DNA of 47,815 nt from positions 2,322,222 through 2,370,036 of the forward strand of contig CP070674.1 in assembly GCA_020351995.1 (NCBI GenBank). The letters are read 5' to 3'. Origin of the DNA: Candidatus Zixiibacteriota bacterium. Its GTDB lineage: Bacteria; Zixibacteria; MSB-5A5; GN15; FEB-12. Under the pieces are notes generated by a model. That model was given only the letters and a program-made list of their open reading frames with translations. It did no database searches and was not told the origin of the DNA. The translations under genes were made by a program, and so were the position numbers. Below, one piece after another: positions 1 through 47,815 of this stretch (its first letter is position 1; each line of letters begins with the position of its first letter).

Positions 1-1
1 A

Positions 2-784
2 TTCATGTTGCGAGAGGTCAAGAAGGGTCAGGCCATGCGTCCGGACCTGGGGCGTCTGGTTGCCAGCACGACTACGGTTGCGAGTAACAGCTACACTCCG
101 TTCCATATCAACACCGACGACACCAGCCGCTTTTCGTTGCGTCCTATCGGCGAAGGCTCGGAAGTTCCGCAGCTAATAGTGACCGAACAGAACCATGCTG
201 TTAACGTGGCGGATTACGGCTTGGCGCTCAAGACCAGCTACAAGGCTCTGCGTTACCGCACGACCGCGCAATTCCGCGTACTGCTGTGGTATATCGGGTT
301 CAAGATTCAGACTGACAAAATCGGGATGCTGGTCAACACAATCGTCGACGGAGACGGCAATGACAACGCCGCGACGGTAATCAATTCCGAGGTTAGTGGT
401 ACCCTCGCGTACGACGACCTGATTTCCCTCTGGGCTGGTTTTTCACCATTTGAGATGAACACCATCATTTGCCACCAGGACAAGCTGAAGGCCATCCTAA
501 CCCTGGAGGAGTTCAAGGATCCTATGGCCGGCTATCGTTTCCAGAATACGGGTCAACTCTTCAGCCCCTTGGGCTCAACCCTGGTACGCTGCGATCACCT
601 ATTGAGCGATTATGTTATCGGACTCGATAATCGATTCGCTATCGAGGAAGTTGTCACGCAGCCGCTGATGATCGAATACGATAAGGTAATCGATCAAAGG
701 TTCGAAGAGGCGGTCATTTCCGAATCGGTTACCTTCGCCAAGGTACTCAAGGAAGCCGCCATAGTCCTCAATACCAACTTTTAA
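2..784 (+). CDS. Phage-type major capsid protein, HK97 fold (5' partial)
   Basis: The reading frame is open to the left edge, so the gene probably starts before the window; the first visible ATG is at 5. The 259 visible residues look like an HK97-type capsid subunit. A segment near residues 48-57 (IGEGSEVPQL) is followed by a hydrophilic strand and a helix with SYKALR, matching the E-loop and spine-helix region of phage and encapsulin-like shells. The C-terminus (TFAKVLKEAAIVLN) resembles the last strand and helix of these proteins. It would self-assemble into an icosahedral head. The N-terminal scaffold or delta region, if present, lies outside the window. A perfect hairpin directly follows the stop codon, and the genes behind it run in the same direction. 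The capsid assignment rests on motif resemblance, not on a search. Confidence 0.72.
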   Translation, partial: FMLREVKKGQAMRPDLGRLVASTTTVASNSYTPFHINTDDTSRFSLRPIGEGSEVPQLIVTEQNHAVNVADYGLALKTSYKALRYRTTAQFRVLLWYIGFKIQTDKIGMLVNTIVDGDGNDNAATVINSEVSGTLAYDDLISLWAGFSPFEMNTIICHQDKLKAILTLEEFKDPMAGYRFQNTGQLFSPLGSTLVRCDHLLSDYVIGLDNRFAIEEVVTQPLMIEYDKVIDQRFEEAVISESVTFAKVLKEAAIVLNTNF

Positions 785-790
785 TTGAGG

Positions 791-814
791 CGGGGTCCGG
801 GATACCGGACCCCG
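791..814 (+). promoter_or_regulatory. Perfect 10-bp hairpin after the capsid gene
   Basis: CGGGGTCCGG (791-800) pairs exactly with CCGGACCCCG (805-814) around a GATA loop. No T-tract follows, so it is not a classical intrinsic terminator. It could protect the 3' end of the capsid message or partly attenuate transcription, so that capsid is made in excess over downstream proteins. The function is inferred. Confidence 0.6.
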
Positions 815-828
815 ACCAAAGGCAGGTA

Positions 829-2241
829 ATGTTCAAAAAGATCATCGATACGACAGCCAGCAGCGGCCTGGGAGACCCGTCCTCGCGAAAGCTATTCAAG
901 ATAGTCGATGGGGAATACGCGGGGCGGTTGCTGGCAATAATTCAAACATCGCCCAGCGAGATCGTCTTCACCTACGCCGACGGTCCATGCTCGTCCTGGT
1001 CGGCGCCGGAGGTTGTGGCCAATGACGCTGCCAACACACCGTTTGACGCTGTGATGGCTGGGGATGGGCATGTCTGGCTCGTCTACACAGAGCAGTCCAG
1101 CTACTACCTTGTTTCGAGGAAAATGACCTTCACCGATGGTGCCTGGACAGTCGGAAACAAGGTTGACATATACAACGGTTCGATGTCGCTGGAGCCTTCC
1201 GTGTCTGTCGAATCTTCCGGAAAACTCTGGGTCAGTTGGTCGCGCCTTTCGTCGGGTTATTATGATATTCAGGTCAAGAGCTCGACCGATGGTGGGGCGT
1301 CGTGGGGTTCGGGAGCTACCGACCCGGGTGAGAGTATCGCGGCCGGGTTGACAGAGGGTTACTCGCGGATAATCGTTGCTACTTCCACTATCCATGCGGT
1401 CTACTCGGCGAATGAAACCGACATATTGGCACGCTCAAAACCCCTTAGCGGTGGAGCGTGGTCGTCGGAATTCACTATTGGGTCAGGCACCGGAGTTGAC
1501 CATCATTTTGATGCCAGTGTCGCGGAGGACGGTCTTCTGGGAGTGATTTTCGATGCCGGGCAATTACGCTATCGAGAATATGACGGGAGCAACTGGAGTT
1601 CAGTGGTAACGCTGGATGAGGATGAAGCGACATGGCCGCAGTTGTCGTTTAACGGCAACGTGCCGATGGTGACCTATCTCGCGGATTCAGGTGCGGGTCA
1701 ACAGGTGATGAAGTATGTTCACCGTCGCACGGGCAGCTTCTCGGCTCCGGTCGTTCTCGACCCGCGGGCAGGCCAGTTCGACAGCGCTATCCTGTACGAC
1801 AGCGTGTCAGCCACTTACGCGGATGTTACCGAAGCCGCCCGCAGTGCTGCTACGGGTGACGTGTATCATCCGTCATCCGGCTGTCTGCTAAAGTCCGCCG
1901 GCGACACCATTTATCTTGGAATGGAACGGCGATATCGCTTCGTGACATTCTGTCTCTCTACTTCCGGGGCCGGGGGAACGGTCTCTTATGCATACTTCGA
2001 CGGATCGAACTGGAAGAGTTTCACTCCGGCCGGCAGCACCTTCAATCTCGATGAGGCAGAAAAGGGTCTCCGGCTGTGGGACGATTATCATGGAATTCCC
2101 GCTGACTGGCAGGCGAACAGCATCAACGGCCAGTTGAAATTCTGGGTTCGGGTCGAAGTAAGTTCCGCGTTCTCGACCGGCCCGGTCGGCAGTATGCTCA
2201 CAGCGGTGTCTAATCTTCTGGCAACGTCGGTTAGGAGGTAA
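829..2241 (+). CDS. Sialidase-like beta-propeller protein of the phage block
   Basis: This 470-residue protein has repeated beta-propeller strands typical of BNR/sialidase-like folds, with one clear Asp-box (STDGGASW, residues 152-159). Further W/Y-rich strand repeats follow (FDGSNW-like, TDGAW-like). The last ~80 residues form a separate beta domain with YFDGSNWKSF. I see no signal peptide. Sialidase catalytic arginines and a tyrosine-glutamate pair cannot be assigned, so carbohydrate binding is likelier than hydrolysis. The position directly after a capsid gene suggests a virion decoration, fibre or adhesin. The start ATG has a short AGG just upstream. The stop codon overlaps the next gene's first ATG by one base, so the two are probably translationally coupled. 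Confidence 0.6.
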   Translation: MFKKIIDTTASSGLGDPSSRKLFKIVDGEYAGRLLAIIQTSPSEIVFTYADGPCSSWSAPEVVANDAANTPFDAVMAGDGHVWLVYTEQSSYYLVSRKMTFTDGAWTVGNKVDIYNGSMSLEPSVSVESSGKLWVSWSRLSSGYYDIQVKSSTDGGASWGSGATDPGESIAAGLTEGYSRIIVATSTIHAVYSANETDILARSKPLSGGAWSSEFTIGSGTGVDHHFDASVAEDGLLGVIFDAGQLRYREYDGSNWSSVVTLDEDEATWPQLSFNGNVPMVTYLADSGAGQQVMKYVHRRTGSFSAPVVLDPRAGQFDSAILYDSVSATYADVTEAARSAATGDVYHPSSGCLLKSAGDTIYLGMERRYRFVTFCLSTSGAGGTVSYAYFDGSNWKSFTPAGSTFNLDEAEKGLRLWDDYHGIPADWQANSINGQLKFWVRVEVSSAFSTGPVGSMLTAVSNLLATSVRR

Positions 2242-3056
2242 TGATGTCGTACACTAATATCGACCTTGTCAGGAATTTTCTGGGGGCACCCTTTCCCGTA
2301 CAAAGCCGCGTTAACGATCAGGCTATTGTATTGACCGGTGATGATTATGTCTCGTTCCATGGCGGCATGATCGACAATGATTCGATAGTAGTTAAGTGTG
2401 TTCGGAGCAATAACGTCGTTCGCAAGACGATCACCTTCGACGACTCATCGATTGTTTTGTCGAGTTCGCCCGTAATCCCCGCCTCCGTACTTTTGGCCTC
2501 GGATAGCTCACTGGGTGTGGTCTATACCGAGGGATGTGACTTCCTTGTGGACCATTCCGCCGGCCGCGTGACGATCAAAGACGGGGGAGCCCTCTCGATC
2601 GGAGCGACAGTGGTCGCATGGTATGTTCCTTATCACGTCTGCCCGGCCAGCACGGATTATCAAGTTGACTCATCGAAGGGGACTATTCGGCGGATGCCGT
2701 CGGGGAGTATCGGCGATGGTGAGACTGTTTATCTCGATTATGTGCCGGTCTTCGCGGGTTACAGGGATGAGATTCTGATGGGTGCCGTGCTGGAAGCCAA
2801 CGCGCTTGTTGAGAAAGCGGTTGATCCTGAGCGACAATTCGGTGCCGACCCTGTTCTTCAGGGAGCCGCCACCTATCGGGCTCTTGAAATAATCTGTCGC
2901 GCCTCAGCCGCCCATGAACTTTCGAGCCTGAGCCGAAACGATAAGGCTGCTCTGGCCTGGATGAAACTCGGGGACAACTACGCCATGAGAAGCGAACAAC
3001 TGCTGAGCTGTTTCCGGGCACCGTTCAGCGGGCCATCGGCACCGGTTAAGAGTTAG
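2241..3056 (+). CDS. Head-tail connector-like phage protein
   Basis: The protein has 271 residues. The N-terminal two thirds is beta-rich, and the C-terminal ~80 residues are helical and Ala-rich (RALEIICRASAAHELSS, then a KALAWM-like helix). That helical part resembles gp6-type head-tail adaptors, which sit on the portal under the capsid. The assignment is weak and depends on context. Two tandem ATG codons occur at 2241 and 2244. The strong AGGAGG at 2233-2238 is only two bases from the first and five from the second, so 2244 may be the real start. An AGGAGG for the next gene overlaps this stop codon. Confidence 0.45.
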   Translation: MMSYTNIDLVRNFLGAPFPVQSRVNDQAIVLTGDDYVSFHGGMIDNDSIVVKCVRSNNVVRKTITFDDSSIVLSSSPVIPASVLLASDSSLGVVYTEGCDFLVDHSAGRVTIKDGGALSIGATVVAWYVPYHVCPASTDYQVDSSKGTIRRMPSGSIGDGETVYLDYVPVFAGYRDEILMGAVLEANALVEKAVDPERQFGADPVLQGAATYRALEIICRASAAHELSSLSRNDKAALAWMKLGDNYAMRSEQLLSCFRAPFSGPSAPVKS

Positions 3057-3064
3057 GAGGTCAT

Positions 3065-3439
3065 ATGCTGTCAACACTTTCACGAATAACCTCACGAAGG
3101 GTCTGGTTTGTACCGCGTTTCAGCGTCTGGGGTTCGCCGGTGTGGAACGAGGTTGACTTTCTGGCAATGGAAGAAGTCGACTCAACGAAATCGATCCTCT
3201 ATGGGGGTATCGGTATCGGCGAGAGCACACAGACCGTCAGCTTCGCTGATCTCGTCGATTTTCGTGGTAACAACCTGCCACCGATGATTACTAACCCAAA
3301 AGTCCTTGTGCGTGCCAGGAGTTCCGATTCGGTTTTCATTGTCGGCGATGAAACGAGCACGGAATTCAGGATTGCCCGCGCTCCGGACGCAGTGGGTCCG
3401 GTAGTGGTTGACCTGACCGTCATCGAGATGGGAGAGTGA
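3065..3439 (+). CDS. Small phage-block protein of unknown function
   Basis: This 124-residue protein belongs to no family I recognise. It is predicted mostly beta, has no signal peptide and no cysteines, and ends in an acidic tail. An excellent AGGAGG (3055-3060) precedes the ATG by four bases, so it is very likely translated. Its place after a connector-like gene fits a neck, head-completion or decoration protein. That is only a positional inference. Confidence 0.55.
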   Translation: MLSTLSRITSRRVWFVPRFSVWGSPVWNEVDFLAMEEVDSTKSILYGGIGIGESTQTVSFADLVDFRGNNLPPMITNPKVLVRARSSDSVFIVGDETSTEFRIARAPDAVGPVVVDLTVIEMGE

Positions 3440-3440
3440 C

Positions 3441-3701
3441 ATGGGTAAATCGGAACAGGCGAGCGACCCCATCTCAATGCTGGATAGCCTGATCAACAAA
3501 TATTACGCGAAGCTTTATGAGGATGAAACATTTGTACCGAAGATAGGAGAATTCATAAAGATGATTGAAGCCAAACGAAAATACGCGCCGGTTGACGGTG
3601 ATCAAAAGGAATTCTGGAACATGCTGGAAGAGATTCGCAAGAAGAAGATGGGTAAGAAAAGAGCACCTTCCAGAAGTAAAAAGAAAGCCGTGAAGGGATA
3701 G
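3441..3701 (+). CDS. Small basic-tailed helical protein of the phage block
   Basis: The 86-residue protein is mostly helical. An acidic-amphipathic N-terminal half is followed by a strongly Lys/Arg-rich tail (RKKKMGKKRAPSRSKKK). The tail suggests nucleic-acid contact. The protein could be a DNA-packaging accessory or head-interior protein, but no family is recognised. It starts one base after the previous stop, with GGAGAG just upstream. Confidence 0.55.
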   Translation: MGKSEQASDPISMLDSLINKYYAKLYEDETFVPKIGEFIKMIEAKRKYAPVDGDQKEFWNMLEEIRKKKMGKKRAPSRSKKKAVKG

Positions 3702-3705
3702 ACCG

Positions 3706-4998
3706 ATGATAGATACCGCGGCGATACGGGTGGCGATGGGATGGCTGTTTGTCTGCCTGCTTGTGGGATCAGCAGATGCAGATGCGGTCTGGAGGGAATA
3801 CCGCCTTTTTGGGGAACAATCTCGGCTCAATCGCGTGTCGCGTCAAATGACTGTGCGGGTAGGCAGAGTAACCCGGCCGGATAGTACGTCATATATCGAC
3901 ATCACCCTCTGGCAGGGAGAATGCGCGATGCGTATCAATCTGGGCGGCGGTTACTCACCGCTCCGGCTGAAGGCTGAGCGGTTATCCGATAACGAGGCCG
4001 TGACTCTTTCAAATGAGAGACTCACGCATCGGATCTATCCGACGCCTTCCGGGGTCGAGTGGGAGATAATTTTGCTCGACGCTCCGGATACGAATGTCTT
4101 TTGTTTTGACATGGACACTCGCAATCTCAGCTTCCATCGTCAGGACAGTTTGAGTGCACTGGAGAGAAACGAACTCGGGGCGCGCAGGCCGGATTCAGTC
4201 GTAGGCGCGTACGTGGCGTATCATGTATCTAACGCCAACAACCGACGAGTAATCAGCGACGGCGATACGAGCTACTATGATTTTGGAACGGGTCAGGCGT
4301 TCATAATTTATCGACCCCGTGCCTGGGATAACCTCGATACCGTATGGTGCGACCTGGCCATAGATACGCGGCAAGGCTTTCTGCAAATAACTGTTGATTC
4401 AGAATGGCTCGATTCGGCGCGGTACCCGGTAACCATCGACCCGACTTTCGGCAATACCGAAATCGGGGCATCCAGTATGAGCTGGAACCTGCTTTATGGA
4501 TACTGTCATATTATCTCTGGTACCAATACCTATACCGTACCGGCCGGGAAAACAGCCACGATCAGTTCTTACTCGGTGTACGGTTCGGAAACGGGAGCGG
4601 GTGATCTACCGGTCAATATGGCGGCTTTCGGCATTTCTGATGGCTATCCTGACACGCGCGTGGACGAGGCAGTGTCGATATCGGTTTCCGGTGGAACTCC
4701 CGGTTGGTTCAGCAGTGACAATGTAACGCACCAGTTAACGTCTTCCGCCGAGTATGGCGTCGCCGTCGGCTGTGCTCCTCGATCAGGCGGACTCATTTAC
4801 TATAATAGCGTTACCGACGCTGTCTCCGGGGATAATACTAACTGCGCGCTGGGCTCGGATACGTGGACTCAATCGAAAGTCCTCGATTTCAATTTCTCCA
4901 TGTACGCGACCTATACCGAGCAGACGGTCCCTCAGACGGGTCAGGATCGTCGCCGGAAGATTGTGCCTAACCGATCAAGTCAGGGGAGTAAACAATGA
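3706..4998 (+). CDS. Exported beta-rich protein of a viral hypothetical family
   Basis: This 430-residue protein opens with a signal-peptide-like segment: hydrophobic residues 8-24 ending in ADADA. A region near residues 160-245 reads like a recurrent hypothetical family in phage and metagenomic contigs: a conserved YH-S-NN stretch, then an IYRPRAWD motif, then VWCDL, then YPVTIDPTFG. The C-terminal half is a jelly-roll-like Ser/Thr/Gly-rich domain, probably for binding or adhesion. A basic C-terminus (RRRK) follows. The gene starts five bases after the previous stop and overlaps the next by ATGA. A signal peptide is odd for a virion protein. Family resemblance is from memory. Confidence 0.5.
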   Translation: MIDTAAIRVAMGWLFVCLLVGSADADAVWREYRLFGEQSRLNRVSRQMTVRVGRVTRPDSTSYIDITLWQGECAMRINLGGGYSPLRLKAERLSDNEAVTLSNERLTHRIYPTPSGVEWEIILLDAPDTNVFCFDMDTRNLSFHRQDSLSALERNELGARRPDSVVGAYVAYHVSNANNRRVISDGDTSYYDFGTGQAFIIYRPRAWDNLDTVWCDLAIDTRQGFLQITVDSEWLDSARYPVTIDPTFGNTEIGASSMSWNLLYGYCHIISGTNTYTVPAGKTATISSYSVYGSETGAGDLPVNMAAFGISDGYPDTRVDEAVSISVSGGTPGWFSSDNVTHQLTSSAEYGVAVGCAPRSGGLIYYNSVTDAVSGDNTNCALGSDTWTQSKVLDFNFSMYATYTEQTVPQTGQDRRRKIVPNRSSQGSKQ

Positions 4999-6410
4999 GA
5001 ATTCTCGTAAGAAGGAAATACCCAGTGGTAGGGGTACTCTTGCTGCTGGCGGCCGTACTAATTCTGATCCGGCAATCAGGTACGGCAGGAATTGTGCATA
5101 ATGATGGGAGCACCGGCGAGGATTCGGTGACAGTGTCGGTGATCAACTGGGATTCGGCCGGCTGTAGCCCGATCAGTGTCGATAGCTTCTGGGTCATAGT
5201 GCTCAAATCGAACGACAACGATGTCGTCTTCATTGATTCGGGAACAACATCGATGGAAGGACTGGATACGGTTAGAGTTGCCGGCACGACGGTGTACTAT
5301 TTCCATCGTGCTGTGGCTGATGTCGACGGTAGCGGCCAGTATGGTAACTATGCCGGTGAACTTATCGCAAAGAACACAACCCTGAATCTGTTCAATTCCA
5401 GCCCTTTCTCATTCCAGATTGTTGGCTGGGAACTCGACGATCTGGGTGATTCGGCTGCCACTGCCTGGCGATTGTACGACTCTCTCATAACGGATGGAAA
5501 ACTGCTCGACAGTCTCCTGGCCGTTCTTGATACCTTGCAGAATCAGGATGAGTGGGTGTCATCGTTTAACGCGTCATTGGAGCCGGTATTGATCGAAGCA
5601 AGCGAATGCGGCGAAATGGCTGATACAATCTTTGGCCGTGACTCGAACCTTTTTGCTGAAGGTTACTGGCATAAGTTGGCGTCCCGTGCCGATTCGGGAG
5701 CCGCCGCCGGAGACATAGACTCGGCGTCGATAGCCGGCTGGGTCTGGAATACTCCCCAGGAGAATCACGGCCAGGAAGGAACCTTCGGCAAGTATCTTGA
5801 TTCTGAAGTCTCCGGCATTGGAGCCGGTTCGGGATTGTACGCGCATTCAATCGTCGCTTACGACTCGACCATCAGTCAGGTCGTGCCGGGTGTCAGGCTT
5901 GCCGTTCGTAACCTGGATCAAACATCGCTGCTGGCCGTCGGCATCACCGGAACCAACGGGAAAGTGTCGTTCAATCTTGATGCCGATGATTATCTCGTGG
6001 TCGGCTCAGCCACCGGGTATCTTTTCCAGCCGTACAGGACCATCACCGTACCCGGAAGCCCCGCCGATACCGTATACGGAGCGCGGTTCGACCCCGGCTT
6101 GCCTTCATCACCCGGACTGTGCCGTGTCTACGGTCACATTTATGATCTGACCGGGGCGCCGGAAAGCGGCGTGACCGTCACGGCGGCGATGCCGGCAGGT
6201 GTTCATCGTTTCGGCGGATTGATAGTCACGCCCAATTACGTTTCGACGTCGACCGACGCAGACGGTTATTTCTTGATTGATCTCATACCTTCCGAGCTGT
6301 TAACCCCCTCGGGGTCGGTATATGAGTTCACTATCAGTCGACCGGATGGAACGATACTCCGACAGCGCACGGCCGTGCCAAACCAGACCACCTGGCAACT
6401 GACGTGGTAG
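4995..6410 (+). CDS. Membrane-anchored or exported protein with carboxypeptidase-regulatory-like domain
   Basis: The protein has 471 residues. Residues 1-30 give a basic start and a long hydrophobic stretch (VGVLLLLAAVLILI), a signal anchor or uncleaved signal peptide. The middle is Asp/Ser-rich with a helical segment rich in LLDSLL repeats. Two Ig-like or CNA/carboxypeptidase-regulatory-like domains follow: about 290-360, and about 375-471 beginning CRVYGHIYDLTGAPESGVTV. Such domains serve adhesion or surface display. The ATG overlaps the preceding TGA (ATGA), so the two exported proteins are coupled. It is the last gene before the terminator at 6543. The function is unknown. Confidence 0.5.
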   Translation: MRILVRRKYPVVGVLLLLAAVLILIRQSGTAGIVHNDGSTGEDSVTVSVINWDSAGCSPISVDSFWVIVLKSNDNDVVFIDSGTTSMEGLDTVRVAGTTVYYFHRAVADVDGSGQYGNYAGELIAKNTTLNLFNSSPFSFQIVGWELDDLGDSAATAWRLYDSLITDGKLLDSLLAVLDTLQNQDEWVSSFNASLEPVLIEASECGEMADTIFGRDSNLFAEGYWHKLASRADSGAAAGDIDSASIAGWVWNTPQENHGQEGTFGKYLDSEVSGIGAGSGLYAHSIVAYDSTISQVVPGVRLAVRNLDQTSLLAVGITGTNGKVSFNLDADDYLVVGSATGYLFQPYRTITVPGSPADTVYGARFDPGLPSSPGLCRVYGHIYDLTGAPESGVTVTAAMPAGVHRFGGLIVTPNYVSTSTDADGYFLIDLIPSELLTPSGSVYEFTISRPDGTILRQRTAVPNQTTWQLTW

Positions 6411-6445
6411 GTCAACCTATGAAACTGAGGCAAGGAGGGAAAGTA

Positions 6446-6490
6446 ATGGACAGCATTTTGTTTCACCCGATGTCGCCCGGTGTGCCGTGA
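6446..6490 (+). CDS. Possible 14-residue leader peptide
   Basis: An AAGGAGG ending seven bases upstream precedes an ATG opening a 14-codon frame (MDSILFHPMSPGVP). It lies between the last phage-block gene and the terminator. The ribosome site is better than that of many real genes here, but the peptide has no recognised family and may be a decayed gene start. Confidence 0.2.
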   Translation: MDSILFHPMSPGVP

Positions 6491-6542
6491 ACGCCTCGGT
6501 GGCGCGAAAGTGAGACGGCAAGCCGACTCCGCGAATTATAAA

Positions 6543-6575
6543 AGCCGCCCGCAAGGGCGGCTCTATCTTTTTGAG
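6543..6575 (+). terminator. Intrinsic terminator closing the phage block
   Basis: AGCCGCCC (6543-6550) pairs with GGGCGGCT (6555-6562) around a GCAA loop, followed by CTATCTTTTT. On the other strand the same stem is followed by TTTATA, so it probably also stops the convergent dockerin-protein gene. Confidence 0.85.
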
Positions 6576-6585
6576 AGTCGTTATG

Positions 6586-8745
6586 CTAATGACAGGGAGG
6601 GTCTGCTCCGCCATACAGATAATTAACATAGTAGACGAGATCGGTAACGTTGATGTGGCGGTCACCATTGGCGTCGGCTCTCGCGGAACCGCCGACAGGT
6701 TCCGGTCCCCGGTTGCCGAGAAAATCCCCGAGATAAGCCAGATCGAGGATGTTTGCCACACCGTCGCCGTTGTAATCGCCCGCGACCTGGAACTGGGAGC
6801 AGTCGTGCCCCAGTATGATGGTGCGATGATCGCGTATTCCGGTGCTGTCGACCGCCTCGACCCGAATAAAGTGACAGCTCGAAGGCGCGAGCTGGTCGGT
6901 AAACCAGGTCAATGCCCACCCATCCGACTCGTCAGGGTCTTCGCCAATGAGAGCGCGCGATACTCTCCAGCCGTTGGCTCCGACGGCCACCATTCGATCG
7001 ATCGCATGCCACTCCTCGCCAAGCTTCAACTTCGAAATCATGTAATCCTCCCTTAATGGGCAGACCTTCTTCTCGCCGCAAAGCGGATCACAGACACGCA
7101 CCAGGTAGTGTTCTTGCTCGGGTTTCCATTCGCTGAAGCCGTCCACCACCACCCACGTTGACGGGGCGCCGCCCAGTGCCAGTATAACAGCCTGTTCTTC
7201 CTCTTCCAGATAAGCTCTAATTGTGGAATAAGAGGGTTGATTTTGAGTGGAGATTATCAGGGGCTCACCGTGCTCGACATTGTGTTCCAGGAGACCCGCA
7301 TAAAGATCATCATCGAAGGTACCGCGGTTTTCACGAGTCCGGAAATGGCCGGCAAAGTCCTCCACCAGCCAGTCAGTGGAGCCATCGCCGTCGAGTGCCT
7401 CTGTAAGTGACGAATACCCGCGCTCTACCCACAACTGGACGGCCATGGCGGCCGCGACCGGTCCGCTATAATAATAACCGTATTCATCGTTTTGCGGTAG
7501 ATTGCCATCAGCCTGGTCGCCGTTGGTGTCGCCAAAATCAATCTGGTGCAACGGACGGATATCCGCTGAATACTCCTGCGCGGCCGTCTTGTGGAACACG
7601 CGCATTGTTGACAGGTTGTCGTCCGGACATGTGGCGCGGAGATCAAAACCGGAGCAGATGTTGGAGCAACCTTTCGGTGATACGATAAGCGGGGTGGGAG
7701 GAGTTGGCTCGAGGTAGACGCTTATCTCGTCCGATCCCGAGCGACCGAGCGTGTCATAGGCGGTTACTCTCAAAGTATACCAACCCTCGTCGAGCGAAGC
7801 AAAATTCCAGAAATGCGAGTAGCCGTCTCCGGCTCGTGACGCTGACAATCCGTCGCGTAGTGCCCTGGTACCGTCAAAGTCGCGCCCAATTTCCGCGAAT
7901 TCTTTGGCTGATCCATATTCGAACACCACGTAGTCGATAATCTGAGAACTGGAGTTTTCCTGCACCCAGACTTTCGTTTCGCCCAATACTTGTTGCCCGT
8001 CGGCAGGGGTCAAAATCTTTACGCGCGGTTTTGGATGCGACGTTATCTCCTTGCCTCCAGCCCGCCCTGAAACGTACAGACAGAGTTGTCCCGGGAAATC
8101 CCATACTCCGTTATTTTGCAGGTCAATAAACCCAAAACGCTCATCCCAGATATTGTAGGACCGACAGCTGGCAGTGGAATCCTCATTGGTCAACAGGGCC
8201 ACGCCTGAGGTGGAGTCGATACTGTTGCCGACGAAAAATCCCGCGAAAAAGGGGCCGTTTACAGCCAGCGGTTCGTCGAGCGGAATCCATATATCGTACA
8301 GACCGGCCTCAGGAATAACAACCTGGTAATCCATGGAGATGGCCAGGACACTGTCGGGCCAGGGACAATCGGGTGAGGAATAATAAACATCCTCAATATC
8401 TACAGATGCGACTATGGAAATCGGCTTGGCGAAGTACATCGGCAAGTTGACCTGAGAAATGAAATAGGGGTAGGCGTCGTCACACGCCCGGGACGGGTCA
8501 AAATACTTTTTGTAGAGTTCGCCTCCTGTCACCCAGCCGTTTACCAGCCAGTAGACACTATCTGGCGGGCCCGTCAGTGGAAGTATTGATGTTGCTGAAT
8601 CTGGACGCACCCGAATTTCGTTTCTGCTGCCTGTAACAGCACTGTCCAGCTTGACAAAACTCAGGATTCGCCTTTCGGCGGACGCTGTATCGGCTAAGGA
8701 AAGAATTAGAACCATTGAGAAGACTAAGAGGACGACGCGTGACAT
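6586..8745 (-). CDS. Secreted protein with inactive C39-like domain and C-terminal dockerin
   Basis: I start the gene at the ATG at 8745, which gives a clean signal peptide (MSRVVLLVFSMVLILSLADT then ASA) and a GGAG site. The open frame extends further upstream but overlaps lipA. The mature protein has a beta-rich N-terminal domain and an Ig-like domain near residues 240-340. A C39-peptidase-like segment follows near 390-570. Where C39 enzymes have their catalytic Cys in a CGP-type motif, this one has YYYSGPVAAAMAVQLW, with Ser replacing Cys, so it is probably not a cysteine protease. The last ~65 residues are a type I dockerin: two DxNGDGxxNxxDLxYL-type Ca loops. Dockerins outside cellulosomes are common in this lineage. 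It is divergent from lipA. Confidence 0.7.
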   Translation of the reverse strand: MSRVVLLVFSMVLILSLADTASAERRILSFVKLDSAVTGSRNEIRVRPDSATSILPLTGPPDSVYWLVNGWVTGGELYKKYFDPSRACDDAYPYFISQVNLPMYFAKPISIVASVDIEDVYYSSPDCPWPDSVLAISMDYQVVIPEAGLYDIWIPLDEPLAVNGPFFAGFFVGNSIDSTSGVALLTNEDSTASCRSYNIWDERFGFIDLQNNGVWDFPGQLCLYVSGRAGGKEITSHPKPRVKILTPADGQQVLGETKVWVQENSSSQIIDYVVFEYGSAKEFAEIGRDFDGTRALRDGLSASRAGDGYSHFWNFASLDEGWYTLRVTAYDTLGRSGSDEISVYLEPTPPTPLIVSPKGCSNICSGFDLRATCPDDNLSTMRVFHKTAAQEYSADIRPLHQIDFGDTNGDQADGNLPQNDEYGYYYSGPVAAAMAVQLWVERGYSSLTEALDGDGSTDWLVEDFAGHFRTRENRGTFDDDLYAGLLEHNVEHGEPLIISTQNQPSYSTIRAYLEEEEQAVILALGGAPSTWVVVDGFSEWKPEQEHYLVRVCDPLCGEKKVCPLREDYMISKLKLGEEWHAIDRMVAVGANGWRVSRALIGEDPDESDGWALTWFTDQLAPSSCHFIRVEAVDSTGIRDHRTIILGHDCSQFQVAGDYNGDGVANILDLAYLGDFLGNRGPEPVGGSARADANGDRHINVTDLVYYVNYLYGGADPPCH

Positions 8746-8847
8746 GGCTGCTCCAGCAAGATTGTTAGAATTTGTCTCTTTCTCTTGATTATCGTGTGAT
8801 TTTCGGTTTACTTGATGCAAAGCGGGCAAATTGTGAAAGAATGAACC

Positions 8848-9699
8848 ATGCGAGACAGTGCGAAGAAACCCGAGTGGTTGAAAGTCAAGGCTTTTAGCGG
8901 TCCCGGTTTTGACCGTGTCAACCGCCTTCTCCGCGAACACCAGCTCAACACCGTCTGTCACGCGGCCAATTGTCCCAATCGCGGTGAATGTTTCAATCGC
9001 GGCACAGCCACATTTCTCATTCTCGGTTCTGTTTGTTCTCGCAACTGCTCTTTCTGTGATGTAAGGTCAGGCCAACCGGTCGATGTTGATCCCGGTGAAC
9101 CATCGCGCGTGGCAGAGATGGCCGCGAAACTGGGACTGCAACACGTGGTCGTGACTTCCGTTACCCGCGATGATTTGCCGGACGGTGGTGCCTCACATTT
9201 CGCGAAGGTTGTGTGGCATCTTCGAGGCGCGCTTGAGTGCGCCACTGTAGAGGTGCTGACACCGGATTTCAAGGGGAAGAGGGGGGCCTGGGATACCGTC
9301 ATCGGCAGCGCCCCCGATGTTTTCAATCACAATGTCGAGACGGTACCGAGGCTCTACCCGGAGATCCGACCGCAGGCCGACTACCATCGGTCTCTCGAAC
9401 TGCTCCGATATGTTCGTGAGAACTCCGGCATCACCACCAAGTCAGGTCTGATGGTAGGCATGGGGGAAACGCTGGCCGAGTTGCGTGAGGTGTTCAGGGA
9501 TGTTGCCGACAGGGGCGTTTCAATTTTAACCATTGGTCAATATCTGGCTCCGTCAAAGGGGCATTTCCCTGTTCACCGATACCTTCATCCTGAGGAGTTC
9601 TCCGAAATGGAACAACTCGCCCTTCAGTCGGGAATCAACAAAGTGTTCTCGGCTCCGCTGGTTCGCTCATCTTATCTGGCCGACCTTTTTCAGGCGTAA
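8848..9699 (+). CDS. lipA: Lipoyl synthase, radical SAM
   Basis: This 283-residue protein is the expected length for LipA, which inserts two sulfurs into protein-bound octanoyl groups of 2-oxoacid dehydrogenases and the glycine cleavage H protein. Both Fe-S sites are complete: C37, C42 and C48 hold the auxiliary cluster that donates sulfur, and C63-x3-C67-x2-C70 holds the radical SAM cluster. The conserved RSSY lies near the C-terminus (residues 274-277), where its Ser ligates the auxiliary cluster. DVRSGQP and NHNVETVPRLYP are also family signatures. It is transcribed divergently from the dockerin-protein gene. A LipM-type octanoyltransferase at 39446 could supply its substrate. Confidence 0.97.
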   Translation: MRDSAKKPEWLKVKAFSGPGFDRVNRLLREHQLNTVCHAANCPNRGECFNRGTATFLILGSVCSRNCSFCDVRSGQPVDVDPGEPSRVAEMAAKLGLQHVVVTSVTRDDLPDGGASHFAKVVWHLRGALECATVEVLTPDFKGKRGAWDTVIGSAPDVFNHNVETVPRLYPEIRPQADYHRSLELLRYVRENSGITTKSGLMVGMGETLAELREVFRDVADRGVSILTIGQYLAPSKGHFPVHRYLHPEEFSEMEQLALQSGINKVFSAPLVRSSYLADLFQA

Positions 9700-9809
9700 G
9701 AAGGGCCGGTTAAACTCAGGTCAATATTTATACAAAATCAAGTCCGGCACTGGCTTAATTGGTCGGGTTGTCCGATAAATTTAGAGACCCGAAAATAGAA
9801 AGGACACCC

Positions 9810-11321
9810 ATGGGCACCATCCGACCGACGAATATTGTCGTTGTCGATGATGAACAGTACATTTGCAATATCATCATTGAGGCTCTATCTTCGGAAGCGC
9901 ACAACGTAGTATCTTTCTGTGAACCCGCCGAGGCTCTCGCACACATAGAAAACAACGCCGTTGATCTGGTTCTGACCGATCTGGTAATGGGTGATTATAC
10001 CGGCGTACAGATTCTGGAGACGACGCAAAAGGCGCATAAGGATGCTATTGTTATTCTTATGACCGCGCATCCCACGGTCCAGACAGCGATATCGGTACTT
10101 AAGAAGGGGGCTTACGATTTTCTCGTTAAACCGTTCAAACTCGACATTCTCAAGGCTGCCATAGAACGCGGCCTGGAGCACCAGCGAGTCATACGCGACT
10201 TTGTTAACCTTCAGGGCCAGGTGGAGTTTCTGAAGGTGGCCAATGCCAGTGTCGCCGAGGAAAATATGACCAGTTTTCTTAAGCTGGTTGTCGAATCGTG
10301 CAAGAAAGAGTTGGCTGCTCATGCCGTATGCGTAACCGAGCTCGACCCTGAATCACTTGATGTTATAACAGAGGTCTGCGACTGTGAGAAAGAGGAGTGT
10401 CTGGATATACTGACCGCCGAATCGAGCAAGGTGCCTTTCTCCGAGCGCGACCTGAGGCCGATCATAAGGCGTGAACAGATAGAGCGCGATGGTGAGCTGG
10501 TTACCAAGGTGTTTATTTCTCAACCCATCGTCATTCGCGGCCAACTCCACGGGGTTATCGATGTCCTCATCGCACGTCGTTTCGATGAGCTGACGCGCGG
10601 ACAGTTAGATGTTCTTACAATTCTGAGTAATTCAGCGGCATCGACTATCGCCAACCGCCGTCTCTACCGGGAGCTTCAACGGTCGTACCTGGAGGCAATC
10701 CGTGGGCTGGCCAATGCTATTGAAGCACGTGACAAGTATACTGCCGGTCACACCGACCGGGTCTGTAAGCTGGCCGGATTGATCGCCTCCGAACTTAAGT
10801 GGGATCGTGGCCGGATGAACAACCTGGTGATGGGCTGCACGCTTCATGACATCGGTAAAATCGGTGTGCCCGATTCTATCCTGAACAAGCCCGGGCCGTT
10901 GACCGACGAGGAACGGTATAAGATGCAAAGACATCCGGAGGTCGGATTAAGAATTATAAACGAGATTGAGCTTTGCCGTCCCGCGACCCCCTATATTATG
11001 GCTCATCACGAATGGTATGACGGCAGCGGTTATCCCGGCGGATTAGCTGGCGAAAACATTCCTGTCGAAGGCCGTTTGCTGGCAGTGGCCGACACCTTCG
11101 ACGCTATCATGTCCGACCGTCCCTATCGCAAGGGGCGGAGCTTCAGGACAGCCATTTCCGAGTTGGTCAAGTACCGCGGCACGCAGTTTGATCCCGATAT
11201 TGTGGATACTTTCCTTGAAGTAGTCAGGGGGGGCAAAGTGAACTTCAAGGAGATGTACGGGCATGAAGAGGACCTCAGCCAGGTGGATGAACTTATGGTT
11301 ATCGAGAAGGTACTCTTCTGA
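9810..11321 (+). CDS. Response regulator with GAF and HD-GYP domains (probable c-di-GMP phosphodiesterase)
   Basis: I start at the ATG at 9810, which has AAAGGA five bases upstream; the frame extends 17 codons further but without a good site. The 503-residue protein has a receiver domain (1-125, phospho-acceptor D57, VKPF near 104), a GAF-like sensor (about 145-290) and an HD-GYP domain (about 305-480). HD-GYP motifs are intact: H346-D347 in HDIGKIGVP and HHEWYDGSGYPGGL from H399. Members hydrolyse cyclic di-GMP to GMP, so phosphorylation or a GAF ligand probably sets phosphodiesterase activity. No partner kinase or GGDEF protein is in the window. Its stop is only six bases from the convergent protease gene. 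Confidence 0.9.
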   Translation: MGTIRPTNIVVVDDEQYICNIIIEALSSEAHNVVSFCEPAEALAHIENNAVDLVLTDLVMGDYTGVQILETTQKAHKDAIVILMTAHPTVQTAISVLKKGAYDFLVKPFKLDILKAAIERGLEHQRVIRDFVNLQGQVEFLKVANASVAEENMTSFLKLVVESCKKELAAHAVCVTELDPESLDVITEVCDCEKEECLDILTAESSKVPFSERDLRPIIRREQIERDGELVTKVFISQPIVIRGQLHGVIDVLIARRFDELTRGQLDVLTILSNSAASTIANRRLYRELQRSYLEAIRGLANAIEARDKYTAGHTDRVCKLAGLIASELKWDRGRMNNLVMGCTLHDIGKIGVPDSILNKPGPLTDEERYKMQRHPEVGLRIINEIELCRPATPYIMAHHEWYDGSGYPGGLAGENIPVEGRLLAVADTFDAIMSDRPYRKGRSFRTAISELVKYRGTQFDPDIVDTFLEVVRGGKVNFKEMYGHEEDLSQVDELMVIEKVLF

Positions 11322-11327
11322 GAATGC

Positions 11328-12488
11328 CTAAAAAGGCCGCGGAGTAAAAGATATCACCAGTATAATCAAGGCAATTATGCCGAGCCCGGTAGCATTGCGA
11401 CCGGGCTTTTTACTATCGTTGAGAGTGGGTGGGTGCTTGACCCCGAAGATAATTCCGAAGGCGGCAAAAACCCACCATATCACTGACTGAAAACCCAGTA
11501 CAATCAAAAACGCCATCGCGATATATCCGAGCAAATGCTGTCGTTTACGCCCTAACCCATACAGAATGTGCCCACCGTCGAGCTGGCCGATGGGAAGTAA
11601 GTTTATGGCGGTTATGAGCAGTCCTACCCAGCCGGCAAAAGCAGCCTCCGTTAGCTTGTAAGCGTAACCTTCGGGGGCTGCTCCGACAAGACCGAGTGTA
11701 GAAAGCCTCATCAGAATCGATTCGCCGAAGAGATAGAAGCGGTCGTACAACATCACCTCCTCCATCGGTTTGAAGACCGAGCCGCTCAAACCATACCATA
11801 ACCAGATCAAGGCCACAAACCATCCGGCTATAGGTCCGGCCGCGCCCACCTCAATTAGGTCACGACGGTTCCAGAAGGGTGACTTGCTCTTGATAATCGC
11901 GCCAAACGTACCTATGAAATTAGGAGCGGGTATGAAGTACGGCCAGGAAGTCACGATATTTCGTCGTCGGCTGGCCAGGAAATGGCCCATTTCATGAACG
12001 AAGAGGATTGATATCATCGCGAGCGTGAATTCGATACCAGCGCCTGCCGCCAGAGCGTCAAGGGTGTTGTCCAGGGCCTGTGACCAGACCGCCATAGTGG
12101 CTTTGAATTCCTGCCACCATGACTGAACCAACACGGCATCCGGACTCTGTTCCGCTAACTTAAGCGTAATAGCCCAGAGTTCACGGAAGAAGACTGGTAC
12201 TACATATACTGAGACCAAGGTTATTACGAAGAGGATGAGATTGAGGCGTGGTATCTTTATTTTTGGTCTGGGACTTATCTTCAAATTGAGCTGCTCCTGG
12301 CTGTCATCGATGATAAAGTCGTACCCGGCGGCACTTAGACGATCCGATATCAACGTTCGGGAAGTTTCACGGCTGAAACGGTACTCCAGACTGAATTCCA
12401 GATTTTGACCCCGTTGATAGACGGCCACGATTTCAAACAGGTCTTCCAGCAATCGTGTGATAGTCAGTATGTGCTTGTCCTGCTTCAT
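11328..12488 (-). CDS. Site-2-type (M50) intramembrane metalloprotease
   Basis: The 386-residue protein starts at the ATG at 12488; a TTG seven codons upstream is possible but less likely. A soluble N-terminal domain (1-75) precedes a multi-pass membrane core. The zinc site is HEMGH (165-169) inside a membrane helix, and the third ligand lies in LPIGQLDGGH (298-307). An Ala/Gly-rich GAAGPIAGW helix lies between. This layout matches the FtsH-independent, PDZ-lacking site-2 proteases of bacteria and plant EGY proteins. Substrates may be membrane-tethered regulators such as anti-sigma factors, but none is nearby. A TATAAT lies nine bases before the ATG, so the message may be leaderless. Confidence 0.88.
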   Translation of the reverse strand: MKQDKHILTITRLLEDLFEIVAVYQRGQNLEFSLEYRFSRETSRTLISDRLSAAGYDFIIDDSQEQLNLKISPRPKIKIPRLNLILFVITLVSVYVVPVFFRELWAITLKLAEQSPDAVLVQSWWQEFKATMAVWSQALDNTLDALAAGAGIEFTLAMISILFVHEMGHFLASRRRNIVTSWPYFIPAPNFIGTFGAIIKSKSPFWNRRDLIEVGAAGPIAGWFVALIWLWYGLSGSVFKPMEEVMLYDRFYLFGESILMRLSTLGLVGAAPEGYAYKLTEAAFAGWVGLLITAINLLPIGQLDGGHILYGLGRKRQHLLGYIAMAFLIVLGFQSVIWWVFAAFGIIFGVKHPPTLNDSKKPGRNATGLGIIALIILVISFTPRPF

Positions 12489-12497
12489 GCGGGTTCC

Positions 12498-12526
12498 ATT
12501 ATACAACAAAAACGTTGCCTTTATAA
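12498..12526 (-). promoter_or_regulatory. Sigma70-like promoter for the M50 protease gene
   Basis: On the minus strand a perfect TATAAT (12498-12503) sits 17 bases after a weak TTATAA. The -10 ends nine bases from the ATG, so transcription would begin close to the start codon. Confidence 0.4.
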
Positions 12527-12616
12527 CATAAAAAAACAGCCGGTGTTCATCATGTGATTGCCTGTTTGGAAGAAGTCCTTGACATTATTCTGTAGAGAAT
12601 GTTTTGTGGAAACGGG

Positions 12617-15025
12617 ATGCGACTAATCTCTCTTGAAATCAGTAATTTTCGCGTCATCAGGAACGTTCGGCTGACGTTTCCGGACAGCGTTATAGGCATT
12701 ATCGGGCCGAACGGCGCCGGGAAATCGTCCATAATCGAGGCTGTTTCGTGGGCTCTCTACGGCAATCAGGCCGCCCGCACCGGTAAGGACGAAATCAAAT
12801 CCAGTTTTGCCCGGGCGGATGACAACTGCGAAGTCCGTCTTGAGTTTTCCGTGAACGAAGAGCGATACCGGGTAGCCCGGCGTCTGGTGGGACGCACCGA
12901 GCGAGCCGAAGTGGAGCTTTACCGCGGCGAGGCATCCGAATCAGTCGGTGTTAATGAAACCAAAGCCTACGTGGGACAGCTACTCGGCCTGGATTGGCGC
13001 GGTTTTCTCAGTTCGTTTCTAGCGCGGCAGGCCGAGCTGAACGCGCTATCCGACCTTCAACCCTCAAAAAGACGCGACCACATAGCCGGTATGCTGGGGA
13101 TCGAGCGCCTCGATAAGGCCATACAGAGAGTGAAAGAAGATAGCCGTCTTTACAAAGACAAAGGACAGTTTCTCGAACGGCAGATTGCCCAGAAGGATCA
13201 GGTACTGAACCGGCTCGAGCAACTCAGGGAAGCTCTCTCTGATTTCGAGGAGCCCCTTGCCGAACTTAAACGAGAACAGGAAAAAGCGGAGTCACAGCAC
13301 AAAGCGGCTAAAGATGAGCTGGCCTCGGTCCAGAAGAAACGAGATGAATGGCTAAGGCTCCAAGCCCGGATCCAGGTACAGAGAACAACGTTGGAGGCGC
13401 TGGTTCAGCAGCAGAAGGCCCTGTCGGACGAACAGGAGAAATTGACGCAGCACGAACGGGACCTCGAAAATCTGGGACGTCAACTCAGTGAGCTCACTCC
13501 CGCACGCGAAGAATTCGAAAAGCAGAAGGAAGCCAAAAGCAAGATTGCCATGAAGGAAGAACTGACTGAGCGTCAGAAATCCACCGAGGCGCAGGTAGCA
13601 CAAGAGAAGACGGATTTGGAGGCTCTGGAACGTAAACTGGGCGAAATCGACGCCGCGCTGAGTAAGTATCCCGAAAATATTGAAGAGCGCTTCAGGAATG
13701 AGCAGCAGAGACTTGAGTCTGCCCGTGATGAGTACAGTCGCCTTCGGGCAGAGCTTGAGTCGGGCCGGAAACAGGCGGCAAAGCTGCAGGAACAGCTGAA
13801 ATCAGTCGACAAACTTGGCCCTGATTCGGTCTGTGAGCGCTGTCGCCGGCCGTTTGGCGAGGATTTTCAGCAAATAAGGAATCATCTTGCTGCCGAGGTC
13901 GCGCAACTCCTCCGCGATCTGAGCAAGGCTGAACAGGGTATGCTGCAACAAAAAAAGGCCGGGGAGAAGCTTCGTGACTTAGTAGACCAACTGGAGCGAG
14001 AAAAGAACCTTCGTTACCAGTCGACACTTGATCGACAGTCGACAGTTCGTGAGATGGATTCATTGCGCAGGCGGCTGGAGGCTAATCAGAATATTCTTGA
14101 ACAGATTGGAGATCAGCTGACCGGTTACAAGGAACTTTACTATGACCCGGTTCGGTTCCGTGAGGCCGCTGAAAAGTTCGAACGGATGGAGAAAATGAAG
14201 GAACGGCACGACCAGCTTACCGGGAGCCTGGCCCGGTTGCCGATAGTCAGAGAATCAATTGCTGAAGTTGGGCGTAAACTCGAAGAAACCCGAAAGAACG
14301 AGGCACGCCTCACGGAGGAAGCGACGGGACTGGGTTATAACGAAGACACATTCAGAGAGTTATCGGTTGCCTTTGAACAGTCGCGGAAGATACTTGACTC
14401 GGCCTCGAACGAATATCTTACCCGTAGCAAGGAGAAAGAACTCACGGAAAAAGAGTTGGAGGGCAAGCTCGAGCAATTGAAAAGTTTCGAAGAGGCCGAA
14501 TTGGAACTGGAGGAATCCCGCTCCGCCCACTACTATGGCGAGAAGTTGGGCCGTCTGTTTGGCGATTTTCGGCAGGAATTAATCGCCTCCATTCGCCCCT
14601 CGCTGGCCGACATATCGTCGGGCTTGATGGCGGAAATGTCCGGAGGCAAGTACAACCTCGTTGAGCTGGATGAAAAGTATAACCTGCGGGTGATGGATAG
14701 CGGTGTTTATTACGGTGTCGACCGTTTCAGTGGCGGGGAAAAGGATCTGGCCAACCTGTGTCTTCGCCTGGCCATCTCACTGGCCCTGACCGAATCGGCG
14801 GGATTGACACGTTCGTTCGTGATTCTCGATGAGGTCTTCGGCTCGCAGGATAACCAGCGTAAAGAACTAATCCTTCAGGCGATGGCTCAACTGAAAAATC
14901 GATTTCCGCAGATACTTCTGGTGACCCACGTGGATGATGTCAAGGACGGCGTGGAAGAGATTGTCGAGGTGGTACCCACAGGGAGCGGGTGGTCGGAAGT
15001 GAGGGTCAATGGCGTCAATGTCTAA
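12617..15025 (+). CDS. Rad50/SbcC-like SMC-family ATPase with zinc hook
   Basis: I start at the ATG at 12617 (MRLISLEISNFR), the usual family start. An in-frame ATG six codons earlier would add MFCGNG. The 802-residue protein has a Walker A GPNGAGKSS (30-38), two long coiled coils and a central C406-x2-C409 (CERC) zinc hook. The ABC signature FSGGEKDLANL begins at 704, Walker B ILDE at 736-739, and a VTHVDD switch follows. Such proteins bind DNA ends as dimers and normally work with an Mre11/SbcD nuclease. No SbcD gene adjoins it. Instead its stop overlaps a thermonuclease gene by 17 bases. At 802 residues it is Rad50-like in size, shorter than E. coli SbcC. Confidence 0.9.
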   Translation: MRLISLEISNFRVIRNVRLTFPDSVIGIIGPNGAGKSSIIEAVSWALYGNQAARTGKDEIKSSFARADDNCEVRLEFSVNEERYRVARRLVGRTERAEVELYRGEASESVGVNETKAYVGQLLGLDWRGFLSSFLARQAELNALSDLQPSKRRDHIAGMLGIERLDKAIQRVKEDSRLYKDKGQFLERQIAQKDQVLNRLEQLREALSDFEEPLAELKREQEKAESQHKAAKDELASVQKKRDEWLRLQARIQVQRTTLEALVQQQKALSDEQEKLTQHERDLENLGRQLSELTPAREEFEKQKEAKSKIAMKEELTERQKSTEAQVAQEKTDLEALERKLGEIDAALSKYPENIEERFRNEQQRLESARDEYSRLRAELESGRKQAAKLQEQLKSVDKLGPDSVCERCRRPFGEDFQQIRNHLAAEVAQLLRDLSKAEQGMLQQKKAGEKLRDLVDQLEREKNLRYQSTLDRQSTVREMDSLRRRLEANQNILEQIGDQLTGYKELYYDPVRFREAAEKFERMEKMKERHDQLTGSLARLPIVRESIAEVGRKLEETRKNEARLTEEATGLGYNEDTFRELSVAFEQSRKILDSASNEYLTRSKEKELTEKELEGKLEQLKSFEEAELELEESRSAHYYGEKLGRLFGDFRQELIASIRPSLADISSGLMAEMSGGKYNLVELDEKYNLRVMDSGVYYGVDRFSGGEKDLANLCLRLAISLALTESAGLTRSFVILDEVFGSQDNQRKELILQAMAQLKNRFPQILLVTHVDDVKDGVEEIVEVVPTGSGWSEVRVNGVNV

Positions 15026-15671
15026 ACTCACAAAACGCCGATTCCGGGTCTGGGCCACCGTTGCCGTTCTGGTGGTCTTGATTCTGGCCGTGCGCCTCGT
15101 CGAGGATATAGGTTTCGACCGGAAACCGACTGATCGGTTTACGGTTACCGCTATAATTGACGGCGATACTATGGAGCTGGGGGGTGGTGACCGGTTGCGT
15201 CTATTGTCAATTGATACACCGGAGAAAGACGAGCCGTTCTATCAGGAGGCCACCGATTTCCTGACCGAGATGGCCCTGGGGAAGACCGCCAGAATCGAGT
15301 TTGCCGATACCCGCCGCGACCGCTATGGCCGGCTGCTGGGATACGTGTATATCGACGGCATATTCATTAATGAGGCTATCCTTGAAAACGGCCTGGGGAA
15401 TCTTTACCTTTTCCGGGACACCGATGTTGACCGGCCCGAAACGGGGTGTATGCTGTCCGCCCAGCGTCGGGCCATCGCCGCGCGGAAAGGTATCTGGTCA
15501 ATTACCCGCCACCCTGAAGAATCCTATATTGCCAAGAACACCTCGTTTCGCTTCCACCGACCGGGGTGCGCGTCGGCCGCAAGACTGAAGAAAGGTAGTT
15601 ACCGGGTATTTAGGATTCGGGAGGAGGCCCTGATGGAAGGTTTGTCTCCCTGTCGTAACTGCAAACCTTAG
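15009..15671 (+). CDS. Membrane-anchored thermonuclease (SNase family) with Ada-like metal-binding tail
   Basis: The protein has 220 residues. A transmembrane helix lies at about 14-31, followed by a staphylococcal-nuclease fold. The three catalytic residues are present: R64 and E72 around LLSIDTPE, and R108 in DRYGRLLGY. IIDGDTMEL (49-57) supplies the calcium-binding aspartate. The last ~40 residues (FHRPGC near 182-187, then PCRNCKP) match the zinc-binding extension often seen on SNase and Ada proteins, with H183, C187, C215 and C218 as likely ligands. It would cut DNA or RNA outside the cytoplasm unless the helix is inverted. GAGGG lies just upstream of the ATG. The gene overlaps the Rad50-like gene, so translation is coupled. 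Confidence 0.88.
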   Translation: MASMSKLTKRRFRVWATVAVLVVLILAVRLVEDIGFDRKPTDRFTVTAIIDGDTMELGGGDRLRLLSIDTPEKDEPFYQEATDFLTEMALGKTARIEFADTRRDRYGRLLGYVYIDGIFINEAILENGLGNLYLFRDTDVDRPETGCMLSAQRRAIAARKGIWSITRHPEESYIAKNTSFRFHRPGCASAARLKKGSYRVFRIREEALMEGLSPCRNCKP

Positions 15672-15694
15672 GGTAAGCCGTTTGTATAACAAGT

Positions 15695-16177
15695 ATGAAA
15701 GCCAATAGCCGAAAAATATCTGTTTTGGGTGTCACCCTGATTTTGTTGACGCTCATTTGGGTCGGTTGTATCAAGAAGCCCGCCGTTGTCTATGATCAAC
15801 CCGAGGCCGGGTCGGCAGGCTTTTATGAAAAGGCCTGGATTGATCCCCAGATTATCCTCTCGGATAGCCTGTATACATTGATTAGAGCCGACCGGGTCGA
15901 CTCCTTTTACGTGCCGGAGTCCCCCGATCCCAGCCAGGAAGTATCTCAGTCGATTGAATTTCAGGTTCGTCAGGAGAATTGTTTTACCACCGTGAGTTTG
16001 TTGGACGAACACTCCCAACTGGTTCGTCTTCTGGTGGCCCGCAATTTGAATCGAGGGTTCTATAAGGTTACCTGCAACGTTAGCAGGCTGAGTCCTGAAC
16101 TTTCGTCGGTAGGGGTATATTATCTCAAAGCCGAATATTGTGGCTTCCCGGTGATCGAAAGGCTTACAATTCAATAG
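15695..16177 (+). CDS. Small lipoprotein with FlgD/secretion-tail-like beta domain
   Basis: This 160-residue protein has a lipoprotein signal (MKANSRKISV, hydrophobic core, IWVGC) with lipid-carrying C25. The mature part ends in a beta domain whose pattern resembles the FlgD Ig-like fold found at C-termini of exported proteins in FCB bacteria: SLLDEHSQLVRLLVARNL, then GFYKVTCNVS. No catalytic motif is visible. The ATG lacks a Shine-Dalgarno sequence. A TATAAC ends four bases before it, but I find no matching -35. It follows the thermonuclease gene by 23 bases. Confidence 0.7.
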   Translation: MKANSRKISVLGVTLILLTLIWVGCIKKPAVVYDQPEAGSAGFYEKAWIDPQIILSDSLYTLIRADRVDSFYVPESPDPSQEVSQSIEFQVRQENCFTTVSLLDEHSQLVRLLVARNLNRGFYKVTCNVSRLSPELSSVGVYYLKAEYCGFPVIERLTIQ

Positions 16178-16256
16178 GCTTTTGCCCTTCAGATTGTCTA
16201 ATAATTGCGCAGCTAATCCCCTACATTACAAGCTATTACAACCGATATATTGAAAA

Positions 16257-16284
16257 AGCCCCACAGTTTTGCGGGGCTGCTTTT
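16257..16284 (+). terminator. Intrinsic terminator upstream of the NtrC-type gene
   Basis: AGCCCC (16257-16262) pairs with GGGGCT (16273-16278), with one further pair beyond an A-C mismatch. The hairpin is followed by GCTTTT. It would end the lipoprotein transcript. Confidence 0.65.
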
Positions 16285-16327
16285 GAGATTGAATTAGGAA
16301 GGTGTATTTAATCCCAGAGGAGTAAAC

Positions 16328-17716
16328 ATGCCAAACATCCTTGTAGTGGACGATAAGGACTCCATGCGCAACATGCTTACTGAGACTCTGCTCGAGGAAG
16401 GACACCGGGTGGACTCTGCCTCTACCGGCAAAAAGGCCGTCGATCTGGTCCGGAACAAATCGTATGATCTGGTTTTGACGGATCTCAAAATGCCGGATAT
16501 CGATGGCCTGCAGGTTTTGTCGGAAGTAAAGGAAATCGATTCGGAAACGGCTGTTATTCTGATGACGGCCTTCGGTACCATCGAGGATGCCGTTGCGGCT
16601 ATGAAGCTGGGGGCGTTTGACTTTGTGACCAAACCCTTTGACACCGAGCATCTTTGCGTTCTGGTCAGCCGCGCTCTTGAGAATCGCCGCCTGATCGCTG
16701 AAAACACACTCCTTCGCCAGGAACTGTTCGCCAATACCGGTCTGGGTAATATTATTGGCAAGAATGAGAAGATGGTGGAGATATGCAAATTGATGGAAAA
16801 GGTGGCTGTGTCGGATGCTTCGGTTCTTCTTCAGGGGGAGTCGGGAACAGGTAAGGAGCTCTTCGCTCGCGCGATACATACGATGTCCCATCGCAAGGAC
16901 AAGCCTTATATCGCCATCAATTGCGCCGCCATACCGGGTGAGTTGCTGGAGAATGAGCTCTTTGGTTCGGAAAAAGGGGCTTTCACTGGTGCCCATGCCC
17001 GTAAGATGGGTAAGTTCGAGATTGCCCATACCGGGACGGTCTTTCTCGATGAAGTCGGTGATATGGATATTGCTCTTCAGGCCAAGCTTCTGCGGGTATT
17101 ACAGCAGAAGAATTTCGAGCGACTGGGCGGTACCAAGACCGTCGACGTTGATGTACGCGTCATTGCCGCCACTAACATGGATCTTAATGAGCTGATTCGG
17201 GCCAAGAGGTTCCGCGAGGATCTCTACTACCGGCTGTCGGTGTTTCCTATTCAAATCCCGGCCCTGAGAGAGCGCCCCGATGACATTCGCGAACTGGCCG
17301 AGTATTTCATCGATAAGTATTGTCGCGAGATGCGAAAACCTCCGAAATCCCTGTCGCGGGAAGCTGTCAGGATCCTTGAGAGATATCATTGGCCGGGCAA
17401 TGTTCGCGAACTTCAGAACACCGTGGAAAGAGCCGTAATACTTGCCGAAGGGAAAAAGGTCACACCCGATCACCTGGCCATCCGCCTGCGGCGTACAGGT
17501 GAAATCCAGCTTCGTGAGGGTGCCGGGCTGAAAGAAATCGGCTCGCATGCCCAGCGCATCGCCGAAAGATCGGCTATCATTAGGATCCTGAAACAGGTGC
17601 GCAATAACAAGCGAAAGGCGGCCAAGATTCTGAAGATTGATTATACCACGCTCTTTGACAAAATGAAGAAATACGAGATCGATAAAGCGCTGAGCGATGA
17701 TGATCCAATTGCGTAG
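16328..17716 (+). CDS. NtrC-family sigma54 response regulator
   Basis: The 462-residue protein has the full three-part layout: receiver domain (1-120, phospho-acceptor D52 in LTDLKMPD, KPFD near 106), AAA+ sigma54 activator domain (about 145-375) and Fis-type helix-turn-helix (about 420-458). Walker A is GESGTGKE and the sigma54-contacting GAFTGA loop lies near residue 217. Walker B (VFLDEVGDM) and the sensor region (LYYRLSVFPI) are intact, so it should activate sigma54 RNA polymerase after phosphorylation. GAGGAG lies a few bases before the ATG. No sensor kinase gene is adjacent, so it is an orphan in this window. Confidence 0.94.
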   Translation: MPNILVVDDKDSMRNMLTETLLEEGHRVDSASTGKKAVDLVRNKSYDLVLTDLKMPDIDGLQVLSEVKEIDSETAVILMTAFGTIEDAVAAMKLGAFDFVTKPFDTEHLCVLVSRALENRRLIAENTLLRQELFANTGLGNIIGKNEKMVEICKLMEKVAVSDASVLLQGESGTGKELFARAIHTMSHRKDKPYIAINCAAIPGELLENELFGSEKGAFTGAHARKMGKFEIAHTGTVFLDEVGDMDIALQAKLLRVLQQKNFERLGGTKTVDVDVRVIAATNMDLNELIRAKRFREDLYYRLSVFPIQIPALRERPDDIRELAEYFIDKYCREMRKPPKSLSREAVRILERYHWPGNVRELQNTVERAVILAEGKKVTPDHLAIRLRRTGEIQLREGAGLKEIGSHAQRIAERSAIIRILKQVRNNKRKAAKILKIDYTTLFDKMKKYEIDKALSDDDPIA

Positions 17717-17733
17717 GGGCTATTGACATAGAT

Positions 17734-17773
17734 AAAGCCGCCTTAAGGGGTTTCCGGGGCGGCTTTCTTTTTT
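17734..17773 (+). terminator. Strong intrinsic terminator after the NtrC-type gene
   Basis: AAAGCCGCC (17734-17742) pairs perfectly with GGCGGCTTT (17758-17766), followed by CTTTTTT. Confidence 0.88.
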
Positions 17774-17813
17774 CGGCGATTCGCTGTCGATCGTGGAAGA
17801 CTGCAATTTCCTA

Positions 17814-17842
17814 TTGACAATTTTGGCGTTTGGCACCATTTT
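17814..17842 (+). promoter_or_regulatory. Candidate promoter of the HNH nuclease gene
   Basis: A perfect TTGACA (17814-17819) lies 17 bases before a poor CATTTT. The same stretch has TGGCACC (17831-17837), four bases, then TTTCT, which fits a sigma54 -24/-12 element except for the key G of the GC pair. Either reading is uncertain. Confidence 0.3.
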
Positions 17843-17850
17843 TTCTGGAA

Positions 17851-17921
17851 GTTGCCGGGCCAGACCGACGGCAACAGTCTGCGGGAAGGGCGATAACTAC
17901 AGAATACACCACGGGCCCGCA
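17851..17921 (+). promoter_or_regulatory. Structured leader before the HNH nuclease gene
   Basis: GTTGCCG (17851-17857) pairs with CGGCAAC (17869-17875). Downstream, TGCGGG (17880-17885) can pair with CCCGCA (17916-17921). It matches no riboswitch class I recognise. Confidence 0.3.
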
Positions 17922-17959
17922 ACCCTGGCGGCTTAGAATTGGTATATGTGGTAGGACTG

Positions 17960-18499
17960 ATGAGTAGTTCGCTTATAAATAGAAGCGTTCTGATGCTGAA
18001 TCAGAACTATGAACCGCTGACGATTACTTCGGCAAGGCGGGCTGTTGTACTTCTCTTTCAGGGCAAGGCGGAAATGATTGAAACCGCTGATGGCCTGAAA
18101 ATCCGCTCTGTTTCAAGGAGTTATTCGCTCCCCTCGGTCGTCAGGCTGTGGCACTACAAGAAGGTTCCTTTCAAGCGCATTATGCTTACCCGAAAAAACA
18201 TCATCATGCGCGACAGAAACCGGTGCCAGTACTGTGGGACCGCCAAGGGACCGATGACAGTTGACCATATTGTACCGAAGACTATGGGCGGAACCGATAG
18301 CTGGGAGAATCTCGTTTGTTCCTGTTCGAAATGCAATAATAAGAAAGGCGACCGCACTCCCGAGCAATCTCAAATGAAACTTCTCAAAAGACCAACGCGT
18401 CCCACCTACATTACATTCATACAGCGTAACCATCGGGTTGACGATCGATGGAAACCGTACCTGTTCCTGGACTCCGCCATTGGCGGAGCGACCACATGA
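17960..18499 (+). CDS. HNH endonuclease family protein
   Basis: I start at the ATG at 17960 (MSSSLINRSVLMLNQNYEPL), which has TAGGA just upstream and matches the common start of this family; an in-frame TTG at 17939 is less likely. The 179-residue protein has a short N-terminal domain and then a C-terminal HNH fold. C89-x2-C92 and C122-x2-C125 form the structural zinc site, and D102-H103 in VDHIVPKTMGG is the metal-binding catalytic pair. NKKGDRTP follows. These stand-alone HNH proteins occur widely as single chromosomal genes and their target is not well defined. They are distinct from homing or restriction enzymes. Confidence 0.9.
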   Translation: MSSSLINRSVLMLNQNYEPLTITSARRAVVLLFQGKAEMIETADGLKIRSVSRSYSLPSVVRLWHYKKVPFKRIMLTRKNIIMRDRNRCQYCGTAKGPMTVDHIVPKTMGGTDSWENLVCSCSKCNNKKGDRTPEQSQMKLLKRPTRPTYITFIQRNHRVDDRWKPYLFLDSAIGGATT

Positions 18500-18593
18500 G
18501 GCTATCGGTACGGCTGGCTCGTGTAACTTCGTCTTTGTCTGACCAAACATCTTTATAAGACTGACAAGAGTGAAAAAACCAAAAAGTTTTTAT

Positions 18594-18622
18594 TTGATTT
18601 AATCCTGCTTAATCTGTAAACT
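18594..18622 (+). promoter_or_regulatory. Candidate promoter of the trpS-scpA-scpB operon
   Basis: TTGATT (18594-18599) and TAAACT (18617-18622) are separated by exactly 17 bases; each matches four of six consensus positions. Transcription would start near 18629, inside the frame opened by the upstream TTG. Confidence 0.35.
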
Positions 18623-19674
18623 TGGCGGGTGATAAATCGTCCGCGAGCGCGAGGAGAAGAAAAATAAGTACCGGCAACGACAGCGGCAGTAAAGGGAAGG
18701 AAACGATCCTGTCCGGTATGCAGCCGACCGGAAGGCTGCATGTCGGTAATCTCGAGGGAGCCCTGAGAAACTGGGTCGCGCTTCAGAATGATTACCATAT
18801 GTACTGCTGTATTGTGGACTGGCACTCACTGACAGCGGAATTCGGGGACCCGTCCGAACTGAAAGAAAATGTCTTTCAGATGGCCGTTGACTTTATCGCG
18901 GCCGGTCTGGATCCGGCGAAGTGCGCCATATTCGTTCAGTCCGAGGTTAAAGAGCATGCCGAACTCCACCTGTTGTTTTCCATGCTCATATCCGTTCCCA
19001 CGCTGACCCGGCTGCCCACCTATCGGGAGAGAAAGGACGAACTGGACTCGTACGGATTTCTGGGTTACCCGGTTCTTCAGGCCGCGGACATCTGCATTTA
19101 CAATGCCCATAAGGTACCGGTCGGCAAGGACCAGGAAAAACACATCTGGCTGGCCAATGATCTGGCCAAAAGGTTCAATAATTTGTACGGCCCGACGCTG
19201 GTGGAACCGGAGGCTCTCTTCACGAAAGTGCCCCTCATTCTCGGTTCCGACAGGAGGAAGATGTCCAAGTCGTTGAATAACGATATCGCTATCACGGCTA
19301 CTGAGGCTGAGACGGCCAAGAAGATAATGTCGTTCTTTACGGATGAGAAAAAAATCCGCAAGGGTGATCCCGGCAACCCGGATATGTGCCCGGTGTTCAT
19401 GCTGCACAAAGTTTATACACCGGAAGCGGAAGAAGAAATCGCTCCGCCGTGCCGGACGGGCGAACTCGGATGTGTCGACTGCAAGAAACGGCTGGCGACC
19501 AACCTTAATGCCAACCTGGCGGCATTGAGAGAGAAACGCGCCGAACTCGTCAAAAAGCGTGGCTATGTATGGGATGTGCTGCGGGATGGCTCTGAGCGGG
19601 CTCGCGAACGCGCCCGCGGCGTAATGGAGGCGGTGCGAACCGCTATGAAAATCAGCTACCGGGACAATGAATGA
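18622..19674 (+). CDS. trpS: Tryptophanyl-tRNA synthetase with [4Fe-4S] motif
   Basis: This is a class I synthetase that charges tRNA-Trp. GMQPTGRLHVGN (33-44) holds the HIGH-type motif and KMSKS starts at 213. C256-x20-C277-x6-C284-x2-C287 closely resembles the C-x22-C-x6-C-x2-C cluster site described in Thermotoga TrpRS. The start codon is unclear. There is no ATG or GTG before the conserved core: the first in-frame candidate is TTG at 18622 with no Shine-Dalgarno sequence. An ATA at 18664 has a well-placed GAGGAG, seven bases upstream. Residues 1-25 are unlike other TrpRS, so the true N-terminus may be shorter. The stop overlaps scpA (ATGA). Confidence 0.93.
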   Translation: MAGDKSSASARRRKISTGNDSGSKGKETILSGMQPTGRLHVGNLEGALRNWVALQNDYHMYCCIVDWHSLTAEFGDPSELKENVFQMAVDFIAAGLDPAKCAIFVQSEVKEHAELHLLFSMLISVPTLTRLPTYRERKDELDSYGFLGYPVLQAADICIYNAHKVPVGKDQEKHIWLANDLAKRFNNLYGPTLVEPEALFTKVPLILGSDRRKMSKSLNNDIAITATEAETAKKIMSFFTDEKKIRKGDPGNPDMCPVFMLHKVYTPEAEEEIAPPCRTGELGCVDCKKRLATNLNANLAALREKRAELVKKRGYVWDVLRDGSERARERARGVMEAVRTAMKISYRDNE

Positions 19675-20471
19675 TGGAAACCACCGCCGTTCGACAGCAG
19701 GATGATTACCGGGTTGATCTGACAGTTTTTCAGGGACCGCTGGATCTGCTGCTCTATTTGATCAAGAAAGAGGAAGTTGACATATATAATATTCCGATCG
19801 CCCGCATCACCCGGCAGTACCTTGAGTATATTGACTTGATGACAACTCTCAATCTTGAAGTCGCCGGCGAGTTTATCCTCATGGCGGCGACGCTGATTCG
19901 CATCAAGACCAAAATGCTGTTGCCGCGGGACGAAGATAATCCTGATGAGCCCGATCCGCGTGAAGAACTGATGCAGGCCCTCATCGAGTACCGGAAATAC
20001 CGTGAGGCAGGTGATGTCCTCAAGGACAGGGCCCTGACCGAAGAGCGGAAATACGTCCCACCGAACGCCGTTGAAAAAATCGAAGGACGGGTCGAACTGG
20101 AACCGGTGACCACTTTCTTTGATCTCCTGACGGCTTTCAGGGACGTGATGAAAACAAAACGCGAAGCCGGCATCCACGAGGTGCGCCCCCAGGAAGTTCA
20201 TATAGAGGACAGAATAAAGCACGTTCTGCTGATCCTCAAGAATGTGGAGTATGCTACCTTTGAGGATCTCTTCGCTGACGTACCTACGAAGATAGTCGCG
20301 GTCGTAACTTTTATCGCGTTGCTTGAGCTGGTGCGTTCCCGGCGGGTCACCCTGTATCAATCCCTTCCTTTCGCCGAGGTAAGGGTTTATCGGGGTGAGG
20401 AATTCGATGCCGAGGGACAGGATATCGATCTGATCGACATCACGGCAATACAAGAGCAGGTGAAAGTGTAG
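19671..20471 (+). CDS. scpA: Segregation and condensation protein A
   Basis: The 266-residue protein is the kleisin subunit that bridges SMC heads and, with ScpB, organises and segregates chromosomes. The N-terminal region (VFQGPLDLLLYLIKKEEVDI, about 18-37) binds the SMC neck. LEVAGEFILMAATLIRIKTK follows, and a C-terminal winged helix binds the SMC cap. The start ATG overlaps the trpS stop, and two tandem ATG codons occur (19671 and 19674). scpB follows after three bases, as in most bacteria. Confidence 0.95.
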   Translation: MMETTAVRQQDDYRVDLTVFQGPLDLLLYLIKKEEVDIYNIPIARITRQYLEYIDLMTTLNLEVAGEFILMAATLIRIKTKMLLPRDEDNPDEPDPREELMQALIEYRKYREAGDVLKDRALTEERKYVPPNAVEKIEGRVELEPVTTFFDLLTAFRDVMKTKREAGIHEVRPQEVHIEDRIKHVLLILKNVEYATFEDLFADVPTKIVAVVTFIALLELVRSRRVTLYQSLPFAEVRVYRGEEFDAEGQDIDLIDITAIQEQVKV

Positions 20472-20474
20472 CTT

Positions 20475-21263
20475 ATGGACAATAATTTTCGGCAGTCGAT
20501 AGTCGAGGCTCTGGTGCTGGCTTCTCCCGAGCCATTGCCGGCAAGGAAGATCGCGGAAATGATAGAGGGTATGAGCCCCTCCGGGGTGAGTCAAGCGGTG
20601 GCCGGTCTCAATACGCGATACATGGAAAGTGGGTCGTCGTTCAGGATTCGGGAGATAGCCGGCGGGTATCAGGTATACATCGTCCCGGAGTTCACGGGTT
20701 ACGTACAGGAGATGTTTTCCAGGCGACGCAAGATGCGGCTGACCCGGGCCGCGCTGGAAACGCTGGCGATCATAACTTACCGTCAGCCGGTAACCCGAAT
20801 CGAGATAGAGCAGATTCGCGGCGTGGCATCAGACGCTGTAATTCACAACCTTCTGGAAAAGAACATGATTACGATAAAAGGCCGGGCTGAAACGGTCGGC
20901 AAACCTCTTCAGTATGGTACGACCGACGAGTTCCTCAAGTTCTTCGGGCTGAACAGCCTGGAGGATCTGCCCAGGATGTCTGAGATAGAAGAACTTATCG
21001 CGTCAGAAAGTGAATCAGATACGGAAGATCTCGGGTTTGGAGAAACTGACGACAATGGTAACGGGAAACGTTTCCTGGCAGTGAATGTCGCCGACAGTGC
21101 TCCTGATGCCCCCGGCCACGTCGAACGCGATCAGACGGAAGAACGAACAGTAGCGACGGTATCGCCCGATGAGGAATCGGAAAGTGAGGCGGCCGCGGAG
21201 GAGCCCTCATCCGATGACAGAGCAGGCAGTTCGGGGATTACTGTTGATATAGACACGACCTGA
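20475..21263 (+). CDS. scpB: Segregation and condensation protein B with long acidic tail
   Basis: Residues 1-170 form the two winged-helix domains of ScpB, which dimerises and binds the ScpA linker. Family signatures include ALETLAIITYRQPVTR and the IRGV that follows, and GRAETVGKPLQYGTT. The family is usually about 180-200 residues, but this protein has 262. The extra ~85 residues are Glu/Asp/Ser-rich and probably disordered. The gene starts three bases after scpA, and the rluB-type gene follows 80 bases later. Confidence 0.93.
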   Translation: MDNNFRQSIVEALVLASPEPLPARKIAEMIEGMSPSGVSQAVAGLNTRYMESGSSFRIREIAGGYQVYIVPEFTGYVQEMFSRRRKMRLTRAALETLAIITYRQPVTRIEIEQIRGVASDAVIHNLLEKNMITIKGRAETVGKPLQYGTTDEFLKFFGLNSLEDLPRMSEIEELIASESESDTEDLGFGETDDNGNGKRFLAVNVADSAPDAPGHVERDQTEERTVATVSPDEESESEAAAEEPSSDDRAGSSGITVDIDTT

Positions 21264-21343
21264 CCGCTTTCCCAAGCACCGATAACAATGGTCGATATTA
21301 GGCGGAAAGAAGCCCCGGTAGATCCGGATGCCTGGTGACGACC

Positions 21344-22063
21344 ATGATTCGGCTGAATAAATATCTCTCCATATGCGGTGTAACCTCGCGTCGAGGCGCC
21401 GACGGCCTTATCACCAGTGGCCGTGTCGCCGTTAACGGTTCGACGGTAGAACAGCTGGGTACCATCATCGATGAAGAGAACGACACGGTCGAAGTCGATG
21501 GTGTGCCGGTCTCGCCCGTTGAAAAACAGGTATATGTCGTTCTCAATAAACCTCCCGGCGTAATGACTACTTTGAGTGACCCGTTCCAGCGAAAAACCGT
21601 CACGCATTACCTGGCCGACCTCGATGCTCGTGTCTACCCGGTGGGACGACTGGATTACGATACCGAAGGCGTGTTACTTCTGACCAACGATGGTGACCTG
21701 GCGTTCCGATTGGCTCATCCAAGATACCGGGTGGAAAAGATCTACGAAGCGAGGGTGAAGGGGAAGTTCACCGAGGAGAGTGTGCAGGCCATCGGCCGCG
21801 GTATTACGCTGGCCGATGGAGCTACTGGAAAAGCCACGGTAAATATTCTGAGTTATCAGAAGGGAGTTTCGAAAGTCAGGCTTGTTTTGACTGAAGGCAG
21901 AAAGCGAGAGGTCAAGCAATTGTGCGCCGCCGTGGGTCATCCAGTTGTTAAGCTGGTGCGAAAGAAGTTTGCCGGTATATCTGCAAAAGGGCTTCAGCCG
22001 GGCAAATGGCGCCACCTGACGGAAAAAGAGGTTGGCGTTTTGAGGGATCTGGTAGGATTGTAA
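21344..22063 (+). CDS. RluB/RsuA-family 16S/23S rRNA pseudouridine synthase
   Basis: I choose the ATG at 21344 (MIRLNKYLSICGVTSRRGAD), which begins the S4 domain exactly as usual; a GTG three codons earlier is possible. The 239-residue protein has an S4 RNA-binding domain (2-60) and a pseudouridine synthase core. The catalytic aspartate is D104 in GRLDYDTEGVLLLTNDGD, and TEGRKREVKQL is the C-terminal signature. It isomerises a specific uridine in rRNA; RluB (23S) is the likeliest subtype because scpA-scpB-rluB is a conserved order. Confidence 0.92.
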   Translation: MIRLNKYLSICGVTSRRGADGLITSGRVAVNGSTVEQLGTIIDEENDTVEVDGVPVSPVEKQVYVVLNKPPGVMTTLSDPFQRKTVTHYLADLDARVYPVGRLDYDTEGVLLLTNDGDLAFRLAHPRYRVEKIYEARVKGKFTEESVQAIGRGITLADGATGKATVNILSYQKGVSKVRLVLTEGRKREVKQLCAAVGHPVVKLVRKKFAGISAKGLQPGKWRHLTEKEVGVLRDLVGL

Positions 22064-22114
22064 GCGTGTTTCGCTGCTGAAGGCGGGAATGGAGACAGAG
22101 TTTGAAGGGGTGAT

Positions 22115-23878
22115 CTACCGGTTGAGCCGCAGGACTGTTCCGTCGTTACCGACCGCAAAAACGTCGCTCATAGCTGTACCCCATACAGCCCAGAGCGTTT
22201 GTCCCGTTTTGACCGGGGCCTCGTTCCAGGTACTCCCATTGTAATTAAAAAGAGCTCCGCGTGCGCCTACCACATAAATATCGGTTTCGGACATACCGAA
22301 AAGACCATTCAGTGTGTCTACAGGCAAACCGGCAATAACGCTCCAATTTTCACCTTTGCGGCGGGCAACCGTGCCATCAGTGCCGACTGCCAGAGCATAG
22401 CCGCTCCAGGAGGTCCAAACGGCCCGCAACGACATGGTGCCAAGGGTATCCTCGATTTTCCACTCGTCGCCATCGAAATGCAGCACAATACCCGAATCGC
22501 CGACAGCAAAGGCAAAAGCCTCGGAATTACCGGAAATTCCCATAAGGTTAACCGTAGTTTCGCTTTTGTCCTGGTACCATGATTGACCGTCGTAGTGGGC
22601 AATATGGCCTTCCTGGCCGACCCCGTATATGTTTGTGCTGCTGGTGCCCCAGACACCGAAAAGGTCTCTCATATTGCCTGCTGTCTGCCGGCTCCATCCG
22701 CTTCCATCGTAGTGAACAACCATGCCGCGCTGCCCTACGGCGAAGATATCAGTCGCGGAAACCCCCCAGACTGCGTAAAGGGAGAGCCCGGTGGAACTGT
22801 TCATGGGGCTGAAATTTGACCCGTCAAAGTGATAAATAACTCCCGAAGCACCTACCGTATAAACATTTCCGGGCGATGTTCCCCACACCCCTCTCAAATC
22901 ACCGGCAAGACCCCGCAGAGCCTCGTTCCAGCGCGTACCGTCGAATGACATTACGGTGCCGGTTTCACCAACTGCCAGGATCACTCCGCCGGAATTACCT
23001 CCAACGCCCCTGAGATCTGAGGAGGTGGATGCTGTCACTATGGTCCAATCGGAGCCGGAGTGACCGATGATGGCGCCGCCGTCCCCGACTGCCCAAAAAC
23101 TTGTGTCGGAGGTCGGCCACACACCGCGCAGATCCTCAACCGTCGGACTGGTCAACGTGGACCACGTGGCCCCGTCGTAGACCACGACTGTGCCGTCACT
23201 GCCCACAGCGGTAGCATTGGAGGAAGAAACTCCCCTGATGCTGTACAGAGAAAGAGACGTTCCGCTGGACATGGTCTGCCAGGCGGAACCGTTGTAATGG
23301 ATAATCTCTCCACCCGAGCCGACCGCGAATACTCTATCGGAAGAGCTTCCCCAAACCGAATTAAGAGTTTCCGACGTTACGGTGTTGGCGAGGCGCCAGG
23401 ACGCTCCGTCAAAATGCAGTACTGTTCCGGCGCCGCCCACGGCGTAAATATCTTGAGCGGAAAAGCCCCATACACTGTGAAGGTTCTCCGAGGTTGGAGT
23501 GGCGACCAACTGCCAGTCGTCTCCGTCAAAATGGAAAATCGTCCCACCATCACCGACCGCGAAAAGGTTGCCAAATGAGCTCCCCCAGATGCCGTTCAGA
23601 GCGACAGGAGCACCGCAGTACTCGGCTGTCCAGCGAACGCCGTCAAAGCGAAGGATTGTTCCCACGTCGCCGACCGCCAGAGCCTGTCCGTTAGTGCCTA
23701 CCCAAATATCATGGAGTTGAGCCCCCGTGGTCAAAAGCTCCCACTCGCCGTCGGGCACGGGTCCCGGACCCAACGGGTGGTCCGACTCGTTACCGCACGA
23801 GGCCGTCAGCAGCCCCAGCATCAATGCGCCAATAAATATCCGGAGCGCTTTCTTTTGTCGGTCAGTAGTGATATACAA
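22115..23878 (-). CDS. Lipoprotein with 14 gap-free 39-residue beta-propeller repeats
   Basis: The 587-residue protein probably starts at a TTG (23878) preceded by GAGGGG. This gives a lipoprotein signal (RQKKALRIFIGALMLGLL then TASC, lipid on C28). From residue 55 to the end it consists of 14 repeats of exactly 39 residues with no insertion or deletion. The repeat pattern is L-x-x-V-W-G, then AVG-x-x-G-T, then HFDG-x-x-W. Repeat 14 stops after 26 residues, before the W strand. The segment before repeat 1 (GEWELLTTGAQ) looks like that missing strand, so the ends probably close on each other. It is an envelope-anchored propeller, likely a binding scaffold. No catalytic residue is visible. Confidence 0.85.
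   Translation of the reverse strand: MYITTDRQKKALRIFIGALMLGLLTASCGNESDHPLGPGPVPDGEWELLTTGAQLHDIWVGTNGQALAVGDVGTILRFDGVRWTAEYCGAPVALNGIWGSSFGNLFAVGDGGTIFHFDGDDWQLVATPTSENLHSVWGFSAQDIYAVGGAGTVLHFDGASWRLANTVTSETLNSVWGSSSDRVFAVGSGGEIIHYNGSAWQTMSSGTSLSLYSIRGVSSSNATAVGSDGTVVVYDGATWSTLTSPTVEDLRGVWPTSDTSFWAVGDGGAIIGHSGSDWTIVTASTSSDLRGVGGNSGGVILAVGETGTVMSFDGTRWNEALRGLAGDLRGVWGTSPGNVYTVGASGVIYHFDGSNFSPMNSSTGLSLYAVWGVSATDIFAVGQRGMVVHYDGSGWSRQTAGNMRDLFGVWGTSSTNIYGVGQEGHIAHYDGQSWYQDKSETTVNLMGISGNSEAFAFAVGDSGIVLHFDGDEWKIEDTLGTMSLRAVWTSWSGYALAVGTDGTVARRKGENWSVIAGLPVDTLNGLFGMSETDIYVVGARGALFNYNGSTWNEAPVKTGQTLWAVWGTAMSDVFAVGNDGTVLRLNR
22118..23716 (-). repeat. 14 tandem coding repeats, 117-base period
   Basis: The repeats encode residues 55-587 of the propeller lipoprotein. 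Thirteen full units of 39 codons and a final one of 26 keep phase throughout. DNA copies have diverged, so conservation is at the protein level and recent duplication is unlikely. Confidence 0.85.
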
Positions 23879-23976
23879 GTCCCCTCAGTTAGAGCAAATC
23901 CGAAAAGTAACCCCGAAGTTAGCACCGAAGTAATACGTGCGATGACCCGGCGCCCGCTTGGACCGGGACCAATATA

Positions 23977-24004
23977 AATATACAAAATATATCGCATTTA
24001 GCAA
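23977..24004 (-). promoter_or_regulatory. Promoter of the propeller lipoprotein gene
   Basis: On the minus strand TTGCTA (23999-24004) is followed after 16 bases by TATATT (23977-23982). The region is A/T-rich. The leader to the TTG start would be about 90 bases. Confidence 0.45.
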
Positions 24005-24651
24005 ACAAGTTAGTGGCATTCGGCTTATTGGAGGCAACCAGGCACCGGCCGCGGCTCAGGTCGAAACCGACACACCTCGGATCAACGTCCTCAGGCCTCT
24101 TTACTAATCGATTAAGCCGTTGTCTTTTAGCTGCCTGCCGGGACAGGCTCACGGTGGCCCATTTCAGGCAAGCTGGCTTTGCGAAAAAGTGCTACGGGAA
24201 CTGAAATTACACTACTCTCCGGTGGACTTATTTCGTAATATTCTTAAACAGCGGGGTTTTACAAGTACAGACAACTTCATCGTACTTATTATAAGTGATG
24301 TGGCAGGAACTCTATAAAAGACTGAACATGATTGGCCCTCCCAGGGTCAATTCCATTGGCAGGTGCGACAAGGTCGCTCGGAAAAGTTCCGTCTCCGGCC
24401 TGACCGATGTGAGCAAAGAATTTCTTGTAAGGATGCATCTCATCCGACACCTGAGATCCGAAAACCGACGATCAGGCAAACACGCACCTTTGGAGCAAAA
24501 TGAGCGAAGAGATATGAGCTCCCGGTTTTAGGCCGTACGATGGATTGTGCGATACCGAATGATCAGCCAATTTAACTATGAGATTTGATTAGCAGTCAAC
24601 TGTTATTTGTGGATGCAGTTTTCCACCTAAAATCCAAGAAAGGATGCATTT
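24005..24651. other. Long stretch without a convincing gene
   Basis: Only short open frames occur here, without good ribosome sites or recognisable products. One small hairpin is visible: GCCTG (24133-24137) and CAGGC (24144-24148) around CCGGGA. AAGGATGCAT occurs twice, at about 24430 and just before the next gene. It may hold the TPR gene's promoter, a small RNA or a decayed gene, but none can be shown. Confidence 0.4.
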
Positions 24652-26121
24652 ATGGTAACGTATGGTTTCGTAAGGCCAGCCCTGATGATTACCATCGGTT
24701 TATTGCTGATGGTAGCCGTTGGTCTGGCAGGCACCATGGAGGGCAAGGTGCCCATCACAACAACGTCGAATCAAGCTTTAGATCAATTTCTTAAGGGACG
24801 CGATCTGGCAGAGCGTCTGCGCGTTCAGGATGCCCGGCCATATTTTGAGAAGGCTATTGCTCTTGATCCCAACTTTGCCCTCGCTCATCTAAACCTTGCC
24901 TTTGTCGCGCCCAGTGCGAAACTGTTTTTCGAACACCACGATATCGCCAAGGGCCTGATTGACAAGGTTTCTGAGGGTGAGAAGCTGATGATTCTTGGCG
25001 TTGAGGCAGGGAATAATGCCCAGCCGATGAAGCAGCGCGAGATCTATCAAAAGCTGGTCACTATGTTCCCCGATGATGAGCGGGTGCACAACTTGCTCGG
25101 CACCAACTACTTCGGGCAGCAGCAATGGGAGCAGGCTGTTGAGCATTACAAGAAGTCTACAGAAATCAATTCCAGTTTCTCACCGCCGTACAACCAGATG
25201 GGATATGCCTATCGCTTCCTCGAAAAATACCCCGAGGCGGAGACGTCTTTTCAGAAGTATATCGAACTTATTCCTGACGACCCGAACCCCTATGATTCGT
25301 ATGCTGAATTGCTGATGAAAATGGGCAGGTACCAGGAATCGATCGACAATTACAAAAAGGCCTTGGCAGTGAGCCCCACCTTTGCTGCTTCGCACATCGG
25401 GATTGCCACCAATCTCAATTTCATGGGTAAATACCCGGAAGCAAGAACACAACTCCAGGAACTGTATAACAATGCCCGGGATGATGGTCAAAGGCGTCAG
25501 GCCCATTTTGCCATGGCCGTCTCTTACGCTGATGAAGGCAACACCGAGATGGCTATCAATGAAATCAAGAATCAGTACATCATAGCGGAGCAGATAGGTG
25601 ACTATGCCGCCATGTCCGGTGACGCTATTACCATGGGCAACATCTACTATTCGGCCGGGCAGTATGACGATGCTATGAAGATGTATCAGAAATCGGTGAG
25701 TCTCATTGAGAAGGCGAACCTCACAGAAGAAGTCAAAGACAACACCCGCCGCAACTTCCTATTCAACGAGGCGCGTATTGCCCTCATGAAAGGGGACCTG
25801 CAAACAGCCAAGGTCAAGACCGACGAGTACAAGATGAAGGTTGAGACTCTCAATAACCCATTCCAGATTCGTCTTGCCCATGAGCTAAAAGGTATGATCG
25901 CGCTTGAGGAGAAAGACTTCAAGACAGCTCATACCAACTTGCTCAAGGCCAATCAGCAGAACCCGCAAAACCTGTGTCGCCTGGCCGAGGTGTATATGGC
26001 TGAGGGTGATCAGCAAGAAGCCAAGGCGATGTGCCAGAAGGCAGTTAACTTCAACCAGCTCAACAGCCTCAATCAGGCCTTTGCGAAACACAAGGCCAAG
26101 CGGATGTTGGCTGGAATGTAA
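24652..26121 (+). CDS. Exported tetratricopeptide-repeat protein
   Basis: The 489-residue protein starts with a hydrophobic signal segment (about 8-26: ALMITIGLLLMVAVGLAG) and continues as TPR helices to its end. Clear units include ARPYFEKAIALDPNFALAHL, QWEQAVEHYKKSTEINS, YPEAETSFQKYIELIPDDP, YQESIDNYKKALAVSP and YDDAMKMYQKSVSL. About ten or more helical pairs are likely. TPR proteins of this kind act as scaffolds in the periplasm; no enzyme domain is present. AAAGGA is seven bases upstream of the ATG, and a strong terminator follows. The gene stands alone. Confidence 0.85.
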   Translation: MVTYGFVRPALMITIGLLLMVAVGLAGTMEGKVPITTTSNQALDQFLKGRDLAERLRVQDARPYFEKAIALDPNFALAHLNLAFVAPSAKLFFEHHDIAKGLIDKVSEGEKLMILGVEAGNNAQPMKQREIYQKLVTMFPDDERVHNLLGTNYFGQQQWEQAVEHYKKSTEINSSFSPPYNQMGYAYRFLEKYPEAETSFQKYIELIPDDPNPYDSYAELLMKMGRYQESIDNYKKALAVSPTFAASHIGIATNLNFMGKYPEARTQLQELYNNARDDGQRRQAHFAMAVSYADEGNTEMAINEIKNQYIIAEQIGDYAAMSGDAITMGNIYYSAGQYDDAMKMYQKSVSLIEKANLTEEVKDNTRRNFLFNEARIALMKGDLQTAKVKTDEYKMKVETLNNPFQIRLAHELKGMIALEEKDFKTAHTNLLKANQQNPQNLCRLAEVYMAEGDQQEAKAMCQKAVNFNQLNSLNQAFAKHKAKRMLAGM

Positions 26122-26158
26122 CGGTCGGCAGAGATTGCCGAATCACACAGTAACAATG

Positions 26159-26194
26159 GTGGATGCCGCTTATCGGCATCCACTTTCGTTTTTT
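26159..26194 (+). terminator. Strong intrinsic terminator, shared by convergent genes
   Basis: GTGGATGCCG (26159-26168) pairs perfectly with CGGCATCCAC (26174-26183) around CTTAT, followed by TTTCGTTTTTT. It ends the TPR gene and lies against the stop of the minus-strand rubrerythrin-like gene. Confidence 0.9.
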
Positions 26195-26195
26195 A

Positions 26196-26690
26196 TCAGT
26201 AGTCTTCGAGGTTGCTCCACTCGGCGTCTTCGAGCCAGTGGTTAGGACGGTCGAGAAACTTGATCACATTTTCCATCGTGATCCAGTGTTTTTGCTCTTC
26301 GTCGGCTATGCGGGTAAGGATACTCTTCTGATGTTTATCGGCGACCTCATCCGCCTTCTCACGATAAAAATCCTCTGAATCCCTCTCGATCTTCTGGGCC
26401 TGCACCCAAATTTCCTTGGCACTATCAGGGAAACTGAAATCCTTGTTTTGGGACTTGAGGGTCTCGAATACGTTCTTAACCTCGGCAAGGATCTTCGTCT
26501 TCTTAGCCTCTTCGTATTCGACCGGCACGCCGTCTCTGAGAGCGCGGAAGATAGCATAATGCTTCTCCTCATCGCCAGCCAGTTCCGTCAGGATGCGCTT
26601 GAGTTCGGGACTGTCAACCTTGGTTGCGCTCTGTTCATAGAACTCTTTACCGTCCATTTCCATTTTCATGGCGAATTCGAAAATGTTCAT
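26196..26690 (-). CDS. Rubrerythrin-like ferritin-fold diiron protein
   Basis: The 164-residue protein is a four-helix bundle with two ferritin-like halves. The likely iron ligands are E11 (KMEMDGKEFYE), E41-x2-H44 (GDEEKHY), E102 (KIERDSEDFY) and E132-x2-H135 (DEEQKHW). There is no rubredoxin domain and no cysteine, so it is the short stand-alone form (ferritin family, COG1633-like). Likely roles are peroxide detoxification or iron handling under microoxic conditions. AGGAGAGG lies directly upstream of the ATG. It is monocistronic. Confidence 0.9.
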   Translation of the reverse strand: MNIFEFAMKMEMDGKEFYEQSATKVDSPELKRILTELAGDEEKHYAIFRALRDGVPVEYEEAKKTKILAEVKNVFETLKSQNKDFSFPDSAKEIWVQAQKIERDSEDFYREKADEVADKHQKSILTRIADEEQKHWITMENVIKFLDRPNHWLEDAEWSNLEDY

Positions 26691-26825
26691 GACCTCTCCT
26701 GTAATCTTTCACGTAATAATTGAATCTAAATGTTTGCCTGCCCGGTATCGTTGTCAAGAACAATGTTCCGGTGACTCCGGTTCACGCCAAATGAGGTTCA
26801 AACTCGTCGAATCGTGATTGCTTAC

Positions 26826-26853
26826 TTGCCAACGCGCCTGTTTTGGGTATCTT
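26826..26853 (+). promoter_or_regulatory. Sigma70-like promoter abutting the metallopeptidase-like gene
   Basis: TTGCCA (26826-26831), 16 bases, TATCTT (26848-26853). The -10 ends six bases before the GTG at 26860, which would give a leaderless message. Confidence 0.45.
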
Positions 26854-26859
26854 TTTTGT

Positions 26860-27831
26860 GTGAGACATCTTTCGGCAACGATAGCAATCGCGATTCTGAT
26901 ACCCCTCGGGCTGCCCTCATCCGGTGTCGGGGTTTCGGATAACCGTGTTGAGCGAGAACATTGCATCTACCTGTGTGAGAGTCCCCATTATCTCGATGTC
27001 GTCGATCAGACAGTTGCTCGAACGCGCCAGGCCTTGTTCGAGCTAACCGGTGATACCCTGCCGTATCGTCCCTCGATCCATATTGTCAGTAACCTGGCCG
27101 ATTTCAACGATCTTATCGGGGGCAAATTCCCTGACTGGGGTGCTGCCGCGGCTTTCCCTGAAAGGCGGTTAATTGCCATCAAATCACCCTCTCATTTCAA
27201 CATCAATCGTTCGCTGGAAGAGCTGGTGGCTCATGAGTACGCGCACCTTCTGGTGTCTCATGCGACCGGGTTCTCTTCGGCGCCGCGGTGGTTCGAAGAA
27301 GGGGTAGCTATGTACGTCTCGGCTGAATGGAGTTGGTCGGATAACCTGGCCATGAGCAAGGCTGCCGTCCTTGGTCAGATCATCGATCTGTCCGAGATTG
27401 ACAACGTTAACCGATTCACAGAGGGCAGGGCCCATGTTGCCTATGCCGAGTCTTTCCTTGCCATTAAATTTTTGGTCCATACCTACGACCTTGATGTAAT
27501 TAGCAGATTCCTGAAAAGCCTGTCAGCAGGCGGAAGCGCCGGGGAGGCTATCTATGCCGCTACGGGGTCCACCGAACTGGAATTTGCCTCCGACTTCAAA
27601 ACGTACTTACACCAGCAATTCAACATTATGAGTCTGTTTATGGACACAATCTTTTTCTGGCTGGGGCTCTCAGTGCTCGTTATCATTGGGGGCTGGATGC
27701 GCTACCGGAAAAAGCAACAATATTACCGTAAATGGGAAAGGCAAGAGCGATTGGAGTCGACCGATTTTGACTATGGCGACCCGGCCAATCCCGAAAAAAT
27801 CGAAGACGATGACGAACCGTGGCGAACGTAA
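26860..27831 (+). CDS. Membrane-anchored metallopeptidase-like protein (peptidase MA type)
   Basis: I choose the GTG at 26860, which opens a standard signal peptide (RHLSATIAIAILIPLGL); a TTG 14 codons earlier is the alternative. The 323-residue protein has a zinc-protease motif HEYAH (H125, E126, H129) and a downstream FEEG-VAMY (145-151), which supplies the third ligand in gluzincin-type MA-like peptidases. A C-terminal helix at about 264-283 anchors it, followed by a charged, acidic cytoplasmic tail. The active site would face the periplasm. The frame overlaps the acyltransferase gene start by 13 bases, so the two are coupled. Confidence 0.8.
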   Translation: MRHLSATIAIAILIPLGLPSSGVGVSDNRVEREHCIYLCESPHYLDVVDQTVARTRQALFELTGDTLPYRPSIHIVSNLADFNDLIGGKFPDWGAAAAFPERRLIAIKSPSHFNINRSLEELVAHEYAHLLVSHATGFSSAPRWFEEGVAMYVSAEWSWSDNLAMSKAAVLGQIIDLSEIDNVNRFTEGRAHVAYAESFLAIKFLVHTYDLDVISRFLKSLSAGGSAGEAIYAATGSTELEFASDFKTYLHQQFNIMSLFMDTIFFWLGLSVLVIIGGWMRYRKKQQYYRKWERQERLESTDFDYGDPANPEKIEDDDEPWRT

Positions 27832-28700
27832 AGCACATTGTTGAGTACCTTCTGGCGAAAGCCGGATATGCCGTGGCCAACCGGCTGTCCGACCGCATCG
27901 CGGACAATTTCGCGGTGATGCTGGGCAATCTCGGTTTCAGACTAATGAATTCGAGGCGCGCAGTTGCGATTGACAATCTGCGTCAGGCCTTCGGATCCGA
28001 GTTTAATGACGAGCAAACAGGCGATATCACCAGAAAGGTTTTTCAGAACATTGCCCGTACCCTGATAGAAATCGCCCGGTTCGGCCGCACTGGAGAAGAG
28101 GGGGTGCGACGAATAGTTGTCGGCGATGGTGAGAAATACTTGCGCCAGGCGCGCGAATACGGCAAGGGAGCGCTGCTTCTAACAGCGCATTTCGGTAACT
28201 GGGAACTGCTGGGAGCCTGGGTCAGCGCCGTTGGCTACCAGATTGATCACCTAGTGGGGGTGCAGCACAATCCAAGGATGCACTCGCTTATCAACCACTG
28301 GCGTCAACAGATGGGCGCGGGGGTAATTGAGGTTAATCGATCCTCCATGCGCAGGGTTTTCCAATCACTAAAGGCTAACCGCCTGATCGGGTATGCCGCC
28401 GATCAGCATGCCCCGGCCCAAAACCTGGTTCTTGATTTCTTCGGCCGCCGGGCATCAATTGCCGCTGGTCCGGCACGCTTTGCGGTTAGAACGGGTTGTC
28501 TGATTTTGCCCATGATGCTGCGTCGGGAGAAATACGACCGGCACATCCTCATCGCTCGCGAGCCGATCCGGCCGCCCCATACGGGCGATGAAGAAGAAAA
28601 CGTATTAACTATTACCAGAACATACCTGGCTTTCTGGGAGGAAATTATCCGGCAATATCCGGATCAATGGTTGTGGACACACAGGCGATGGAAAATGTAA
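27819..28700 (+). CDS. LpxL/HtrB-like lysophospholipid acyltransferase
   Basis: The 293-residue protein carries the H-x4-E catalytic motif, H124 and E129 in HFGNWE, plus YAADQH (family LGLDQ-type region) and LPMMLRRE. These enzymes add secondary acyl chains to lipid A at the inner membrane. The start is a GTG inside the end of the preceding gene, and no ATG alternative exists nearby. Membership in the lauroyl/myristoyl acyltransferase family is clear, but the acyl chain is unknown. Confidence 0.9.
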   Translation: MANVKHIVEYLLAKAGYAVANRLSDRIADNFAVMLGNLGFRLMNSRRAVAIDNLRQAFGSEFNDEQTGDITRKVFQNIARTLIEIARFGRTGEEGVRRIVVGDGEKYLRQAREYGKGALLLTAHFGNWELLGAWVSAVGYQIDHLVGVQHNPRMHSLINHWRQQMGAGVIEVNRSSMRRVFQSLKANRLIGYAADQHAPAQNLVLDFFGRRASIAAGPARFAVRTGCLILPMMLRREKYDRHILIAREPIRPPHTGDEEENVLTITRTYLAFWEEIIRQYPDQWLWTHRRWKM

Positions 28701-28804
28701 AAGTGCGGCAACTTTATGGGAAAACTACGTAAAAAACAATATATTATAGGGATAGATAAACTGTCTGCTGGCACCTCGAACGGGATTGCTCAAGAGAGGA
28801 CACT

Positions 28805-30067
28805 GTGAAGAAAATATATTATGTCGCCATTGTTATAGTCGCAATACTTATCGGTTATTATGCTGTCAACGCAATTTTTACCAAATCGTATGACATCCCC
28901 ACCACCAGAGCCCAGCGCGGAGACTTTGTCGTTGCCCTGAATGAGAACGGTAAGGTCGATGCTAAGCGCGCCATGACTCTTACCTCGCCGCGAGTCAGGG
29001 GGCTGCAGATTACCTGGCTGGCTGAAGAAGGTTCGACCGTCAAAGAAGGGGATCCGGTCATCAAGTTCGATGCTACCCAGCAGCTCGCCGACCTCGCCGA
29101 TTTCGAGTCCACTCTAAAAATCAACCAATCGGCGCTTGAGCGGGCCAAACAGGAATATACAATTCAGGAAAAACAACTGAAACTTGACCTTGAGAAAGCC
29201 GCCCGGAACTACGACGAAAAAAAACACGAGGCTCTCAGGGTCGCCGAAGAAGCCAGACTCGAATACGAGTTGGCCCAGTTGAACTTCCAGGCCAAGCTCG
29301 ATCAGCTTCGGGCTGACGTGGAAAAAGCCGAGGTCGAAGTCCGTCGCGCCAGCGACAAGGTCAACCTGGCCAAACGCGATCTGGAGCAGATGACGATCAA
29401 TGCCCCGATCCCGGGCCTGGTGGTCTATCTCGAGTATTGGAAGGGAAGCTCGATGGGCAAGGTTCAGGAAGGAGACTCCCCGTGGCCGGGAATGGGACTG
29501 ATCAACCTGCCTGACCTGTCGGAAATGCTGGTTAAGACAACAGTATCCGAGGTTGATGCCAGCAAGGTCGACACCGGCCAGGAAGTGCGCGTGGTGCTCG
29601 ATGCCTTTCCGGAGAAAGAGTATAACGGAAAGGTCATAAAGAAGAGTACCCTTGCGCGCAGAAAAGACCACAACTCGCAGATCAACGTTTTTGATCTTGA
29701 GATTGAAATACTCGACCATGACGAGAACTTCAAGCCGGGTATGTCCGCTTCAGCCAGTATCATTATTGACGAAATCCCCGATGTCGTATATGTACCCCTC
29801 GAGGCGGTCTTCGAAAAAGACGGCCAAACGGTTGTCTATATGGATAACAAGGACCGTAGAGAAGTAGCGGTTGGTCGCAAGAACGATATGGCGGTGGAGA
29901 TCGTTGAGGGTCTTGAAGGGGGAGAAGAAGTCTGCCTGGTTGATCCGACCCTTGATGAGCAGGGTCTTCCCGGCGACAGGGCGACCGAACCGGAATTGAA
30001 TAAAGGCAACATACCCGCGAAACCCGAGACAGCTCCGCCGCGGCGGGGGAGACCTGGCCGTCGATGA
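28805..30067 (+). CDS. MacA/HlyD-type periplasmic adaptor protein
   Basis: The 420-residue protein starts at a GTG with AGAGGA upstream. An N-terminal membrane anchor (IYYVAIVIVAILIGYYAV) precedes a split lipoyl/barrel-sandwich domain. A long alpha-helical hairpin (about 95-190, Lys/Glu/Ala-rich) divides the two halves, then beta-barrel and membrane-proximal domains follow. The tail is basic and Pro-rich. It would link an inner-membrane pump to a TolC channel. It heads the adaptor-permease-TolC operon and overlaps the permease start (ATGA). Confidence 0.9.
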   Translation: MKKIYYVAIVIVAILIGYYAVNAIFTKSYDIPTTRAQRGDFVVALNENGKVDAKRAMTLTSPRVRGLQITWLAEEGSTVKEGDPVIKFDATQQLADLADFESTLKINQSALERAKQEYTIQEKQLKLDLEKAARNYDEKKHEALRVAEEARLEYELAQLNFQAKLDQLRADVEKAEVEVRRASDKVNLAKRDLEQMTINAPIPGLVVYLEYWKGSSMGKVQEGDSPWPGMGLINLPDLSEMLVKTTVSEVDASKVDTGQEVRVVLDAFPEKEYNGKVIKKSTLARRKDHNSQINVFDLEIEILDHDENFKPGMSASASIIIDEIPDVVYVPLEAVFEKDGQTVVYMDNKDRREVAVGRKNDMAVEIVEGLEGGEEVCLVDPTLDEQGLPGDRATEPELNKGNIPAKPETAPPRRGRPGRR

Positions 30068-31368
30068 TACTCCGGCGCGTGTTTCAAATTTCTTTCGACG
30101 CCCTGGCGGCCCACAAGCTGCGTACTTTCCTTACCATGCTGGGCGTTATATTTGGGGTTGGAGCGGTCATTGCCATGCTGTCGATCGGCGAGGGGGCCAA
30201 GCAGGAAGCGCTGGAGCAGATCTCGATTCTGGGCATAAACAATGTCATCGTAAACGCCCGAGTTCCAACGGAAGGATTGTCATCTGATCGCGGTCTGGCC
30301 CGCTCGCCGGGACTGAGTTTGGCCGACGCCGATAACATCGCGCAGTTCGAAAAGATGGTAGCGTCGGTCGTACCGCAGCGTTTTGAAGCCATCCCCAAGA
30401 TTTTTCACGGTTCTGAGGAAGCTTTGGCCCGAATCGTGGCAACCATTCCCGGCTACATTTACTCATCCTCTATTGAAGTCGCTCGGGGTCGCTTCATAAC
30501 TGACCTGGACAACAGTTCCGCCGCTCAGGTGTGTGTTCTCGGTGCTAAAGTCAAACGTGCCCTGTTCGCCTTCGCCGACCCCATAGGGGAAACGGTCCGC
30601 ATCGGTGATCTGAATTTTGTCGTGGTCGGGATCATGGTTGACAAGTACATCGGGCGGGGCAAGGTCGAGGGGTTTGAATTGAAAAATCTCAACGAGGATG
30701 TATATATACCGTTCAACACGGCTGTAAAAAAGATAGAACGCGCCCCGGCATCGGAATTCGGATCCGTGATCATCATCGGCGGAAGCTTTAACGGCGACGA
30801 GGAGCAAAAGTACAACACTCCGGAGATCGACCAGTTAACGATAACCGTCACTGATCTCAAATATGTGGCGGCGGTCACCAGGCTTATAGACCGAATTCTC
30901 AGCCGGAGGCATTACGGAGTCGATGATTATGAAATCGTGGTCCCTGAATCGCTACTTCGCCAGTCCCAAAAAACACAACAGATATTCAATATTGTTATGG
31001 GCGCCATAGCGGGAATCTCGCTGATTGTCGGCGGTATCGGCATCATGAACATAATGCTGGCGACCGTGCTCGAACGTACTCGAGAAATTGGGGTCCGTCG
31101 GGCGGTCGGGGCCACCCGGGTCGATATCCTGCGCCAGTTTCTCGTGGAGGCGGTCAGTATCTGCCTGGTCGGATGTGCCGTTGGGATCACTATCGGGCTG
31201 ATTCTGGCTAAGGCGATTGCGTTCTATGCCGGTTGGCCGACAATAGTTTCGGCTTACTCAATCATCCTGGCCGTGGGTGTATCGACCGGAGTCGGATTGA
31301 TTTTCGGCATCTACCCTGCCAGTAAGGCGGCCAAACTTGATGTGATCGACGCCCTCCGATACGAGTAA
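30064..31368 (+). CDS. MacB-type ABC transporter permease
   Basis: The 434-residue protein has the MacB/FtsX fold: a first transmembrane helix (about 20-40), a large periplasmic domain (about 45-300), then three C-terminal helices (about 305-330, 358-382 and 388-412). TREIGVRRAVGATR is the classic signature of the FtsX domain. No nucleotide-binding domain is fused, so a separate ATPase is needed, and no ATPase gene lies in this operon. Such systems move substrates from the periplasm through TolC by mechanotransmission. Confidence 0.9.
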   Translation: MILRRVFQISFDALAAHKLRTFLTMLGVIFGVGAVIAMLSIGEGAKQEALEQISILGINNVIVNARVPTEGLSSDRGLARSPGLSLADADNIAQFEKMVASVVPQRFEAIPKIFHGSEEALARIVATIPGYIYSSSIEVARGRFITDLDNSSAAQVCVLGAKVKRALFAFADPIGETVRIGDLNFVVVGIMVDKYIGRGKVEGFELKNLNEDVYIPFNTAVKKIERAPASEFGSVIIIGGSFNGDEEQKYNTPEIDQLTITVTDLKYVAAVTRLIDRILSRRHYGVDDYEIVVPESLLRQSQKTQQIFNIVMGAIAGISLIVGGIGIMNIMLATVLERTREIGVRRAVGATRVDILRQFLVEAVSICLVGCAVGITIGLILAKAIAFYAGWPTIVSAYSIILAVGVSTGVGLIFGIYPASKAAKLDVIDALRYE

Positions 31369-31404
31369 ACAGCAAAACATCGTAATTATTCATAAGAGGT
31401 TGAT

Positions 31405-32865
31405 ATGAAACGAATTATGACCGGCTACGCGATAGTTCCCGTAGTCCTTCTTGCCGCCCTTTTGCTTGTCGCCGGCACCGATATCTGTGCCCGGGAGTTA
31501 ACCTGGGAACAGGCTCTCAGAATCGCTGTCGATAAATCAAGCCGGGGGGAAATTATTGAGGGAGATCTCGAGGTTGCCGAGCAGAATTACTTCGCCGAAA
31601 AAATAAACTTCTTCGTCCCGGAGATATCTATAAACGGAAACGCGCCAGTATATAATGTCTCTGAATCCTTCAGGTTTTTTGGCGGTTTAAACGAAAAGCA
31701 ACTTATAAGAACTACCGACCGGGATTTCAAAGCCAATATACAGCTCAATCAAAGTCTGTTTACCGGGGGAAATCTCAGTGTTGTGGGAAATTTGTGGAAC
31801 CGTCGCTCGGAGTACCCGCTTTCCGGAATTGATGTCACGGAGGTGAGCAATCAGGGAGTTTTTGATTTTACTTTTCAGCAACCCCTTTTGAAGCCATCGG
31901 AACCGAAAAACAACCTTCGTAACCGTCAGGACGAACTGGAAATCGCCCGGTTCACACGCGTCCAGGAACTGGCCAAGCTAAAAAAGGAGGTTACCGATGC
32001 CTACCTTGGCGTGCTTCAGAGCGAAATTCAGCTTCAAATCGCAGAAGACAAAGCGGAATCGGCCCGGTTAAAAGTGGACATTGATTCCGTAAAATTCCTT
32101 GACGGCGTCATCAGCGAAGAAGACTGGCTGCTGTCCAGATCGTCACGGCTCGATGCCCAGCTCGCTCTTTATGATTCCCAGAACAGTAATCAGGAAAAGG
32201 AGCATGAACTGGCCCTGCTCCTGGATTTTGACATCACCGAAGAAATCACGCCGTCTGTCCCCGAAGTGACGGAGCATATCGAAGAAACGCGAAAGACGGC
32301 CTTCATAAATAACTGGGAGGAATCGATTCCAATAAAGAAAGCCTGGCATGAATACCGCAAGGCCAAACGGCTGGCTGACTACACGGCCTCCTCACACGGT
32401 TTGACCGGTACTTTTGAGGCCAGTTATTCCCTTGGCCGCGGTGATGTTGAGGTTGAAGGTATCACCGAAGATAACGATACCGACAGTTGGCAATTGGCGG
32501 TGAACTTTAGACTGCCGTTATGGGATGGCGGGTCCACCGGGGCATCGATCAAGGCCGCCAGAATAACGGCGCAGAAATCAGAAATTGAGTACCAGAGGGC
32601 AAGGAAATCGGCCCGCGCCGAGATAGTTGCCCTTATTAACCAGCTCGATATCAGTGACCGCAAGCTCAGGGTCCTTCAGCAGCAGGTAGATATTGCCCGA
32701 GATAAGCTGGATATCGCTCAATTCCGGCTCGATGACGGCCAGATCTCGACGATTGAGTTTCTTGAAGGTAAAGTGTTTTACCTCGAGGCTCAAAATAATT
32801 ATCTTGAAGAGTTGAGAAATTACCTTGATGGTCGTATAGAAATCGAAAGCAAATACATAAGCTGA
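31405..32865 (+). CDS. TolC-family outer-membrane efflux protein
   Basis: The 486-residue protein begins with a signal peptide (about 1-28) and ELTWEQALRIAVD, the usual TolC start. Long amphipathic helices and two OEP repeats follow (about 35-230 and 300-480). YQRARKSARAEIVALINQLD is a typical coiled-coil segment. It would form the trimeric channel of the tripartite exporter. AGAGG precedes the ATG. The stop TGA overlaps the heptosyltransferase ATG (TGATG). Confidence 0.9.
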   Translation: MKRIMTGYAIVPVVLLAALLLVAGTDICARELTWEQALRIAVDKSSRGEIIEGDLEVAEQNYFAEKINFFVPEISINGNAPVYNVSESFRFFGGLNEKQLIRTTDRDFKANIQLNQSLFTGGNLSVVGNLWNRRSEYPLSGIDVTEVSNQGVFDFTFQQPLLKPSEPKNNLRNRQDELEIARFTRVQELAKLKKEVTDAYLGVLQSEIQLQIAEDKAESARLKVDIDSVKFLDGVISEEDWLLSRSSRLDAQLALYDSQNSNQEKEHELALLLDFDITEEITPSVPEVTEHIEETRKTAFINNWEESIPIKKAWHEYRKAKRLADYTASSHGLTGTFEASYSLGRGDVEVEGITEDNDTDSWQLAVNFRLPLWDGGSTGASIKAARITAQKSEIEYQRARKSARAEIVALINQLDISDRKLRVLQQQVDIARDKLDIAQFRLDDGQISTIEFLEGKVFYLEAQNNYLEELRNYLDGRIEIESKYIS

Positions 32866-33908
32866 TGTCGGAAAAGATCCTCATCCGTGCCCCTAATCAT
32901 CTGGGGGACTGCATCATGGCTCTGCCCATGATCAACGAAACCCGTGAAGCCTATCCGGGTTCCAGTGTAACAGTTCTCATGCCGGAAAACCTGTTTGACC
33001 TGTTCTATCCTAATCCGGCTATTGACGAATTGATAAAGATCCCCGCCGAGCACGTTCATGGCCTCATCGCCGTTATGAAAATAAAGGATCTGATTGCCGA
33101 CCACCGATTCGATACGGGCTACATCTTGCCGCCCTCGTTCGGTGCCGCGGCCGGCTTTAAGCTGGGTGGGGTGAAGAATCGAATCGGATACATAGCTGAC
33201 GGGCGGCGCCTGCTTCTGACCAAGCCGCTGCCCCTGCCGACGCCCCTCAACGCTGCCCATCGCTCTGAATTGTATTTTAACCTCCTTCGACGAGGGGCCG
33301 GTGTCGACGTTGAGTACGTACACCCCAAACTGTTCTTGAATGATGCCGACACGGATCGAGGCGTAACGCTGCTGCGAGGGTTCGACCTCCAGGCTGATAA
33401 CGAATACGCTGCGGTATCGTTTCGGGCGGTGGCCGAGTCCCGCCGATGGGGCGAGGAAAACTACACCGATCTGGTCAAGCGAATCGTGACCGGATGGGGC
33501 CTTAAAGTAGTTCTTCTGGGCACCGAAGCCGACCGAAAGATAGGTGACCGCATATCCAAAGCCGCCGGGGCCAAAGAGGTGCTGAATCTCGCTGGCAAGA
33601 CAAGCATCCGCGAAGTGGCGGCGATACTCTCCAGAGCCAGATTTTTTGTCGGCAATGACTCCGGTCCGGCGCACCTGGCCGCAGCCGTGGGGATTCCTAT
33701 TGTCGTGCTCTCCGGCGCCGACGACCCGGCCGCCACATCACCCATGACAGCAAGCAAGAGCCTTCTATATCTCAAAGACCTCGACTGCATCAGTTGCGTC
33801 AAGAATAAATGTCCCCTGAGGGGTGAGCAATACATGCAGTGTATGACCGGCATCACGGTCCAGATGGTGGCCGAGGAAATACAAGAGATTCTCGATAAGT
33901 CACCATAG
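32865..33908 (+). CDS. ADP-heptose:LPS heptosyltransferase (glycosyltransferase family 9)
   Basis: The 347-residue protein has the GT9 layout: an N-terminal NHLGDCIMALPMI acceptor-domain start and a C-terminal nucleotide-sugar domain with GNDSGPAHLAAAVGIP. The sequence most resembles heptosyltransferase II (WaaF), which adds the second heptose to the LPS inner core at the cytoplasmic face. The CVKNKCPLRGEQYMQC segment resembles the Cys-rich end of WaaF. The start overlaps the TolC-family stop, so LPS core synthesis is coupled here to an exporter gene. Confidence 0.88.
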   Translation: MSEKILIRAPNHLGDCIMALPMINETREAYPGSSVTVLMPENLFDLFYPNPAIDELIKIPAEHVHGLIAVMKIKDLIADHRFDTGYILPPSFGAAAGFKLGGVKNRIGYIADGRRLLLTKPLPLPTPLNAAHRSELYFNLLRRGAGVDVEYVHPKLFLNDADTDRGVTLLRGFDLQADNEYAAVSFRAVAESRRWGEENYTDLVKRIVTGWGLKVVLLGTEADRKIGDRISKAAGAKEVLNLAGKTSIREVAAILSRARFFVGNDSGPAHLAAAVGIPIVVLSGADDPAATSPMTASKSLLYLKDLDCISCVKNKCPLRGEQYMQCMTGITVQMVAEEIQEILDKSP

Positions 33909-33998
33909 TCTGCCGCAAGTAAGTTTTACTGGCTGCCGCCCCACCCACTGTCAAATATACTCAACTTATACAGCGGAACGTGTCGTATGTGATTTAAG

Positions 33999-35168
33999 AT
34001 GGATTTTTTGAGGTTACCAACCGTTAGCGTCGCACATTTTGATGGCTGTACCACGCATGATTATCAGGCTGGTGTGGAGGCCGCCTTGAGCTATTTGGGC
34101 AGTATTGGCCGGTTCGTAAAGCCGGGGCAGAGAGTGCTGCTGAAACCCGACCTGATGTATGACTATCCCGGCGGCTGCGGCTATACAAGCAGTCCACAGT
34201 TTGTTGCCGCGGTGGCTCGGGCCGTAAGCGATGTCGGAGCCGCGGTAATAGTGGGTGATTCCCCCTTTGTTCTTCGGGGCAACATAACTGATTTCTGGCG
34301 CGTCGCCGGAATCCTCGATGCGGCTGAGCAAGGTCATTTTGAGTTGGTTAATTTCGAGATGAGCGGTAGTCAAGCGGTGGCCCTGGAAACACGCGTGTAC
34401 TACATCTCGCGGGCGGTTCTCGAGGCTGATGCTGTTATCAACCTTCCGCGTCTCAAGTATGATCGATGGACAGGATTTGCCGGTGGCATCCGAAATATGC
34501 TGGGAACCCTGCCGGGCTTTCAAAAGGGACGGCTCTACAAAGAGGTCTCCGGCGGCAGGGAACTGGCCGATATAATGGTGGACATCTTTTCGGTCGTCCG
34601 CCCCGTTCTTACCATAGCCGAGGCGGTTCCGGTCAACCTCGATGAGACATCGTTATCCCGGGGGGGTGCTTATATCGTTGCTTCCAGCGACACCGTCGCG
34701 ATCGACACCGTTCTCTCCGAGATGTTGCGACTGGACCAAACGAAGATTCATACCACCAGAGCGGCCGCTGATGCCGGGCTCGGGATCGGTTGGGCGGAAG
34801 CAATCAGACTTGCGGGGTCACCATTGAACCTGACAGGAAACGAGTTTCGACAACATTCACCCGTTGGCCGTAAGGCGGTTCTGAGAAAGATGGCGCGGGG
34901 TATCGTGGAACCGTATGTCTGGATGAAGTCGAGTGTGAATGGCGATCTCTGCTCCGGTTGTGGCACCTGCCTCGATTCCTGTCCCACTAAAGCCATTCAG
35001 ATGCCCGTCGGCACTTCAACGCCCCGGATAAATTACAACCTCTGTATTTGTTGCTGGGCGGGCCTGGCCAACTGTCCCACGCAGGCCATTTACCTCGAAG
35101 AATCTCGCGCGGTCCGAAAGCTGTTCCCGGTGTCATCGCATTCGCGCGACGCGACAAGTATCTCTTGA
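33999..35168 (+). CDS. DUF362 protein with C-terminal ferredoxin domain
   Basis: The 389-residue protein has an N-terminal DUF362 domain (about 10-290) and a dicluster ferredoxin-like tail. Cluster site 1 is complete: C318, C321, C324, C328. Site 2 is odd: C349, C352 and C359 are present but the fourth position is G355, with an extra C351. The usual DUF362 motif has a cysteine there. It may hold a 3Fe-4S cluster, use C351 as ligand or have lost the second cluster. The biochemical role of DUF362 is not known. A TTGACA overlaps the stop codon and may begin the next promoter. Confidence 0.85.
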   Translation: MDFLRLPTVSVAHFDGCTTHDYQAGVEAALSYLGSIGRFVKPGQRVLLKPDLMYDYPGGCGYTSSPQFVAAVARAVSDVGAAVIVGDSPFVLRGNITDFWRVAGILDAAEQGHFELVNFEMSGSQAVALETRVYYISRAVLEADAVINLPRLKYDRWTGFAGGIRNMLGTLPGFQKGRLYKEVSGGRELADIMVDIFSVVRPVLTIAEAVPVNLDETSLSRGGAYIVASSDTVAIDTVLSEMLRLDQTKIHTTRAAADAGLGIGWAEAIRLAGSPLNLTGNEFRQHSPVGRKAVLRKMARGIVEPYVWMKSSVNGDLCSGCGTCLDSCPTKAIQMPVGTSTPRINYNLCICCWAGLANCPTQAIYLEESRAVRKLFPVSSHSRDATSIS

Positions 35169-35206
35169 CAAATAATGGATTTTCATTACCATGATACCAG
35201 TGGGGA

Positions 35207-35234
35207 GGATGGTCTAACCCTCTCTGGACCATCC
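35207..35234 (+). promoter_or_regulatory. Hairpin in the leader of the first small exported protein
   Basis: GGATGGTC (35207-35214) pairs with GACCATCC (35227-35234), loop of 12. It lies just downstream of a TTGACA (35165-35170) and a CATGAT (19-base spacing) that may be the promoter. It could stabilise the 5' end of the message. Confidence 0.5.
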
Positions 35235-35315
35235 ACACGAAGTAATAAAGCAGGGCAATAACAATACCTATCAACTTTAACGGCAATCCTTGCTGGAAGT
35301 GTAGGAGGCAAGAGT

Positions 35316-35633
35316 ATGAAGATTGCAAGGCTATTGACCTTGTGCCTGCTGTTATTGCTGGTATTCTGCTTCTTCGCTGTACCCGCATCCGCGGACCAGG
35401 GTAATAAACAGGGTTCGGTCACGCTGGAAGGTGCCGTGGAGGATCCGGGTAACTCCGGTCCCCCGCACAATGATGACGGTGCATCGGGCAACCCCCCTCA
35501 CGGTGACGATTGGTCCCGCAAGGACAAACCCAGCAACGGCAACTGGGGCTCAGGGCAACATCCCAACGGCCCGATGTCGACCGGTGGTACCGGGTACGTC
35601 CTGATGGTTTTTTCCGTGCTTAACGCGCTGTAA
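35316..35633 (+). CDS. Small exported Gly/Pro/Asn-rich protein
   Basis: The 105-residue protein has a textbook signal peptide (MKIARLLTLCLLLLLVFCFF, ending near ASA). The mature part is ~78 residues: Gly, Pro, Asn, Asp and His-rich and probably disordered (NSGPPHNDDGASGNPPHGDD), then a hydrophobic C-terminal segment (GYVLMVFSVLNAL). GGAGG lies a few bases upstream of the ATG. No family is recognised. The signal, disordered middle and hydrophobic end match the next small gene in layout but not in sequence. Both precede the TPR-GAF-sigma54 activator. It may be a peptide precursor, an envelope peptide or a cofactor of the exporter; none is shown. Confidence 0.7.
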   Translation: MKIARLLTLCLLLLLVFCFFAVPASADQGNKQGSVTLEGAVEDPGNSGPPHNDDGASGNPPHGDDWSRKDKPSNGNWGSGQHPNGPMSTGGTGYVLMVFSVLNAL

Positions 35634-35660
35634 GAGCAAACAGGGGCAGAGTCTGCGCCG

Positions 35661-35682
35661 GCATGATGACGAATCGTCATGC
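35661..35682. repeat. Imperfect palindrome after the first small gene
   Basis: The stem is GCA plus TGACGA with TCGTCA plus TGC, separated by one base and carrying a three-base bulge. It could be an operator or RNA structure. Confidence 0.35.
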
Positions 35683-35714
35683 GTTAGCCCGACGAGATAC
35701 CTGTCACAAACTCG

Positions 35715-35748
35715 ACCGCCGAAACAGGCAGTTCTGTTTCGGCGGTTT
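35715..35748 (+). terminator. Hairpin terminator after the first small exported protein
   Basis: A 13-bp perfect stem (35715-35727 with 35734-35746) has a six-base loop and is followed by TTT. The T-run is short, but the stem is unusually stable. Confidence 0.65.
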
Positions 35749-35884
35749 CCGATCTGGGCGGCCCGCCTTGGTAATCGGCAGAGAAAAGACTGCCGGGGCC
35801 GCCATCGCACCTTCGGTTCTTCGCATAATCAGCGACATTTCAGGCCGTTTATGGACGTTTTCGCAATTCATGCGGCGCATAATT

Positions 35885-35919
35885 AATCACTTGACTTTTT
35901 TTGACGTCTTGACTACAAT
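35885..35919 (+). promoter_or_regulatory. Strong sigma70-like promoter for the second small exported protein
   Basis: TTGACT (35891-35896) and TACAAT (35914-35919) have exactly 17 bases between them. The -35 lies in AATCACTTGACTTT, a 14-base string that recurs before the TonB receptor gene. Confidence 0.7.
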
Positions 35920-36017
35920 GGAAATGGGTAATAAGAGCCATTTTTAAAGCAGGACCTTTTTTGTGCCGTTTAAAGTCTCGAAAGAAAGTTTTTATAGGAT
36001 AAATAGGAGTAAATGAG

Positions 36018-36350
36018 ATGAAGAGGTTAAAGGATACTACAGGATTATTCCTGTTGCTATTATTGAGCCTTTGCGTTCTCTCTACACCAGCGTTCGCCGA
36101 ACATCCTTGGGTTGATCTTCCGCCTCAGTGTGGTAAAGAGGGCGATGGCCCGCCGGGACCACGCGGTGGTAAGGCGGAAGAGGATGTATCGCATGGCGCT
36201 CCGCAGAGAATGTTAACATACTCCGGTTTCATAATGGAGATTTCATATCGTCTGGTCGACCTAATTTACGGTGACGCCAACACCGCGTCGACCGTTTTGA
36301 ATCCCCCCGCGAACGACGTGAAGCCGGCTTCAGCATCGAGAGCCCAATAG
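36018..36350 (+). CDS. Second small exported protein upstream of the sigma54 activator
   Basis: The 110-residue protein has a clear signal peptide (LFLLLLLSLCVLSTPAFA) and a mature part of about 82 residues. A Gly/Pro-rich stretch (GDGPPGPRGGK) is followed by an amphipathic-hydrophobic segment (SGFIMEISYRLVDLIYGD) and a Pro/Ala-rich end. One cysteine is present near the start of the mature protein. AGGAG precedes the ATG by eight bases. It has its own promoter and ends 57 bases before the 975-residue activator gene. No family is recognised. The layout is the same as in the first small gene. Confidence 0.7.
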   Translation: MKRLKDTTGLFLLLLLSLCVLSTPAFAEHPWVDLPPQCGKEGDGPPGPRGGKAEEDVSHGAPQRMLTYSGFIMEISYRLVDLIYGDANTASTVLNPPANDVKPASASRAQ

Positions 36351-36371
36351 GATTAGTAAAGAGACGATAAA

Positions 36372-36401
36372 TTGTAGTATTAGTACACTAGGCAATACAG
36401 T
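36372..36401 (+). promoter_or_regulatory. Candidate promoter abutting the TPR-sigma54 gene
   Basis: TTGTAG (36372-36377), 18 bases, TACAGT (36396-36401). The -10 ends six bases before the ATG, which has no Shine-Dalgarno sequence, so a leaderless message is likely. Confidence 0.35.
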
Positions 36402-36407
36402 TGAATA

Positions 36408-39335
36408 ATGGATCTCTCTCCGCCAAAATTGTCCATAGACAACCGCCTGTTGGTAGTTGAAGAGTTTCTTCGCCAGCGGAAGTACCGCGAGGCCGAGGAA
36501 GAGCTTGCTAAGCTGCAAGAGCCCGAGTTTGAGAGCCGGGATTACGAGTTGGGTCTTTACCTCTTGCTGCGCGCGGATTGCTATTGGTATGCTGGGAACT
36601 ACCGACACGCAATTGATGACGGGCTTCGATCCGCCGAACTCCTTGCGAATTCTCCCCTTAATCTTCGCTATGGCCGTGTCCAGCTCGTGCTGAGTATTTC
36701 ATACGCCGGCATCGGTGACATGAAAAACGCGGAAATTCGCGGTCGCGACGCTCTGTCGGCCTTTCGGCGCGTCGGTGATCATGCCGGCCAGGTTGATTCT
36801 TTGAACAATCTTGCGCACATCGCTTTTATGCGCTCAGATTATCATGGTGCGGTTAGCATACTCGAACAAGCGCTGGAGATTGTCGGTGACGACCAGCGGC
36901 AAAGGGTAATGCTGAGTGCCAACATTAGCCAGCTCAGGGTGCACACCGGACAGTGGCAGCGGGCGGCGGAAGATCTAGCCGCGTGTCTGGAGTTCTTCGA
37001 GCGCAATAATGAAGAGATTAGGCAGGCGCGCCTGCTATTGATACTGGGCTTTCTCTGTATGAGAGAGAACAAGTTGATCCTGGCCAACCGAAACTTCGAT
37101 CGTGCTTTGGAAATTATTGGTCGTCAGGAACTCAAGAGGGAAAAAGTAATCTATCTTGAATATACCGGCGAACTTGCTCTCCTGAAAGGTGATATTTATA
37201 AGGCCAAAGCCATACTCGGTAATGCTTATGAGAAAGGTATGCTTCTTGCTCCTGAGTCTGCCCTCGTCTCACAGTCGGCACGTTTGCTGGCTGAGGTGGA
37301 GCTGTGTCTGGATAATGTTGACGAGGCCATGAAATACGGACAGAAGGCCCTCGAGGTATCTTTGAATCTTGGCGAAAGACTCGAGGTGGGTCTTTCTCAA
37401 GGTGTTATCGCGCAGGCGTTTGCCGCCAAGAATAATTACGAGGAAGCCCTTGAAAATATCTATCACGCCGTCGACATAGTCGCTCAGGTCGGTGACCCGC
37501 TGGAGACGGGCAAGACACTTCTAACTCTCGCCGAGATAGAGATCAATAGCGGCTCACGGAAGATAGAGAAAATCAGGGATACTTTCGATAAAGCCCGGCG
37601 GATTTTCGTTCAACTTGGGCTGGATCACCGGGTGGCCGAGGTTGATTTCCGTTTTGGCATGTTTTCATGCCACTCCGGGGACTTTACCAGCGGCTTCGAA
37701 CAATTGAATCGTGCTGAAAAGATGTTTGTTACTTTAAATGACAAAACTAAAGCTCGGTCTGTCAACAATTTCCTCAAGGGGCTCAGCCAGCAGGCGGTGG
37801 CGCTGTCCGTTTCTCAGGAGAACGAATTTAAGGTTTTCGGCAATCTTATTTCTCCAGTGGAATTGTCCAACCTCAAATCCGGTGATCTTGATGAAATTCT
37901 CGGAATTCTGCTCCGTCGGGCTGGCGGCGACCGGGCGGTCGTGTACTCTCCCGCTTTCGAAGCATCGCCGGTTGAAGCTACGTTCTCACTGACACCTCAT
38001 CAAGTCAAGAAGTTTGGCGAGAATTTCAGGGGCATGCTTGGTGAAGAAATTTCCCGAAGCAAACCGACTCTTATTCTCGATTGTCGCAAGGATCCGTTTA
38101 TCAACGGGCTGTTTGCTGAGACTGCGGACACCGTGGCCAGTGTCATTATAGTTCCTTTCAGGATGAGTGACAACAGCACGAGCTATCTTTATGTCGACCG
38201 GTTGAGCCATGATAATGGCCTTAACCCCTTCAACCAGACCCAGCTCAATTTCGCCGTAGGATTTTCTGATATCATTGCCTTCAAATGGGCCGAGATACAA
38301 AAGAACAAGCTGTTGGAAGACAACCTGAGGCTGAAAAGCCAGCTTCGTGAGAAAGCGGCTTTTCCCAATATCATTACCCAGAGCGCTCAGTTGCTCGACA
38401 TGCTCATGCAGGTCCGCCAGGTGGTCAATTCCAACATATCGATTACGATCGAAGGTGAGACGGGTACCGGCAAGGATCTGTTGGTCAGGGCCATTCACTA
38501 CAACTCGCATCGGCGTGACCGGCGGTTCATGTCGGTCAACTGTGCCGCCCTGCCGGAAACTCTTCTCGAATCCGAACTTTTCGGATACCAACGAGGGGCT
38601 TTCACCGGCGCCGACCGCGACAAGGCCGGCTTATTTGAGGAGGCCGATGGCGGGACGTTCTTCCTCGATGAAATCGGGGACATGCCTGTTAATATCCAGG
38701 CCAAGGTCCTGAGGGTTCTGGAGGAAAAGGAACTGGTACGGCTTGGCGAAACCACACCGCGGCAGGTCGATGTTCGAATTATATCCGCCACCAATAAGGA
38801 CCTTCGGGAATTGATGTCGAGTGGTCAGTTCCGCCAGGATCTGTATTATCGCTTGTCGGCCCTGACTTTCAGGCTGCCGCCTTTGCGTGAACGCAAAGAA
38901 GACATCCCATTGCTTATTGAACATTTCCTCCGGAATACCGGTAAGCGTGTTGCGCCGGAGTTAATGAAACTGTTAGTCGGTTACGACTGGCCGGGCAATG
39001 TTCGGGAGCTTGAAAACGAAATCAAAAAGCTCGTTCTTCTGGCCGGTGACGGTGAAATCATTACCACCGACGCCGTTTCTCCCAAGATTGCCGGCGGTAC
39101 CAGTGCCATCAGAGCCGAAAAGGCCAGAGAAATAGAGAGCTCTGAGGAAATCGTGTTTGATGAAACCTACTCCCTGTATGATTATCTCGCCTATCACGAG
39201 AAACGTTTCATCATAAAAGCATTGAAAGAGAAAAACGGGGTAAAGAAACACGCCGCGGAGCTGTTGAACATACCCGAATCGACCCTGAGGCTCAAGATCA
39301 AGCAATACGATATCAATCTAAAAAGTCTGCGATAA
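36408..39335 (+). CDS. TPR-GAF-sigma54 transcriptional activator
   Basis: The 975-residue protein has no receiver domain. Residues 1-450 are tetratricopeptide-type helices (for example YREAEEELAKLQEP, ALEIIGRQEL). A GAF-like domain covers about 470-640, and a coiled linker follows. The AAA+ domain has Walker A GETGTGKD (683-690), the sigma54-binding GAFTGA (730-735), Walker B FFLDEIGDM and WPGNVRELEN. A Fis-type helix-turn-helix lies at about 930-970. It should activate sigma54 promoters in response to a TPR partner or GAF ligand rather than phosphorylation. A TGA six bases upstream forces this ATG. Two small exported proteins precede it. Confidence 0.92.
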   Translation: MDLSPPKLSIDNRLLVVEEFLRQRKYREAEEELAKLQEPEFESRDYELGLYLLLRADCYWYAGNYRHAIDDGLRSAELLANSPLNLRYGRVQLVLSISYAGIGDMKNAEIRGRDALSAFRRVGDHAGQVDSLNNLAHIAFMRSDYHGAVSILEQALEIVGDDQRQRVMLSANISQLRVHTGQWQRAAEDLAACLEFFERNNEEIRQARLLLILGFLCMRENKLILANRNFDRALEIIGRQELKREKVIYLEYTGELALLKGDIYKAKAILGNAYEKGMLLAPESALVSQSARLLAEVELCLDNVDEAMKYGQKALEVSLNLGERLEVGLSQGVIAQAFAAKNNYEEALENIYHAVDIVAQVGDPLETGKTLLTLAEIEINSGSRKIEKIRDTFDKARRIFVQLGLDHRVAEVDFRFGMFSCHSGDFTSGFEQLNRAEKMFVTLNDKTKARSVNNFLKGLSQQAVALSVSQENEFKVFGNLISPVELSNLKSGDLDEILGILLRRAGGDRAVVYSPAFEASPVEATFSLTPHQVKKFGENFRGMLGEEISRSKPTLILDCRKDPFINGLFAETADTVASVIIVPFRMSDNSTSYLYVDRLSHDNGLNPFNQTQLNFAVGFSDIIAFKWAEIQKNKLLEDNLRLKSQLREKAAFPNIITQSAQLLDMLMQVRQVVNSNISITIEGETGTGKDLLVRAIHYNSHRRDRRFMSVNCAALPETLLESELFGYQRGAFTGADRDKAGLFEEADGGTFFLDEIGDMPVNIQAKVLRVLEEKELVRLGETTPRQVDVRIISATNKDLRELMSSGQFRQDLYYRLSALTFRLPPLRERKEDIPLLIEHFLRNTGKRVAPELMKLLVGYDWPGNVRELENEIKKLVLLAGDGEIITTDAVSPKIAGGTSAIRAEKAREIESSEEIVFDETYSLYDYLAYHEKRFIIKALKEKNGVKKHAAELLNIPESTLRLKIKQYDINLKSLR

Positions 39336-39345
39336 CAATCTTTTC

Positions 39346-39388
39346 GGCGGTTCCTCCTGAATAGCACGCTGGTGGTCACCGCCTTTTT
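39346..39388 (+). terminator. Weak terminator-like hairpin
   Basis: GGCGGT (39346-39351) can pair with ACCGCC (39378-39383), followed by TTTTT. The 26-base loop makes it weak. Confidence 0.4.
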
Positions 39389-39406
39389 CTTGCCGCAAGC
39401 TCGCTC

Positions 39407-39435
39407 TTTACACTTTCACTGTCATTACTTAGATT
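39407..39435 (+). promoter_or_regulatory. Promoter abutting the octanoyltransferase gene
   Basis: TTTACA (39407-39412), 17 bases, TAGATT (39430-39435). The -10 ends ten bases before the ATG, and no Shine-Dalgarno sequence is present. Confidence 0.45.
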
Positions 39436-39445
39436 GTGACCGATT

Positions 39446-40243
39446 ATGGTCCGATATTTCACTGATTTCGCCGCTGATCCATACTACAATATGGCTTTTG
39501 ACGAATGGATGTTTGAACGTGTCCTTGATGGGCATGGATCGTTCTATCTGCGCCTTTACGGCTGGGCGCGACCCGCTATAACGTTTGGATTCAATCAGGT
39601 TTACGAACGCGCGGTGGATTGTTCCCGACTGGGGAATTTACCTGTGATACGGCGCGTTACCGGGGGCCGGGCATTGCTGCACGATTCCTCGGAACTTACC
39701 TATTCTCTGGCCGTGAAACTCGTCGGTGGGAATGCCGCGCCGGCCGGTTCCCCGCGGGAGCTGTCAGTTCGGATCACCGATATGCTGATGAACTTTCTGT
39801 CGAGCCTGGGAATTGAGTGTGACTACGTCCGCCAATCCTCGGCGCAGAATGCCCGCCGGGAATTCTTCCATAAAGCACCCTGCTTCGAGTCGCTTGCGCG
39901 TCATGAAATAGTCAGCCACCAGCGGAAAATCATCGCATCGGCACAGAGGCGAGTCTATGACACGCTGTTCCAGCACGGGTCGATAAAAATTGGCGGGCTC
40001 GCAGCACATCCGGCCATTCCACTGAGGTTCCCGGAGCGACAGTATCCGACAGAGCTAGAACCGATTAGCGAGCAAACCTTTGGCCATATGGAGCATCAGT
40101 TTGCCCTGGCCTTTGAGCGGTGGTTAAATGGTCGAACCCAGCCCTCGGACGTCGCCGAATGCGAGCGTCGTGATGTTCTGCGCCGCCTTCAATACGTGCG
40201 AAAAAACTGTCTGGCCAGACGGGATATTTTTAAACAGAAATAA
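39446..40243 (+). CDS. LipM-type octanoyltransferase / lipoate ligase-family protein
   Basis: The 265-residue protein has the biotin/lipoate ligase fold. Landmarks are RRVTGGRALLHD (69-80), ELTYSLAV and HKAPCFESL, with C146 at the position of the LipM catalytic cysteine. KIIASAQRR follows with K161 (lysine of the ligand pocket), then QHGSI. The Cys plus KII-SAQ pattern favours octanoyl transfer from acyl carrier protein (LipM-like) over ATP-dependent lipoate ligation. With LipA it would complete lipoyl biosynthesis. The gene is monocistronic and probably leaderless. Confidence 0.82.
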   Translation: MVRYFTDFAADPYYNMAFDEWMFERVLDGHGSFYLRLYGWARPAITFGFNQVYERAVDCSRLGNLPVIRRVTGGRALLHDSSELTYSLAVKLVGGNAAPAGSPRELSVRITDMLMNFLSSLGIECDYVRQSSAQNARREFFHKAPCFESLARHEIVSHQRKIIASAQRRVYDTLFQHGSIKIGGLAAHPAIPLRFPERQYPTELEPISEQTFGHMEHQFALAFERWLNGRTQPSDVAECERRDVLRRLQYVRKNCLARRDIFKQK

Positions 40244-40291
40244 TTTGTGCTCAGTCTATTGTTTGATAGGGAAACCGCCCTAAGACCAAAA

Positions 40292-40341
40292 AATCACTTG
40301 ACTTTGCGGGCGGATTTCCGCAAATTTGCCTTTTCTATAAT
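40292..40341 (+). promoter_or_regulatory. Promoter region of the TonB receptor operon, with inverted repeat
   Basis: AATCACTTGACTTT (40292-40305) is the same string found before the second small exported protein. A perfect TATAAT lies at 40336-40341, followed by GGAA as at the other site. An inverted repeat, TTTGCGG (40303-40309) and CCGCAAA (40318-40324), sits in between and is a plausible operator. Confidence 0.55.
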
Positions 40342-40558
40342 GGAAGTTTGTAGGCAAAGAACACTGATAGTCATGAGTACTGTTAAGCCTGTGAGGTAGA
40401 AAACACACGAATTGCTAACGCTGCTCATCTATCAGACCTAAGCCAGTGACGAACAGGACATTATAAGAGAAATCATACCGTCTTCAGTAGCCCCTCGAAG
40501 AGGATGGTTTCGGGGAAAGATAAAAAAAAGATTTGGAATAGGCCCAGGAGGATCAAGC
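40342..40558 (+). promoter_or_regulatory. Long 5' leader of the TonB receptor operon
   Basis: About 210 bases separate the -10 box from the ATG. CTGATAG (about 40364) and CTATCAG (about 40430) are complementary, and CCTC-GAA-GAGG forms a small hairpin near 40495. AGGAGG precedes the ATG. No known riboswitch is recognised. Confidence 0.35.
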
Positions 40559-43500
40559 ATGCATTATTGTGGGAAGCAGCGGTTGGTATGCTGTATCTTA
40601 TTGTTAGTGGGGATGTTCGCCCTTCTTCCTTCAAATACTTTCGCCGCCGGTACCGGCAAAATCATCGGCAAGCTCCTTGACGCCGAGACCAAAGAGCCCG
40701 TTGTGGGCGCTTCGGTCATGGTGGTCGGAACAAAACGTGGCGCCATGACTGACTTTGACGGCAACTACATTATACCGCAGGTTGAGCCCGGCACCGTCGA
40801 AATAAAGATCAGTCACCTCGACTACAAGACGGTTACAGTAACCGACGTTTTTGTGAAGTCCGATATCAACACCGAAGTCTCTCAGGAACTGGAGAAAAAA
40901 GTCAGCGAGCTCGATGTTGAGATTTCCGTTAGAGGTGAAAGAGATATCCTGCAAATCCGCGAGGTATCCAGCGAAGTTACCATTTCGAAAGAAGCCATTC
41001 AGGCTCAACCGGTAAGCACCGTTGACGATCTCTTAACCCAGGTTACCGGTGTTGTGACCAACCGTGAAGGCGAGGTATTCATCCGCGGTAGTCGAGCTTT
41101 CGAGGTGGCGTACGTGGTGGACGGTGTGCCGCTGACGGATCCCCTTGGTGGTCTGGGACAGGCCGGAGCCAACCTTTCACTGGTGACAGGCTCTATCCGG
41201 GAGTTCACCGTCATCAAAGATGGATTCGACCCGGAGTACGGTGACGCTCTGTCGGGAATCGTTAAGATCACCACCGAAACCGGGCAGAAAGACGTCACGA
41301 ATTTCAACATGCAGTACATGACCGATGACTTCGGTAATGATGACCTAAACAAGTATTCGCGCAATTACGACTATGTCCGTGTCTCTCTAAGCGGACCGGA
41401 CCCGATTGTGCGCAGTAAAATCTTGCCGGCGCTTGGACTGCGGTTTCTCGAGGACAAGGAACTGACCTATTTCCTGTATGCCGAGGTTGACAAATCCGAC
41501 GGTATCTTCCAGTACAGCAGTTACGATACTCCCATCACGAGAGCCCCCGCCGGTTCCTTCAACCTGTTTGGCATTGATATCCCCGATCGGCGTATCAACA
41601 GCTACAACTGGATGGCCAATTTCAAGTTCCGGCCAACCCAGAACATGAAAATTCTATTCTCCTACAAGGATCAGGAGACCCGGCGAACTCTGTTTGACTG
41701 GTCTTTCCGCTACACGGCTGCCACCGCGCCGGTGCGCGTGGATAAGTGGCGGACAGCCTCAGTCGAGGTTACTCAGTCGGTGTCTAAGGACATGAACTAC
41801 GAGATGCTCCTCTCTTACAGTGAAGTCTCGGTGTCACAGAAGCCCGGCGATCCCGATAATCCCGGACACGGTCTTGACCCCGATCAATTTGTCCTCGATT
41901 ACCAGTGGGAGAGTTTCCTCGATAGAGATGGCGACGGCGTATACGATCCACCGGAACCGGTCGTTAACCTCTTCCCGGATACGACCGATTACGGTACCGA
42001 TTTCTACGGTCCCGATTACACCCACGGTGAGGATCTGTTGGATATCAACAGTCAGGGTGCCGTCATCGAACCTTCCGATTTCCGCTTTAACGATAACGGT
42101 TTCATCGACAATCTCGAGGGAGAGCCCTTTGTCGACCTGAACGGAAACGGTGTTTGGGACGAAGGTGATTATCTCTATGACAAGAACGGCAACGGCATTC
42201 TCGATGCCGAGCTGGTCAAGAATATCGGCGTGAGAGAACAGGAGCCGTATGTTGACGGCGACTCGATCCTGGGTGAACCGTTTATCGATGTCAACGCGAA
42301 TAATGTTTATGACGCGGGCATCGATATTTTCACGATGGGCGTGGGCGACGACAACATGGACCTGAACCATGATGGTCGGCACAACGGTCCGGACGAACCA
42401 TGGGAGCCCGGCATCCCGTATCTGGATCGCAACGGTAACGGACTCTATGATGCTCCGAACTTCCGCTACGATACAGGTGAGCCCTTCACGGACATCAATG
42501 GAAACGGCGTGTGGGACGGCGGCGGCTCCGGAACCTTCCTGAGCCCGGGATCGTACAGCGATAGCGCCATCTGGCATTACCGCAGCACTCAGACTTATCG
42601 GGGCGAGGTAAAGATCTTCTGGCAGCTAGGTAATCATGAACTGAAAGGCGGATTCGCCGTCAAGCAGGAGGACTTCACCTATCAGGAGATCCAGCGCCCA
42701 TATATGCTTTACACCGGTCGTCCGGACGGCGGGCCATACCCGGATCGCGGCGCTTTCCGGGATATGTTCTCCTACCAACCGTGGAGCGGAACGGCCTACT
42801 TCCGGGATAAGCTCGAATACGGTTCGATGATTGCGTCGCTGGGATTCCGATGGGACTTTTTCTTACAGGATAAGGAAGACCTGGTTGAAATCGCCCGCAA
42901 CGACGATTTAGGTTCGGGAATCATCTATGGCGATCGCCAGAAACTGTCGCCGCGCATCGGGTTCTCGTATCCCATTTCGGACAAGGCCAAAGTTCACTTT
43001 AACTATGGACACTTCTTCCAGCGACCATCGCTGAGATACATGTATCAAAGAAACACCGCCAGTGTGAGTATGAACACGGTGGTGGGTAACTACAATCTGG
43101 ACTACCAGAAGACCATTCAGTATTCGTTTGGTGTCAAGTACGCCATGAGCGAATACTATTCGATTGACGTTTCAGGTTACTTCAAAGACGAGTTTGACAA
43201 GATCAATAGCCAGTCGGTGCGCGTCGGCGGCCTGACCCGGCAGCAGTACCGCAACAGCGATTACGGTCGCAGCCGAGGTTTTGAGGTTTCGCTCGACAAG
43301 CGAGGTGGAGGATACGTGAACGGGCTGATCAGTTACACCTACGCATTCGCGTTTGGAAAGGCCTCACAGACCAACGAAGATTATATGACTGACTTTGAAC
43401 ACTCTCGTATTCCTCTTGATGAGGCACCGCTGGACAATGATGTTCGACACAATCTGAAAGCCGATATCCAGATTTACGTACCCAACACGGTCAAGCCGCG

Positions 43501-43897
43501 TCTGTTTGGGCTGCCCATACCGAACGGGTGGTCGTTGAGTGTCCAGACGGTTATTGAGAGCGGTAAGCCGTTCTCGCCCAACAAATATTACCCGAACATT
43601 AATACCGAAATCGGTGAGGACATCCAGCGCAACTCAATGAGGATGCCGTCGCTTGTCAACTTCGATGTGCGCTTTACCAAAGACTTCCAGCTGTTCGGCC
43701 TGGACAACAAGTTTATCGTCTGGGTGGAGAATGTCTTCGACAATCGCAACGTGGTCTGGGTTTACAGGAATACCGGAAGGCCGGATACGCAGCAGAACGA
43801 CGGCACTTTTGTTCACGGCGGAACGGCTTACGACAACAATCCATACAATTATGATTACGGCCGCCAGGTACGGCTGGGATTAGAAATTAATCTATAA
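40559..43897 (+). CDS. TonB-dependent receptor with carboxypeptidase-like domain and Ca-loop insertion
   Basis: The 1112-residue outer-membrane protein has a signal peptide (1-30) and a carboxypeptidase-regulatory-like domain (33-115, GKIIGKLLDAETKEPVVGAS). A plug domain follows (about 135-250: VSTVDDLLTQVTGVV, VYVVDGVPLTD-like), then a beta-barrel ending in GRQVRLGLEINL. A typical TonB box is not clear. Residues 455-655, a predicted extracellular loop, carry seven D-x-N-x-N-G-x-x-D-like motifs resembling EF-hand or thrombospondin calcium loops. That suggests a Ca-binding ligand lid. Transported substrate is unknown. It heads a three-gene operon. Confidence 0.9.
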   Translation: MHYCGKQRLVCCILLLVGMFALLPSNTFAAGTGKIIGKLLDAETKEPVVGASVMVVGTKRGAMTDFDGNYIIPQVEPGTVEIKISHLDYKTVTVTDVFVKSDINTEVSQELEKKVSELDVEISVRGERDILQIREVSSEVTISKEAIQAQPVSTVDDLLTQVTGVVTNREGEVFIRGSRAFEVAYVVDGVPLTDPLGGLGQAGANLSLVTGSIREFTVIKDGFDPEYGDALSGIVKITTETGQKDVTNFNMQYMTDDFGNDDLNKYSRNYDYVRVSLSGPDPIVRSKILPALGLRFLEDKELTYFLYAEVDKSDGIFQYSSYDTPITRAPAGSFNLFGIDIPDRRINSYNWMANFKFRPTQNMKILFSYKDQETRRTLFDWSFRYTAATAPVRVDKWRTASVEVTQSVSKDMNYEMLLSYSEVSVSQKPGDPDNPGHGLDPDQFVLDYQWESFLDRDGDGVYDPPEPVVNLFPDTTDYGTDFYGPDYTHGEDLLDINSQGAVIEPSDFRFNDNGFIDNLEGEPFVDLNGNGVWDEGDYLYDKNGNGILDAELVKNIGVREQEPYVDGDSILGEPFIDVNANNVYDAGIDIFTMGVGDDNMDLNHDGRHNGPDEPWEPGIPYLDRNGNGLYDAPNFRYDTGEPFTDINGNGVWDGGGSGTFLSPGSYSDSAIWHYRSTQTYRGEVKIFWQLGNHELKGGFAVKQEDFTYQEIQRPYMLYTGRPDGGPYPDRGAFRDMFSYQPWSGTAYFRDKLEYGSMIASLGFRWDFFLQDKEDLVEIARNDDLGSGIIYGDRQKLSPRIGFSYPISDKAKVHFNYGHFFQRPSLRYMYQRNTASVSMNTVVGNYNLDYQKTIQYSFGVKYAMSEYYSIDVSGYFKDEFDKINSQSVRVGGLTRQQYRNSDYGRSRGFEVSLDKRGGGYVNGLISYTYAFAFGKASQTNEDYMTDFEHSRIPLDEAPLDNDVRHNLKADIQIYVPNTVKPRLFGLPIPNGWSLSVQTVIESGKPFSPNKYYPNINTEIGEDIQRNSMRMPSLVNFDVRFTKDFQLFGLDNKFIVWVENVFDNRNVVWVYRNTGRPDTQQNDGTFVHGGTAYDNNPYNYDYGRQVRLGLEINL
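41921..42523 (+). repeat. Seven calcium-loop-like motifs in the TonB receptor
   Basis: The motifs are DRDGDGVYD, DLNGNGVWD, DKNGNGILD, DVNANNVYD, DLNHDGRHN, DRNGNGLYD and DINGNGVWD. They are spaced irregularly over ~200 residues, so they are an acidic Ca-binding region and not a perfect tandem array. Confidence 0.75.
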
Positions 43898-43941
43898 GGA
43901 ATAAAAGGGCTAAATAACATTTGAGCATAAACGAGGACATT

Positions 43942-44940
43942 ATGTTTTTGTCAGGAAAGTGGTTACAGTATAGCAGTTCTTCGCGTCCGCATCGGCTGCT
44001 CCTGGTTGTAGCCCTGGCATTCTGCCTGGTCGCTTTACTCTCGGTATCAGAGGTAAGGGGTCAGGCCAAGGTCGGTACCACCGGTGCTCAGTTCCTTGAG
44101 CTGGGGGTGACGGCCCGTGCTATGGGTATGGCCGAAGCTTTCACTGCCGTCGCGGATGATATATCTGCCGTTTATTATAACCCGGCCGGACTGGTTTACA
44201 TGTACGGTCGCGAGGCTGCCTTCAGTTATATCAGCATGCCGGCGGATATCAGTTATTATTTCGGCGCTATTGGGCTCCCCCTGGAATCAATCGGAGGTGT
44301 TTTGGGTATCAGTGCCTATACGTTGACATCCGGTGATATGATAGAGACCGACTACGTCAACGCGGCTGATCCGCAGGCAGGCACCGGACGCATTTTCTCT
44401 TATAACGATTTTGCGCTCGCGGTCAGCTATGGGCGGTATCTGACCGATCGTTTCTCGATTGGTCTCTCCGTTAAATATATCGGCGAGTTCGCCCATGACT
44501 ATTCGGCCTCCGGCTGGTCGGCTGATGTAGGAACCAATTACGATACCGGTTTCAGAAACTTTACCATCGCTATGGCGATCACCAATTTCGGTCCTGATAT
44601 GAGAATGATCGCCGATGATTACCCTCTGCCCATCAATTTCAAGTTTGGCGCTGCGATAAACGTAATCGATGGCGATGATCACGTTCTCACGTTCGCTGCC
44701 GAAGGTTCGCACCCGTCGGACAACCTGGAGAAGTACAATGCCGGTATGGAATACACCTTTAAGGAACTCTTCGTCCTGCGGGGAGGAGGCCGCTTCAATT
44801 ATAACGTTGACGGCTTAACGGCCGGCGGCGGAGTGCGGGTACCTTTCGGCGAGGAAAGTGAACTCCGGTTCGACTACGCATATCAGGATTTTGGCATTCT
44901 TACCGAAGTACATCGTTTCACGATGTCGATAGCATTTTAG
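43942..44940 (+). CDS. PorV/PorQ-like outer-membrane beta-barrel protein
   Basis: I choose the ATG at 43942, which has GAGG five bases upstream; a TTG seven codons earlier is less likely. The 332-residue protein has a signal peptide, then the family start AQFLELGVTARAMGMAEAFT and DISAVYYNPAG. It continues as beta-strands and ends in F, as barrel proteins do. PorV acts with type IX secretion in Bacteroidota, but many FCB bacteria use relatives beside TonB receptors without that system. No type IX component is in the window. Confidence 0.85.
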   Translation: MFLSGKWLQYSSSSRPHRLLLVVALAFCLVALLSVSEVRGQAKVGTTGAQFLELGVTARAMGMAEAFTAVADDISAVYYNPAGLVYMYGREAAFSYISMPADISYYFGAIGLPLESIGGVLGISAYTLTSGDMIETDYVNAADPQAGTGRIFSYNDFALAVSYGRYLTDRFSIGLSVKYIGEFAHDYSASGWSADVGTNYDTGFRNFTIAMAITNFGPDMRMIADDYPLPINFKFGAAINVIDGDDHVLTFAAEGSHPSDNLEKYNAGMEYTFKELFVLRGGGRFNYNVDGLTAGGGVRVPFGEESELRFDYAYQDFGILTEVHRFTMSIAF

Positions 44941-44955
44941 GAGGTGGCCACGCAG

Positions 44956-47160
44956 ATGACTATAAACGCGAATTCAAATAGATTTAAGGCGCTGGTTTGG
45001 CTGACTCTCTTTGCGGCCCTCCTATTTGCCCTGTCGGTGGTTATTATTTCGGGCTGCACCGAAACACTCGAGGGAAACGTTAATGAAAACCTCGCGCCGG
45101 TTGTTTACTTCGTCAACATCCCACCCGACAGCACCAAGTTTTCATATAATCCGGAGATCTACTGGTTCGGAAGCGATGCCGACGGTCAGATAGACTATTA
45201 CCGCTATCATATTGCTACGGTCGACGAGATAGGAAGCTCGAGCTACGAGGATGCGCTTAACTACGCGGCCGGCCTTCCAAGCGAAGCCTGGACTTATACT
45301 GATGTTGACCCTCAGGCCTCGGACCCTCAGACGGCCCATGTGATTACTCTTGAGGCCGACGTGGAGGATCCGGTACGCACGTATGTGGAGCAGTTTGTTT
45401 TTCTCCAGGCTTTTGACGATGACGGCGCGGGTTCCGCGATAGTCTGCAAGTGTCTGAATCGTAATGATCACCCGCCGGATACGCGGATAATCAATACGAT
45501 TAAAAATGACACTCCCTATGTCAACGCTCCCGGTCCGGGAGGAATCGTCACCGGTATAAAGCTGTCATGGGACGGCACAGACGTTCGGGATTACGACGAA
45601 CAGGGTCTGGTGGCACCGCCCTTTGAGTACGAATGGCGTTTGTTCGGACCCTATACTGCGGGCGATTCGTCAGAGATCTTTGACGCCATAAGCGGTCTTG
45701 TCAGAGTGGTCTGGGTGACCGATGACGCCGAGATTTATTACTGCGGCCAGTCGGCCGAATTCTGCGACAGCCATTTGGTAGAGGATGAGAGTATATACTG
45801 GGAAGTTGAGTGTACCACTGTCGTTTTTGAGTGCGGCGACGATACAACTGGAACAAACACTATTCTCGGATTTCGCAGAGACTTCCTGCTTGACATAAGT
45901 GACACCAGTTCCAGCTTCTTCGGGGACGACTGGCTGGTCGATCGCTCCTGGGATGGCATCGATACCTGGATTTACGACATGGCCGATACGATCTATGACG
46001 TGTACCATATGATAGACCCGGTTGACCGAGGCGATTCCACTATTACGCGGAGCTTTATTTTCTGGATCAGGTCGCGCGATGACGCCTCCGTGCCGGATCT
46101 CACGCCCGCCTTCGCGGTTTTCCCCGTAATCGACCCGATGTACGAGAGAGACATTCTGGTACTTGATTTCACCAATACCTTCGACCCGGGATACGGCCAG
46201 ATCAACATGGACTCAACGGTGTCAATGCGAAAAGCTATCTTCAAGCGATTTATCGATGGATGGAATGATACCAGGGCACCGTCAGAGCAGATCGATTTTG
46301 ACACGACCGGCCTCCAGCGAGACTATCTCGTAGGCGTTGACTACAACGTCAACCCCCTGCCGCTGCCGAAACTGCTGCAGTACAAGCTGCTAATTCTGTA
46401 TTCTGATCACGTCCGCATGTCATTCTTTATGTCCGGTACCAGTGTTAAACACAACCGGGTCTTTACAGCTATCGATGCCGGTATCAATGCCTGGGTGACC
46501 CAGCGAGGACTGATCTACGGTAGTCTTATGCCGCAGCCGACCAATCCGGCTACTATCCCTTCGACCATAAGCCACTATTTCGGTGTCGAGGGCATCTTCT
46601 ATTCTTCCTGGGCGGCCTTCCTGCAGGGCTCCAATTCGTTTATGCCCGAGGAGATAAGAATGGAGGACTTCATCGGTGCCTACACTATGGACGAGAGCCA
46701 GTGGCCGAATATTGATGTGGATACCAATCTGCTCCACCGCAGGCTAACGTGGTGGGAAGACGTGAATCCAATCGTAAAGGACTGCCCCTGGGTCGCTGAC
46801 ACGGCGGCCCTGCCAGAGGTTAACTGGTGCAAGAGACGGTACGGAACCGAAGTGATGTATCTTTACAAATCCATGTACGGCCCCAATCACTTCCTGGGCT
46901 ATCCGTACACAATCGACGGCACCCCGGTTGCCCACCGGCTTCAGACCAATCTGTTCCGAACGGTTTGGTTCCAGTTCTCGCCATCGTGTATCAAAGAGGA
47001 TCAGATGCAGCTGTTGACAAACAGCGTTCTGGATTGGCTCTACGATCCTACGATCGGTCAGGAAACCGTGAACGAACGACGTTATCCTGACGCGGCGGTG
47101 AAGATTTCCATCGATGAAGCCCGTGAGCTTCTCGACGGACGGGAACCTATCGTCGAGTGA
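44956..47160 (+). CDS. Large lipoprotein of the TonB operon
   Basis: I choose the ATG at 44956, nine bases after GGAGGTG; a GTG at 44944 overlaps that site. The 734-residue protein has a lipoprotein signal (RFKALVWLTLF, then VVIISGC, lipid on C34). The N-terminal part resembles fibronectin/Ig-like domains with Asp-rich loops (about 50-130), followed by a beta-rich region and a C-terminal domain of unknown type near 470-730 with many aromatics. No catalytic motif is visible. It follows the barrel gene with 15 bases between and is the last operon gene. A surface-exposed partner of the receptor is plausible, but unproven. Confidence 0.7.
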   Translation: MTINANSNRFKALVWLTLFAALLFALSVVIISGCTETLEGNVNENLAPVVYFVNIPPDSTKFSYNPEIYWFGSDADGQIDYYRYHIATVDEIGSSSYEDALNYAAGLPSEAWTYTDVDPQASDPQTAHVITLEADVEDPVRTYVEQFVFLQAFDDDGAGSAIVCKCLNRNDHPPDTRIINTIKNDTPYVNAPGPGGIVTGIKLSWDGTDVRDYDEQGLVAPPFEYEWRLFGPYTAGDSSEIFDAISGLVRVVWVTDDAEIYYCGQSAEFCDSHLVEDESIYWEVECTTVVFECGDDTTGTNTILGFRRDFLLDISDTSSSFFGDDWLVDRSWDGIDTWIYDMADTIYDVYHMIDPVDRGDSTITRSFIFWIRSRDDASVPDLTPAFAVFPVIDPMYERDILVLDFTNTFDPGYGQINMDSTVSMRKAIFKRFIDGWNDTRAPSEQIDFDTTGLQRDYLVGVDYNVNPLPLPKLLQYKLLILYSDHVRMSFFMSGTSVKHNRVFTAIDAGINAWVTQRGLIYGSLMPQPTNPATIPSTISHYFGVEGIFYSSWAAFLQGSNSFMPEEIRMEDFIGAYTMDESQWPNIDVDTNLLHRRLTWWEDVNPIVKDCPWVADTAALPEVNWCKRRYGTEVMYLYKSMYGPNHFLGYPYTIDGTPVAHRLQTNLFRTVWFQFSPSCIKEDQMQLLTNSVLDWLYDPTIGQETVNERRYPDAAVKISIDEARELLDGREPIVE

Positions 47161-47188
47161 CGCACAAAGATTTGGATGATTAAGCGGA

Positions 47189-47204
47189 CCGGGATCATAC
47201 CCGG
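47189..47204 (+). repeat. Small hairpin before the operon terminator
   Basis: CCGGG, ATCATA and CCCGG form a five-bp stem upstream of the stronger terminator hairpin. Confidence 0.45.
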
Positions 47205-47209
47205 CGAAG

Positions 47210-47241
47210 AAGGGCTGAAGAAATTCAGCCCTTTATTATTA
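47210..47241 (+). terminator. Terminator of the TonB operon
   Basis: AAGGGCTGAA (47210-47219) pairs with TTCAGCCCTT (47224-47233) around a GAAA tetraloop, followed by TATTATTATT. The convergent TPR gene ends right beside it. Confidence 0.85.
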
Positions 47242-47815
47242 TTACCTCAGTCTCAACTGCAGTTGCCTGACGTATCCATCGTCCGGGAATTTCTCCACGG
47301 CGATAGCGGCAATCCTGCGGGCTTGCGCAATCTGCCCGGTAGCGAGATACCCATTGGCAAGGTTGACATAAGCGTTTGCCAGCGATGAATCGAGTTCTAT
47401 CGCCTTATGCGAGAATTCGATGGATCGGTCAAACGTTCCCTGCAGGCCGTTGATGTATCCAAGCTGATAGAATGCTTCCGCTTTCTCTTTTTTCCAGTTG
47501 GCCTTGCTGTTGACGAATTTGCGCTCAAAAGCGAAGTCGTCTGTTTCGACCGGAGGAGGCCTGGATGCAATCGCCCACTCGAGAATCTCGCCGGCGCGGT
47601 CCAGATTTCCTGCCGCGGCCAGATGTGCCCCAACATCATTGAGCAGGTAAATGTTATAATCTGTGCGAACTGCCGCGGCCGCAATGCTGTCTGACAACGC
47701 CTCATCAGCCAGCTGCGAATCAGCGAACAGGGTCCTGATAAGGGCCATGTTCGCTATCGGGTCATACGGGCGCAATCGGACGGCGAGGTTCGCCTCGTGG
47801 ATTGCCTCCGATAAA
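47242..47815 (-). CDS. TPR-repeat protein (5' partial at the window edge)
   Basis: The frame stays open to the right end, so the true start is outside; a TTG at 47775 is within the protein. The visible C-terminal ~190 residues are tetratricopeptide helices: ILEWAIASRPP, FYQLGYINGLQGTFDRSIEF, SHKAIELDSSLANAYVNLAN, GYLATGQIAQARRIAAIAVE. The last unit ends the protein. No catalytic domain is visible in this part. What lies N-terminal is unknown. Confidence 0.8.
   Translation of the reverse strand, partial: LSEAIHEANLAVRLRPYDPIANMALIRTLFADSQLADEALSDSIAAAAVRTDYNIYLLNDVGAHLAAAGNLDRAGEILEWAIASRPPPVETDDFAFERKFVNSKANWKKEKAEAFYQLGYINGLQGTFDRSIEFSHKAIELDSSLANAYVNLANGYLATGQIAQARRIAAIAVEKFPDDGYVRQLQLRLR

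Follow-up and report, generated by a model that had tools for sequence, protein, structure and literature searches.

Among the genes of the window, i.e., the whole stretch of 47,815 nucleotides analysed here from a Candidatus Zixiibacteriota bacterium, one on the minus strand encodes a protein consisting almost entirely of propeller-like repeats of a single length, the last of which stops short of a strand that the N-terminus seems to supply. As such, it raises the question of the ring, or rings, into which the blades close. An earlier note on this DNA took the repeat pattern to imply ring closure and admitted two readings, namely one ring of fourteen blades, which would be unusual, or two seven-bladed propellers. 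The features on which the question turns are collected in Table 1.

Table 1. Features of the repeat protein, in positions of the window and residues of the protein
Feature	Position	Strand	Residues	Basis or remarks
Gene for 14-blade lipoprotein	22115..23878	-		587 aa; TTG start; stop at 22115-22117
Lipobox LTASC with predicted lipidated Cys28	23795..23809	-	24-28	Cys invariant in aligned family members (14/14)
N-terminal W strand (WELLTT), candidate closing strand	23726..23743	-	46-51	W46 invariant (14/14)
Blades 1-7, predicted first seven-bladed propeller	22925..23743	-	46-318	39-residue period; model and match to whole 2YMU
Blade 7/8 junction, predicted domain boundary	22892..23044	-	279-329	dip in model confidence; interval 7-8 most variable in relatives
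Blades 8-14, predicted second seven-bladed propeller	22118..22924	-	319-587	322-587 superpose over their full length on single seven-bladed propellers
Blade 14, without its own fourth (W) strand	22118..22222	-	553-587	sequence register; model ends with three strands

A repetitive lipoprotein and its gene

The reading frame is uninterrupted across its 587 codons and is a real gene, with syntenic orthologues in two congeneric species, which are respectively 51% and 43% identical to the window protein (tblastn) and share its chromosomal position, flanked by rluB and a TPR gene. Since the neighbours trpS, scpA, scpB and rluB, in that order, are 66-78% identical between these species, the propeller evolves faster. 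No copy was found in the genome of a third species of the genus (L089, L090), where rluB and the TPR gene nonetheless remain together, separated by about 730 bases; the gene, present or absent within the genus, thus appears dispensable. A paralogue was sought in its own genome and none was found, and the nearest neighbouring genes, which are housekeeping or general, indicate no partner protein.

As judged by eye, the protein begins with a signal peptide followed by a lipobox ending in cysteine, the hallmark of bacterial lipoproteins, and with this cysteine conserved throughout the 14-sequence family alignment the assignment as a lipoprotein made in the earlier note is supported. Lipidation is predicted at Cys28, before which signal peptidase II would cleave, and it is because of this lipobox that the protein is expected to be anchored to the envelope, the lipid holding it through the linker of about 17 residues that separates Cys28 from W46. 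The rule by which Asp at position +2 governs lipoprotein sorting is taken from E. coli; as no Asp stands at +2, the location is probably the outer membrane, to the extent that this rule, uncertain in this phylum, applies.

From residue 46 onwards, the sequence is divided into fourteen blades with an exact period of 39 residues, i.e., 13 complete rows and a shortened fourteenth of 35 residues, all in register and without indel. In a self-comparison, identity amounts to 32-37% at every multiple of 39 from 39 to 429 and to 20% at 468, against a background averaging about 8%, with 14.5% at the best offset that is not a multiple of 39. Mutual identity of the blades is about 33%, and columns 10, 24, 25 and 28, namely L, V, G and G, are identical in all fourteen. 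The fourteen 39-residue repeats without indel described earlier are thus borne out by self-comparison and register alike, as are, by the register, the exact length of the thirteen full repeats and the end of the last one before the W strand. In both syntenic orthologues all 13 intervals are exactly 39 residues long; indels are present in more distant 14-blade relatives, and the indel-free repeat is therefore no rule of the family.

The blade family occurs widely in this phylum; the window protein escapes both Pfam and NCBIfam, the search of which gave no significant match. In particular, the window protein has no match to PF14870 (PSII_BNR) above its gathering score, and none of the 14 family members matches it at E 0.1. 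Among PDB entries, a profile of the 14 relatives nevertheless detects Ycf48 (best E 8.9e-11), a seven-bladed lipoprotein (PMC10403576; PMC8038367) acting in photosystem II assembly and sharing with the window protein, besides its lipoprotein character, the blade plan W..L..V....AVG..G. This profile link, together with the seven-bladed structural matches given below, supports the earlier reading of the repeats as propeller blades. Differences lie in the single seven-bladed ring of Ycf48 and in the blades of its Pfam-recognised relatives, which have 41 residues and carry the Asp-box SxDxGxTW instead of HYDGxxW, the hairpin of the 39-residue type. Canonical Asp-boxes in the hairpin of third and fourth strands number zero in the window protein, which has 11 copies of [DN]Gxx[WF]. 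The 39-residue blade would thus represent a sister type, shorter in its hairpin, to the blades of the Ycf48/Asp-box lineage.

Number and size of the predicted rings

Complete relatives with the 39-residue blade have either fourteen blades (n = 23, window protein included) or seven (n = 11), and no intact one with six or eight was found among those counted. Counts were corrected where a double-length interval contained a divergent blade that had escaped the blade profile, and no P value is attached to them because the sample is non-independent, its members sharing ancestry and having been searched with a 14-blade query. The sole other case of this type, in which 5 blades lie in one frame and 9 in an adjacent, overlapping one (L015:426-2145), is in all likelihood a single 14-blade gene that a frameshift has split. 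Exactly seven blades also make up the C-terminal domain behind metallopeptidase domains in peptidase-like proteins (L027 and L070) and, in the 39-residue type, occur between other domains inside proteins of two viral contigs (L086:7963-8805, 350 kb; L078:7710-8567, 260 kb), which are probably virion or tail proteins. Given these seven-blade forms and domains, seven stands out as the natural closed unit, and the near restriction of the intact 39-residue type to 7 or 14 blades offers a clean natural case of ring size held during blade amplification. In the 41-residue type, counts are again mostly 14 or 7, with one complete protein of 12 and one of 10.

Regarding structure, AlphaFold2 run on the single sequence gave a poor model (pLDDT 64.7), ambiguous as to the split, the best matches of which covered about residues 288-587 and included eight-bladed proteins. 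A second model was built on an alignment of two 14-blade sequences, namely the window protein and L080 (37% identical, aligned full length), from which seven-blade relatives were kept out since their own gaps would mark the blade 7 boundary; mosaic placements by MAFFT were rejected for this alignment. It shows two confident halves (mean pLDDT 78.7, pTM 0.50), with block pLDDT falling to 49-57 at the blade 7/8 junction (model residues 241-290, residues 280-329 of the protein), the lowest outside the N-terminus, versus 73-91 in the 40-residue flanks. At Z 30-31 and 2.2-2.3 A, residues 322-587, i.e., 266 residues and seven blades, the last with three strands, align gap-free to single seven-bladed propellers, among which are Gbeta and the designed WRAP-T. 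The Foldseek top match of the model is 2YMU (E 1.5e-21, TM 0.59), which aligns with the whole chain over 534 residues (Z 30.8, rmsd 7.7 A); the comparison of the first ring with known folds was made mainly via 2YMU and other tandem-propeller chains. Interval 7-8 is, moreover, the one that departs most often from 39 residues among relatives (12/19).

In 2YMU, fourteen blades form two 7-bladed propellers (PMC6805158; PMC9218822). This structure, WRAP, is the C-terminal part of Npun_R6612 from Nostoc punctiforme and, like the window protein, holds its 14 consecutive blades without a linker; it differs in being of the WD40 type, with nearly identical blades and as part of a STAND protein, whereas the window protein is a lipoprotein with another type of blade. 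On the blade counts, the halves of the model with their match to 2YMU, and the profile link to Ycf48, the window protein is very probably a lipoprotein with two consecutive seven-bladed beta-propellers and no inserted linker, blades 1-7 folding as the first ring and blades 8-14 as the second, the mutual orientation of which is uncertain in the model. The tandem 7+7 arrangement in the manner of 2YMU is supported by the confidence dip and the best match, both obtained from the two-sequence alignment. Of the two readings first admitted, it is hence the pair of seven-bladed propellers that these lines of evidence favour.

Against two rings of seven weigh the narrow basis of a two-sequence model, the 12- and 10-blade members of the 41-residue type, and the absence of any special likeness between blade i and blade i+7, sought as the trace of one ancestral doubling of a seven-blade unit; across proteins, N half pairs with N half and C half with C half, clearly only among close relatives. 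As propeller ring size can vary, two unequal rings, e.g., 6+8, would suit the low-confidence single-sequence model, best aligned over about 300 residues to chains some of which are eight-bladed. The gap-free alignment of exactly seven blades in the better model and the want of intact six- or eight-blade relatives in the counts make this quite improbable. Linear repetition alone would also be served by an open beta-solenoid or an unclosed string of blades, a reading that closed seven-bladed matches at Z 31 and the profile relation to Ycf48 render highly improbable.

Closure of the rings

The case for a single closed ring of fourteen, in which W46 would complete blade 14, starts from the N-terminal W strand and the missing last W strand, both of which fit it, as does the fact that blades 7 and 8 of the window protein follow each other with neither linker nor indel. 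Seven-blade relatives, however, have the same N-terminal W strand and the same missing last W strand; since the closure grammar is identical in both, the sequence argument applies equally to seven-blade rings, and closure of all fourteen blades no longer follows from it. The jump in blade counts from 7 to 14, the superposition of the second half of the model, over its entire length, on seven-bladed propellers and of the whole on 2YMU, and a pTM of only 0.50 with confident halves, which fits two domains of uncertain mutual orientation, likewise stand against the single ring, and structures deposited by 2019 span four to twelve blades (PMC6805158). A ring of fourteen is accordingly rated highly improbable: it does not follow from a perfect 14-fold repeat and a closing strand, and the structural question is largely settled.

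The earlier note had proposed a structure prediction in which terminal strands lying in one sheet would favour closure of the whole and two separate propellers would contradict it. The second of these outcomes is nearly reached, with two halves and a second one matching single seven-bladed propellers, except that the model does not fix which strands close each ring. The closing strand placed at the N-terminus by the same note keeps the backing of the sequence grammar and of the invariant W46, which is joined to the following strand by a loop two residues shorter than those of the internal repeats, but lies in the low-pLDDT part of the model. W317 is modelled as a short strand, and the alignments of the second ring begin after it, at residue 322. 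Simple closure, with W46 as the last strand of blade 7 and W317 as that of blade 14, is what the seven-blade relatives would suggest. Alternatively, W317 could complete blade 7 locally while W46, attached to ring 1, reaches across to complete blade 14 in the other ring; such a strand exchange tying the rings together is unlikely but, if true, would bring both termini into one sheet without a 14-blade ring.

Possible role and wider occurrence

Besides WRAP, the GH74 xyloglucanases provide a likeness to the predicted two seven-bladed rings, as their Asp-box repeats run on without interruption and fold into 7+7 tandem propellers (PMC2716378); these are enzymes, and no family match of the window protein to them was found. 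Other propeller lipoproteins act by binding: Ycf48 binds nascent D1 (PMC10403576), and BtuG, as outlined in PMC6143338 and PMC10404256, acts in surface vitamin B12 capture with the BtuB transporter. By analogy, the two rings could offer a rigid scaffold to which a partner protein or a ligand binds, and an envelope-anchored scaffold of this kind is the most likely role, with an even chance of being the right one.

Beyond cellular genomes, no match to the family was obtained in the phage records searched, and weak YCF48-like matches occur in a few plasmids, mostly rhizobial. A contig from a viral collection encodes the 1443-residue protein used in the second model (L080:9213-13541), in which 14 blades precede repeated Ig-like-looking domains and a C-terminal membrane segment.

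Within the phylum itself, lipoproteins with 41-residue, Asp-box-like blades (L053:962-4913, L061, L066 and L073) resemble the window protein in their lipobox, N-terminal closing strand and mostly 14 blades. L053, L061 and L066, the three tested, differ from it by strong matches to PF14870, canonical or near-canonical Asp-boxes and near-identical blades, the number of which is sometimes 12 or 10 in this group. The four proteins have 14, 14, 10 and 12 blades, respectively, nearly identical within each protein, which look recently amplified, and L053 carries two such genes side by side.
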